Of a DNA stretch of 64,000 bases, positions 1 through 64,000 are shown piece by piece. The notes beneath the pieces were generated by a model. That model was given only the letters and a program-made list of their open reading frames with translations. It ran no database searches and had not been told where the DNA came from. The number at the start of each line of letters is the position of its first letter. Position 1 is the stretch's first letter. The translations under genes and the position numbers were made by a program. Location of the stretch: assembly GCA_004369045.1 (NCBI GenBank), contig ML213508.1, positions 587,748 to 651,747 on the forward strand, in the 5' to 3' direction. Source of the DNA: Heliocybe sulcata (taxonomy: Eukaryota > Basidiomycota > Agaricomycetes > Gloeophyllales > Gloeophyllaceae).

Positions 1-554
1 CTTGTAGTATTTATTAAATTACCATATACGTAATAAGATCTAACGAACAACATTTAGGGAATTCCCTAAATCTCAAACTTTGTCACGTCCTAAACCGATT
101 GCGGATGAATATATAGCGCTGGCATTATGCATGGTATTTTTATTTCTTCTATACAATCCTGCAAAAGGAATTGCTATAGATGATATATATAAGGACCCAT
201 GAAGGGTTTTAAAAATAATAAATTGTTCTGGTCGGTGAATCAATTACAAAATCAAATGTATTTGATTTCCATTTTGATCAACATATCGTAACGTCCGAAA
301 TGGTGTAACTCCCGCTGTGTATGGGTATTTGGAACTCGAAGGAAATAGCGGGCCGGCATCCTGCCTCGCGGTAGAATCCTTCCTCAGGGTCGCGTACGCG
401 CGTCTTCCTCTAATGAAACGCGTGACGTCACGCGCCTCCTCGGCCATAGAATGGCCGACTTACTCTCAGCCTCCTTCCCAGCATCAGATATGACCTCCGA
501 CACGGATAAAGTGCACTATAGAGCCACAACCATATTCTGCGCATTCCAGTCCCT
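1..554. other. Left-edge intergenic region
   Basis: No gene is recognised. The first 240 bases are AT-rich and contain a perfect 20-base palindrome at 52-71. A short reverse-strand open frame at 244-447 has no recognisable domain and is probably spurious. This stretch would be the 3' flank of the F-box gene. Confidence 0.5.
52..71. repeat. Perfect 20-bp palindrome
   Basis: The sequence atttagggaattccctaaat reads identically on both strands, with an EcoRI-like centre. It lies in AT-rich non-coding DNA. Its role is unknown; it could be a dimeric protein site or chance. Confidence 0.85.
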
Positions 555-1989
555 TCACCTCGCTCCCTGACTATAGACACTCGCCGACTGCATCATCCAC
601 CCGGCAACAGGAAGCTTTCCTGCGTCTACCTTCACCTTTGGCTTATCCACTCCAATCCGGAGCTCCTCGAGTCGCATCGTCTGTAGGAACAGCAGGAGGG
701 CTTCACGGCGCACGAGAACTCTGGGCATCACCAGCCGGCGCAGGGTGAGCTGTTTGCGCTTCAGTGTTTCAAGGATGGAGTGGTCAAAGTACGACTTTCG
801 CCCGTCGTCCGAGTGGATCTCGAGCCGCTCTAAAGGGGAACGGGCGGAAAGCGCATCGATCCATGTGAAAAAGTCTGAAAATTGGTGGGCGGTGCCGATG
901 CCTTGGTGCTGGATGATTATGCTGCGCAGTTTTGGAAGGCCCTGTTCTTTGGCGCCGCGCACGATCTCCAGGAATCCAGGATTGTCCTGAATTAGTTGGG
1001 TGAGTCGGCGTTTCCTAGCCTGAGGATCTGAGCTCACGACGTTTCCGTTTACGAAGTTGTCGTAGAACACGGTCAGGTCCTCCAACTTGGGAATGCATAA
1101 GAATGTCTCCAGCAAGACGTCCTTTGTTAATTTATGCCCGGGGCCGAATGTGAGGTGCGTCAGATGGCGTAGGAGCGGTCGAGCGTTCTGTAGCTCCTCT
1201 GCATCGATGCCTCCCATCTCCTATAAAGCGATAGAAAACACTATTAATACAAGATACGCAGGCAAGCCATATATTTTCCACTAAGCACTATCGACCAACG
1301 ACTGACCATGATATGCAGTTCTCGGATCGACGAAAAGGACTGAATCATCTCAGGCTCCCTCGTCAACTGTGAAAGCGCGCCAAGCTCGGTCCTCCCAAAC
1401 GTCAAGCCAGAGAGCTGGCCGTGCAGGAGAAGACCGGAGATGAGCGACATGGCCATCCGGTCCATGTTCACGGCAAAGTGCACACGCCGGAGTTTCTCGA
1501 AGCGCGAGAGAACGCAGGAAAGGCAGAGCAGAAAGTCGAAGTTCTTCGCGTCTACGAGAGGTGATGGCGGCGCCGGTAATAAGGTATACGACTCGAGATT
1601 GGAGAGTCGCGATAATGGATTGGGCCACTTTGGTTTCCTGTCCTTTTTCTCGTCCCATAGCGTGTCCTTTTCAGTGGCCAAGCAAGTCGCTGTTGATTGA
1701 TTCAGAATGTATACAGGCGCTTTGAGAAGACCGGCGTCAATGCAAACTAACTGATGTGTGTGGCACTCCTGACATAGCTTCGCAAATGTGGCTGATCTTC
1801 AAGAATACGAAAGACACAGCTTGGGCTTCCTGCATCAGTGAATACGATATCGCGGTAAAGTGTCGGTTGAGCTGCCTCTCGAAAGCTGCGGCAGACCAGC
1901 GAACATGACACAAGCGTCTGCCGGTGGGTTACAGACGCGCATATCAACACCAAGATGTCGTAAGGCAACAGCGAGAAGTCTATCGGCAT
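555..1989 (-). CDS. F-box domain protein
   Basis: Three exons. Exon 1 (1989 to about 1756) encodes an N-terminal F-box: LLPYDILVLICASV, then LVCRSFREAAQPTLYRDI. Exon 2 (about 1700-1301) starts after a phase-1 intron and exon 3 (about 1219-555) begins EMGGIDAEELQNARPLL. The rest is a leucine-rich, weakly repetitive region of the kind seen in basidiomycete F-box proteins, with no sharp repeat consensus. The family role is substrate recognition in SCF ubiquitin ligases through Skp1; the target is unknown. About 440 residues. The ATG at 1989 is chosen because the F-box follows at once, and both introns keep frame with normal GT-AG borders. It lies downstream of BRO1 on the same strand, with no sign of co-regulation. 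Confidence 0.8.
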
Positions 1990-2570
1990 GGTCTATCGCT
2001 GAATTCCTGCGCGAGAAGAGACAAAGGGTGGGACAAGGGTCCGAGAGGGAATGCCGAGCGCCATATACCGATATTGCGCAAGGACAGTAAGCAATGATGA
2101 CGACTGACTCAGTGAGAATTTGCTGACAGCGGACGGGGTTACATATACCGCCCGGTCTGACCAATCGTTGCTCGCTGAATGCGTGGCCGTCTTGCTCCGA
2201 GAATTTGACACCTCTTCCCGATCCCGCCCTCAGTAGTTCAGGGAGCTCAAGCACGATAGGGAATGATATCCGTAGAGGCTGTACGGAAGCTAGAGCTAAG
2301 GGCAGGGGATTCATCAGCAGGAGCGAAAAACTCGTCAGCAGTGAGTAGAATGCCTTCCATGGCCCATTCCCCGTGAGCCCGCTATATGCTCAGCAATATG
2401 ATGAGTGCTAGACTGATATGCGAGCTGAGAGCCTGATAAACATACAATCCTCGTAAATTGTTTCTACGCTATAAGGGAATGGAAACCGGTCCCTTGTAAT
2501 AACAGTTAGTGGACTGTTCCACTGAACATACAACACCCGAAGAACTGCCTTCTATTAACTTACAACATAT
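1990..2570. other. Intergenic region between F-box gene and BRO1
   Basis: No supported gene. Several overlapping open frames on both strands lack domains and mutual splice logic. It should hold the F-box promoter and the BRO1 3' end. Confidence 0.5.
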
Positions 2571-5500
2571 TCATCTGCCATAACTCTGCTGATATTGTCC
2601 GTAGGGCGGTTGAGATCCAGGAGCACCATTCGAATACGGCGCGGAAGGAGGTTGCGCATTGTACTGCGACTGGTACGACAGCGGACGGGGCGGTGGGGGC
2701 AAGGACGACCTCGATGGTGGCGGTTGTTGATACGAGTAAGGCTGCTGAGATTGACCATATTGTGGCTGAGACGGTTGTGAGGGGGTGTAATGCGTCTGCT
2801 GTGGTGGAGGAGGTGGCTGCTGGTATGAAGACGAATATGCTTGGCCGTATGGCGATTGAGGCTGCTGGGGTGGGGCGGGAGGAGGCGGCGGCGCTGAGAA
2901 CTGTGATGTAAACATGCCAAGATTAGCATAGGGATCTGGCGGAGCCGAGCCGTAACCAGCTGGCGATTGAGGTTGCGCTGAAGGGGGCGCGGGAGAGTAA
3001 GCCGAGGGCGCAGAGGCTTGAGGAGCGTAGTGTTGAGGAGGCACCGGAGGCGGGGAAGAGTACTGCGATGACGAGGAGGACGGAGGGGCTGCATTGTAGG
3101 AATATTGGCTGGGCGGCGGTGGACTCGTCGCGCCATTCCATGGACCTCGTGACGACGGCGGCGGAGGTGATCCAGGTCCATTCTTATTTATACCCATCGC
3201 AGCAAACGACGATTCAAGGCCTGTAGAGGGTGGCGGTGGCGGCCGAGGCGGTTTCTCAGGTAGCGATGGGGCCGCACCCGACACAGCAGGTGAAGAAAGA
3301 CGCTTCTGAGCTTCCAGCTGACCAGCCAGCCTCTCCCTTTCTCCTGTACGGCTTGATACGAATTCGCCGGCATTCCTCTTGATCTGGGTAGCCAACTCCG
3401 TGAGTTCTCTATAGAACTGAAGGCCTTTCCTAGATAGTCCAAGCAAAATCAGCGACCAGACCTGGAAGGGCAAGACGATACATACGCTAGGCCGTCGCGA
3501 GCTTCCATATACACGTCCCGGGCTCTTGAGAACCGCTTCACAGTATCCTTTTTCCGCTTCTCTCTCTCCTCCCATTTACGCGCACCAGCACCGCGGCCGG
3601 CCATATCCTTTAGTCCTTTCCACAGTTGCGTGATCTCCTGAATGACCACTTGCTGAGCGTGCAGGGTAGCTGAGATGCGCTGTTGATACGGCCGGAATTT
3701 CTCTAGCTCCACAGCGAAGAGAGTAGGTTCAACACCTGCATTCCGTCGGTTGACAAGGAGCAGATGCGAAACGTCGTCATTTTGAACCTATAATCGATAG
3801 AAGGGATGCATGAATGACGGGATACGGTACACACCCGAAACCGGCTAAGACACACCTTTTCCTTCAAGTCCTTGAGAACTTCATTCCGTTCGCGGCTGAT
3901 CTTATTAAGCCGCCCAAGCCGTTCATCAATCTCCTCCACAAACTGTCCAATCTTCGTCCTCTCATTCGAATCCTGCGCATCATTGCCGACATCCAAATCC
4001 AACAGACTCTCTCCCCCTGCGCCGTTCTCCGTACTGGCTCTAAACACATCCTCGAGCTCCGGAGACAAGAGCAGCATGATATCCCCTCGGACCGCATCCC
4101 AAAGCGCAACGACCTGCTGATCCGACTGCGCGGCAGCCCCGAGCGCTTCAAAATGCGACTTGAGATCCTGGCGCATCGTCCTCGTCAAGCCCGCAGACGG
4201 TTCTTGGGTCCAAAGATGTTCGTACTTGACCCGCATCATCTCGCAATCCCTCGACTCGACGTCCAGATCCCGCGAAGCTGCTTCCAGCTCCCTCTTCACA
4301 TTATCCTTCAGCCTGTTGAGATCACCCATAAGGCCCTCCACGGGCTCTCTTTCTTCCATAACCCCAATATCCTCCCTCCACCGGCGCACTTCAACCGGGA
4401 TCTCTTCCTCACCACCAACGCCACCCTCAACGATCGCCCGGTATCGTGTTAGGCCCTCTTTGACCCCGAGCGCCTCAAGCGCACTGCGCACCTCCACTTC
4501 CGCGCTCTCCGTATTCTCGACCTCCGCACGCACTAGCTTCGCCTTCTCCTCCGAATACACGCTCGCACTCTCGTGCACGCTGAGCGGGATCAACTTCGTG
4601 AACAAATCCGGACCGATCACCTTCTGCACATCCGGCGTCGAATACACATCCTGAATCGGGATGGGCGTCGCCACTGCAGTCTTGTCAATAGAGGGCAGCG
4701 CTTCCGGGGTAGGCAGGACAGCGTTATAAATCAGATCGTTGTCGCGCTGCGCTTCGGCCTTGCGCTCGGAGCATACAGCGAAGTGCGCCTTGGTGAGGTC
4801 CCTAATTGACGGACCTGCGTCGGGAGGCAAGGTCGGCGACATTTGGGTGACGAAGACAGAGTCAAATGTAGCGGCGAGACGTTGGGCGTCTTTGGCGTTC
4901 GTTTCTGCAACCGTGAAGCGGACGAGGGCGTCACCGTGCTTGCCTGCTGCGTGATCGGCTAAACCACGGTAATATTGTGCGACAGATGTGAAGTACTTCG
5001 CCTTGATCTGCGTGCAAGCGTTAGCTTGGAACATAGCATGACAATCGGCACCCACCTGAATGAGGGTAACCCAATTCCGATCAAATATGCCCTTGCCCAT
5101 AAACTCCTTGACCTCCTCGGCTAGCGAGGAATACATGAACGATGTCTGCGAGGCTATCTTCGATATAAGCGCATTCCCCTTCTTCTCATCTCGACACTTC
5201 TCGAAGAACACTTCCGTCGCCTGAGCCAGAATAGTATTGACAAGAAACTTGATCACATCCCGGCTCAGGTCCGTAGAGGGCGCATGCAGAAAGTTGTCGT
5301 TAATATACGTGAGCATGCCTGCGCATGTCCGGAAGTAGTGGAAAGAGCGCTTGAGGCCCTCTGGATCGGACCTGTTCTGGGAGGCTGCGATGGCGGAGTG
5401 GGTGGCTGCGATCTGGAAGATGATGGACGCCTTCTCATACGCGATGGAGGTCTGTACGGTGAGCTTGTTTGTAAAGGCATCTCGCCAGGGGAAGTTGACG

Positions 5501-5810
5501 CGTATTTCGGAGAACCGCAGCTCGAGCAGCTCTAGCTGGCCGAAGTACTTGTACAGCAAGTCGCGAGCTGTAACGAAGACGAATCGGCATCTCTCTGCTG
5601 TTCGAATAAACAATAGAACGTACCTGTTAGGTCGCTACCAGCTCCTCTGACTGCATCCTGCCTGCACCGCTGCAATGCCGAGCACTCAGCAGCGTAGTTG
5701 TCCGGGCTCTCGCCGTACGACTGGGCGATGACGTTCCGGATGGGAGTCGTCCAGTCAACCTCGTCGGTGCTCTTCTTCGGAATGGATACCATCGGCGACT
5801 GGTGCGCCAT
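2571..5810 (-). CDS. BRO1: BRO1 domain protein, ESCRT-associated (Bro1/Vps31)
   Basis: Orthologue of yeast Bro1, an endosomal ESCRT-III adaptor that binds Snf7 and recruits the ubiquitin hydrolase Doa4 during multivesicular-body sorting. Exon 1 is 5810-5624, a phase-1 intron follows, and exon 2 starts at 5567 (ARDLLYKYFGQLELLELRF). The BRO1 domain fills the first ~380 residues. ESASVYSEEKAKLVRAEVE and VELEKFRPYQQRISATLHAQ align by eye with yeast Bro1 and mark the coiled V domain, which argues for Bro1 rather than Rim20/PalA. Two further introns lie near 3857-3787 and 3485-3430. The last ~230 residues are Pro/Gln/Tyr/Ser-rich, ending QYQQSYGR, as expected for a tail that engages SH3 or ubiquitin-pathway partners. 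The start MAHQSPMVSIPKKSTDEVDW matches the family N-terminus. It is divergent from the gene at 6448. Confidence 0.93.
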
Positions 5811-6447
5811 CGTGAATGACTGGGCGGTCAGCGCCGGGAGTGAAGGTAGTAAAGGTGAAGAGGTAGGATTTAGTTTGACGACTGCGGCCTAATCACTACG
5901 TATTGTTACTTATCGTGAGAATACAGTCCTTACTGTGGGACTTAATATGCTCCCTTCGCCCGTGGCCAGATACTCACTTGCGTCCTTCGTCTCATGGTCT
6001 CCCGCCAGTGAATGCTGCTAATCCTGGATCTTACCGCCCGTCTCTATCTGCCCTTTTAAATGGTGGCTACCTCGCAGAGAGGTCAGAATAGCTCAGGGCA
6101 TATCTTCTACCGGTATGCTCGACTTCACGACCCAGTCACGACCTGCCTCAAATTATCCAAGTCCTGTATCAGGTGCCTGGCCAGATGCTGCCCTGGAGGC
6201 TGTCTCTTTCCCGGCTCTGCCTGCATCAAATGCTTTTTGGTCCATATATGGTCTATGTTGCGCCGACCTGAACGATGTGCCTGGAACTATAAACACTCTG
6301 TCGACCTGCCTTCACACCCTCGCCTTCAATGTATCTCCGTCATGACCCACCGCCCGTCAGTCTACAAGTTATAAGATAGGATTGCAGAATGAAGCTTGCT
6401 AGATCGTCCGTGCCGCAAAACTTGGAACACTCTCGAATATCCCCATT
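5811..6447. promoter_or_regulatory. Divergent intergenic region (shared promoter zone)
   Basis: It separates BRO1 (-) from the secreted protein gene (+), so both promoters must lie here. Open frames inside it have no domain support. No clear TATA box or operator could be assigned by eye. Confidence 0.5.
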
Positions 6448-7240
6448 ATGATTGTTCAGCTCGCCTTCTTCTCTGCTCTTGTTCTTGGTTCCTCTTCAGC
6501 GTCCGCTGCTCCATACTTCTCGCGAGGTGCTCCATTTCCAAATTCCACCACAGTGAACCTGCGCGTCGAAGGCGATAACAATCATACGATTTATGAGACA
6601 CCAGTGTTTACATGGGGTCACAATGTTACCACTGTCTCCGGCGGAACGCATCATTGCGACGGGACCAACAACGCAGCCAATCCCGAACCTGGCCCAACAT
6701 GTACCAGCGCCCTCGATAATGCTTCAAAGCTGGCGGGCTTCCCTTGGGATGCGTGAGTCTCTTACCCAAGTGCGAATCACTGGAACCAATGTCTTATCCT
6801 TTCATTCCAGGACGTATGACGCGGAATACGACGATTTCTTCATCACCAGCATCGCCGGCACCACCCAAACCACCACTCAATATTGGGGTATACTCTTGAA
6901 CTATGAATACATTCCCGTCGGTGGCTGCCAACAAGAAGTCGCCTTCGGCGACCACGTTCTCTTCGCATTCGACGCGTTCAACAAGGATTACTTCCTCGAA
7001 CTGTCAGGGCCTACCCTTGTAGCCCCTGGGTCGACTGTGGCGTACACGGTCTTAGATGGCATGACCAGGGCACCTGTTCAGGGTGCTGCTGTCGTCGACG
7101 CGACGAGCGGTGTGGAGGAGGGTATCACCGATGGAACTGGTAAGGCGGTATTGGCTTTCAAGGCCCCTGGCGCAGTTCTCCTGAAAGCTCGGAAGAGTGA
7201 TGCTGTTCAGTCGAATGGTATTCCTGTGGTAGTTGGATGA
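6448..7240 (+). CDS. Secreted DUF4430-like protein
   Basis: Two exons: 6448-6752 and 6811-7240, with a canonical GT-AG phase-2 intron that restores AGFPWDATYDAEYDDFF. The N-terminus MIVQLAFFSALVLGSSSASA is a signal peptide. The body has YWGILLNYEYIPVGGCQQEV and LFAFDAFNKDYFLELSGP, a pattern seen in basidiomycete secreted proteins with a DUF4430-like fold. A C-terminal Ig-like segment follows (PGSTVAYTVLDGMTRAPVQG), ending in a short conserved tail. About 244 residues. The biochemical role is unknown; it is probably cell-wall or extracellular. The domain name is from memory of the family pattern and is less certain than the gene model. Confidence 0.75.
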
Positions 7241-7545
7241 GGTCATTCGTTCATTTCTACCTGCCGCAATACGAATGAGCGCTGGTGAGAACTTACTGCG
7301 GCGCATCCTTCTCATTCTGAGGGGAAACAGGAAGTGAAATGACAGCTGCTTGCTGACGGCGTTAACGTGGAAGTGCGACGTATCCGAATCATCCGAATCA
7401 TCCTGCCACGTCGATAAGTCGTGTAGCGTGTCTGAAAATACCACTTCCAATACTACAAGCAGGTCATATAACATAGGTAGTCATTTTGTTAGGAGTCTGT
7501 ACTATAGTAAGAAAATCTTGGCTATATCCTTCCAACTCTGGAAGT
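7241..7545. other. Short intergenic region
   Basis: It lies between two co-directional genes. A small direct repeat of ccgaatcat occurs twice near 7383-7401. Nothing else is seen. Confidence 0.5.
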
Positions 7546-8823
7546 ATGGGACCTCCCTACAGCATCCTCGACCTCGTTAGCCTTTGCGATAACTTCCATC
7601 TGTCCTCCTCTCCAGAACCTCTGGTCCCATGGCGACTGGATCCCTCCCCAGAGAGCCCTGTTATCGGTCTTCTGCGTCCGCAAATCGTCACGAAACTGCA
7701 AGATGAGACGACCAATGTCTGGCATGCGTCCTGGGCCGATGAAGGCCAGAAGCTCGTAGCCATTAGTTTCGCGTCAGGGATCTCTACCCCAAATCAAAGG
7801 AACGCCGCGATGAAGGAGCTCTGCGAGCGCTGGCGCGACGAAGGCTTCCTATCCGACATCATTGGCAAGTCCAAATGGCGGAATGAGATGTACCCCGTCT
7901 ATGCGAACCCCTTCGGTGCGCAGTATGTCGAGGATGAAGGGAAGGGCACGGAGAACTACGTCTTTGAGATGGAGCGCAGTGCGTGTGCGCTGTTTGGAGT
8001 GGTCACTTACGGGGTGCACATGACGGTGTACGAGGAGGACGACCAGGCCGATGTAAAGATATGGGTGCCCACGCGCGCAAAGACCAAGCCTACGTCTGTA
8101 CCGTTCATTCACTTCTCTCATGCACTCTCTGACCGTGATACCAGATGGCCAGGGTACCTCGACAACACCGTTGCAGGCGGCATCCCCTCTGGCCTCTCCG
8201 TCTGGACGTCCCTCGTCAAAGAGTCCATGGAGGAGGCAAGCATCGACGCCGACGTCGTGAAAGCACACGCAAGGCCTACAGGCGCGATCTCCTATTTCTT
8301 CGCGTGCGCACACTGTCTTCTCAGCTAACGTGTGCTCCTGACGTCAAGCAGGACGAGCGCGGGCTGGCTCCAGCCTGAAGTGGAGTTCGTCTATGAACTG
8401 AGAGTCCCCCCTTCTGTTAAGGAGTCGGAAAGAGAGAAGTTCAGGCCAAAACCCTTGGATGGTGAGGTGGAAGCGTTTGAGGTGAGCCTGGCATATGTAT
8501 GGATTTTGGTACAGCGACTGGATTTCGACCTGTATAGCTGCTACCTCTTGACGAGGTCCTGGAACGTATGCGTGCGGGACGGTTCAAGGCAAACTGCGCA
8601 GTTGGTATGTGCTCTTTCATTCACTCGAGATCACCTATTCATCGTCGATTCATACCTTACCTCTAATGTCACGCGGTATTCTTCCTTCACCGGCTCAGTG
8701 ATCATCGACTTCCTCATTCGCAGGGGTTACACTACCCCTGACAACGAGCCGGATTACATGGAAATCCTCACGCGCATGCATTCGCGGTTTGACTACGAGA
8801 AGTGGGGTGGACTCTGCAACTGA
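7546..8823 (+). CDS. Nudix hydrolase, thiamine pyrophosphokinase-related (Tnr3 N-domain type)
   Basis: The protein has the DUF4743-plus-Nudix arrangement of fungal proteins related to the N-terminus of fission yeast Tnr3 and to yeast YJR142W, which remove damaged thiamine diphosphates. The start MGPPYSILDLVSLCDNF fits the family. The Nudix signature is NTVAGGIPSGLSVWTSLVKE then SMEEAS, with the KE..EEA catalytic core that binds metal. Five exons joined by four GT-AG introns were traced: after KTKPT (acceptor before WPGYLDN), after YFFA, after VEAFE (next exon LLPLDEVLERMRAGRFKANC) and before VIIDFLIRRGYTTPDNEP. All keep frame. About 330 residues. It has no kinase half, so a hydrolase role alone is inferred. 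It is convergent with the peroxidase gene. Confidence 0.88.
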
Positions 8824-9080
8824 TATAGGGCTGGAATGATTTTAGGTTTTAAGACTCTGGTGTGCTGAATAGGACGATCCGAGGTAGGGGCGGAAACACT
8901 TGTACGCTTGACATAAGGACTTTATACATTTGGTGTGTTGTTCCTGCTCTCGTCAGCTATGCTCTGTCCCAGACGCAGATGCGATCATTATATGCTCAGC
9001 ACGCGACGCCTACCGCTGGCAAGATCAGGAAGCCTGTTCGGATCGTTTACAACCAATATCTCGACTGCCCTTCCTTCCAT

Positions 9081-10275
9081 CTACTTATCCTTCTTATCCA
9101 CAAACACCCCCGAATCATCCGCCTTGCCGTCGGTCCAGCCATCTGTCTTTCCCCGCATCTCATCATGATCCTCATGAACGCCCATCTCAATCTTCAGCAC
9201 CGTCTTGTTAAATTCAGTGAAGGTAAGTCCGAATCTCCGACGGCACTTGGTCTCCCAACCGGGCGGGAAACGCTCCTCGAGGAGAAAGGTGCGCAGGTCG
9301 GGCACGATGCCGCCGAACATGATTGGCAGGGTTGCCGCGCTGCAATAAACGGATGGACTCTCATCAAGTACTCTGTCCCAGACCAGGGAAATGTAACACG
9401 TACTTGGAGGACGCGAACATGTTGTGGAAGGTGCTTGTTGAATATTGACCGTTTTTTGCGCGAGATTCTACCCGGCGCTTGCCCAGGACTTCAGAAATGT
9501 CCGATGTGGTGAGTGTCGGTACGCCCGGGAATCGCGGGTCGGGTGCACCCGAGGCATGGGCAAGTAACAATTCGATGTGGTGTTCCGTCGGGCGGCCTTG
9601 GTCGAGAGAATGGTACGTGTCGTCCCCTGGCATCATGCAGGTTCTAGTCACTTACGGGAGATAGATTATAAGAGGACACTCACTTGTCAAGCTGGCATCG
9701 TGCTCGATGCCGTTGTGCACATCCAGGTCGGACAGGTCAAGAGTGTCCGTCCAGTAGGAGCGGCCGAGCATGTTTGCTGCGAACCAGGGCACGAAGAAGC
9801 AGAAAGTGGGGCCAAAGTTGAATGAGTGTCGGATGACAGCGGTAAGTTGCTTGAACGGTATCTGCCGTCCGTCCCGCGGGAGCAAGCCTGGTTGATCCAG
9901 ATAGCGATTATGAGGCCCAGGAGGTTTCGTGGTGAGTGAGGAGGTCTTTATAGTATCATGTCAGAGCTCACCGTGGTTCGCGAGCGCATTCAGGGCAGGA
10001 CATGAGCATCGGCTGTCGCTCTTAGCTCTGGGAGGCTGGTAGGTCGGCCATATCCCTCCTTTCCCTAGCGGCACGACATTACCGGGACGCTTGTTGGGAA
10101 GTACGAGGTTCAGGAGCGCCAGGCCCGCGTCCCATACGAAGATGAAGCCATAGGTAAGTACTGTGCTAACATTGGAGTAGACCGCTCGGACTATGCGGGT
10201 GCTCGCATTGAGAATGAGGAAGGATGCAGAGTCGGCAGCTCGTGTGCGTACGGGCCATGAAGACATGGAAGACAT
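9081..10275 (-). CDS. Heme-thiolate peroxidase, chloroperoxidase-like (peroxidase_2 family)
   Basis: Four exons were traced: 10275-9972, 9887-9684, 9626-9404, 9339-9081; they sum to 330 codons with all introns GT-AG. The heme-thiolate cysteine lies in RCSCPALNALANHG, equivalent to the family's PCP-ALN-LANHG, here with Ser in place of the first Pro. NGIEHDASLTRDDTYH carries the EHD motif with the acid-base glutamate. Downstream are FGGIVPDLRTFLLEERFP and PGWETKCRRRFGLTFTEF, usual C-terminal family features. The family uses peroxide to halogenate or oxygenate organic compounds. The first ~100 residues contain a hydrophobic segment (VLTYGFIFVWDAGLALLNLV) rather than a clean signal peptide, suggesting a membrane anchor. 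Its neighbours are two P450s. Confidence 0.9.
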
Positions 10276-10424
10276 CGCGCGACGCTGTGAGCTGACAGCA
10301 GCAATATATACGGCATTGAAGCGAGACAGGTGATGTTGAGCGGCCGAGTTGGTTGGCGTCTGCATCTGTCAGAGCCGAAGAAGCGATCAATGCGCTAAAT
10401 CTACAATATACCTTCCTTTCTAGG

Positions 10425-10720
10425 ATGACATCGAGGAAGGGAAGGAAAGTGCGGAGCAGTGACATTGCTGAGGACGTCGGTGCTTTGTTCATCTGCCTCA
10501 AGCAAGACACGCAAACTCCTCGGTTCTACCACGGGGTACGTCCGGTCTCATATACGCTCTGAGTGGCAAAGAGTTTCGAGCACCGTATTCAACGTCCCGC
10601 CGAACTCTTATCCTCGTTATATCGTCTCAGATTTATCCAGCAAGACGAGCAGCGCGCAGCGCGCTTATCCGACCATCGAACGTGTGAGAGCTGTGGTACC
10701 ATATTAATATCCCGTTGCCA
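10425..10720 (+). CDS. Possible small zinc-motif protein (Rpr2/Snm1-like?)
   Basis: A weak candidate. An ATG at 10425 opens MTSRKGRKVRSSDIAEDVGA and reaches a GT donor near 10535. A second open piece from about 10571 reads PAELLSSLYRLRFIQQDEQR then CESCGTILI, a CxxC knuckle resembling the first zinc pair of the RNase P/MRP Rpr2/Rpp21/Snm1 family. The acceptor needed (around 10570) is purine-rich and poor, and the second CxxC pair was not found. It could instead be a degenerate gene or chance. The true end is unknown; it is divergent from the peroxidase gene. Confidence 0.25.
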
Positions 10721-11268
10721 TTATCACCGCTCAGTGGCTGACAAAGGCCATTCAGCAGTCTCCAAATTTGCTCGGTTGCTCCTGCCTTCGACGTATATCG
10801 GCTCCCATTACAGACCCCGAAAGATAGAAATTATCGACTACTGGTACGTACCTGCTACTGCATATTTCATTCTTCTTGATACCCTCGAACGCCAGGCCCG
10901 TCACCACTTATCCAGCATCCTACACCTGCTCGTACATGTTGCATTAACAATACGGCAGATCTCTCGTCCAATAAGCGACTGTATATCCTATCTCACTCGC
11001 GCCATCATCGCAAGGCGTGCGCGTGAGTGCTTGAGTTTCCGTACAACTTCACGCACGTTAATCAAGAGCCGAGGTCAAGATGACTTTTACGTTTCAGTAT
11101 TGTACATGCATTCAGACCGTGATGCTCATTTTGTACAGCCTGATGACCGGCCACAGAACCCAACCGGTTGAGTTCTTCGATCTGGAGCTAGAAGAAGGTG
11201 AGTCGTCGATTTGGGCATCCAGATAGAACCAATTGAACGTACAAAGGCTCATCCCCTCATTCGTTATA
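10721..11268. other. Intergenic region 3' of the P450 pair
   Basis: An open frame on the + strand continues to 11171 but its translation has no conserved features and looks non-coding. Nothing else is seen. Confidence 0.4.
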
Positions 11269-13234
11269 TTATACGGTATCACCTTGCGTCAAGATCACGT
11301 TCAGCGGCGGGCCCGGGCTGTCTACGCCGAATATGTCTCTGTGTCTCGGCTTATTTGTGAACAGCTCGATAGCTTGGTTATTCTCGACCCTGATATCAAA
11401 CGTCTTCACTAGGAGAACGAGCATAAGACGGAGTTCCATCATCGCGAGCTGTTTGCCTGCGCAATTGTATGCGCCTATTGCCACAGTATCAATAATGGAA
11501 TAAAGCCTACAATCACACAGGGGTGCAGATTAACCGGTGGAGAAAGGTACGAAAGCGTCCTTCCTGCGGACAAGCTCCGGCTGAGATGACCATCTTTCCG
11601 GTATAAATTCGTACGGCTTCATGAAACATCGCTCATCTTACATAATACACGGTTAAGTGGTTATACAGCACATACGGCAACGATTCTTATATTTACCTCG
11701 GAAGATTGTATATGTCGGGGTCCAAACGTCTACGTCGCCTGGAATCCACTTGCCTGCTATCATCATTCCCTCCTGGGGCGTACACCTAGTCATCCCGCTT
11801 GGAACAGGTGGAAACAGCCTCAGAGCTTCATTGATTACGCCTTCAAGTATCTTGCAGCCAACCAGGCACTTGTTCGTCAACTCTTTGTCGCGCAGCTCTT
11901 CTTGCAGGAGCGCGAGCTTCTCTGGGTGCGTGCCGAGGAGAAAAACGCTGCTGCCGAGCGCTGAGGAAGACGTATCACTACCAGCCAGGATAGCCAGCTC
12001 CACGTCGCTTGTAAGGGAGCGCTGATCGACCCGTGGATCTGTCGACTTTCGCCTGTCGGGATCCACGAGGTGAGACAAGATATCAGAGAATCCACTCTTA
12101 TTCTGTCAAGTAGTCAAGTGGCGATCTCCTGAAGGACAGACGTAGAAAGCTCTGGGCGCACCTGTTGCTTGTCCATCAGCATGCTCAAACAGTACTGGTC
12201 CCACTTCTTCCTCTCTGACCTTACGAATGGAACGGTTTGTCCCAGGAGCGTGAACAACCATGGTACAGTCGAGAAAAGCACCTGGAATGCCTTGGCCTTG
12301 CTCAGCCTATACAGCGCCTGCTGCGACGTGCCATCGCTGTCGAGCATGCCAAACTGCTTTCCAAACCCGAGATCACCAATGATATCGAGTCCCCAATTCT
12401 TAAAGTAAGGCGTGACATCAAGGGCCGACGTCGAAGAGCAGCGAGAGGCGAGAAGGGATACCAGGTGATGGCAGTGGTTGAGTACCCGCGGTTCGTAGTC
12501 TCTTAAAGCTGTCCGTGACATGTTAGATGGAATTCAATTTTCAACTTAGGTATCCAATTGGTACCTCTATCGCCAAGCCCGCGATCCCAGATTCTTCTGC
12601 GCCTAGCATGCAGCGCTTTATCCCTCGCCAAGTGCATTGATGCATGTGGATAGTACACGTCGTACATAGCGCTCTTCGAACAGGGCGTATCAGGGCCGTG
12701 TATAGCTTGGACGGCGTCGGGATGCGATATCGAAAGCTCGCGGGGGCCTAGATGAAGGATTCATCGAGTCAATCTGATGGAAGACAGACAAGGAGGGGCA
12801 GATCGCCTACGAATTCGAACAAAGTCTCCGTACTGATGATGGAGCTCGTGAATGTTCTTATACCAATGCAGGACCGGGATTTGCTTTTTAAGTGACCAAA
12901 ACGCAGTTAATCTTGCCGCGAACGGACCAGGGAAAGACCTGATAGGATGGAAGAAGGCACGATACAGCAGCATCGAGGCGAAGAGTCCTGCATAGTAACC
13001 CAGGCACAACTTCAAGGTAACGTGAATGCCTGTTAACCAGGACTGGCCGCTGATAACCAGGAGCGATAGGTACACCAGAGCTGGTAGGGAAATAGAGGTC
13101 CAAAACAATTGAGTCACATAGCGGTTCCACTCGCCTCGGACGAATAATAGCCAGTGTGAGAGGATACCTAGAGTGGATGCTGCGAGCAACGGAGACGCCG
13201 TCAGCACGTTTAGGTATGCATGCATGGCTTCCAT
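11269..13234 (-). CDS. Cytochrome P450 monooxygenase (copy 1)
   Basis: Resembles basidiomycete 'high nitrogen upregulated P450 monooxygenase 2'. The start MEAMHAYLN at 13234 is preferred over the upstream frame opening because copy 2 begins MEAAQVN. The N-terminus has two or three hydrophobic segments (LGILSHWLLFVRGEWNRYV; YYAGLFASMLLYRAFF), then the FPGPFAARL hinge. Six coding exons can be followed: to YGDFVRI; PRELSISHPDAVQAIHGP; LRDYEPRVLNHCHHLV; the I-helix exon with AGSDTSS; DERCFMKPYEF to DAFVPFSTG; and the heme exon. The heme signature is FSTG-AYNCAGKQLA across the last intron, and the K-helix ExxR is EALR. It is ER-membrane bound by family rule; the substrate is unknown. It forms a tandem pair with the next gene, in the same orientation and exon plan. 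Confidence 0.9.
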
Positions 13235-13621
13235 TAGGAAAGTGAGGCAGAACGGTTGGCTTGTTCTCGACGGCGTATATCGTCCTAAGTGCGACTGAAA
13301 ATAACTCAAAGTTAGTGAATTCACGACGTACTAAAGGCTGGCCGCAATCCTGGTCGCGTATGATCATCGACCTATGAGATAGGCAAGCCCGCTCTTCGCC
13401 CAACAAGCTTGTAGATAAGCCCTAGGGCATGGCGCTTTCCCCCCTTCACTGATCATCGTCTGTTATAATGCCTCGATCAAGGGGCGCAGTTAATGAGAGG
13501 TTCTTGGGAGTCCGGCTGCGCAACAGGTCAACCTGTGACAGGTGATCAAGCAGGTGCTCGCAATTTCGCTGGTTGGCGAACCACAAGATCACATACGTCT
13601 CCACAACAAGCTAGATAGCGT
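13235..13621. other. Intergenic region between tandem P450s
   Basis: About 390 bases that must contain the copy 1 promoter and the copy 2 3' end. No gene is seen. Confidence 0.6.
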
Positions 13622-15548
13622 CTACCTCGGACTTAGAAGGACCCTCAGCGGTGGCATATCCATGGTGAACGCATCTCGAGGACCTGGACACTCCGAGAAT
13701 AGCTTGACCGCCTCTTCACCGCCCATCCTAATATCGAACGTCTTCACAAGTAGAGCGAGCATGAGACGTAGCTCCAGCATAGCAAGCTGCTTTCCCGCGC
13801 AACTGTAGGTGCCTAGAATAGATCGTAAGATACGCAGGCAGGCGATGAGAGTATGGGCCATACCTGCGGAGAATGGCACAAATGCGTCCTTTCTGAGGAT
13901 GAGATCTGGCCGAGAAGACCAGCGCTCTGGTAGAAAATCGTCCGGCTTCGAGAAGCATCTTGTATCTGACGCCAACGCACGCATTAAGACATATTCCCGG
14001 AAAAACTGGACTCAATTCACGTACCCCGTGCGAGCGTATACGTCGGGGTAGACACAATGACATCTCCTGGGATCCACTGCCCTGCAATCACCGCACCCTC
14101 AGGCGGGGTCAGCCTGCAGAGGCCGCTGGGTACTGGCGGGAACAGTCGCAGTGCTTCGTTGATTACTCCATCCAGCATTGGCCGTCGAACTAAAGATTTC
14201 TGGCTCAGCATCTGCAGATCAACGTCATGCAGCTCTTCGTAAAGCTCAGTGAGAATGTTCGGGTGCGTGGCGAGCAGGAAGACCGCGCCACCGAGAGCGC
14301 CCGAGCTGGTCTCGCTGCCAGCAAAGATGGCCAGCTCCGTGTCATATACCAGGGAGCCAAAATCGAGCTGAGGACCTGTGGACTTCTGCGAGTCCGCATC
14401 CACAAGATGAGAGAACATGTCGCTAGATCCTGACTTGTGCTGGACAACAGTAAGCACACGGATTGATACAAGATCTAGAGCCGCGTAAACGTACTTCTTT
14501 TCGCTCGAGAAATATGGCTTGACACCACTGTATCCATCTCTCTCTTTTCCTCTTGGCGTATGGGACCGTCCTTGCCAAGAGAGTAAACAACCACGGCGCC
14601 GTCACCAGCAGCACTTGGAAGAATTTGGCGTCCGACATGTTTGCCAGCACATGCTGTGCAGTTCCGCCGCTCTTCAGCATATTGAACTGTTGCCCGACTG
14701 CAAGATCACCGATAACGTCAAAGCCCCAATTGCTGAGATAGGGTGTCAAGTCAACAACTTGAGCGAGAGAGCTACGAGACTTGAGCAGGTGGAGAAGTTC
14801 GAAGCAGTGGTTGAGCACGCGGGGCTCATAGTCTCTGAGGGCTAAAGTGATGCAATGACTGAGTGAACTAGAACATATCGGCAGTATCAGGTCTCACCTC
14901 TATCACCAAGTCCGCGATCCCACATTTTCCGACGTCGAGAATGCGCAGCCTTATCCCTCAGCAACTGCAAAGACGTACGCGGATAATAGAGATCATAGTA
15001 AGGTCCCTTCGAGCACGGTGAATTGTAACTATGTATAGCTTGCACGGCGTCCGGGTGAGCTATCGAAAGCTCTCGAGGTCCTATATAGAAGCGATAAGGC
15101 AGAGAGACAAGTGCGAAGAATTTCACTGACGAATCCGAACGAAGTCCCCGTACTCGGCATGAAGGCTCTGTACGTGCTTGTACCATTTCATATCCGGAGC
15201 CTGCTTCTGTAAGGACCAAAAGCTGGTAAGGCGAGCACCGAATGGACCGGGAAAGGTACGAAGGCGATGGAAGAAGGCTCGGTACGCCAGCATGGAGCTG
15301 AATAATCCGACATAGTAGCCGCTGTTGAGAATGAAGGTGGTATTAAGACAGCCCAAAGCCGGTTGGGAGCTCAGCACCAGAAGGACGATATAGATCAGAC
15401 CCGGAACACAGATGGACGCGTGGAATAGACGGGCCACGTAGCGGTCCCATTCGCCTCGGATGAAAAGAAGATGGTGGGACAGAATCCCGATAGCGATGCT
15501 GAATAACACCGGGCGTGCGTAGATCCAGTTCACTTGTGCAGCCTCCAT
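13622..15548 (-). CDS. Cytochrome P450 monooxygenase (copy 2)
   Basis: Tandem paralogue of copy 1. It starts MEAAQVNWIYARPVLF at 15548. Key segments: GILSHHLLFIRGEWDRYV, FPGPFGARLTSFWSLQKQ, GPRELSIAHPDAVQAIHSYN, LRDYEPRVLNHCFELLHL, the I-helix AGSETSSGALG, ExxR as EALR with LFPPVPSGLCR, and FSAG-TYSCAGKQLAMLELRL for the heme cysteine. Introns fall at the same protein positions as in copy 1 (for example after TPTYTLAR and after FVPFSAG), so duplication followed the intron gains. All joins checked keep frame and no lesion was seen. The product should be an ER-anchored monooxygenase; the substrate is unknown. Confidence 0.92.
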
Positions 15549-17073
15549 CTTGAGACACTATTGGGAGAGTCTCCAGGAAGGAGAACCGAGGCAGCCTTGG
15601 AGGAACAGATCGCGCGCGTTTGGCCTTTATACACGTAGAATGCAATGGAAGAGCCACAACTTACCCACGTTCACCACACACTCATGGTGAGGTGCTGACG
15701 ATGGACACAGAGTCTGTTAAGGCGATCGGCAGTAGTGCAGAAGGCCATAGGAGACACGTAGCGGAAGTAGGAGCCTGGAGCGGATCTGCTTTTGCCCTCT
15801 CCGATATAGGCAATGAGCTTGGAGGCTGTACTATGTCGGTTCAGCGTGGCTAGTCGTACAAGATAGAATCTGGAGCGATCCTGCTTGTACTGGTGGACGG
15901 ATATCTTGACTATTTTATCAGTCCCACACCACTGCAAGTAATTTATCTGGAAGGTCACCGCGTCCCCGAAAGCGTCCAGCAGAGCGGTCCAGGTAGACGT
16001 AGCCCGGGGAGAGCTGACCAGCAGGTCGGGACATAGACACCCGTTTGACATGTCTTTCGGTGGATCGCAGGAAGGCAATATCTATCCTGAAGGTGCAACT
16101 TGTCTGGAGTGCACATCCGGGCCGATGTCGGGAGCTTGATCCACTGTGCTGGCGCATAGAATATCTCACTGAGGAGCAGGTTGACACAGCCCGGTCCGTG
16201 ATTTCGGAACGGGAAAGCCTCTTCGTAAGAAATGGGAGCGCAAGAAACGCGTGTTCGGGGGAAAGACCCATCCTAGGTAGAGCCAAAGCGCATTATAAGC
16301 AGTTGAGGAGTCAATAGTCGAGCAGAAAGCCGTGATGAACACATTCAACTATGCAGCACCCTGTCCCACGGTCTCGGAGATGATGCAAATCTTAAAAGAA
16401 TGTGGTCCGCGAAAGTCGTCCTCTATGCAGGATTCCCGGAGCGGTTTCGCAGATACTGCCCTAAAGTGGCTCTGACCATTGCTGTCTAGTGGCGAGGAAA
16501 ATGTGCTGCTTTGGTGCGGGGTAGATCCAGCCGGTATAGCACCATCCAGAGCCGTTCTTGTTGTATGCGGAATTCCTATCTTCATAAGTAACCTGCAAGA
16601 AACACGTAACTTCACGGCCGTGACCCTGCATTTGTTCACTAACTGCGCTTGAGGCCTCGGACCGGCATTTGATGACGAGGAGGTTCCCCGCTGGAGGGCG
16701 TAATACTGCTCTCCGCTTGCGAGAGTCGTATGCTGATGATTTACTGCGAGCCCATCGCGGAAGCGATTATGGGTCGAATTGCTCAGCATGAGGATCCCAG
16801 GCGCCGTGTTATGAGCTGCTCCCAAGTGTGTAAACAACATGCCATCCTAAAAGGCACGCAGCTAGGGTAAAAGGTCATGAGAAAATATTCTGGCTTAGAA
16901 CAAGGAATAAGTAGCACAGAGGAGGAGGACAGGAGAGCAACTCGTTGTGGCGTGTCGGTCTGCAGTAATCAGCCTTCCTAAATTAACTTTTGTTTAGATA
17001 CTGCATCAATGGCGTCAGTGTATCTTTTCTTGTCTCCTCTTCTCTTTGAGGACCTTCACTCTGGGTCGTCGAC
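15549..17073. other. Unassigned 1.5-kb intergenic region
   Basis: Open frames exist on both strands (the longest is 16840-16349 on -, 163 residues; others 16286-15918 and 16078-15671). None has a recognisable domain, signal peptide or convincing splice partners, and the overlapping frames are equally open. It may contain a decayed gene. Its right part must hold the promoter of the dehydratase gene. Confidence 0.45.
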
Positions 17074-18843
17074 ATGGGTCCAATCGATTTCTCGTCTCAC
17101 AGGATACATCTCGTTCTTACTGCTTTAACGACCTCTCTTGTCACCGCGTCGCTTTTCACAGCATACGACTCCTACCGTAGACAGCGAGCGCGCCGTCTAC
17201 TTGACGAAGATGTGCGACGGTCGCTGGCCACGCATGAGCCGAAAGAAGACATAAGCTCGAAAGTGAGCAGACGAGCGTCGCCAGAACCAGGTCGGAGAGA
17301 GAATGATTGGGCTGCACTCGATGGAAGCGCTTCCTACGATGATGAGCTCGTGAGGGAGCAGCTCGCGAGGAACTACGCGTTCTTCGGGGAGGAAGGGATG
17401 GCGAAGGTTAGGGGAGGAAGTGTGGTCATTGTCGGGTGCGGAGGGGTAGGCAGTTGGGCGGCAGTCATGCTTGCACGATCGTAAGTGTGTATCTCGATGT
17501 TCTGTTCAATTCATCAAACTGAAGGCTCGGTTATGACCATAGCGGTGTCTCCAAAATCCGGCTAGTCGACTTTGACTATGTCACCTTGTCCTCGCTAAAC
17601 CGACACGCGACTGCTGTACTCGCGGATGTCGGCACGCCCAAAGTAAAGTGCATCGAGCGGACGCTCAAGCAGATATGTAAATGGATTGAAGTGGAGGCGT
17701 GTGTGGACATTTGGAGGAAGGAAGAGGGTAGCAGATTGCTAGAGGGCGTAGACTGGGTTATAGGTATGTTCTAACATAAAAATTAGGAGATCGTTCGCAG
17801 CGTGAACTTGAACATTTGGAGGACAGATGCCATAGACAACATTACAACAAAGGTGGATCTATTGCATTATTGCCATTCGAACAGTATCAAGGTACGTTGC
17901 AGTACTCTAGTTTATCTGCCCTGTTGCTGAGACAGTGGTTCACATCTTGCCTGCAGGTCTTCTCCTCTATGGGAGCTGGTGCAAAATCCGACCCGACCCG
18001 AATTCAAATATCAGACATCTCGTACACGATCTACGACCCTCTCGCTCGCTCTGTCCGCCGGCGACTCAGGGTACTAGGCGTCAACGGCGGCGAGTCTCCC
18101 TCATTCTGAAGGTTCGAGTTGATCTAAATAGCAAGTACATTACAGGCATCCCGGTGGTCTACTCGACAGAAGTACCGGGAGACGTGAAGCTCCTGCCGCT
18201 ACCAGAGGAGGAGTTCCAGAAGGGCGACGTAAAAGAGCTCAATGTGTTTGATGACTTTAGAGTGCGGATATTACCCGTTATCGGTCAGTAGGCACCCATA
18301 CGCGGTTTCGCAAGGCTAATTGTTGTTTTAGGACCATTACCTTCAATATTCGGTCTTCATATAGCGACATATATCATATGTGATCTAGCGGGGAAACCAA
18401 TCGCCAATCCTCTTCCAATAAAGAACAGGCGCAAATTGTACGAACGGCTTTGGAGAGAACTGTTGACCCGTGAATCGCGCCTCGCCAACGAACAGCTCAA
18501 GTAAGCCTAATCGCATTCCTCATCCTGTTTTGGCTCACATTCTCCTAGCCGTATCCCAATCGATGAAGACGACGTTGCCCTCGTCTTTGAAGACGTCTAC
18601 CTCGGGCGCTCACTCATCCCGCCGCACCCGGTGCCGACTAAAGCGGTGTTGGTGCGATGGGACCCGCAGGAGCCCGTGAGCACCACGAATGTGGTGGTAA
18701 TGGAGGGGAAGGAAGCGGAGCACCATGTAAGGGAGTGCTGGGATTTGGGGAAGAGGCCTGCAGAGGTGTGGGGGGAAGAGGTGGAGGGAATTGTGAAGAG
18801 ACGGGCGGAGGAGGTGACGAGGGTGAGGGAGGCGGTGTTGTAG
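17074..18843 (+). CDS. TCD1: tRNA threonylcarbamoyladenosine dehydratase (E1/ThiF-like)
   Basis: Homologue of yeast Tcd1/Tcd2 and bacterial TcdA, which use ATP to cyclise t6A to ct6A at position 37 of ANN-reading tRNAs. The N-terminus has one membrane segment (LVLTALTTSLVTASLFTAY), matching the mitochondrial outer-membrane location of the yeast proteins. The nucleotide-binding loop is VVIVGCGGVGSWAAVMLARS, ending at a phase-2 intron at 17481, then GVSKIRLVDFDYVTLSSLNR. The conserved DAIDN is split near another intron at about 17765-17826. The catalytic-region segment reads VFSSMGAGAKSDPTRIQISD. Later exons include GIPVVYSTEVPGDVKLLPLP and PLPSIFGLHIATYIICDLAG. It ends at the TAG before 18844. 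Yeast has two paralogues; which one this matches cannot be told. Confidence 0.92.
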
Positions 18844-19462
18844 GTACGTGAAGAGAGGGACAGTACTTTGTGATCGAGAACTGATGGTCTCTGAAGGGAC
18901 GATTAGTGTCCAGGCGGAGAAAATGCAACATTTATGGCCATATCGAGGTCCAAGCCCGTATGTTGATGGCAGGTGGCGTGATGATCACTATTGTATAGCC
19001 GCGCAGTATGGTAAATGGCCCAAAGCTACCTCGAACCCCTTAGCCAGGAACTCGCCTCTCTGAGTGACGATAGACCAAGTGCCTCGGAAAACTGCAGGCG
19101 TGCTGGGATCATGTCCCCAAGCATTGACCAAGGATGCAAGAGGTAGTAATGTTACATCCTGTCTAGAAGCTCACGTTCTCGTGGATCCATCTGACATGAT
19201 GTAGCGCTCTTCCTAATCTGCGTATGCCCTTGTTTTCGATAGATACGTGATAGCTTCGTATACGTCTCTTGCTTCCTTCCAGGTTAGTCGGAAGGCATCC
19301 TTGCGACCTGACAGTTGTAGCAAGTCTGCATTCGGCAACAGTAACGTCTAATAATATTTACAAACCACGATACAATACATAATACGATCTTATGCTACAG
19401 AAAACGCCAAGGGATCTCTAATATGTCGTACGAGGTCGTGAAGTCATGATGATATGGAATGA
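18844..19462. other. Convergent intergenic region
   Basis: It lies between the dehydratase (+) and the permease (-). No coding signal is seen; it should contain both polyadenylation zones. Confidence 0.6.
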
Positions 19463-22312
19463 TTACAGCGAAATGATCCTAGTTCCAAAGTCTGCAACGG
19501 AATGCGGGAAGTCCGAGCCAGGACAGCTCATGAACATTAGCGAAGGTGGTATGTCCAGTCGGTGAGCGATGGCAGCAACGTTTGCGGGATTGAAGTGTGC
19601 TTTGACGAAGATCTGCAGCGGCGAGTGGTCAAATCCCGGAACATCCTTATACGTAGAAGCGACGAACCAGGTCCACAGTCATCTCGGGAAATGCCTCATC
19701 GAGGACTGTGAGGACACTTAACTTGTTACTCTCTGGCGGCGTGAAGATATGCAGGATACTCACTCTTCCAGTTCGCCTCCATCTCACTCGGTATACCGTC
19801 CTCGTCATCGTAGAAGTGCACCAACTTCAGATTGCTCGTCTCTTCGTTCTGTCGCACGTACAGCACCATCTGGAAGAGATGATTTATCTAACGCATTCAT
19901 GAGCTTCCTTCCATGGATTGACGACTATCATTGGCTCGGAACCAACCTCATCAGTCTTACAAAGGACGCAGACAGGCTGCCGTCGCATCCGCGCCATCAC
20001 GCCGGTCAAGCGTTCCGCCCAGTCTCTTGTCCACGACCAAGTGTGGAGGACCACGTTCTGGTCATACGCCCAGTACATCAGTCGCACAAAACGGCCTTTA
20101 TTCTGGGTTGCATAAAACAACGAAACTATGGCCACGAGGTAGGCGGCAAAATACCTAGAGAAGTTGCAATATGAATTTACGTCTAGGTGATGACAACTTA
20201 CCCAAGCGTTGTGGGGTCAATGGCGACATTCCCGCCAAAGACGGCGCCGCATATAGCCAATGTAACAAGTATCACGCTCAATGTCGTCTTCGGCTCTCTC
20301 GGCAGTCGTCCCCTATTGAACTTCAGGAGCAGCACAGTGAGTGGAAAAAGCGTCATGGTGCTCAGCCACACCAAAGAAAACCTGATTATTGGTTAGGGCA
20401 ACACCGTAGCACTAAAGTTATACACCCAGTCACTCACATCTTCGATACAATGACCAGACTGGCTCCAGCACTCGCATACAATGCCCCACTAAAGGCGACG
20501 AAAGCGAGGACGGCGACATACGGAGAACCTGTCCCGGGCATGGTCTTGAGGAACGACTTCGGTAAGACGCGGTCGTGTGCCAGGCGCTCGATTAACTCGC
20601 ATGCGCTCATTATGCCTAGAAAAACGATCTGTAAGAAGTGAGCTGAGCAGAAGAAGGGACTTTGCCTACCTGTAAGGACGCCGCCGCAGAGAACGACAAT
20701 CGCGTCTATGACTGTCCACACGCGCAACCACTTCCCAGCTGCCTGCCATGTCCCCAGTCTCAGTTAAGACATAAAGATTGATGTGGGACAAAAGCAAACC
20801 TTTTCTGCAAGGTCGCTCAACACGTTCGCGTCACTCCTGATCGTATCGAGGGGAACAATTGCGAGCAGGAAGACCATAGTCACGGAGCTCAAAAATATAG
20901 CGCATATATGGAGGTTACGCAAGACGAGCGGATATCTTCCAGACTTGATGCTAGCGATATATGCTGGGGTGCCTGCCAAGGATATACCGTTAGTCCCATC
21001 CGGAGTACCAGCTCATGCTCCTACATTCAAACCCAGTCAACCCGAGCATACCGATGCATATACCATTGAATACCTGGTGCACTAGGCTGGCTGACGACGA
21101 AGCCTGCCCTGCAGCCCAGTTATCCTTAAGCAGCTGGGAACCGTTACGCCCCCACGAGACTGCTGATGCTATCCAAACCACCAGCAATGTGATTACCTGC
21201 AGTTGGACTAGTCAGCCGCAAGCGAAGACTGGGTTGTTGAGTCAGGAACGAACGTGTAATGACAGAACAGCAAAAGCTACTCTTGCACTGTCTTTCATGC
21301 CACTCAGGCTTACCGCCGTGAATATTACTAGGACCAGTATTGCTCCCACAAAGGCTGGAAATGGTAGAGTAACTTCGCCTGCAAGGTACGATGCGGCTGT
21401 GGCCGCGGAGACGACTGCGGTGGAAGAGAAGTCAAGGAGTAGGATTGCTGCTCCAATCAAGGCGAGTGACTTCGATGTTACGTTAAGGCTGGTGGAAGCA
21501 GCAGTGTCAGCTGGGCATAATCCTGCTGCTAGGTAAGCATGTGAACTCACAGATAGGTATAAGGGGCACCGCTAATCGGCAGTGCAGATCCAAGCTCTTC
21601 CATTATAGGTCGCCAGAGGAAGAGCATTAAGGCAGCAATCATGAGTGATATCGGAGAGCTAAACATACGGATGGGTTATGGGTCGTCCTGTCTTAGCAAG
21701 TGGAAACTGAACGCACTAAACCCCGGATACTGCGACTATGGCAGGTAAAGTGTAGAAAACACTACCCAAGACGTCGTTACCAGCCAACGCACTTGCGGTG
21801 AACTGTCCTAAAACTTTGCTTCTGCGACTCTTTTGCAAGACCTCTTCTCCATATAGAATATCGTTGCGAGTGAGGAAGATAGTAGACACGGTTCCCCAAC
21901 CAGCGAACTCAAAAGCGTTCGATAAATTAAGGAAACGGGAAGGAATGGTGGTAAGCTTCATGCCACCACCTTCACGTGGTCTAGTACGTTGGCGTCTAAG
22001 AACGATGTCGAACTGCGCGTCTGCGAAAGAGGGAGGGTTAACCGGAGACGCGGCAGGATCCTGTGGAGCGGCTGTAAAACGCGGTAGAATATTTATGGAT
22101 CAGAAGCGCTTTATCTAGCATGCAAATGGCTTACAGGGATCTTGTGGCGAGTATGGTGGACGCGTCGGTGGCTCTATAGCGATCCATGGGCCTTCCGGGT
22201 CTGAAGGAGAGTCGATAGATTGGCTCATCGTACTACGCGTCCGGACGCGTTTTCGCGGGGAGCGCTGGACGTTCGGAAGCTCGAAAGGAGTCTCGTCCTT
22301 TCCCGAGACCAT
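19463..22312 (-). CDS. Amino-acid permease (APC superfamily) with soluble C-terminal tail
   Basis: Many small exons. MVSGKDETPFELPNV begins at 22312; the next exon contains ADAQFDIVLRRQRTRPREGG and runs into the first membrane region (NAFEFAGWGTVSTIFL). Further membrane segments: SLALIGAAILLLDFSSTAVV, AFVGAILVLVIFTAVSLSG, NLHICAIFLSSVTMVFLLAI, VWTVIDAIVVLCGGVLTG and AYLVAIVSLFYATQNKGR, about twelve in all. This is a proton-coupled amino-acid or amine transporter of plasma or organelle membrane; the substrate is unknown. After the last helix comes a ~130-residue soluble tail (NLKLVHFYDDEDGIPSEMEA; LTVLDEAFPEMTVDLIFV; SLMFMSCPGSDFP; FGTRIISL). A 55-nt intron with a GTTCGT donor is needed in the tail to join TVDL to IFVKAHFNPANVA. 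It is divergent from the YIPF gene. Confidence 0.85.
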
Positions 22313-22692
22313 CTTCAATATATGCTTTCACGAACAAAGGGCCTCTTTGCTTGCCGATCCTTTCAACCTTCGGATCTGTGCGGCATAGAGCACTGCAGGA
22401 CGCGATTTGGAATATGGACCAGTTAAAATGCACCCTGAGAAACGAGCTTTTATGCGACAGGTATAAGAGACTTACCCGGGGGTATATGGGTCCTGGAAGG
22501 ACTGAAGGTATAACGGTCTCCATACAACCGTCGGTATACAACCGTCGGTAATTGCCTTTCTGAGTGTCACTAAGTGCACCCGGCTATTAAACTGTTGACC
22601 GTCATTGCCACAGACGCGCCTGGCACCTGCGCCGACAGCCAACCAATACTTTAACGTTTAACACCCACCTCGCAGCTGCTCCCGGTATCGAT
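22313..22692. promoter_or_regulatory. Divergent promoter region
   Basis: A 380-base gap between two outward-reading genes. It contains a 14-bp direct repeat near 22521-22550. A specific TATA or initiator could not be fixed by eye. Confidence 0.5.
22521..22550. repeat. Tandem 14-bp direct repeat
   Basis: The unit atacaaccgtcggt occurs twice in direct succession, in the promoter gap between the permease and YIPF genes. It could be a paired factor site or a replication slip. Confidence 0.7.
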
Positions 22693-23786
22693 ATGGCATA
22701 TGTCTCGGTCGAATCTGATGATGTGAGTGTATTACACGGCATGTATTGGGATCCTTAGTTCACCTGTATTGACAGCGTTTCGAAGAAGGGCAAGAAGGGC
22801 TACAGTTCAAATGTATGTTGTATCAGAGATGCCCAGTATAGATGTCAAGTGCTGACTGGGATATCTTATAGCATTCCTTGGTGACCAAAGCGCTCCAGTG
22901 CAACAGAACGGAAGGGGTTCCCAAGCTACGTCGGGGGGCCCAGCAGGTTTCTGGGCGGTAGAGTATTACCAGCCGTTCTTCGATGTCGACACCAAAACTG
23001 TATGTTTTCATTCATTCCCTGGAAGCGCTGTTGAGACGAAGACAATGGGCAATATTTTAGGTTCTGAAACGCTGCTACACTACCCTGTTACCAACTTCCT
23101 CCTCATACCTTTCGACGCACCTAACCCCAGCTGCGGATCTCTACGGCCCATTCTGGACTCTCACCACCCTCATATTCACCCTTTTCCTTTCCTCATCACT
23201 TGCTTCTTCCATCTCAGCATACCTCTCCGACTCCAACGAACCGGTCGACTATAACTTTGGCTTGCTAAGTATAGCCGTATCGCTGGTGTATGCTTACGGG
23301 CTGGCCGTGCCAGTGCTTCTATGGCTTGCACTGAGATATCTGGGAGTGGGAGAATGGAGTGTTGTTGAGGCAATTGCCGTATGGGGTTATGGCCAGTTTG
23401 TCTGGATACCAGTATCCGTGAGTGTTTCAATACATCTAGTGGTACAGTTATTTGACGCTCTGGTTCAGATCCTATGCGTTGTTCCAATTCCAATAGTCCG
23501 CTGGGTACTAGTAGGCGCCGCGTTTGGCCTCTCTGGATACTTCCTTGTAGCGAACGTATATCCCATCCTAGCCTCGGTATGTCATCGTGTCCACTACTTG
23601 GCTAGCCCTCACATCCTGTCTCTGTCTTAGGCTGAGGCAAAGGCCGTGCGTCTTGTGGTTATTATTGTGGCAGGGCTCCATGCCGGTCTTGCGCTATCAT
23701 TCAAGGTCCTGTTCTTCAGCTACTATATTGTGAGGGAGATTGGACCAGCTGATCCACTCCCGACTGATCCTGTTGGACGTCTGTAA
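22693..23786 (+). CDS. YIP1-family Golgi membrane protein (YIPF1/2, Yip5 type)
   Basis: It starts MAYVSVESDD, followed by a soluble N-terminal part rich in Gln and Gly. FWAVEYYQPFFDVDTKT matches the YIPF1/YIPF2 motif FW..EYYQ.FFDVDT. DLYGPFWTLTTLIFTLFLSS begins the Yip1 domain, which has five hydrophobic segments, including LSIAVSLVYAYGLAVPVLLW, VWGYGQFVWIPVS, WVLVGAAFGLSGYFLVANVY and VIIVAGLHAGLALSFKVLFF. The family acts in Golgi structure and Rab/Ypt-dependent vesicle traffic. Introns lie near 22721-22777, 22810-22870, 22998-23058, 23418-23468 and 23578-23631. It ends GPADPLPTDPVGRL. About 280 residues, the usual length. It converges with thaumatin-like gene 1. Confidence 0.9.
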
Positions 23787-24056
23787 CTGGTCAGTCCTAT
23801 TGATAACATTTGACTACTGGCTTGTCTGATCCCGTGTCTTATGCCTTCGGTCTCCGGTACGGCTTCTCCCTCTCAGGATTACATCGATCGCTAAGTTGTC
23901 TTTTGCCATCAAATACACTCGCATTACATTCCATTACTCCCTACAAATTTCGTGACCATCCACAGACCCAGGGAATGAAACATGCCAGGCATCGTTCGAA
24001 TCATAAATAATATCGACCCTCCGCTCCACCACCCATCAAGGAAAGCTGCAGTCTCC

Positions 24057-25161
24057 TTAAGGGCAGAAAGTGAGCGTGTAGTCGGCCCGTAAGCCGGAGT
24101 CGCAAGTCCAGAGGGCGGTGCCGGAGCTCTCGTCGTAAGCATAGACGTAGGAGTTGGGGCAGCTGCTCTCTGTGGTGGGGGAACTCACGTTAGCCGACTT
24201 GCTTTGCCCTGAAGCTAGGAAGGTACGTACTGAAGTAGTCGTAGTACTGGACACCGGAGGGAGGGCAAGTCGCGGCGGTGTTGTGCGAGCCAGAACAGCA
24301 GTTAGCAGAGTTGCCCTGGTTGCCGTCGAGGTTGGCCTGGCAGGCGCTGCGGCAGCCGACGGGGAAGCCGCTGGAGTCATATGGGCCCTTCAGGGCAGAG
24401 GGGCCTGTGGTATGCAGGTTAGGTCATCGTCTTTGCGAAGTGGGCAGAAGTACTGACAGTTAGGTCCAAGGTCAACAGGGCAGTCGGCGACAGGGCATCC
24501 GGCGGTGTTGGTGATACGGGCAGGCAAGTTGTACCCGTCAACAAGAGAGACTTTGAAGAGATAGTTCAATAAGCATGACGAAAAGTCGAATGGCTAGAGT
24601 TCCTGCTTACTATCGTAGTAATCACGGTTGCCATCGCCCTCGAGGGTCCACTCGGCGACTGTCGCGGGGGGAACACCCTATTGTGGAAAAGTGAGTGACA
24701 TGCCCGTAGGCTAGCTGCATACAATATACTCACAGTACCGGTGTGGGCGTCGCACAGCAGGCCACCGTTGCAGCCACCGTCAAGGCAGGAGTTAGGGCCA
24801 GGGTTGGAGCTGAAGTCGCAGTTGCGGCGAGCCTAGGAAAACAAAATGAGCATAACACCGATGAAGGCCAGACTGACGGACATACCCAGATACGTCCGGC
24901 CTTCCAGTTGTCGGGGACGGTGAACGAGACACTGGTGTACGAAGCGGCCTCCCATCTGTTGGACGAATGATCAGATTGGCCCGGGACCACAGAACGCGGT
25001 TATGCTCACCCAGTCTGGTAGCTGGGGACGGCGCTGCCAGCGTTCAAGTCGGTGAACATGGCGGGCCAGATGGTGAAGGGGCAGGCATTGTAGACCGTGA
25101 AGGTACGCGCCGAGACGGCGGCAAGGGTGGAGAGAGCAGCGGAGACGATGAAGGCCTTCAT
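24057..25161 (-). CDS. Thaumatin-like protein 1 (secreted)
   Basis: The signal peptide MKAFIVSAALSTLAAVSA is followed by RTFTVYNACPFTIWPAMFTD, the usual thaumatin-family entry. Cysteine-rich segments follow in order: CDFSSNPGPNSCLDGGCNGG, GVPPATVAEWTLEGDGNRDY, SLVDGYNLPARITNTAGCPV, GPYDSSGFPVGCRSACQAN, NCCSGSHNTAATCPPSGV, and the closing YVYAYDESSGTALWTC with YTLTFCP. The fold is a disulfide-rich beta sandwich with an acidic cleft; fungal members bind or cut beta-1,3-glucan or act in wall remodelling. About 250 residues, split by at least six short introns. It begins at 25161 because the signal peptide starts there. It is close in sequence to gene 2 at 27.7 kb but lacks one intron. Confidence 0.92.
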
Positions 25162-26672
25162 GGTGAGTGCGTTAGCTGGAGCTGTTTGCTTCACGACCAG
25201 GGGGTTCTCGGATGAGGTGGAGGTTTGTGCGCGGTCAGTATTTATACGTTTCCTGGTCGGACTGCTGAGGTCACGACCAGCCTCAGAGGCCACACGTTCA
25301 GGTCCCATGGAGGAGGTGAGCCATGCATGTCAGGGCGATCATCCGCCTCTAGCTCATGGCTCAGTTCGGCCTCTGCTCTTTCAGAAGGTGGCATGGGGGG
25401 TCTTTGATCCCCCTGGACGAATGGTAGTCACCCACAGGGTGTGCCATGCCGTGCAGTGGTCGCCGGACGCAGTTGTGATGTATAGTCTCGCCAAGGCATT
25501 GATTGTGACCCGCCGATGCTGATGTCATATCGGGCATTCTGCTGATTTGGTGCCGTATGGCAGAGCATCCTCGGGATATACCTGGAACATAGCAGTACTG
25601 TAGTTGCTCTCGCAGCAACGCCCGAGGCCACATGACGCGAGCAGCAAGCGCATGTGGCGGCTGGATAAAATGTGGGCCGTGGTCAAGTGAGGTTTCACTT
25701 TGACGTATTCAGGCCAGGGAAAAGCTAGAATTTTTGTCTTACAACTGCGTGCTGGACGAGATAGTTGCTGCACTGCACGTAAGAGTGATTCAACTCGTCT
25801 GCATCAACGGCCGTCTCGGCTTTTCGCTTGATATGGAGTATGCATCAAATGACCTGTCTACATGTACAATATCGCAGTCCTCTTGCGAGCCGAACGTGGA
25901 CGTATCGGCCATAGGAAGCATATGGACTGATAAAGCCAGAGACTCAGAGCGCGGTATAGATACAGCGTTACCCGATCGTACTTTCTCTATACCATTCGCC
26001 ACCACCACCGCGACCAAGGCCGCACTCTTCCTAGAGCAATGATGCCGTCAAACTCCCCATATACTTTGCATCCAGGAGCTGTGTTTGGCTATTCAATAGT
26101 GCTCCTATTGACCGCTAGAGGTGGATCAGCCGCTGATGGGTGCTAAGAAGTAAGCGAGCAGTTGCCCCCGCTACCAAACCATCGGACCTGGACCTATCAT
26201 TGAGCATGCGCTCCAACACGATCAATATTCTTTGAATTGCCGAGGTATCACCTTGTCGGCTATCCATCCAATATGCCCAGTATCGTCCGTAAGTCCTGGT
26301 AGCAGACAATCGCGGTACTGCGCGTCTAACGCATTCTCCATAAACACGACTACTTGTCAGATCAATGGCCAGCATAGAATAGCATGCGTTCGTAATGCTC
26401 GGAGTGAAGTGATAGACAATCTTGATGCTGTAGCGAACTGATGGCCTATCAAGTCTGGAAGTGCTGCGCAGCTCAGAGAGCAACGGTGGTCCCAGGGAAA
26501 TGAGCGCTGAGCAGTCGCAAAGTAGGTCCACAAGGCGTTCACGGAACTACTAGGTCGCGCGGGCCTGACGATACCTCGAACAAGCTTCACCCCGTCCACA
26601 ACCCAGGACCGACTGAACTCAAACCCGGGTACCTTTGTTTTCACCACGTCAACGGCCACTCTGAGACAACAT
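25162..26672. other. Intergenic region with no supported gene
   Basis: Open frames on both strands have no domains or consistent splicing. The right part may include remnants of the decayed gene at 26673-27181, but nothing beyond that was recognised. The left end should carry the thaumatin-like gene 1 promoter. Confidence 0.5.
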
Positions 26673-27181
26673 TTACCATATAGTTCCTGGTCCGCCGCTA
26701 AGTAACACGGATTCACGTATCTCGACGTGGACATCACTGATCCCGTCTTTGGAGAGGATATCTCTGAGGCCAACAGCGACTTGGATGCCCCGCTCGGCAG
26801 AGAGGTAGCTAGGCTCGACTGCAACCCAAATAACGATGGGAGGAGAAGGCTCGTCAACTAGCCTGATGCGAACTGGGTCAAGGCTGGTATACTGCACATT
26901 CTGCGCCGTCAGCCAGTTATGCATGGCAACATCGACCATGCCCTCCCAGACGCCACGGAGAGGGTGTTTGCCAACAAAACATAACTGTCTGGGTTGGTTG
27001 TATGCTTCAATACCAGTAGGCGCGACCCAGATATCGTGACTTGACTGAGCAATGAAGTAGGGCCGAGAGGGAAGGGCGTAGTATCTGTGTGTAGCCTCCT
27101 CGGCAGAGGAATGAAGGGCCCACCAAAGGTAAGATTTGGGACTGCATGAAGAGGAGGCTGAGAGTACTCGTTGGTAGCCAT
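26673..27181 (-). pseudogene. Fragment of a basidiomycete hypothetical protein family
   Basis: From 27181 a frame reads MATNEYSQPPLHAVPNL, a plausible gene start. Near 26960 the frame changes to one containing WLTAQNVQYTSLDPVRIRLV and IVIWVAVEPSYLS, then DILSKDGISDVHVEIRESV. The pattern WTS.DPVRF, V.LW.GV.PGSLS, ILA...I.DVEVA.RES is known to me from a widespread Agaricomycete family of unknown function, normally over 400 residues. Here it stops after GGPGTIW, and the conserved downstream half was not found. The frame change has no clear GT-AG pair. It reads as a truncated and shifted pseudogene rather than an active gene. Confidence 0.45.
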
Positions 27182-27660
27182 ATCGAGAAAAATTAGAGGG
27201 CAGACTCGGAAGGACGCAGGCAGAGGGGCTTGAATAGGGTGACCGGCGACCACGTGATCTACCTCGATGTAGCCGACTTCACTCCTTTACTTGCGATTGG
27301 TTGCCACCCGGTTGTGGCTGACGCCATATCCGCATGGCGGCACCCGCAACGGCCTTTACCGACACCACGAAATCGTATTCAGATCGTATTCAGCATCGCG
27401 CTACGTTGGTTGATGTCCTTCGTACATTTGGCTCACCCATTTGCTCTATGTTTAGCTTCACCGGCACTTTCTCTTTCTCTCTTCGACACACTCAGCTTAT
27501 TGAATGCACAATCTTGTGTGGCTAACAGAAGTACGGAATACACATATACAGTCATGACACTGATGTTAATCGATCATCTCGGGGAGTTCACCATTCTCAG
27601 AGATTTACCAAGCTTAACAATATGTTTGTTATCAAATTGCTCGCTGGTTCACTACGGTGC
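27182..27660. other. Intergenic region
   Basis: It contains a short direct repeat (cgtattcagat-like, near 27372-27393). No gene is seen. Confidence 0.5.
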
Positions 27661-28813
27661 TCAAGAAGGAGGGCAGAACGTAAGAGTGTAGTCAGCAGCC
27701 AACCCGGAATTGCAGGTCCAGAGAGCGGTGCCGCTGCTCTCGTCGTAAGCATAGACGTAGGAGTCCGGGCAATTGTTCTCTGCGAGAAATAATCAGCCAA
27801 AATGAGCAGGCATAATGAAGGCAGAGAAACGTACTGAAGTAGGAATAGTAGGCAACACCCGACGGGGGGCAGGTCGCCGCGGTGTCATATTGACCGGAGC
27901 AGCAATTGGGCGAGTTGGCCTGGTTGCCGTCGAGGTTGGCATCGCACGCACTCTTGCACCCGACAGGAAAACCAGTGGAGTCGTAAGGTCCTTGAAGAGG
28001 ACTAGGGCCTGAGACAAACGTTAGATAAATCGGAGTATATACTAAGACAAGGCATACAGTTGGGACCCAAGTCAACTGGGCACGATGGTATGCCGCAGCC
28101 AACATTGTTATCAATCCGAGCTGGGAGGTTATAGCCGTCGACGAGAGAGACTAAGTTAACATCGTGGATTCAGTGCCCTGAGCGTCGGAAAGCCATGAAA
28201 GAAGCGTACTATCGTAGTAATCTAGGCCTCCGCTGGCTGAGAGAGTCCACTCAGCTACGGTAGCAGGCGGAACACCCTACAGAGTTTCATCAAAGTAAGC
28301 CAACTATAACATGATTATACTTCACGGAACGTACGGTGCCAGTATGAGGATCGCACTCCAGGCCGCCGTTACAACCACCGTCGAGACACGAGTTAGGACC
28401 GGGGTTCGTGCTGAAGTCGCAATCGCGCCGAGCCTGCGTGGCATGAACGGTCAGATGCTTGGACTAGTAGCCACGTTGATACCTACCCAAATACGACCCG
28501 CCTGCCAGTTATCAGGCACGTAGAACGAAACCGAAGTGTATGCAGCTGCCTCCCATCTAGAGTGAAATCAGCTAGTGACTTCGGTCGTCTACAGAGAATG
28601 CACCCACCCAGTGGCATAATCTGGCACAGCACTTCCTACGTTCAAGTCCGTGAACATAGCGGGCCTGTGGATAGAATACTTAGACCTGTCCCGAACAAAA
28701 GTCAGGTGGCATACTGACCAGATCGTAAAGGGACAGGCGTTGTAGACGGTGAATGTCCTCGCCGAAGCGAGCGACACTGCAGACAGAGCCACAGATGCAA
28801 GGAAAGCCTTCAT
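27661..28813 (-). CDS. Thaumatin-like protein 2 (secreted)
   Basis: Paralogue of gene 1. The signal peptide is MKAFLASVALSAVSLASA, then RTFTVYNACPFTIW. A 54-nt intron (28718-28665) interrupts here, phase 2, before PAMFTDLNVGSAVPDYATG; gene 1 has no intron at this site. The remaining segments follow the family: DNWQAGRIW, CDFSTNPGPNSCLDGGCNGG, GVPPATVAEWTLSASGG, SLVDGYNLPARIDNNVGCG, GPYDSTGFPVGCKSACDAN, NCCSGQYDTAATCPPSGVAY, YVYAYDESSGTALWTC, YTLTFCPPS. About 255 residues. The intron is stop-free and divisible by three, so an unspliced read gives an 18-residue insertion. It probably has the same wall-related or antifungal role as gene 1. Confidence 0.92.
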
Positions 28814-30433
28814 GTTGACCTAGAAAGTTGATAATTCCGATCCTGCAGGGGTTGCGAGAATGAGGATCGCATTTTCAGGCAAGCCCAATTTATACCCTTT
28901 CCTCACCTGCCTGGGTACGCACCTAGGTCTCTGGTGCAACATTGCTGGGAAAACCTAGTTCCATCAGGTGCTGCCTTTTCGTTGGCCAGGACACATCGCT
29001 CGTGTGTTCCGGGGAAGAGAAGATAGCGCCTGACACCTCGGTCCTTGGGTCCTGACAGACTGTTGAGGATGCCAACTGCATCTAGGTAGAGACCCGTGTA
29101 GAAAGTCGTTTCTGATCCGGCAGAACAAGTGACAGACGGTGCTAGTCTTCCTGTCATACTGAGTTAGGGTATGCAGAGCAGGACGTAACCAGGCTGTCAG
29201 GATGAAAGAGCAATCACCGTGAATTTCATACATGGCGTCTTGGTCACATGTGAGCCATCAGTCGAAGCCATCTCCTGGACGAGTGAACGCATGTATCCCA
29301 CTCTTGTCATGAAGAGCGAAAACTCGTCCTTGACAGCTGGCCGTCAAGGCCTGACTGGCCAAGCGCACAGCATAATACCTAGCGGAGATTGAGACGCGTC
29401 ACCAGCGAAAAGGAAAGACAGCTCGTCGAACCAGTAGGTTGCACTCCTCATAAGAAATCGTTTCCTGACAGTGCAGCTATTTTTATCCTAGACGAAGCAA
29501 CCTTTGATGAGCGCATAGCGAACAATGGTGGACAGGTACAAACACTCCTGATTCCACTAGTCGTCTATCGCATCGTCCCCATCCGAATATCCAAGCCAGC
29601 CAACAGCGGATCTATCCAACAACGGACCGCGCAGCGGCCGGCTTTGTCTTCAGCCCACAACCTTCTAAGCGGCAAGATGGTTGGCAGAGGCGGTGAGACG
29701 TGATTCCCACCATCAACTCAGCTCTGGGACGGATGTTGGAAGTCCAGATGCAGGACGTTGCCTGTAAATGACCACCGAGACACTTCCACGAGTTCCGTAA
29801 ACCCTGCGGTGGGACTTGGAGACACCCGAAAGTCTAGCTTGTGCTGATGTACGCCTCGTGATCTTCAGGCAGCGAATTTACAGTAAAATCTTCATTCTTC
29901 GGATAAACCCCCTGATCATGACCCTGTGCCGACGTCCGACTGATGAGGATCTTGGCTGTAGGAAACAAAGCAATGATACAAATCATGCCGCTGTCATGAC
30001 CCTTGCGACCAGCTAGGCTCCAAGGGGTGGCAAAGGACTCTGGAAAGCGCGCACTAGTAAGCCATCTCTATCAGAAACTATCAGATCTCGCGTTATAGCC
30101 ACACACATCACACACTGCTTTCCGTGAGAGGATCATCCTCAGTATTTATGCGCCGTCCTCCGAAGTCTGCACACAAAACCACCGAGCCAGGCTTCACAGA
30201 CATATGTGCGTGAGCTTGTGATCAAGCGGTGATGTGCATAGGGAGTGGCATGTGGTAGTCGTGATACATGTGCCATACGTTGCATAGCGAGACGCCGAGA
30301 AACCGTGAAACTTGTATAAATTACGTGAAAAGAACGTCAGCCCCGCTACCCAGAAGAAAGTCGAGTGAGAGATACAATGACAGCAGCGATCAAGCGAATG
30401 ATCATCCAGTAATTGTCCAGCATTGCCTGGTGA
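28814..30433. other. Unassigned 1.6-kb region
   Basis: No domain-bearing frame was found. The best open frames (29389-29703 on +, 28903-29157 on -) have no recognised relatives. The left end should hold the thaumatin-like gene 2 promoter. Confidence 0.45.
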
Positions 30434-31973
30434 TCATGTGATGTGGTGCAGGAGCTCTCGCCGCGGAGGTGCGAGAATGCAAATGGCAGCGAAGGTGCCG
30501 AAGAGGAAACCCGTAAGTGCCGACGAAGCAGTCACGACCAGGGAGCCGTGGCTCTCCGTAGAATCTTCCCTGCTCAACGCAGACGCCACGGGTTTCGCAG
30601 GTTCAGTCGTACTTGAACTGCCCGCTTGATCGTGCACATGCGTCGACGACGGTTCCGCGTTCTGCGGATGCGAGATCAGCACGGGAGCCTGCGCAGACTG
30701 CTCTAGCATCGACTCTGTTCCCATCGTCAACAGCTCGACCTCCTGCTCCGGATTCTTGATCTGGACCACCTCAGGCTTTGACGAGGGAAGCTCCGCTTCC
30801 GTCCCGTCCTCAGAACCCACCTGCGTCGACGCACAGTCATGGTCTTTCGCCAGCCACTCCAGATCGTCGACAATGCTCTGCAACCTCGCCACCTCCGCAA
30901 CAACCTTTGCCCTCCTCGCCTCCCGGATCTCCTCGCCGACAATATCAACGCACGAGCGTATCAGGTCCGGGATCTCGGGGTGCTCCCGCACCCACCACTG
31001 CCCCGGCCAAGCAGCGATGGCTAGCGCAAGCTGGTACACCATTACACAGCTCGCGTCCAAGTCGTCCAGGACCCGCTCGTGGAACCGCGCACGCAGGAAG
31101 CGAAGGGCGAGGCGGATCGACCCGGTCGTCGTGTCTCGCAGTCGGTGTCTGTCTTCCATCCGGAGGAAATGCTCAGACATCTCCTTGCAGAACTGGCGGT
31201 ACGTCGATTTCTTGGGAACATACTCCCACGTCAGCCGCGACATAACACTCGTATCTTTCTGGTGAAAGTCTAGCGAAGGCCGAAGGAAGTACGAGGGAAG
31301 TGCTTCCAGCACGGATAGGAGCGGTGTTGAAGACAGTACTGCTGTGCCCGGTATAGATCCGTACACGAGGACGTTCTGAGATTCTTGAGCAAAGCGGTGG
31401 AACTTCCAGTGATCTCTGTGACGCCTGAAGAATAATCAGGTTAGACTCAAAAGCACGTGTCGATGAGTGGTGTGCTTACTCTTTCTGGGAGCTCTCATTG
31501 AGAAGCTCGACCGCTGTAACGGCTCGGTCGACCAGTACTTTGGCATCTATGACAGCGATATGCACATCGTGCTTGACACCAAGTTTGTACCGCCTGCACG
31601 CGTCCCATACCGCCCACGCAAAGCTGAAAGACGTCGAAACAAACGGCGAAGAAGATTTCGTAGTCCAATCCAGGTGCCTCACCACGTCGGCATACGAAGT
31701 GGGTAACGTGTCCCCCTTCAAGGATTGCGCACGCGGGCGCATGTTGGCATCCGGGATGGAATCATCCGCCTCCTCAGTGAACGACCCCCCAAGGAAGTAC
31801 GGCTCGCTCTCATCGAAGAACGGCCCCAGAGGTCGGGGAGTATACACTCGGAAGAGGAAGGGGTTCTGCTCTACAAGTTTCTTGAAGGAGAGCTCTGGCC
31901 CGAAGCCGTACTGCGGCAGCAGATCGAGTTGGCAGCGCTGCTCAGCCGGTGAGCTCGTTGCGTCGAGTGACAT
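30434..31973 (-). CDS. DUF7587 domain protein with C-terminal membrane segment
   Basis: Two exons joined by a phase-2 intron at about 31474-31430; about 494 residues. The N-terminal half is the conserved domain: PFLFRVYTPRP (Arg42), WTTKSSSPFVSTSFSFAWAV (STS at ~113-115), VHIAVIDAKVLVDRAVTAVE, then after the intron HWKFHRFAQESQNVLVYGSI with PGTAVL (Gln178-Glu179). I know this pattern as DUF7587 in basidiomycetes, with no assigned activity. The ordered Arg, Ser-Thr-Ser and Gln-Glu elements resemble the R-S-E signature of ADP-ribosyltransferases; that is inference. The middle is helical (RSCVDIVGEEIREARRAKVV), then an acidic Ser/Glu linker. The protein ends in a hydrophobic segment (TGFLFGTFAAICILAPP) typical of a tail anchor. 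No signal peptide is seen, so the domain should face the cytosol. Confidence 0.82.
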
Positions 31974-33021
31974 TGCGTAGGCGGTTGGGGACGTCCAGAC
32001 GATAGCAACAGAGTGCCTGGGAAGCTTTTCGGAATGCTTTTCTAGCAGCCACGGGCAACCTCGTGTCGGAGGCGCACGCTTGCACCCTCAACTAACGTGC
32101 CAGGGTGTTATGACTTTTTGATACAGACCGATACCCACCTGAACTTAATATAAAGGCCTCATGGTCGAAACATAGATGAACCTGGAGATAGGGAGCGTGC
32201 GAGAAGGTACCACGGCCGTCTATCTCCAAGAGTCTAATGTCCGTTTTGCACCGGGAACGCAGTAATAGCGATAGAAGATAGAGCAGCCGGGACGAATCTG
32301 TTGCTGAAGACAGTTGAGGTATCTGATCATAGCAGCGGGCCAATATCCACTTCCATGAAGGTGAAGGCTGTGTAGAAGCTGGGAAGTCGCTGCTTTGCGG
32401 GGCAGTTGGATGACCTGTGGTGTCTCACCATTCTCCGAGACGTCCCCAGATATCGGCCTCGTGCATCCCGCAGTTTACACGCATCCGCGCTGTCCTAGCG
32501 TGACACGTATAGTCCCGGGCCTCGTTGGATATTGACTCCGTCTTCAGATTAGGACAACTCAAAGTCTAATCCAAAGAGCCCGCCTTGTTCCGAGTTCGTC
32601 ACATGCATACTGCGCGGAATTCATTTGGTCTGAGTGAGACGCGGTCCAGCTTTCCGACAATAATAGAGCCATAGATGCGCTGACAAGAACAGGGATACAG
32701 CAAATAACGAGAGCTCCGATCAAACGACGAGTTCGACATATACGAGAGAACAATGATGGTATTGGTCAAGTGTTGGTCCAGGTTGATCCACGATGAAGCG
32801 CCACACAGATGGCAAATAACAGCAAATATATTGTATATCGCCTAATCGGGACGATGTGGCCACCCTCTGCTTTCGCGAACCCGTCGACATTTGCTCCGGT
32901 GCCTTCGACAAATCTCTGTTCGAACCGCTAAGGTCTGAGCTCAGGACTGCAACTGAACGATAATATTAAAGACACACATATTGCCTCATAGCTTGAAGCT
33001 TGCTCTTATTCTGCCAACTCT
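31974..33021. promoter_or_regulatory. Divergent intergenic region
   Basis: It separates the DUF7587 gene (-) and an F-box gene (+). A 64-residue reverse frame at 32559-32753 has a hydrophobic stretch but no other support. No promoter element was assigned. Confidence 0.5.
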
Positions 33022-34686
33022 ATGGTGTCTGCAGACAACCTGAACCTCGACGTCTTGGAACTTATATTCGCGTTTTTGTCTGGCAATGATCTCGTCTCTG
33101 TTGCACTGGTCAGCCGGTCGTTCTTTGCAGGGGTGATCCCGAGGTTGTACAATACATTGGGTTTCCGACTCAGCCAGTCGAAGAAATACCCGCAAGTACG
33201 CGTTCACTGACCTGCCGGAGCTGCGAATATGTCTGAGGAGGGGATATGATAGGTGCAGTCTCCATTTGGCGCGGTTATGGCACATCCAGACTTTGCTATA
33301 CATGTTCGGCATATCGGTGAGCACGCGTTCAATGACCTCGAGGAAGGCCATGAGTGACGTTCGATCAGATATCCGCAGAATACCTACTGCCCGATCAAGC
33401 TCGAGCTACCACCCCGAATTTGTCAGAGACTGCACACAAGTAATCAGCGCTGCGAGCAACTTGACATCGTTCACGCTCACCATCGACGCGTTGCCCCCAT
33501 TTCTCCCGGCCTTGCAAGGCAAGCAGCGCCTTCGAGACCTCCGCATCTACGCGAACCTCACAACCGACCAGTCCGCCAAACTCATCGAGATAAAAGGACT
33601 ACATAACTTAACGCTAGACTATGCGTCGTGGAACTTAGTAGATGTGCTCCCCACCTGGACAAGAACACTTTCGCCTAGTCTGACGAGCCTGACGCTTTAT
33701 GTGAGCGCTCATCATCCATGCTCAGTTGGATTATCTTAGTTATGTCTTATTTTGCAGATGGCGAGCGACTTGAACGAGCTCGTTCTGCGACAGGCTCTCT
33801 GCAATCTCCCCAACCTCACCGGCCTACATGTCATAGGTTGCGGAAAGACGGACCATGTAGCCGTCCTTAAACTTGCAACAGTATTCTCTCCCAAGCTAGA
33901 AAGTCTGTCAATGACTACCTGGGCAAGTCGCTCGGTCTTCCTATGTATCCGTCAGTTTGACATTGCCTCCTCAGGAAAACCCCCGTCCCCTCCCTGACGA
34001 CCTTGGCACGCTGCCGTACCTCCGGCACCTGTCACTAGATACGCATAGTTCTATGCCAGGTCCACCGAGCACGCCCTCTCTCTGGACGACGCTCTTCCAG
34101 AAGACAGCGGAATGGTCGTGCCCCCTCAGCTCGGTCACGCTCAAGCTGTCCGAACGCACTCTTGTCTCCGACAATTTCGTCAAAACGCTGTTAGACGCGC
34201 ACGAGAGCACGCTGCGGAACCTGTTCTTTGTGCGCTGCAGGTTGAGTCTGGAGTCGCTCAGGACAATTTGCGAGAGGTGCGGGGAGCTGGAAAAGTTGGG
34301 GGTGGGGGTGCCCGTGAAGGAAATTGTAAGTGTCTACATCGATGGTTCTTGTATCCGCGAAGCTTAGATTTGCGTAGGAACCCTTCATCGACGCACTCTC
34401 CCTCTCGGACAGCCTGCGCACGCTGATTGACATGGGGACGGACAAGCATATGACGGCGAGCAATCCGCGGCTGAACCTCTCAAAAGACACCGTAGAGGAC
34501 GTCATGGAGGCGACCAATATCAGATTGCTTGTGACTGACACTCGTATGTGGAGGGTGCGTTTATTGGCGTTTCTTCTCCTCCCGTGACTGATGTCCTGAT
34601 AGGGCGTAGACGAGTCTTTTGGAGTGATCGCCAAGTTGGAGAGGAGGAAGCCGATAGCACTCACGCACTGGTTCATCCCCAAGTAG
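33022..34686 (+). CDS. F-box/leucine-rich protein
   Basis: It opens MVSADNLNLDVLELIFAFLS with VALVSRSFFAGVIPRLYNTL, an F-box. Exon 1 ends KYPQ at a GTACGC donor; exon 2 is SPFGAVMAHPDFAIHVRHI. Later exons carry leucine-rich repeats such as LRDLRIYANLTTDQSAKLIE, LNELVLRQALCNLPNLTGLH, LGTLPYLRHLSLDT and STLRNLFFVRCRLSLESLRT. The last exons contain FIDALSLSDSLRTLIDMG and VDESFGVIAKLERR, ending ALTHWFIPK. The arrangement fits a substrate receptor of an SCF ubiquitin ligase with unknown target. About 440 residues. Such genes are expanded in Agaricomycetes; no close relation to the F-box gene at 0.5 kb was seen. Confidence 0.8.
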
Positions 34687-35142
34687 CGATCTTGGACGGC
34701 GCGCCGCTTCGATCTGCTTTCTGTCGCCGTTATGATAATGTTTTCATCGTAGGTCACCTGGGATGCAAATGTGCTATAATACATTATTTGTACAACATTT
34801 TGAAATTGTTACAGGGAGGATCGAAGGCTTTAACTAATCGAACTTCACTCTGGGAGGCTGTACTCTGCGTAGGTCGTCGCGAACCCGGGAGGACGACAAT
34901 GTGAAAGCCAGGAGTCAGGGTCATCTAGGTGCGTTCTGCGTAGTGCCTTCTTTCCTTTCTGACTGTCTTGGCATAGGTGGTACTTCAAAGGCCCCGTGCA
35001 TTGTTCATGACGCTCGTCTGAACTGCCAGGGTGGCTGCTCTGCAGCCTCTGCAGAAGATGTGAGCGTGTGCCGATGTGGGACAGCGAGGACGACATACCA
35101 TGCTTTCAAAACAATTGATTGCCGTCTGAAGTGTTCCCCAGC
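34687..35142. other. Convergent intergenic region
   Basis: It lies between the F-box gene (+) and the small gene (-). No supported coding sequence. Confidence 0.5.
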
Positions 35143-35529
35143 CTACGTCTTCGACTCCGACTTCGACTTCGACTTCCTGCCCGCCTTGATATCGTCTAGG
35201 TACATCTGCGCCACCGGGATCAAGTGCCGCGGGCGCGAGGGCCCGTCGAACAAGATCGGTGTCGGCCCCGACCTTGGGGGCTGCACCGCGGGGCTCGAGT
35301 TCGTCGTCGTGGTGTGTCGCGGGGGCGCGGCTGCGACGGGCGAGTCGGAGATATCGAACGGTCGCGATGGCCCGCTGAAGAAATAGGAGGTACAGAACTC
35401 TGTGGGGGTGGGCGCAGTAAATGTAGATGATGCGGGGGAGTGAGCTGTGTGCATGCTCTCGCGGGGACGGATGTGGCCGCGGACGCGGATGGGGTTGAGG
35501 GACTGACGAATTTGCGAGGTGGCTGACAT
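35143..35529 (-). CDS. Small low-complexity hypothetical protein
   Basis: A single open frame of 128 residues starting MSATSQIRQSLNPIRVRGHI. The middle is rich in Pro, Thr and Ser. A motif is repeated: SYFFSGPSRPFDISDSP and ILFDGPSRPRHLIPVAQMY. The C-terminus is a basic run of KSKSKSESK type, possibly a nuclear or RNA-binding tail. The duplicated GPSRP motif and the non-random composition favour a real gene over chance. No family is recognised. An upstream ATG at 35626 opens a different frame, MKSTEIQLPPTRYKARLTL, and could be a first exon, but no convincing splice joins them. Confidence 0.45.
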   Translation of the reverse strand: MSATSQIRQSLNPIRVRGHIRPRESMHTAHSPASSTFTAPTPTEFCTSYFFSGPSRPFDISDSPVAAAPPRHTTTTNSSPAVQPPRSGPTPILFDGPSRPRHLIPVAQMYLDDIKAGRKSKSKSESKT

Positions 35530-36418
35530 ACCGCTTGAAAGGTGTGGTGGAGGGAAGTTTGGTGTTAGACAAGGTAAGACGTGCTTTATACCTTGTCGGA
35601 GGCAGTTGGATCTCAGTTGACTTCATAGGCGACCACTCTATCTTTGCCTTGGCGGATTTCGCGGGTGCGAGCTACAGCAGAAGATCAAGGAGGTGACAAA
35701 GGCGGGAATGGTGCGGGTGAGCGGAACAATACTACACCATGTCGTCCACTGACTTTCACTAGGACAGGTGTATATCATTGAGGAGGTCGAATTGATGAGA
35801 AAAGCCTTGTGTACGTGCGAGATTGACTTGTCGTGTGCCTCAAGCGTTGATTGAGCCTCTGGTGTTCAGAAAGGTGAGTAAGCGCTCAATCTCCGAGAGG
35901 AGCGGACTTAGTCCTGGCGCCATGGTTGAACAATACGCCGTGCTAATTGAACGGCGGGTGGTATCAATGCGATACTTCCTGGCGATACTTCGCTACCGGC
36001 CCATTCCTGACCGACCGGGCCGTTCAGACTGGCCACGAACATTGAATCATATTATCGTACGTAACAGTCACGTGCTGTCACAGTCCTGACACGTGACAAA
36101 CCGCAACGAGTGGTGGGCCGATATCTATAGACATATCACCGAAGCAGAAGCGGACCTCTTATGCCCTACTCCCAGGTCAGATCTTTGTTTCATGCTTATG
36201 CTAGATGCGATGTTCACTGGACAAGTACCTGGAATATAGCTGACAACTGGATGTCTCCAGAAGTGGTGATACAGATGCTGTGCCGGATGAGCTGCAGCGG
36301 GATGACATATAGTTATAATTGAGTTATCTTCTCTGAGACTGCAGTCGCAAGAAGACATATTATTCCTTTAGGCAATATACATCGAAAGACGCCTGATGCA
36401 TAGCGGTCTGCTTCTGGC
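35530..36418. other. Intergenic region with inverted E-box pair
   Basis: No supported gene. It contains an inverted repeat with two CACGTG cores at 36067-36097. It lies upstream of the small gene and downstream of aldo/keto reductase 1. Confidence 0.5.
36067..36097. promoter_or_regulatory. Inverted repeat with paired CACGTG sites
   Basis: gtcacgtg at 36067-36074 and cacgtgac at 36090-36097 form perfect 8-base inverted arms around a 15-base spacer. CACGTG is the binding core of fungal bHLH factors (Cbf1, Pho4, Tye7 type). The site could serve the small gene at 35.5 kb; this is inference. Confidence 0.5.
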
Positions 36419-37735
36419 TCACTCTCCCTTCCATTCCCCCAGCGTAATGCAGTCATATACCATGATGGCCGCATACTCCTGCGGGTACCGTCCACCCACC
36501 ACATCTGCCGCCTCAACCGAACTTTTAAGCTCTTTAAGATCCTCTGGAGAAAGGACGAGGTCGGCCGCCTTGGCATTCTCTTCCAGTCGCTCGATCGTCC
36601 TCATCCCAGGAATGGGGACCATGTCGGGGTATGTATTTAGTATCCACGCCAGCGCAACTTGACTAGGCTTGGCGCCGTACTTCTCGCCGACGCTGCTGAA
36701 TTTGTCCAATAACGCGAGATTTTTGGGCATATTCTCCTCTGAGAATCGTGGCATAATCAGGCGCATATCGTCTGCGTCGAAGTCGCTTCGAGACTTATAC
36801 CTAAGTGCGTGTGAGCGTTCATACTATTTGGAGGGAGTATAGTCACAACCTCCCAGTTATCAGACCTAGAAATGGGAGCGGAGTCAGCGCATTCCTTGAG
36901 AGAGAATGCAAGTAAAGGTCGTACCGCGCCCAAGAGGAGAGTAAGCCACTACGCCCACGCCCAGATCTCGTGCTGCCGACAAGAATCCGGTATGCTCGAT
37001 CTCAAGTTCAAAAGGACTGAATTCCATTTGACAGGCTATGATCTTGTCTCCCACTCCTGGGACAGCTTTGGCCCGCCTGAGAACCTCGACGCTGCACTCG
37101 CTTAGTCCGAAGTACTTTACTACACCGGCCTCGATGAGAGGCTTCACAGTCTCCATCACGACTGAGTTACGAACATCAATGATAGGGCGGCCATCATAGA
37201 AATGCATCACACCTTCAATAGGAACCTCGGGATCAACGCGATGTTGGTACCACAGGTCGATATATGTCGTTCCAAGCTCCTTGAGAGAGTTCTCCAGCTG
37301 ACGTTTCATGTAGGACGGTCTACTGTTAGGCTTTGGAGCAGCTCCGGGAGTCATGTCGAAGGATCCGAATTTTGTGGCCAAGAATATCTCTGAGCGGCGG
37401 CCTGTCTGAGAGAACCATTTACCGATAGTAGCCTCGGCTAACGATTGCTAGTCAGTCATAGACGCTCAACGATGTCGGGTTCAGACTTACAAGTTCCGTA
37501 GACGTCCGCAGTATCCCAGAATGTCACGCCGCGGTCTGCAGCAGAACTCAACATCTCCAGTGCTTTGCTCTCGTCCGTCTTCCCGTACCAAGCTCCGATC
37601 CCTACGAAGATATTCTGTCATTGTTGAGACACATACTTTAGGCTGACATAGCTCACCCATCGCGCCCAGTCCGATCGCGCTGACTTCCGGGCCATTGCGA
37701 CCAAGCTTGCGTTTCGGAAATTCCACGATAGCCAT
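36419..37735 (-). CDS. Aldo/keto reductase 1 (AKR13/YakC-like)
   Basis: NADPH-dependent reductase of aldehydes and ketones. It starts MAIVEFPKRKLGRNGPEVSA with IGLGAMG. Exon 2 supplies IGAWYGKTDESKALEM and the catalytic Asp and Tyr in FWDTADVYG. LWYQHRVDPEVPIE has the active-site His. FGLSECSVEVLRRAKAV and IACQMEFSPFELEIE follow, then VVAYSPLGRG. The cofactor end is PKNLALLDKFSSVGEKYGAK, VALAWILNTYPDMVPIPGMR and RLEENAKAADLVLS. A 51-nt stop-free intron (37212-37162) sits between VPIE and VVMETVKPLI; read through, it adds 17 foreign residues. A 16-nt microexon at 36850-36865 encodes LITG and restores GRGLITGRYKSRSDFD. The ~320-residue spliced protein has the normal family length. Confidence 0.9.
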
Positions 37736-38993
37736 AATTGCCAGACTTCAGCTTGTGTTGTAGCCCATTGGGCCTCCGCGTCCTTTATATGCTGACTATC
37801 TGTGGGCGCTTAACGCGCTCCTGTACGGACGGCTGACGACGCCTCCCGGCACACGCGTTACAGGGTCACCACTCCTATAGCATCATCAGTGCATGTGCTG
37901 AGAGTGTGTGTGTCGCTCGGCCTGCGCTTGCGCGTCCTGGCGACTAGGTAGCAAGTCGGGCGGTGCGTTCCCCAAGGGGAGCACTGAACGCCTACCTCCC
38001 TGTCCAGGATTCCAGGATGACCATGCGGTGTTCCGCGACCGTAACTTAGACTAGGATACCTGGAGTGAGTTGACTGTCAGATCCAGCAGTAGTTCACTGG
38101 CTCATACGTGAAGACAATTGTCGTCGTTACTCTGCGATAATGCCGAGGGGCCTGCACCAGCCTGAGTGTCGGGCTAGACATGATAGATACCTAGAATAGT
38201 GTAGCTCCTTTCGGATACGGCGTCCAAGAGGGTATAGATTATAGTTAGGAAAAAGAATAGAACGCACCAGCCTAGCCTTCATTCGAGCGTCTCTCCGTCT
38301 GTAAATCGGGTTTTCATGAGGATGACATAGAACCAGTTGGAATTACAAGAACAATAACTCGTTCGCTTCTCCGATACACCTTTATCCTTCCCACCGTGAC
38401 CTCTCTCAGCACCAGCACTCGCCCGTCGTACACCCAACGCCCGCAAGCAAACCGTAACGCACGCCTACTGAGATGCAAAAGTAGGCAGTGCAACAAGGCG
38501 CGTTGCCAGAAAATAGAAAATGAGGCGAAGAAGTCCATTAGAAATGGAAATTCGATAGATATGTATAAGAAGAGGATATATCCGAGGTATACAGACAATG
38601 AACGTGAAGCGTCGTGACGTTGATTAGAATGCGGGGTAAAAGATGCAACGGGGGGGTATTAAAGACTTGCAAAAAAGCGTAACGTGTCGTACCGACTTAT
38701 GAACCGAATGTATGCATTGCCATGATGAGCTTGATCCGAATAAATGCCAATAAGATCTCGTGAAGCAGACGATTGCAGCTGGTCGTGAAAATGCAGTGGA
38801 TGGATTAACGCGGAAAAAATGTATATGCACGAATAGGGAAGCATTAAAGGGTCCTAACAAAGCAAAGGCAAGCAGGGACGGAAAGAAAAGGTGGCAGACG
38901 GCTGTTTTGAGGTTTGCGGAGCAGAGTTCGGTGCAGGGAGCAAGAGAAACCGGCCGCCAGAGGTGAACGCGCGGCGATAAATAGTCCAAGGGA
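37736..38993. other. Intergenic region
   Basis: About 1.26 kb. Open frames at 38314-38598 and 38624-38989 on the reverse strand have no domains. A g-rich run lies at about 38650. Nothing was recognised. The left part should include the aldo/keto reductase 1 promoter. Confidence 0.5.
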
Positions 38994-41058
38994 TCAGCAG
39001 CGCGAGAGCGCTTCGCTCGATCTCATACTTAACCAGTCGTGGTCGTCATACCCTCCTGCGCCCCGGACCTTCACCTTTCGAGGCAAGTCCATCGCAAGCG
39101 TAAACTCTGCGTCCCCAATCACCGGGTGTTTCTTGGACAGAGGCTGGCACAGGAGCGAATCGGGAGACAGTTGCGGAAGACGGTGGAGCACTGGTCGGTC
39201 GTGGTCGAGCATGTCCAAGGGGTCCGGAGCAGATATCGAAGCTGATAGAGAGCTAAGGGAGTCCAGAGGAACAGGGTGGGGATGCAGCGAGGCGCGCATG
39301 CTCTTCGTTCTCCGCCGCACATGCGGAGGTGGTGGACTGGAGGACCGCCGAGCCTGCATATCGCCCTGACCATCGTCCGCACCGAACGGATGGTCCTCAG
39401 GAGCGTCCGGGTTCTGCGCCGAATACGCAGGCGGCAGACCCTGATGCTGTCTCGGGACCCACTCTCCAAGCGGCACATCCTCCATCCGCCCCTCGTCATC
39501 GTCCTCCGACACAGGGAACAAGCACGCCATATCGCTCTCGCGGCTCACAATCTCCAGCTTCCCACTCCCCCCAAACGTCGGGCTTAGCGGCCTGCTCGGT
39601 ATCTCGCGCTCATCCCAGCTCTCATCGTCGTCGTCATCGTCCCACACCGACACCCACTCCTCGCCGGCGCTAACGGGTACGCACCGCGCGAGCGGGCTGC
39701 TCCGCACGGGCATACTCAGGCCGAGGCCGGAGGCGCCGTGGCCGAGCGCGCCCAAAATGCCGACGCGTGCGCCGTTCGACCACGCACGCCGGCGGGACTT
39801 GATCTCCAGTACGCTGAGGACGTGGTCCTGCTCGCCCGTGATGGACTGCTGGACGTTCATGTGCAGATGCAGCAGGTGCGTGAGGCGCGAGAGTGGCGGA
39901 TGCGGGCCCGCAGAGGTGTACGAGCGCTTGTGGGCTCGTTTGCCAGGGGAGGGTATGGGGAGAGAGGGAGGCGGGAAGTACGAGTCTTGCTGCTGCTTAG
40001 GCGAAGTCGGCGAGGGTAGGACGGGTGAGCTCGGGGAGGAGGGCAGACTCTCGTGCATGCTGTCTGTTGGTGTATGGACAGAGCTGCCATCGGTCTCGGT
40101 CTCCAAGCTCTCACCGTCTCCGGGACCTTCCTCGTCCTCGTCCCAGAACATGTCGCCCTCTCCCTCGACTTCGCTCCCGCCGACGATCTGCCTGCCACAC
40201 GTCCAGCCAATCTGCCCATCCGACGTCCGCATCTCCCTGAGACCACGCTCCTCAGCGAGCTCGCGCATACGGCGCTGCGCCCTCCCGATCATGGATTGCA
40301 TAATCCATGTATAGTATCCGCCAGGGCTAAGACGGGATAGAAGCTCGGGCAAGACAAAGAGGCGATAGGTGTCAGTCAAGGTGGATCGTGCGCGGCGCCG
40401 GAGTTGCTTCCCTGACAAGGGAATTTGAGAAGGGAGCAAAGGAAGCTGGGGCGGTGCCTGGACGACTGCCGGCGGAGCGGGAGGATCGCGAGAAGGCGCA
40501 TGATGGTGGGCGGAGTGAGGAACGAGAGACCTATGCGAATGTTAGTGGGCATATGCGCCTGATTCAGGGATGCACGTACGCGACTAAAGACATGAGCAGC
40601 GATCGCTGCTTCTTATGCTTCACGGGCCCATCAGTAGGCTTAATGGTATTAGTGCTAGACTGTCTGGAGTGGTGCTGGTTCTCTTCGACACCTGCTGACC
40701 GCTCCTTTTCATTCTCTTTCGCGGACGAGTTGACGTCGTTCAACACGCTCTCCAACGCTTTTACACACCTGTTGGCAGTCCCTCCGACGATTGGCCACTC
40801 TTCCCTCTGTCCATCCACAAAGACACACGTGATAGTCTCCGCGCAAAGGTCAAAGGTCACCTCCTGCAAGACGCACACGACCCATGCCGACTTGTCAAGA
40901 GCATGTATAGAACCGGGAAGCTCTAGTTCAGAGGTCGCCAGCCGTTGGAGCTGCAGGTGCCAAGAAGGAGGAGGAGGAAGGGACTGAGCGAGGGGGGGAA
41001 AGGACAGGGTGAACAAGACCGTCGGAGAGGGGGGTTGGGGTACGAGTCGAATTAACAT
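38994..41058 (-). CDS. Conserved hypothetical protein, Ser/Pro/acid-rich
   Basis: Two exons: 41058 to about 40578 and about 40530 to 38994, joined over a short intron near 40530-40577 (GTACGT donor, CATAG acceptor; phase 2). It starts MLIRLVPQPPSPTVLFTLS. The first ~160 residues look folded (SAWVVCVLQEVTFDLCAETI, CVFVDGQREEWPIVGGTANR), followed by a basic/Ser stretch. A conserved helix lies in TLTDTYRLFVLPELLSRLSP with GGYYTWIMQSMIGRAQRRMR. The remainder is disordered, with acidic clusters (DDDDDDESWDERE) and many SPxx sites. About 665 residues. No domain name is known to me. There is no signal peptide or membrane segment. The many Ser-Pro sites suggest phosphorylation by proline-directed kinases (inference). 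Confidence 0.75.
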
Positions 41059-42486
41059 TCTTGCAGAACTGGTAAAGAACGTCGGTCGGTGTTTTTGAGG
41101 TTATTATATAGTTTTGATTATATAAAATCCTGGGTGTGGGTGAGCCAGGGCCGGTGGATGTTACTTGCATATCGCGCGTCAGCCACACGCGACAAAGGCG
41201 ACAAAGAGGAGACATACGATGAGTATTATAGAAACAGCGCAGAACGCGTTCCAAGGCACGATTATGGGTTCAAACGAGTTCTGAAACTGGTAGAATTCCG
41301 GGGTAATGCTTTGGATAGGACTCTTCACTGACCGGAGCGCGGCCCTAGCAACTATGGAGGCTATCGCTGTGGCTTGGACAACGCTGTGCTCAACGTCGAC
41401 GGCAGCGACGGCGAGTACAGAGTAAAGAGGGATATGGGTCCAGCTGGCCAGAAGGAGAAAGGCGTCACAGAGAATATCAGGGCCTTTATTTACTGCCTTC
41501 ACCGGCTAAAATTCGCGAGCCTGGCGAGAAGGTGATCGTCGGGTGGCTGACCGCCATAAGGTACCCCTCCCTTTCTGCACGCCTCCTTCCTTCCTCCCTC
41601 GTCAGCCATCGCATTTATGCATTGTGTGCATTGTGCATACGCATGCATTAATAGAGGCAGAGTATCGCAGCGACACCGGGATCAGCAGTATGCACTAGGA
41701 ATATTATCGATTACCGCATATGTCAGACGGAAGCATACTGCCCATCTTCTTGGAAAGATAAGTCCTGCGATATCCACATCCTGCCGCCGGGCCCACCGAC
41801 GCGCAGAACTGGACCGCAGCTCGACGGTCTGAGCGGTGTCAGTGGCATCGTATGTCATGATTTGCTTATCGAAAAATGGTATGTCGGAACCTTTCCCTCA
41901 TAACAGACTGCTTCGAAGATGTCGTTATGACGGCTTCTTACTCCCAGATCATCACGGGTACATTCAAGCTTTACTCTCCAGAGTTTCCCCAAGTTCACAC
42001 CGGAGGCATCCTTACAGGTGGTATGACGGAAGTCTATCAGGGCCCTTTGATGCAATCACACATGAGGCTCGCGGCGCAGATAATCCCGCCCAGAGGAGAG
42101 TTTTGCAGTGAAATGTCGCGGTCTTATGTACGGAGAGTCGGCGAGCCATCCGCGACACGAGTCCGCCTCACGACATCGGATTTGCTTCGGCAGGACGGTA
42201 TTCCAGCCTGCAGGTCGCTTGGCCATGGATAACAGGTCAACCGGAACCTTCTCAATCCGGCGACTTTCCCGTGCTCTCCGCGACGCGGGAGCTGATATGG
42301 CAGGCACAAGTACTCCGATCATTCATACAATATTCTTGCAATATATGGGATGAAATGCAGTGAGTTCATGAACAGTAAAAATACATAATGATACTGGACC
42401 AGAGTAATTGTTCTTCCGAGGTCAAACGGTCCAAGCTGTCCAAGCTGTCCGGGAGATGCAGATGCTCAACCGGGCCTACCTCGCAA
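41059..42486. other. Intergenic region
   Basis: About 1.4 kb. A reverse frame at 41179-41502 (107 residues) is hydrophobic but has no family and no splice context. Short gtccaagct repeats occur near 42427-42448. No gene is supported. The left end should contain the promoter of the hypothetical gene. Confidence 0.5.
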
Positions 42487-44744
42487 CTACGTAGCAGCTC
42501 TATGCGAATGCGCCATAGTAGGCTGCGACGTCGACGACGCGATCGCCGTCATAGTCGCGCCCGCGTTCGTCCTGCCCACCGGCACAGCCGGGGGCTTCCT
42601 CCTCCTAGGCGGCGGGGTGGGCGGGGCCGACCGATGACTGCTCAAGCTCTCCGTCTTCTTCATTGGCGTTGGCGCAACAGGCGGCACCGCAGCAGCCATG
42701 TCCGCCACCGCTGGGAACGATGGACTCAGCGCGCCCAACGAGTCCGCACGATGCTCCCGCGCCGACGCCGGCGCCCACTCCACTGGCGTCGACGTACCGC
42801 TATTGTCCAGCGACGAAGCAGTATCTCGCCGCTTCGGCGCAACAGGCGGGGCCCGCGCGGAGGCGACAAGCGGCAGGCTTGATGAGCTTTCGTTAGCTGG
42901 CTTTCCTTTGAGATTCGCCAGGTTCCGCGATGCAAGGCCAGACCCAGACGCGCCGACGGCCTTCATATTGTCCACACTCCTACACGACTTGAGTGTCTTT
43001 GCTCGCGTCCGCTCTTTCTCCACCTGTGGTGCTGCCAGGAACCCATTCTGAATGGTGGGGCTGATAGCGGATGTCCCAGCCGCGGCGACGTGGTCGTTAC
43101 TGGGACTCGCCACACGGGCGTCCGCTCCAGGTTGTGGGTATGCGGATCTCGACTTCGCCTTGCTCTCTCCGCTCGTCTTCCGAAACTGCACGCACCAGTC
43201 CCCGCTCAAGCACCTCTCCACCAGCCGCTTTGTCGTCGGGTTCACGTCTCGGATGTCCTCGTTTTCGATCAGCGACTCGAGAGTGCGCACGATCTGCGGG
43301 CGTTTGTACGGGACAGTGCGTAGCTGCGTCTTCGTAAGCAGAGGGTTCAGCACGCGCAAGAAGGTATGTCGCAACTTCGAGGGAGAAAGGGAGCGGAGTG
43401 AGTCTATGTCCGAGTACAAGTGATAGTTGAAGGGAGGTAGTACCGATTCATTCTCGTTGTCCTCGTCGAGGTCCGCGAGCTCGCGAAGGAACACGTCCAC
43501 TAAGACACAGAGATCGTTCGTGTAGAAGTACTCCGACGTGCCCTTGGTGGTGAAAAGGAGGTATAGGATCTTGAGCACAAGCAGCTGCATACACCTGTCT
43601 TCCGGCGTCCGTCCTACCAAGCCGGGCGTGAGTAAAAGGTGATAGACCATTATAGACAGACATACCCGCTCTGTTAAGCATGAATATCAGGTTTTCGCCG
43701 AATGTCATGCTGGAGCCCAGACGTCTCATCAGAACCCGTAACACACGGTTTTGCGCCTCGGGCTTAGGTCCGTCATGGTGAGCTTTATCCGCAGGGCTGA
43801 GCGAAGCCACCATGAACTGTTCATTCAGTGCTACCTGCGATAAAGTTAGTAATACATCAGGTTTCTGAAGCACATGGCTTACGATCAGCTTGATCACGGA
43901 ATAATTAAACGTCTCGTCTTGCATGGTTCTCGTCTCCTCGACCAGATCGAACAGACGGTCGATGAAACTATCATCAAATACGCCTACAGTAGTGTCAGTA
44001 GTGACACAACAACAACAAAGCCCAAGGCACGCACGCAGATCATAAACAGACAATTTCTGCACCCTGCACACTTCGTACAGCAAACGCACAGACAGGGACC
44101 TCAGCTTCACCTCAATAGGGATCGTGAGACCTCTCGAGCCCGATGGCCCAGCGTTCCCGGAGTACGTGTCCTCCACGTCGGGGTCAATATCAATGAGAAT
44201 GTGATCTATAAAGAAGGGGACGAGAGGGTGCCAGCGTTTCTGTGAGCGGAGGAAGGTAGAGTTGCGCCGGCCATATATGAGCAAGACGTTGTAGAGGATG
44301 AATTGGCAATGTGGGTCCGTGTGCTACGTAACCATTAGGGCGCGTCGCAATCGCAGAGAATAGCACATACATTCTGTGCATCATCTACCAACAGCTCACA
44401 CATCCTTTCCGAGTGGAACTTGAACAGCTCCGACTCCAGCAGAAGCTGGCACGCATGCTCCATTTGCAGAGGACTTTGCAGGTATTGTTCTATACGAACC
44501 TATCAGTCTCCTATTCACTAAGTGCGTTGTTTTAATGCTCACCATGGTATACTGCCGCCAGCTGGATGTAGCGCCTTAATGTGGCGTCCAACTGGGATAG
44601 GGTAACATCATGGGGTATCCGCAAGATATCCTCCAGCTCTACGACGACCTCTCAGCATCCGCGACACTCCAAACAACAAATGCACTCACCCGACCAGAAC
44701 TGCTGAGCATTTTCAATAAAATACGAGACTCCAAAGACGTCCAT
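42487..44744 (-). CDS. LDB17: SPIN90/Ldb17-like actin-nucleation regulator
   Basis: Homologue of yeast Ldb17, fission yeast Dip1 and animal SPIN90, which activate Arp2/3 at endocytic actin patches. It starts MDVFGVSYFIENAQQFWS at 44744. The SPIN90/Ldb17 leucine-rich domain spans most exons: LEDILRIPHDVTLSQLDATL, RYIQLAAVYHEQYLQSPLQM, CQLLLESELFKFHSERMCEL, LRSLSVRLLYEVCRVQKLSV, FGENLIFMLNRA, MQLLVLKILYLLFTTKGTSE and LRHTFLRVLNPLLTKTQLRT. After PTTKRLVERCLSGDWCV the protein is disordered with proline clusters (APPVAPKRR, PPTPPPRRRKPPAVPVG), likely SH3 ligands. Two stop-free introns of 51 nt (44034-43984) and 69 nt (43443-43375) must be removed to restore family spacing. About 650 residues. Confidence 0.9.
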
Positions 44745-45229
44745 GGTGAAGCAGGCTCGCCCAACAACTTGAAGATGGTTGACGGCCTATTTCTGTGATG
44801 ATAGATTGGCGCCCGCTCGATATTGCACAGGTCTCTAGATAGCCCTCAGCATCGACTTGATGGTAGTAAAACCCAGAAAATATGCGTTCATGTGTAAGAG
44901 TCGAGGCACCTTGCCGTCTGTGTCACAGCGCCACCATCGGAGCAATTCAGGGTCTCAAGCCTAATTGACGGGCGCTTAACCCAATACCGGCAGGGCCCTA
45001 CCGATCTCGCACAGATCTCCGTCTCCCAGCAGGAAGGTATCCGAATACCGAGTATTCAGCACTGTAGATAGATTGAGAACCAACTAATTCTACAGAAGAA
45101 TAGGCAACTGAAGGATTAGTAACATGTAGCTGTAGGTCACCATCGTACAATAGCCCCCTCCTCTTCCTTGCGACCCTATTCCAATACCAGATAACCCGCT
45201 GAAACAGACGCCACAACCGAACGGCGAAA
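44745..45229. other. Intergenic region between LDB17 and the kinase gene
   Basis: It holds the LDB17 promoter and the kinase 3' end. No gene is seen. Confidence 0.6.
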
Positions 45230-47482
<2,253 letters not shown>

Positions 47483-48817
47483 GTCTCTCGAGTAGGATTG
47501 AAGGAAAGCTGGCTGATTGATGGGCCTTTCGAGTCTGTTCTGAGCTGCGTAGGAACTGAGGGTAGTAGACAAAGCAACGGAAAGCTATATAGCGCGCAGT
47601 AGAAAGAACCACGGAGGAGAGAGAAAGCTGAAAGGCGTTTGTTATGCGACGTACATATATAGCTGAACAAAACACGCTTATACCTGCCAGCCTGGCAGTG
47701 TCCGATTCGAATCATAATAGATTAGAAGGCTCAGACCGAACCGAGCATAATGGGCGCTCTGCTGGACAGTAGCCCCTGCATCCGAGCACCGCCATTCTGC
47801 GTAAAGCAGTGCACGATTTGACAATAGCCCTGAACGTTAGCCAGGGTCTGTTCCACCGTAAATGGAAGGTGCAAATAGGACCCCGGTGGCTCAGGCTGAC
47901 ACCCTGCTTGCCTACTTGGTTCCATGAAAAGATATGGGTAGGAAATCTACAGGATGGTTGTTTTATTTTGTGGAGCTAGCTTACTGCTTCTGTCCTTATG
48001 AGTACGGACATCAGCAATATTAATGCGCTCGGGCGACGTGGAAGCCGATGCAAGTTCGAAAAGCTCCGAGTGAGTCACTCAGAAGGTTACTTTGGAAAGG
48101 AAGTCAAACTCGAGTTCAATTTAATTCTTCTGGCCATATGCGTTTGTCTACTTGCATTGATATTCATGACTTGCAAATGTCTATATGACAGCCAGCGGCT
48201 ACGGGGTCTCGCTTGTAATGAGGCTAATGTGACCAGACGTTTGGTTGTAACTGAGGCGGCCTTATATTCGTGATCATCGGCGTCGGTCTGCTCGGGATGC
48301 GGTCGTTGACACAGGTGTTACGACCATATAGCTGGGATACGCCCGACCATCTCGGGTGGATGCCGAGTACCAAGGGCGGAAACGAAGGAGCAGAGTCATC
48401 TTGTAAGCGCTTTCTCGACACCGTACGCTTCTGAGCGCTCATCAGCCTGTGCCAAACAAGTCAGAGAGCGCATTAATGCCGGTTTCGCATTATTGCTGCG
48501 GCAAGGCTCGGACATGAAAGATAGCCACCATCATCCTAACGTTCTGTGCTGTAGGCTCTATACAGTTTTCAAGGAAGCTCGCCCGAGTCCCGGACGAACG
48601 ACTCCGCTTTACCGGTATAACTACCAGATATATCGGTTTATACGACGAGACTGGAACTGCGGGTACCTCCGACTCTGAGCTGTCTCGTAAACCGGGCATA
48701 GATGGGGCACTGCGCCTTCACTTAGTGAAGTGACTCTTCGCTGGCGATCCTGCACTGGCCGCCAACAATTGCCTGCTTTCCCATCACCCTGACTCGGTGC
48801 CTTCGGCCCTACCAAGT
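47483..48817. other. Intergenic region, possible small membrane protein
   Basis: It contains the kinase promoter. A forward frame at 47998-48273 encodes 91 residues with one hydrophobic helix (LILLAICVCLLALIFMTC), but no relatives or expression signal could be seen, so it is not called as a gene. Confidence 0.45.
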
Positions 48818-49464
48818 TCACCCGTCACCACGCAAGACCTCCGAATACATGCGCTTCGTCTTCTTGGTTGACTTGTCGCCTTCCTCGATCAACTCCCACT
48901 CCTCGCCATCGTCGTCCATTATATCCCTGGACGACCCTTCGATGAACTCGAACACCATCCAAGAATCTGGCAGACTCTAGTCAACACGCGTCGTCGGCCG
49001 CATTCCATGGCATCACTCACCATCATTAGCAACGATCTCAGCGTTCTCGATTTCAGCGAGGGCTTCTCGCAGCTCCTCTGCTACGCTCACACAGAGAGTC
49101 GGAACATCCACATTGCATCCTGTATCGTTGTCTCCAAGTTCCTCCACGTCTTCCTCGTAGTCGACCATGTCGTCTTCAAAATACGTCTTCTGGTTAGGTT
49201 TGTGACTCTTGCCCGGGATCGACGGGCCCCTCTCAACCTGTGCCACAGGCTGCGGGATCTTCCTCTCCCTAGTCGGCTGCTGACAGGCTCTCTTAGACAA
49301 TTACAGTACACGAGAGAGGGAAATGTAAGGCGTACATTGACTCCAGTTTCATTTCGCTTCTTCATAGAAAACGATCTTGTCTTGGACCGCTTTGCGCTTG
49401 CTTGCTGTCGCAGTCGTATCTCGCTGACGAAAAGCGCCCTCGGGTTTGGCATACATTTCACCAT
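48818..49464 (-). CDS. Small acidic hypothetical protein
   Basis: A three-exon model built from splice logic. Exon 1 starts MVKCMPNPRALFVSEIRLRQ at 49464 and ends NETGVN at a GTACGC donor. Exon 2 begins QPTRERKIPQPVAQVERGPS and contains an acidic run (YFEDDMVDYEEDVEELGDND) and VAEELREALAEIENAEIVAN. A phase-1 intron (GTGAGT donor) joins it to DSWMVFEFIEGSSRDIMDD with EEWELIEEGDKSTKKTKRMY. About 180 residues. Phases and GT-AG borders agree across both introns, which supports coding. The basic N-terminus and acidic centre suggest a nuclear or chaperone-like protein, but no family is known to me. Exon 1 is the least certain part, since an alternative frame there is also open. Confidence 0.5.
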
Positions 49465-50504
49465 GGTAGCTGCCGACGATGAAGAATGTGAAGATGACCT
49501 GCTGGTATGGCGCACTGCAGGCCATGGACTCTGCCATACATATAGGGAAGACCGAGTCACAGCCAAGGCCTGACAGGGTGACTTCGCGTGTGTATGTCGA
49601 GTCAGAATCGCCTGCAAGAATATCATCTCCAGCAAGTCATAAGCGTCGCTTGCGACGGGGCGGTTCCAGGGTGCCACACGCCGGCACAGCCAGCCCGGGA
49701 TACATCCCTCAAACCAATCGAGGTAAACGGAACACAGGCAGCTAGCGTCTTAGATGCATGATAGAGAAAGTGTATACGACTACACCGAGTGATGACCCCA
49801 AGTCGAGGGTATAGTACGTTAGCGAACAACACTGGGGTTGGCCGCTACTGTTATATGTAGTAGGACTGACAGGACGCAGTGATAGGGCCTGTACATCTAG
49901 AAAATGTCAGCCTCAGGGAAAAGCCACGGTGCGAGCAACCTACTATCGCCTTTCGACTCAGCGTCTGAGTGCTGTTCTGCGGAGTGCCACAGGTGGCTCT
50001 AGCGGCCCGATCCGGTCCGGAACGCGAGAAGCCACAATACTCTGCGCAAACGGAGGATAGCGCGGACAACTCGATACTAGTCCAACTTCCGTCTTTCGTC
50101 TTCGAACATTCAAGACAATCCATTGCTCTGAGCATTTCTATCAATCTACCAGGCGAGGTACGTCGCAATCCCAATAATGCTCCGGTATAGACTATGGAAC
50201 TGAAATCAAGGTGGCATCGATGTTCAGGACACCCAGTTTGGCCGCCGGGGGCCGGGGCAATGTGGCCCATCCCACCACAGAGGCAAAGCAGAAATTGTGG
50301 TACTCGTACATGAAGATCTTCCACTCGTCACGGTTTATGTTCCTGCTCCGTGCTTACGGCACCGGGCCGTCGGGACATACTCCAGCTGAGGGCCATAATA
50401 TACAGCACTCGTGACCATTGCCCGTGCTTCTGCGTGTTCCACTACGTATATATTGCATCGACCGGTGAATCCATGCTCGCACAGCTCCAGGAATTTCTGC
50501 AGCC
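49465..50504. promoter_or_regulatory. Divergent intergenic region
   Basis: It lies upstream of both the small acidic gene (-) and the pectinase gene (+). A 157-residue reverse frame (50324-49851) is open but shows no domain. No promoter motif was assigned. Confidence 0.45.
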
Positions 50505-52634
50505 ATGGAGAGGTGTCGTGCATTGACGACCTTTACATTCTTGCTGTCCCTCTTCCTCGGCGTACAGTCAAAGTTATGCGCACTCAGTCCCCTCGGACCC
50601 GGGCAGGATGACACGGACCAGGTGCGTTACAGTGGGGATCTAGCTGTGCGCTGCAGGTGTACAAGTCATTACAGGTGGAAGCGGCCATCGCGGAATGCGG
50701 GCAGTACGGCGCAGTCACGTTCGCGGCTGGTAATTACAACATTACACGGTACGTGATTGCCCACTCGACCTGCTGCTGGAGTGAGCAAACACTTCAATTA
50801 TGCAGGAAGATGACATGGAACTTGGTCGAGTCCCGAGTGGACCTATACGGGTACCTTAACGTGAGTATATCCATTGTGTTTCCCCGCACAAGCCGACGAA
50901 CTCTTGTGACATTACCCTCAGTTTATACCAGACATTCAGTACTGGCTGGACCCGAACAATACATACCGAGTTGTATTCATCCAGGTGAGTCGAGTACAAT
51001 CATCTACAGAGTTCCTCTCACCTTCAGCTGTAGAACCAAGCATCCTGGTTCGTAGTCACGGGGAATGACTTTACCATCGACGCGCACGGAGTCGGAGGCA
51101 TCCAAGGTAACGGCCAGGTTCGTCCCGCCACCATATGCTCTCCGAAATTCAGCTGACAGCCGCGCGACCATAGACCTGGTGGACATACTATGCCAATCGC
51201 ACGCGCGAAGACGGGGACGGCCGTCCAATTGCATTTACACTATCACACGTCGCCAGGGGTCTTGTGAAAGACTTCAGAATCGAGGCTCAGCCCTTCTGGT
51301 GCAACACCGTCGCCGACTCGGAGGATGTGGTGTACGACGGGATGTACTGCAACGCGACTAACACCGACCCCGCGTATTTCGGCACCAAGTAAGTATCTTC
51401 ATAAACTCCGAGATACACTCGTTAGGTGACTGACATGGACCGAAGCGTAGTACCGAACACTGACGGTATGCGGCTTCTTTGGTTGTTCCTGATCATTCAG
51501 CATCTGAAGTCGTCAATTTCAGGTATCGACACGTATCGCAGCGATCGTATCTCACTCACGAATTGGGATGTACGTACATCTCATTCTGTACCTTCCCTGA
51601 AGATTCTGAGACAGTTGATTACGCCAACCCGAAAAGATAACCTGCGGCGACGACTGTTTGGCCATTAAAGGGGTACGTATTTGCGCTTGAACCCAAAATA
51701 ATGCGATACTACCCAAAATTACTCGGCAGAATACCACAAACCTGTACGTAGCAAACTACGTCTGCCGTGGCGGAAATGGCATCGCGTTCGGCAGTCTGGG
51801 GCAGTATGCCAACCTGGTAAGGTCTCATCAGGAACTTTCCAGCATTTTCAGCTCACCCGGGCGATCCGGCAGTCCGACATTGTCGACCACGTTGTGATGC
51901 AGAACCTGACCGTAAGTGCAGTCAGCCCAGATAGCCTCTCATATACCTGAGTCCTTCCTACCTTAGCTCCTTCGGCTACCCTCGAATATCCAACCCAACA
52001 TGGGCAGCGGTGTACGTCGCAGCTGTGTCCCATCAATGTAGCGAGAATCTTGACCTATAACATTGTTTGCAGGTATACCTGAAATCATGGACTGCTTCCG
52101 TAAACGATGTCCCGCCTACTGGGGGAGGTGGCGGGGGCGGATACGTCAGTAACGTCGTCGCTAAAGACGTTTATGTGGATCAAGTCACGGTACCGCTGCA
52201 TCTGTACCAAACAAACGGAGGGCACAGGTGTGTCTTCATTATTCCTTTACTGCGATTGCGATGGGCGACTGACACCGGGAAGCAACGACACCCCGTCCTA
52301 TCTGCAGTTCTCCAACCTGACATTCATCAACTGGTCCGGAACGTCTCAACGCAGCAAAGGTACGTATCGTCGTCCTTGGTATAACCCTGCCATCCTGACG
52401 CCGCTGTGATACATTAGTTGTCGATATCGAGTGCAGCGCAAACGCACCCTGTCCGAACATCAACTTCTCCAACTTCAACGTCGCTGCTCCAAATGGGACA
52501 GCTCCGGGATACGAGTGTGTCAATGTTGTCAGTGAGAGCGGGTTGCCAGGTCAGTACTGTCCACCGAGTCAGAGTTTAGAGGAAGTTGATGCTCAATCCG
52601 ACTAGGTCCGTGCAATGCTACGGGATCTGCCTAG
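50505..52634 (+). CDS. GH28 glycoside hydrolase (exo-polygalacturonase type)
   Basis: Secreted pectinase. The signal peptide is MERCRALTTFTFLLSLFLGV. Many small exons were followed: VYKSLQVEAAIAECGQYGAV, TWNLVESRVDLYGYLN, FIPDIQYWLDPNNTYRVVFI, NQASWFVVTGNDFTIDAHG with GIQGNGQ, WWTYYANRTREDGDGRPIAF, and VVPNTDG joined to IDTYRSDRISLTNWD. The catalytic motifs are NTDG and CGDDCLAIKG (paired Asp). The usual GHG is GNGIAFGSLGQY and the RIK site reads AAVYLKSW, as in the exo-type basidiomycete subgroup. The final exons contain NDTPSYLQFSNLTFINWSGT and ANAPCPNINFSNFNVAAPNG, ending GPCNATGSA. About 440 residues. It should release galacturonate units from pectin outside the cell. It converges with aldo/keto reductase 2. 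Confidence 0.9.
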
Positions 52635-52732
52635 TATCCAATATACGAATAGTTACCATGCCAATATCAGTGTTACTGGCGTCTTGACAGGACTTCCTGC
52701 GGTACAAGGAGACATATAATATCTGGGTTCCA

Positions 52733-54605
52733 TTATACATGCCCAAACACGTTCTGTGGCTGATAAGGCTCCTCCAGGTATTTGATCTCTTCATCGGTGA
52801 GGTGAACATCGACCGCACCTGTGAGTTATGACCTGTCGATATAGCGGACACCATACAGCATACGAGTTCACTGACCTGCCATATCATACAAATGTTTGAG
52901 GCTTGTCGTGCCCACTATAGGCGCGGTAACGCCTATAACACCGCTCAGAATAGGCCAGTAGCATGCACTCTTCCAGAGTCAGCACTTACCTGGCTTCGAT
53001 AAGAGCCACGCTAAGCTAACCTGGGCCATGCTAACTCCTCTCTTCTTCGCCAGTTCCTCTACGCTAGAAATATTCTCAGTCACACCAACAACGCAACTGC
53101 AGTATTCAGAAAGCATACCGAGCGATGATTTCATTCGAGCCCTTGACTTGCAACAATCTTTCAATAAACCCAAACCTTGTCTGCGAATCAGCGTCCAAAT
53201 TATACTGTCTATTCCAAGGGGTAAGCGTACTCCTCGCTGGTGCTCCGTTTAGTCTCCTCAGAGGGCGGCCTAGCAAGCAGGCCCATAGCGAGCGGAGACC
53301 AAGGGATCGAACCGACGCCAAACATCTGCAGCAACCGCATTCGAGGTCGTGTCCTAGACGAATCAGAGTAAGGAACGTACCTTGAGCGTAGGGTACATCT
53401 CTCGCTCCTCCTCGCGATACAAAAGAGTGTAGTGGTTCTGCAGCGAGATGAAGGGTGTCAAGTTGTTCGCAATGGCGTAGTCTGTAACTGCTCAGAGCTC
53501 CTGGTACCTGGGGTAACAATATTACGGACGTACTCTGCATGGCCTGGACTATATGCGGCATGATCAGCGCACTGCTGTCTTGGTGATAAAGAGATGCACA
53601 TACACTGGTACGCCCAACAGGAACTGATCCCGATGTAACGGACGTAGCCTGCCTTCACCACATCATGGAGGGCTTGCATCTGAGTCAATGAGCGAACTGT
53701 ATTATTATAGGTACCACTAGTATTGGTAGAGGGTACGTACAGTCTCTTCGATAGGTGTTTCGTAGTCAAATCTGTGGCCTGTACGGGAAAGTGTAAGCTG
53801 TAGACATCTGCTTTCGGCGAGTATCCATGATCATACATTGCAGAACGTCGATATAGTCCATCTGCAACCGCTCAAGACTATGCTTGACCGAGTCGAAGAT
53901 ATGCTAAGGAGAAATAAGAATCTGTATGCTTCGCAACTCGATGCAGAATGCGTGGACATACCTTGCGACTCAAGCCATGCTGGTTGACGTACCCTATCGT
54001 ATCAACCGGAGGAAGGGGCTTTGTAGCGGCCGCCGTAAGGTTGGTACCGTAATCTTTTGCTACAGTCCCGAAAACCTGAGGCAGTATACGTGAACATCAA
54101 ATAAGACCGACGGATGGAGGAACACGCACCTTGGTCATGACGACTATCTCGTCTCGGGGAAGCCCGAGACGCTTTATGGTCTTGCCCAACAGAATCTCAG
54201 AGAGACCGTTGGAGTAGTTCTGATTCGGTCCGATACATTAGCCAGTAGCAGCTAGTATTTGGACGACCGCATCTCACATTGGACGTGTCAAAGGTATTGA
54301 TACCCAGGTCATATCTGTCCGCAAAAGAGTCAAGGTAAACGTCAGTCAGTAAACGTGCAGTCTGGAGCTAGACATACGCAGCCTTGAGATGCCTCGCCAC
54401 CTCATCTTCGTCATCTATGACCCAGGACAGCCACTCAGAACTCCCGTAGGACATGACTCCAAGAATAATCCTGGACACCTTCAGGCCAGAGTTACCCAAC
54501 CGGACTGATATCGACTAGTAAGATGCCAAGTCGCCTGCGAATACCCAGGACAGGAGACGTACCATACGGCATTTTCTTCGTTTGCTGTACTTGAACTCCC
54601 GCCAT
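52733..54605 (-). CDS. Aldo/keto reductase 2 (potassium-channel-beta/YghZ-like), frame break
   Basis: It starts MAGVQVQQTKKMPY at 54605. Segments: RLGNSGLKVSRIILGVMSYG, INTFDTSNVYSNGLSEILLG, RLGLPRDEIVVMTKVFG, SLERLQMDYIDVLQCHRFDY (active-site His), MQALHDVVKAGYVRYIGISS, FGVGSIPWSPLAMGLLARP, RVEELAKKRGVSMAQVSLAW and LEEPYQPQNVFGHV at the end. Most joins are normal GT-AG introns. Between KRSTSEE and YNLDADSQT (about 53245-53220) the frame changes; the only GT-AG pair that keeps frame is 22 nt long, too short for ordinary splicing. So the gene is either lightly damaged, carries a sequence error, or has an exceptional micro-intron. The family reduces aldehydes or ketones with NADPH. Confidence 0.78.
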
Positions 54606-56274
54606 AGCTTACGATGGTTGAGGAGGAAAGTAGCCTGAGGACTGCCACCTGCTGCGGTCGTGTTTATCTAGGCCACGGCATGGGCCGACGCGTATGGACG
54701 GCTCTAATCGAGATCTCGGAGCTTGATGAGTCAGAGAAGAACTCGTTTCGCAGAAGAAACGAGATGGCTTGTCCAGAGTGCAAGTAGGTCATCGCTGGAT
54801 TACCCTACATAATGCAACCCTGGCCTCGCGCAGATATAGTCAGGCAGGTCATTTTCAGGTCATCGTAGACGTTATTGCCATAAGAAGCAGGAGCAAGTGA
54901 TGCATATTTTAAGTGAGACTAGCAGTACAGCTTATGTACGCCTCTAGAGCAAATAACAAGAAAGATGTCAGTACTCAGTACTCAAGAGTATTGCAGGCCT
55001 ACACGAAGGTGTTGAATGTAGGCATATTCCAATTCGGAATCATCGGAACAGACAATGAGACTCACTCCGCTATATCCTGACCTCCGCCGTACCGTGGATC
55101 CAAGGCTTATTCCCTTAACGGCGTCTTCAGATAGCCAGTCTAGACATGTACCGAGTTTCTCGAATAGAGGTGCGTAGGAATGTCAGAGAACAATGACGAA
55201 CATGCTGGTTGTCCAAGTAATCGTCCGTTGCCCGATTTCGAGGTGAGTCCATCTTGCCAGCATGAGAAAACGGATCGAACCCAGGAGAAGATCAGATGGA
55301 GGTAGAGCAACCAGTTTGCCGTTCCAGTGTATGATACAGGCCAATGCCACCGGTCCAGATAGCAGAGCGCGGTCCGTGCTCGCAGGAGTGCAATTAATGG
55401 CGATAAGGGAGAGAGCGTAGACTGCTGCTGTTATCGAGATAGATATCATATGTGGAAAGCTAGAACGTTCCCAAAACGAGCTTGAAGAGCATTCAGAAGA
55501 GCAAGTCAGACCCAGGTATAGTAGACCCGCGCCTGGTTTCTACCGTCGCTCAACCTAGACACAGGCGCGTCCAGCACAGACTTTTCTGACCTCGACAACG
55601 AGATTTCGAGGATCGGTGTTTGCTCACACGCCGAAGTAAGAGAGCCCCCTCCGCGCACCCGCCTCTGAGTGAGCCAGCGGGCTGGGGTGTGAACCTCTAA
55701 AAGTCTATCGTTGGGATGTACCACGACGCCAAGCCTTGGTAACAGGAATCATCAAGAGGTGCGCTATTTGATCGTGAGAAGCGGAGGAGTGAGTCTTGCC
55801 TGAAGGAGCCGCAAAAGTACGCGGTGCTCGTGGAGGCACACATACCTGGACCAGTGCTCCTGGACATCAGGACGAGGCCGCGAGAAACAGGAAGATGACC
55901 AGAAGATTTGAAGGCACCGGAAACTGTCTAGGACCGTGACCATAGGGCTGGCCAGACTGTCTCCAGGGGTGCTTGTCTTTTGTTGTAATACAGTCCGTAA
56001 TAACTGGCACAAAGAGAAGCAGCCCGTCAGCGAGACTTGATGTGCGTAAACAACGAACTGAGAAAAGGGGTCTGCACCTCACCTGAAACGATAGGGTGTG
56101 AAGGTGCCGCGTCCACTACTCGCGAAGTAAGCCGTCAGCATATATCAAGGGCAAAGTATGAGCAACGTTGAATGCAGCGCAGTTGGGATGATAGCCTTCG
56201 CTGACCTTCGTCCGACTATTAAGATTGATATTTATATTTTTTTCTGCTAAAGACTGGATTTGCTCACTTTCCAC
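54606..56274. other. Unassigned 1.67-kb region
   Basis: A reverse frame at 55183-55449 (88 residues) is rather hydrophobic, and others are short. No domain, signal peptide or splice pattern could be supported. The left end should hold the aldo/keto reductase 2 promoter. Confidence 0.45.
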
Positions 56275-56355
56275 GGCCGACTAGCTCAGTTGGTTAGAGC
56301 GTGGTGCTAATATTGCGGAACGCCAAGGTCGTCGGTTCGACCCCGGCGTTGGCCA
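56275..56355 (+). tRNA. tRNA-Ile (anticodon AAU) with 7-nt intron
   Basis: Acceptor arms ggccgac and gttggcc pair fully, with discriminator A at 56355. The D arm is gctc-agttggtta-gagc. The anticodon stem tggtg/cgcca encloses ctaata-a once a 7-nt intron (ttgcgga) after position 37 is removed. The anticodon is AAT. The T arm is gtcgg-ttcgacc-ccggc with boxes A and B intact. A run of five T follows, the RNA polymerase III stop signal. Confidence 0.95.
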
Positions 56356-56362
56356 ATTTTTG
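56356..56362 (+). terminator. RNA polymerase III T-run
   Basis: Two bases after the tRNA discriminator a run of five T occurs, the usual termination signal for this polymerase. Confidence 0.8.
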
Positions 56363-56389
56363 CCTCTACGGACTTGAACCGAACACCTT

Positions 56390-56612
56390 ACTCTTCTTGT
56401 CTCCGCTAGCAGGTCACGCAAGATGTGATGGAGAGGTGGAAAATACGGGAGAACACCGGAAGGCTTCCCGCCGCACAGGCTTCGCTAGTGGGAGTATAGA
56501 GATCGTGGCTCTTCTCTTTGTATTCCCTCCCCTAGCAGGGCACGCAGGATGTGTAGAATACGGTAGAAAGCCGGAAGACTTCCCGCCTAATGCAGCCGTC
56601 GCTAGTGGGAGT
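56390..56612. repeat. Imperfect direct duplication of about 100 bp
   Basis: Unit 1 (about 56390-56505) and unit 2 (about 56511-56612) share ordered blocks: ctagcagg-cacgca-gatgtg, aatacgg-agaa, ccggaag-cttcccgcc and tcgctagtgggagt-taga. They differ by substitutions and small gaps. No coding function is evident. It lies just 3' of the tRNA gene, a common place for insertions. Confidence 0.8.
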
Positions 56613-57345
56613 TTAGATATTATCGCAGCTTCCTCCCGACGTGAACCGGCGAAGCCGAGATCTCCCAAAGCCCAGAAGACGGGACGAGTCAGTTGGACGA
56701 AAGAAGTGAAGAGATCATTGACGTAGCAGTACGGCTCGAGCACCTGGCTGCGGTGCAGGTATGGTGGACTGACTCGTTGCAGCACGGGTAGGGTAGGGTA
56801 AGGCAAGGTAGGCTCAACCACGGCCCTGGTAAGGCGGATTGATGGTGATTCGCCGGCTCACAGCACAGGTATGGTAGCGCAAGTAGGGTATGGCAAGCTA
56901 GGCACTAGTCGGTTCTGTGTTCGAGACCGTCAGCTGGGTCCTGCTGAGTCGTCTTCAAGGTCGAGGAAGTCAGATGCCTCCGAAACAGTAGGAGCCGAAG
57001 GAAACGCGATCTGCAAGGTTGCACTGGCCCATAAAATGCAGATACAGTACTAGGTAGGTAAGAGATAACAGAGGCACATAAGCAAGGGGCGCGCCGTGGT
57101 CGTCGTCGAAAGGAACGCGATGTGACCGTGACCTGCATACACTCTCGGTCACAAGTACAAGAACCGTTCCCCTCGTACGAGGAACATCGCATTTTGCTGC
57201 GAGGCGTGCTATCAGACCTATATTGACATATGCAAAACCCTCTATTGTGGGAGGAATTATGTACCAGACTAGAAATACATCCAAGCGCTAAAGCACCAAT
57301 ACAAACAATGAATCTCGTACACAAACAAGGACATACGCCTCCATG
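56613..57345. other. Intergenic region with G-rich imperfect repeats
   Basis: At 56785-56815 and 56870-56905 the strand is G-rich with gggta/ggtag/gcaag units. The rest has no supported gene. The CCC1 gene ends at 57346. Confidence 0.5.
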
Positions 57346-58363
57346 TCATGCACCCTCTAACGCCGCAACAATAGCATACGCTGCACCCGCGGCCGCGCCA
57401 CCCACCATCAGCGTGCTCACAGCACCCCAGATATAGCCACCAATGCCTGAGCCCGCCGCACCCGTCACACGCGCTTTGACAACACCGAAAATAAGGAGAA
57501 TGACACCAGTGATGATGCAAGACCACATGAGCGCCACATGTGCCTGTTGGATGAAGAAGTAGGGTAGAAGGGGGATGAGGCCGCCGAGGAGGTAGCCCAT
57601 GCCGATGGTGAAAGCGGAGGTATACATGCGCATGGTGGGGACCTCCTCGATGCCCTCGCCGAACTTGAGGAGGAAGGGAGTGAGGCCGACGCTCGGCTGG
57701 AACTTAAGCTTTGTATTCGATTCAGCATCTGAGGAAGCGCTCGAGCTGTACCCCGCATCCGAGCCGACCTCGACTTCCCTCAGGCAGTTCGCGACCTGTC
57801 TTGAGAGGGACTCGTCGACGCCGACCGGGCCCAGGATAGCGTGCACCTCGCGCTCCATCTCGCCTGCGCACGAGCGGACGACGCGCGCGGCGGTATGTTT
57901 CGCCTGGAAGCGGTAGTGGTCGCCCTCGGCCTGGCTCGCGAGGAAGCCGCCAATGCCCATGCTGATCGCGCCAGCGATGAGCTCCGCGACGCCGCCCAGG
58001 ACGACGACGCGCGAGTTGCCGAGGGACGAGAGGCCGGCGGTGAGGGCGAAGGGGACGGTCAGGCCGTCAGAAAGGCCAATTACGCTGGGGAAAAGGTCAG
58101 AAATACATGGGTCGGCGTGACCGGGGCGGTACTCACACATCGCGGACGACGTCTGGGTCGATCAACGTTCGCTCGTCTTCATCTTTCAGCTCTTTGCAGC
58201 AGACGCCCTCGCGGCCGAGCTCATGCCGCGCGCATTTGGCTGGGAGAGGTGTGGGTTGGGGGGCGTCGGAGTGGTCGATTGACCACACAGGTGGGCGGAT
58301 GGTGAGGGTGCCGCCTTCTGAGGGGTTTTGTCTGGAGGGGAGAGCGACGGCTGGGGCGGACAT
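57346..58363 (-). CDS. CCC1: Vacuolar iron/manganese transporter, CCC1/VIT family
   Basis: Two exons: 58363 to about 58137 and about 58085 to 57346. It starts MSAPAVALPSRQNPSEGGTL at 58363, followed by a soluble lead. The intron (phase 2, GTGAGT donor) restores DVVRDVVIGLSDGLTVPFAL, the first membrane helix with the VIT-type D..DG motif. Then come VVLGGVAELIAGAISMGIGG and FLASQAEGDHYRF, where E and the E/H residues bind metal. A cytosolic loop holds the metal-binding domain region (CAGEMEREVHAILGPVGVDE). Further helices: AFTIGMGYLLGGLIPLLPYF, ALMWSCIITGVILLIFGVVK and the glycine-rich last helix, ending AIVAALEGA. About 320 residues. The family moves Fe2+ and Mn2+ into the vacuole. Confidence 0.94.
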
Positions 58364-61300
58364 GGAGGGCAACGTCGGGTAGGGTGTATGCAGTGAAGCA
58401 AGAGTAAGGGAGGAAACGCGGCTGGCTTAAATGCTAATAAAAAGCCGGCAACCTTTGTCATTCTGTCATTGGCGCCCTCCACGTGGTACTACCGAATATA
58501 GCAACCTGCATGTTTAATTTTGCGACTGCTCTGCCACACATTCTGTGCAGAACTACTTTTTCCATGCTCTGTCGACAGAAACACGCCTCAGCTTCGTCCG
58601 AGCTCTAATGGCTGCGTTTGTTTCTCGATTGCTATTCCAGCGCAATGCAAGAGCTGGGAAACTCGTCGGGTTTCTCTGAGTTGCCTACCCGTGATCTACT
58701 CAGAGTCCTCCCTCAGTCAACAATTCATTACAGGCGCGAACGTACACGGACACGCTTTTCGGATCGCTTACTGACAGGCAACCTATGGCGAGGCGGGGTA
58801 CTTTCTCAAGCCGCCGGGATATGCGGAATATGCAATAATAGACCGATGTACCGTGCTAAACTTGTCCCTCTGACCGTTCTTCGAGATTACTCTCGACGCG
58901 TGTCGAACAGGTCGTCTTGAAATTTTGGGTGTCGTGCCTGGGAACGTTCGAGAGATGATCTTCTCGAGCCAGCAATGGGACGCTGGGTTATTCAAGGCGT
59001 CGGAGATCAAGACGGGTGCTGCCCTGCGGGATCACGGTGCGAGGACCAATCGTGTCTCAACGGACAATACTCTTATCCCCGAGCACTCGCGAAATGACTA
59101 TTTACAGGCGAGTGCTACTATTCACAAGGAGGGGTGGCCCTGGAACCTCGAGGCGTTGCACATAGGGACCCGAGGATTGGCGAGCAGCGCGAATGGGCTT
59201 TGTAACGCCTGTGATAGGTTGTTTTCATTGTGCTTAAGCATTACCCGCCCTAAGCCATCCCGCATCCTTCCTTTACGTTCTTACTGCGATTCAAGTCTAA
59301 AGGCCTCATTCTTCTCTTCTAGCATGGCTCAGTCTACTCCGATCGCAAGGTGTAACCACTGTTCTAGGTGTCCCTTTTGCATCCGGGCAAATGTCGCTCA
59401 TACGGAAACTCGAACCGGGGTCAAGTTCCACCTAGCCCAGCCTACTACTAGCTGAACATCGGCATCTCGGCTTGGACCGCTCTCAGGCTGAGCTATGATA
59501 GACTTTCGGTCTCAATCCGCTGAAGTGTTCAATATCGCTACCACAACCTTGGAAGCTCCCACTTCCCGATCCCCAGCGGGTCTGTACACGCTCTCCAGGT
59601 CTCTCCAGGTGCGGAAGGCTACATGCTAGGGCTTGGGCTTTGTCAAGCGGGAAAACAGTTATGGCCCCACTGCAGGATTTGGCGGCATTACCGGCGCTCC
59701 TAGATCAACCGCGAATGAGCTCCACAGTCCTAGGCGCGATGGATGGAGACATATGGTAGCAGGATTGCAGACGCGGTGGGCATACCTCTGGAAAGCGCGC
59801 TCGTCGCCCGGATGGTTATACAGAATTCTTACGGAGGTGGAAACTGCGACTAACTCCTCCAGCTCATCTTAAGTCGCCTCCGGATCCAAGAGGATTTGTC
59901 GCTAGCTCTGCACCTTGGGCTGCGAGCTTTCCTGCGCTCACATATTATCCTTGGGCGTCCGACGCTACCTGATACTCGTAATGGCCCGGACCGTTCCATC
60001 ACGTCTTGCCACAGTCCTTCAGTATCGAAGTCCTGGAAAGCTGCTCTACCTCACGGCAAAATGCAGGCTTCTCCGTGGGAGGGCGACTCGCTTATGGCTT
60101 CTCATCCTGTCGAGCACTCCGGTTTCTCGGGACTCTTCGTGAATCTGCACCGCCCCTTACAAACGCCCCAATTTCCATTGGCTTGCCTGTTTAATGTGAG
60201 AGCGATGGCGGAACACGTTTTTTGGCTTCTTGCACGATAGAATGGTTCTTGTCTTCTGCCTCTGTTTCGCAGGATCGACAGGGGACGTGCTCTCATCGCT
60301 GCGCTACACGACCCCCACACCTAACACGCTCTCATTCCGTACACGTTGATGCTTTGGGGGGTCCCTTGGACGCGCCTCGAGAAGCTCTTCGCTGGCCCTC
60401 CTCTCAGGCCTCAACTACTCTATCTCCATGCTGGAAGGTGATGGTTGTTACTTGCGTGGATGGACGCGAGATCGGGCGCGCTTCTCAGGCCACTGACCCG
60501 ATGCGACGCCTACTACCACAGGAGTGGTTCTCTGTATCCTTTAGGACTCAGTGTGGGACTGTCATGGCCGCATATATTCGCGAAATTAGCGGCGCTTTCC
60601 ACATCCTGCTCAACAACGGACAAGTCGCGAATTCTAGCACTGTTTATATGTAGTTGGTTGAAGTTCGACCTGGTTCCCAAGCGTTGCCTGGACCCACGTC
60701 TGTCGGCGCCCATGTTTAACGCATTTTCGCCATGTGCGATGAGCGGATATCGCACATTGTGGTGGGTGTGTTCCTGTCGGGTCCTATTCCTTATTCACTT
60801 GGCGTGGGGTTCCATCTCATGCGAGCACCTTACTATGCCTTTGGAGCGGGGTATATGCGCGACCTGACGGGAACCGCAAGCAACGCTGTGCTGTTTCTCT
60901 TGCCGTGCCAGTGGGTCAGCAATCCCGATGTTTTGACGAGTCTTCCTTTCAGGAGAACTTCATTTGCGCTCTGGGAGACTTTCTCCGCCTGCACAGCTAT
61001 CCTGAAACTGCGCTCTCATCATTGGTCCAGCTGAGAGATGCGAGGGGAGTCAAAGAATGTGTTGCGTGCGCATTCATTCTTGCACATCAAGCCTTCGCCG
61101 ACATGATAACCGATCATCTTCTCTTTTACTCAAATCTGTTGTGGGGAGTCTCCGCCAGCTCGGACACCTATTCTCAATCACCCTGGCGCAATTGGTCGAA
61201 CCAGGGTACGACGAAGGTATCAGGTATGCACACTCTGCATGTCTCCTTGGGCGGATGCCTCTCTGGACACTCCACCAGTCCGAGTACGAGATGCTCACGC

Positions 61301-63396
61301 CTCTCGTCACGCGTCGTTCTTGCCTTGGGTGGCTGCATGGACCATTCCAACACTACGATATACCTCCCGAGGTTCCTCTCACTCTCTCTGGGAATGGCGC
61401 TGATCACTTCAATGACCCGCCAACTTTTCCCGTATACCATGTATTGGGATAGTTCATACAGACACCTTTGCTCCCATCTTCACTGAGATCCTCTTATTCA
61501 CCTGCCCCATTGCCCTCCACCTGCATGCTCCCGAATGCCCCTCCTTTGGGTGAATGGCTGGATAGTGTACCTGCGACGACGGTGGGAACTTCGCCCAGAT
61601 TTACATCCCCCTGTCTCCCTCGAACATCTTCCGTTGTCCTTTCAGCAGCACTCCCTGCTCCTCGAGTATGCCGGATCTTCGAGACAGCGGTTGAACGGCC
61701 TTGTTGAGCGTAGCTAATCTTCCGGTATGTCGTGTGACTAGTAAGTATCTTTGCAGCGGTGCGAAAGCACTCTCTTGTATGCGTCTGGCACGATTTCTCA
61801 CATAAATCTGAATCCAGCTGCTGGAAATTTCACCTTGGCTCGTCTGTACGAGATCAGTGAATTATATGCCTACAACTCCGGACTCTGTACAGCGGCAAAA
61901 TCAGATCGCGACTTTTGCGGTGGAATGAAGGTTGAAGAGTGCGGCTGGGCGGCCACCGGTGAGTCGTACTTCTCATGCGAGAGAGAGCTCCCTAAGTATA
62001 TGAAAGTATTTAGATGCAAAAGTAGCAAGCATACCAGTGATCGCACGACGCGAGGGAGACATTGTCGATAGCTGAGGAGCATGCAGACATATCGCATGTC
62101 CTGGACGTATGGAAGTGAGTCACGAAATCGTTTGTATATAGCGATTTACGGATTCGTTTTCGCCCTAAAGGCAAGCTTGCGGTATGTTGGACTACTTCTG
62201 GGACCGATAAATAGGAGCCCTCGGTTCATCTGCGCACCGGACGTCACACCCTCGTCAAGATGGCTCCCGGACCTCTTGACTCAGTGGATCTCGCTGTCCT
62301 TCTTCATGCGTCTCTGCTTATGAAGTACAATCCAGAATACCGTCCAGCGCGAAATACGGTCCGCATATCTTCCAGTATTACCTACGGTAAACTCTTGGTA
62401 TGCATTGTATAGATGTTAGCTGGAAACTAACCCGCCGTACGGGGTATGTTAATCCGAAGGTTAAGGATGATACTTACGGCTGATCTCAACTCTGCCGTAG
62501 CCACTGCTGCGTGCGAGCGCTTGGAGAGACACGGCCAAGTAGGTAGTTCCCAATTCAAGTGTAAATCACGGTAGTATAAGAGGATAGTGTATCAGCTATC
62601 AGCCACTCCAGCATTTCTGTCGCTGAGATGCTGAGTGCTGAGTGACCATGAATAACGTGACGGCGTCACACGAACACGCGTCTGTGGCTTGGCATGATGC
62701 CACTGCCAGGCAGCTCATTATCCAGGTGTGTCCTTCCATCGCGTATATTCTATGCAGCTCTCTGAGCAACTCTGTGCGACTTTAGCAGGCTTCAAGATGA
62801 ACCGTGCTATTTGATCCATCCAGCCGAAAATCGCTCATCATTAAATCACTCAGCTTCCGGACTGAGCTTCATTCTCCGGTATTGGGTACAACCATGTACA
62901 AGCTTTTCATATTGGATGGCCGAAGATTTTGACCTGGCGCGTGAAACACTGGGCAATCAGGAGCTTGCTTAAGCGCATCTGATATCTATGTTCTACCATC
63001 TTCACCGAGCGACCGTAAGCGCTCGTGCTAACTTAAGGCTAGAGCGGATGTGGCAAGCTCTTCCCTCTATGCAAGCAAATATTTGAGCCAAATTCTCACA
63101 AGATTAGTGGGACATGCTATTGCGCATACAAAGCCGCTCGTCGTTTATGTACTTGAGTGGTCAACCAAGGCGACCAAGGATCCGCATCTTCCCTAAGGAA
63201 CAGGGGTCCAAAACGAGTAGACTCCGGGACACTCGGCCACGATAGTCGTGTGAGAATGACGCCATACGTGGACCGGTCAATGCCGATTAAATATCCGACC
63301 ATACGAACTCCTTAGAAACGGCCACGACGTTCCCGACGCCCCCTACTCCCCTCTCCTCCCTCCGGCCACGGCGACGGCGCTGCTTTGCATACCGCC
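58364..63396. other. Gene-poor 5-kb region
   Basis: Open frames appear on both strands (for example 58925-59455, 60905-61486, 61057-61452 and 61751-62071 on +), with none longer than 193 residues. None carries a recognised domain, and no consistent exon chain could be built. No reverse transcriptase, transposase or capsid motif was recognised, and no terminal repeats were found by eye. The CCC1 promoter lies at the left end. Confidence 0.5.
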
Positions 63397-64000
63397 ATGG
63401 GCGATCTCCTCTCGCTCTCCGTCGTTCTCATCTCCGTCCTCTCCTTCGTCACCTCCATCCTCGCCATCGTCGTCCGCGTCGGGTTCACTCACGCGGTCCC
63501 GTTCTCTCTACCATCCGAGGCGGTCCAGCAACACCATGAGGGTCACATGTCGCAGGCAATGGCCCAAGTTGACAAACTATGGCACTGGAGTGCGTCGCTA
63601 GGTTTGCCGTTCAACGTCAACGGCGGCAGCGGGGGCCCTGGTATGAGCGAGGCGGGTATGGGTATGGGCTACACGGGCGGGGCACAGTTGGTGCGCATGA
63701 ACGTGAACTGGCATGTACCGCGGAAGTTTGGCGAAAAGCCTCGTGAGTGCCTGTCGGTCGTGTGCTGACATGCCGCCCCCTAATCATCCACCTGCAGCAC
63801 CTCCGCCGCCTTATGTTGATCCGCAGGCTCCTCTATCAATGGCGAAGATAATCATGTCAAGACATGTAAGTCCGGTTTTAATTTCAGAGCATCTTCTCTG
63901 TAGTGACCGCATTGTAGCACCGGCGACCAAATCGTCCTCCACGTCGCTTCCAGGGCACGCCTGCTCAGCAATCACGGCACTCTCGCCTGGTTGAATCTTT
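63397..64000 (+). CDS. Membrane-anchored hypothetical protein, partial at right edge
   Basis: It starts MGDLLSLSVVLISVLSFVTS at 63397 with ILAIVVRVGFTHAVPF, one membrane helix or uncleaved signal anchor. The middle is Gly/Met-rich and includes QAMAQVDKLWHWSASLGLPF and LVRMNVNWHVPRK. Exon 1 ends KPR-type at a GTGAGT donor (about 63742). Exon 2 reads PPPPPYVDPQAPLSMAKIIM then SRH before a GTAAGT donor (about 63867). A third exon probably begins after the TTGTAG near 63917 (HRRPNRPPRRFQG) and runs off the window. The product looks like a basidiomycete-specific small protein; its role is unknown. Confidence 0.7.

What the first reader, a model, noticed from the sequence alone, without database searches (positions are those of the whole stretch)
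30434..31973. DUF7587 protein carries an R - STS - QE pattern like an ADP-ribosyltransferase, on a tail-anchored scaffold
Seen: LFRVYTP (Arg42), then SPFVSTSFSF (STS ~113-115), then VHIAVID, then FAQESQNVLVYGSIPGTAVL (Gln178-Glu179). Established: R-S-E class ADP-ribosyltransferases have an Arg on strand 1, an STS on strand 2, and a catalytic Glu shortly before a '..V..GGIP...I' strand. The order and spacing match, including the final strand and 'GSIP' turn. Inferred: DUF7587 may be an ART-fold domain, cytosol-facing and held to a membrane by the C-terminal helix. It may already be placed in that clan in current databases; I cannot check.
Basis: partly seen in the sequence, partly recalled or inferred. 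Interest (0 to 1): 0.78.

Follow-up and report, generated by a model that had tools for sequence, protein, structure and literature searches.

The report
Fungal toxin-like ART domain lacking glutamate
A fungal protein carries a domain of unknown function that turns out to be related to the ADP-ribosylating tips of bacterial toxins, but its key catalytic glutamate is replaced by asparagine, so it has probably been repurposed or switched off.

Summary
The gene is real: minus strand, two exons, a 55-nt GT-AG intron, 494 aa, one Pfam domain, DUF7587 (37-200, E=5e-18). In-silico removals show the model favouring Arg, Ser and Glu by 4-5 bits each. The catalytic Glu column is Asn182, not Glu179 (RhsF FATKDQEVLI against FAQESQNVLV); the model is indifferent to Glu179 (+0.3 bit when removed) and prefers Glu over Asn by 3.8 bits. 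So the protein keeps Arg42 and Ser113 and lacks the Glu: most likely a membrane-tethered pseudo-ART, possibly a non-canonical enzyme. Against: RhsF itself is not matched by the DUF7587 model, direct scores are modest, and exon-wise structure models were uninformative (pLDDT 40, 46). No held paper mentions DUF7587 or PF24494.

The parts
31480..31973 (-). Exon 1 of the DUF7587 gene, residues 1-164 and two bases of codon 165
   Evidence: ATG at 31973; translation of the spliced CDS checked
31425..31479 (-). Intron, 55 nt, GT-AG
   Evidence: it joins the two frames and restores the DUF7587 domain
30434..31424 (-). Exon 2 with stop codon, residues 165-494
31319..31865 (-). DUF7587 / ART-like domain, residues 37-200 (interrupted by the intron)
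   Evidence: Pfam PF24494, E=5.3e-18
31848..31850 (-). Arg42, counterpart of Arg1403 of RhsF
   Evidence: alignments A1-A3; removal costs 4.9 bits and shortens the match
31629..31637 (-). Ser113-Thr114-Ser115, counterpart of the STT of RhsF (Ser1445)
   Evidence: removal costs 4.6, 2.1 and 1.9 bits
31382..31384 (-).
   Evidence: removal gains 0.3 bit; ungapped alignment of the strand
31373..31375 (-). Asn182 (AAC), in the column of the catalytic Glu (RhsF Glu1497)
   Evidence: hhalign register; Asn-Ala difference 0.4 bit in both proteins, Glu-Asn difference 3.8 bits
31349..31360 (-). G187-S188-I189-P190 turn, counterpart of (G)(E)IP of the relatives
   Evidence: Ile and Pro invariant in A2
30470..30541 (-). 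C-terminal hydrophobic stretch, residues 460-483, possible tail anchor
   Evidence: Kyte-Doolittle mean up to 1.83 over 19 residues; no dedicated predictor available

Best explanation
DUF7587 is an ADP-ribosyltransferase-type domain of the Arg-Ser-Glu class, homologous to the C-terminal toxin tips of bacterial RHS proteins such as RhsF (shown by sequence profiles). The window's fungal copy keeps Arg42 and Ser113 of the NAD pocket but has Asn182 where the family has its catalytic Glu (shown by alignment register and by profile scoring). The likeliest working is that the domain still forms the ART fold and may bind NAD(H) or a former substrate, transfers ADP-ribose poorly or not at all, and serves as a pseudo-ART (sensor, decoy or scaffold) held to an intracellular membrane by its C-terminal helix (fold by homology; the rest inferred).
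For: DUF7587 in the window protein at 5e-18; the same model scores RHS tips above cut-off: L131 45 bits, L142 29.4, Rhizobium L148 29.2. L131 alone matches PDB 9ZDM at 3.8e-8; window domain plus these three tips at 4.2e-15. 9ZDM is RhsF-CT, an ART by crystal structure and RNA assay needing Arg1403, Tyr1456 and Glu1497. Below cut-off the model also finds known ART families: a Scabin-like protein (19.7 bits) and a Pertussis_S1-family protein (21.1 bits). Asn in the Glu column. Hydrophobic C-terminus.
Against: No ART family or ART structure matches the window protein directly at E up to 10. The RhsF stretch itself is not matched by the DUF7587 model at E up to 10. hhalign probability for the direct comparison is only 18.6-19.8% and covers 21-23 columns. 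No confident model of the fold. No fungal relatives could be fetched, so it is unknown whether Asn182 is general or private to this gene. NAD binding and loss of activity are inferred.
Confidence: 0.6

Rival explanations
1. Active but non-canonical: the domain hydrolyses NAD or transfers ADP-ribose with Arg42 and Ser113, using Asn182 or the substrate itself in place of the usual Glu, at a membrane.
For: Arg and STS are kept. In Tne5, an ART-fold RHS toxin, the acidic pocket residue is dispensable and the enzyme degrades NAD(P) (PMC13285283, passages). Some PARPs work without the Glu (recalled).
Against: In RhsF, the closest relative of known structure, replacing the Glu abolishes toxicity (PMC13324451 section 8); the DUF7587 model prefers Glu over Asn by 3.8 bits.
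Confidence: 0.25
2. One reading: a canonical R-S-E ART in which Glu179 is the catalytic Glu.
For: Order of motifs; Glu179 is only three residues from the Glu column and could in principle move in.
Against: Ungapped register with QEVL puts Asn182 in the Glu column; the model is indifferent to Glu179.
Confidence: 0.1
3. Not an ART: the shared short motifs reflect convergent strand-turn patterns, and DUF7587 in the fungus has another fold.
For: No direct match to ART families or structures; no confident model.
Against: Matches over some 90-135 model positions above a curated cut-off in RHS tips from three sources; 0 of 2000 and 0 of 200 shuffles reach the direct scores.
Confidence: 0.05

Closest known systems
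RhsF-CT of Chromobacterium violaceum (PDB 9ZDM; PMC13324451, passages and sections 7 and 8 seen), an RNA ADP-ribosyltransferase tip of an RHS toxin
   Same: Same domain by profile through DUF7587 tips; Arg, S-T, Q before the Glu column and IP in register
   Different: RhsF has the catalytic Glu and Tyr1456 and sits on an RHS shell; the window protein has Asn182 and Asp124 there, no RHS part, and a helical region with a hydrophobic C-terminus
RHS tips above the DUF7587 cut-off (L131 in G914, L142 in G1488, Rhizobium L148)
   Same: Members of DUF7587 by Pfam's own cut-off
   Different: Bacterial, C-terminal to RHS sequence, Glu present in all three
Tox-ART-RSE of Zhang et al. 2012 (PMC3482391, passages seen)
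   Same: R-S-E ART toxin domains, listed there also from ascomycetes and basidiomycetes
   Different: DUF7587 is not named in the passages seen; whether its members were included could not be checked
LRRC9 ART-like family (PMC7955679, abstract and outline seen)
   Same: A eukaryotic ART-like domain with a divergent active site, proposed to be a pseudoenzyme
   Different: Different architecture (flanking leucine-rich repeats); no sequence link tested
Tne5 (PMC13285283, passages seen)
   Same: ART fold on an RHS toxin in which the usual acidic residue is not needed
   Different: NAD(P) glycohydrolase; its pocket Lys and Glu differ; no sequence link tested

Membership tests
Pfam DUF7587 (PF24494) | Score above the curated cut-off (27 bits) over most of the model | tested here: met
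   66 bits, model positions 3-143 of 146
R-S-E class ADP-ribosyltransferases | Arg on the first strand | tested here: met
   Arg42, conserved column
R-S-E class ADP-ribosyltransferases | S-T-S/T motif on the second core strand | tested here: met
   Ser113-Thr114-Ser115, conserved columns
R-S-E class ADP-ribosyltransferases | Catalytic Glu on the late strand (Q/E-x-E or Q-E) | tested here: not met
   Asn182 in the Glu column; Glu179 not in it
R-S-E class ADP-ribosyltransferases | ART fold (split beta sheet with NAD cleft) | tested here: inconclusive
   Fold by homology to 9ZDM; models of separate exons at pLDDT 40 and 46 are uninformative; the spliced protein may not be submitted to the tool
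R-S-E class ADP-ribosyltransferases | NAD binding and transfer of ADP-ribose | not testable with these tools
   needs protein
RHS polymorphic toxin tips | Domain C-terminal to RHS/YD repeats, with an immunity gene downstream | tested here: not met
   No RHS match in the protein (Pfam at E up to 10); downstream neighbourhood has no recognised immunity family in the ORFs scanned
Tail-anchored membrane proteins | One hydrophobic helix close to the C-terminus and none elsewhere | tested here: inconclusive
   460-483, best mean 1.83; highest elsewhere in the listed windows 287-305 at 1.37; no dedicated predictor

The most novel reading that the evidence does not exclude
A domain of the bacterial RHS-toxin ART type has been turned, in a fungus, into a membrane-tethered protein that works without the catalytic Glu, with Asn in its place: either an NAD sensor or an ART-fold enzyme with a new active-site arrangement, showing what becomes of a toxin domain once a eukaryote keeps it.
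Probability: 0.25. Interest if true: 0.72.

Novelty: new variant of a known kind. Interest (0 to 1): 0.5.

Why it matters
It gives a named domain of unknown function a fold, a likely active site and kinship with RHS toxin tips, each testable at once, and shows that at least one fungal member lacks the residue that canonical ARTs use for catalysis. If Asn at this position is common in fungi, DUF7587 would hold a eukaryotic pseudo-ART group; if rare, this gene is a natural experiment beside active relatives.

Tried and rejected
Single-sequence AlphaFold of the two exons apart (collected in 83, 84): mean pLDDT 40.3 and 45.9, taken as uninformative; no fold search was run on them.

Direct searches with the window protein or its domain found no credible relative: viral contigs, plasmids at E up to 1, phages at E up to 10, genome contigs, PDB with the whole protein and with the domain at E up to 10. 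tblastn found no second copy in the window. A degenerate DNA pattern for a DUF7587 motif that I recalled found nothing in viral contigs. Bacterial tips against viral contigs and phages: nothing.

Matches of the DUF7587 model at E up to 0.01 per genome: 20 distinct places. Eight look ART-like (L128, L130, L131 and its identical copy L138, L133, L141, L142, L144); six were read and do not (L125, L129, L132, L134, L140, L143); six were not read (L126, L127, L135, L136, L137, L139; the search tables show stops inside each of these six). E-values are per genome and 1538 genome searches were made, so the weak matches alone prove nothing; the argument rests on those above cut-off. The four matches at E up to 1 (L121-L124) were not read. 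L146, found with A2 (2 of 369 genomes matched), scores 17.2 bits with DUF7587, below cut-off.

Tyr1456 of RhsF, also needed for its toxicity, is missing here (Asp124, counting 11 from the Ser). The DUF7587 model hardly minds that column (Tyr to Ala -0.2 bit, to Asp -1.0), so I do not count it as a family residue that was lost.

[quoted passage not shown] NCBIfam gave nothing meaningful for the window domain, two tips and the RhsF stretch. PMC4245714 was seen in a listing only.

Full report
What is there. The minus strand at 31973-30434 encodes a 494-residue protein in two exons joined by a 55-nt GT-AG intron. Gene style and neighbours suggest a fungus: of 20 ORFs of the window scanned against Pfam at E up to 0.01, seven matched a family: BRO1/ALIX, SPIN90/Ldb17 (two pieces), aldo/keto reductase, VIT, DUF4743 and a thaumatin-like fragment. 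That DUF7587 is mainly a fungal family, and that this may be a basidiomycete, is recalled or guessed, not tested. The protein has one Pfam domain above cut-off, DUF7587, at residues 37-200.

Is the domain an ART? The window protein itself matches no ART family or ART structure by sequence at E up to 10. The link was made by searching bacterial genomes with the DUF7587 model. In 1538 genome searches, overlaps counted, three genomes had matches above the curated cut-off. G914 has an RHS protein with such a tip and a second, identical tip nearby (45 bits each). G1488 has a 169-codon frame with such a tip, preceded by RHS core sequence with an in-frame stop (29.4 bits). G1393 has an RHS-like tip with an internal stop (L141, 34.1 bits), which was set aside. 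A Rhizobium plasmid RHS protein, found with the G914 tip (3e-6), also scores above cut-off (29.2 bits). These tips lie C-terminal to RHS sequence, where polymorphic toxins carry their toxin. The three that were aligned carry R, S-T-[TS] and Q-E-V. Matches below cut-off include two more RHS tips (L128, L130), a Scabin-like ART (L133) and a Pertussis_S1-family ART (L144). In all, 8 of 20 matches at E up to 0.01 look ART-like; the other 12 are told under Tried and rejected.

The fold is anchored by experiment on a relative. The G914 tip alone matches PDB 9ZDM chain B by phmmer at 3.8e-8, the only PDB match at E up to 1. A profile of the window domain with the three tips above cut-off matches it at 4.2e-15 (the only other match is 2KXI at 0.028, which I recall as the ART NarE). 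The wider profile A1, which also holds L128, L130 and L133, matches it at 1e-17, then pertussis toxin S1 chains weakly (0.002-0.007). 9ZDM is the RhsF-CT/RhsFi complex (data statement). [quoted passage not shown] Counting in the printed chain, the R of VYR, the S of ISTT, the Y of DFY and the E of QEV are 0, 42, 53 and 94 apart from the Arg, as in the published numbers.

Does the window protein itself belong there, beyond its Pfam label? A profile of six bacterial tips including RhsF scores the domain at 15.8 bits; among 2000 shuffles, 1254 were reported and the best has 6.7. hhalign of the single domain sequence against four tips gives E 0.0012-0.0013, score 25.6-25.8 and a probability of only 18.6-19.8%, over the last strand; 0 of 200 shuffles reach the score (best 19.5) and the reversed sequence scores 11.4. 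These direct scores are modest; the strong statement comes through DUF7587. Against it: the RhsF stretch itself is not matched by the DUF7587 model at E up to 10.

Which residues? The last strand aligns without a gap: RhsF F-A-T-K-D-Q-E-V-L-I-R-N-G-I-P, window F-A-Q-E-S-Q-N-V-L-V-Y-G-S-I-P. Glu1497 therefore corresponds to Asn182, and Glu179 to a Lys. I tested this by removing residues in silico and rescoring with the Pfam model. Window domain, 69.4 bits: Arg42 -4.9 (the match also shrinks), Ser113 -4.6, Thr114 -2.1, Ser115 -1.9, Gln178 -0.6, Glu179 +0.3, Gln181 -1.1, Asn182 -0.4; Trp123 -1.3, Asp124 +0.1. G1488 tip, 29.4 bits: Arg -1.5 (match truncated, so a lower bound), Ser -4.7, Thr -2.2, Thr -2.3, Gln125 -1.2, Glu126 to Ala -4.2, Glu126 to Asn -3.8, Trp123 -0.2, Pro134 -3.7; Tyr82 to Ala -0.2, to Asp -1.0. 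The Asn-Ala difference (0.4 in both) and the cost of the preceding Gln (1.1 and 1.2) agree between the two proteins, as expected if Asn182 sits in the Glu column. So the family profile is R-S-E, and this member is R-S-N. The codon AAC is two changes from a Glu codon, so a single base error does not explain it.

How it may work. Shown: kinship with ART toxin tips, Arg and Ser kept, Asn at the Glu column. Inferred: an ART-like fold able to hold NAD or a former ligand, weak or no transfer, and tethering by the hydrophobic stretch 460-483. Structure models of the separate exons were too poor to help. A membrane-tethered pseudo-ART is my first choice (0.6), a non-canonical active enzyme second (0.25). 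The latter is not idle: in Tne5, an ART-fold RHS toxin, the acidic pocket residue is dispensable and the enzyme degrades NAD(P) (PMC13285283, passages).

What is known. No paper in the held library contains DUF7587 or PF24494; the library is open-licence PMC only, and Pfam's clan assignment could not be read. Zhang et al. [quoted passage not shown] New here, as far as these searches go, are the placement of DUF7587 in that class, its tie to RhsF-type tips, and a fungal member without the Glu. The direction of transfer was not tested.

Noticed in passing
L131 and L138 (G914:C2:2544871-2545158 and 2548786-2549073): The same DUF7587 tip occurs twice about 3.9 kb apart: once at the end of a 1446-codon RHS frame and once in a separate 167-codon frame that starts in RHS core sequence, as in displaced RHS tips.
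   Followed up: partly
L142:1-3387 (G1488): A DUF7587 tip in its own 169-codon frame below RHS core sequence that has an in-frame stop; a 112-aa ORF follows at once and could be an immunity gene.
   Followed up: no
L148 (Rhizobium sp. TAL182 plasmid pRetTAL182b, record 92603-98073): An RHS protein whose tip is a DUF7587 member, followed with a 4-base overlap by a hypothetical protein that may be its immunity protein.
   Followed up: no
L144:1285-2031 (G1488): A separate ORF with Pertussis_S1, Scabin-like and Enterotoxin_a matches above cut-off, also reached by the DUF7587 model below cut-off.
   Followed up: no
window 27692-28150, minus strand: Exon-like ORF with a thaumatin-family match (E=6e-7) some 2 kb from the DUF7587 gene.
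   Followed up: no
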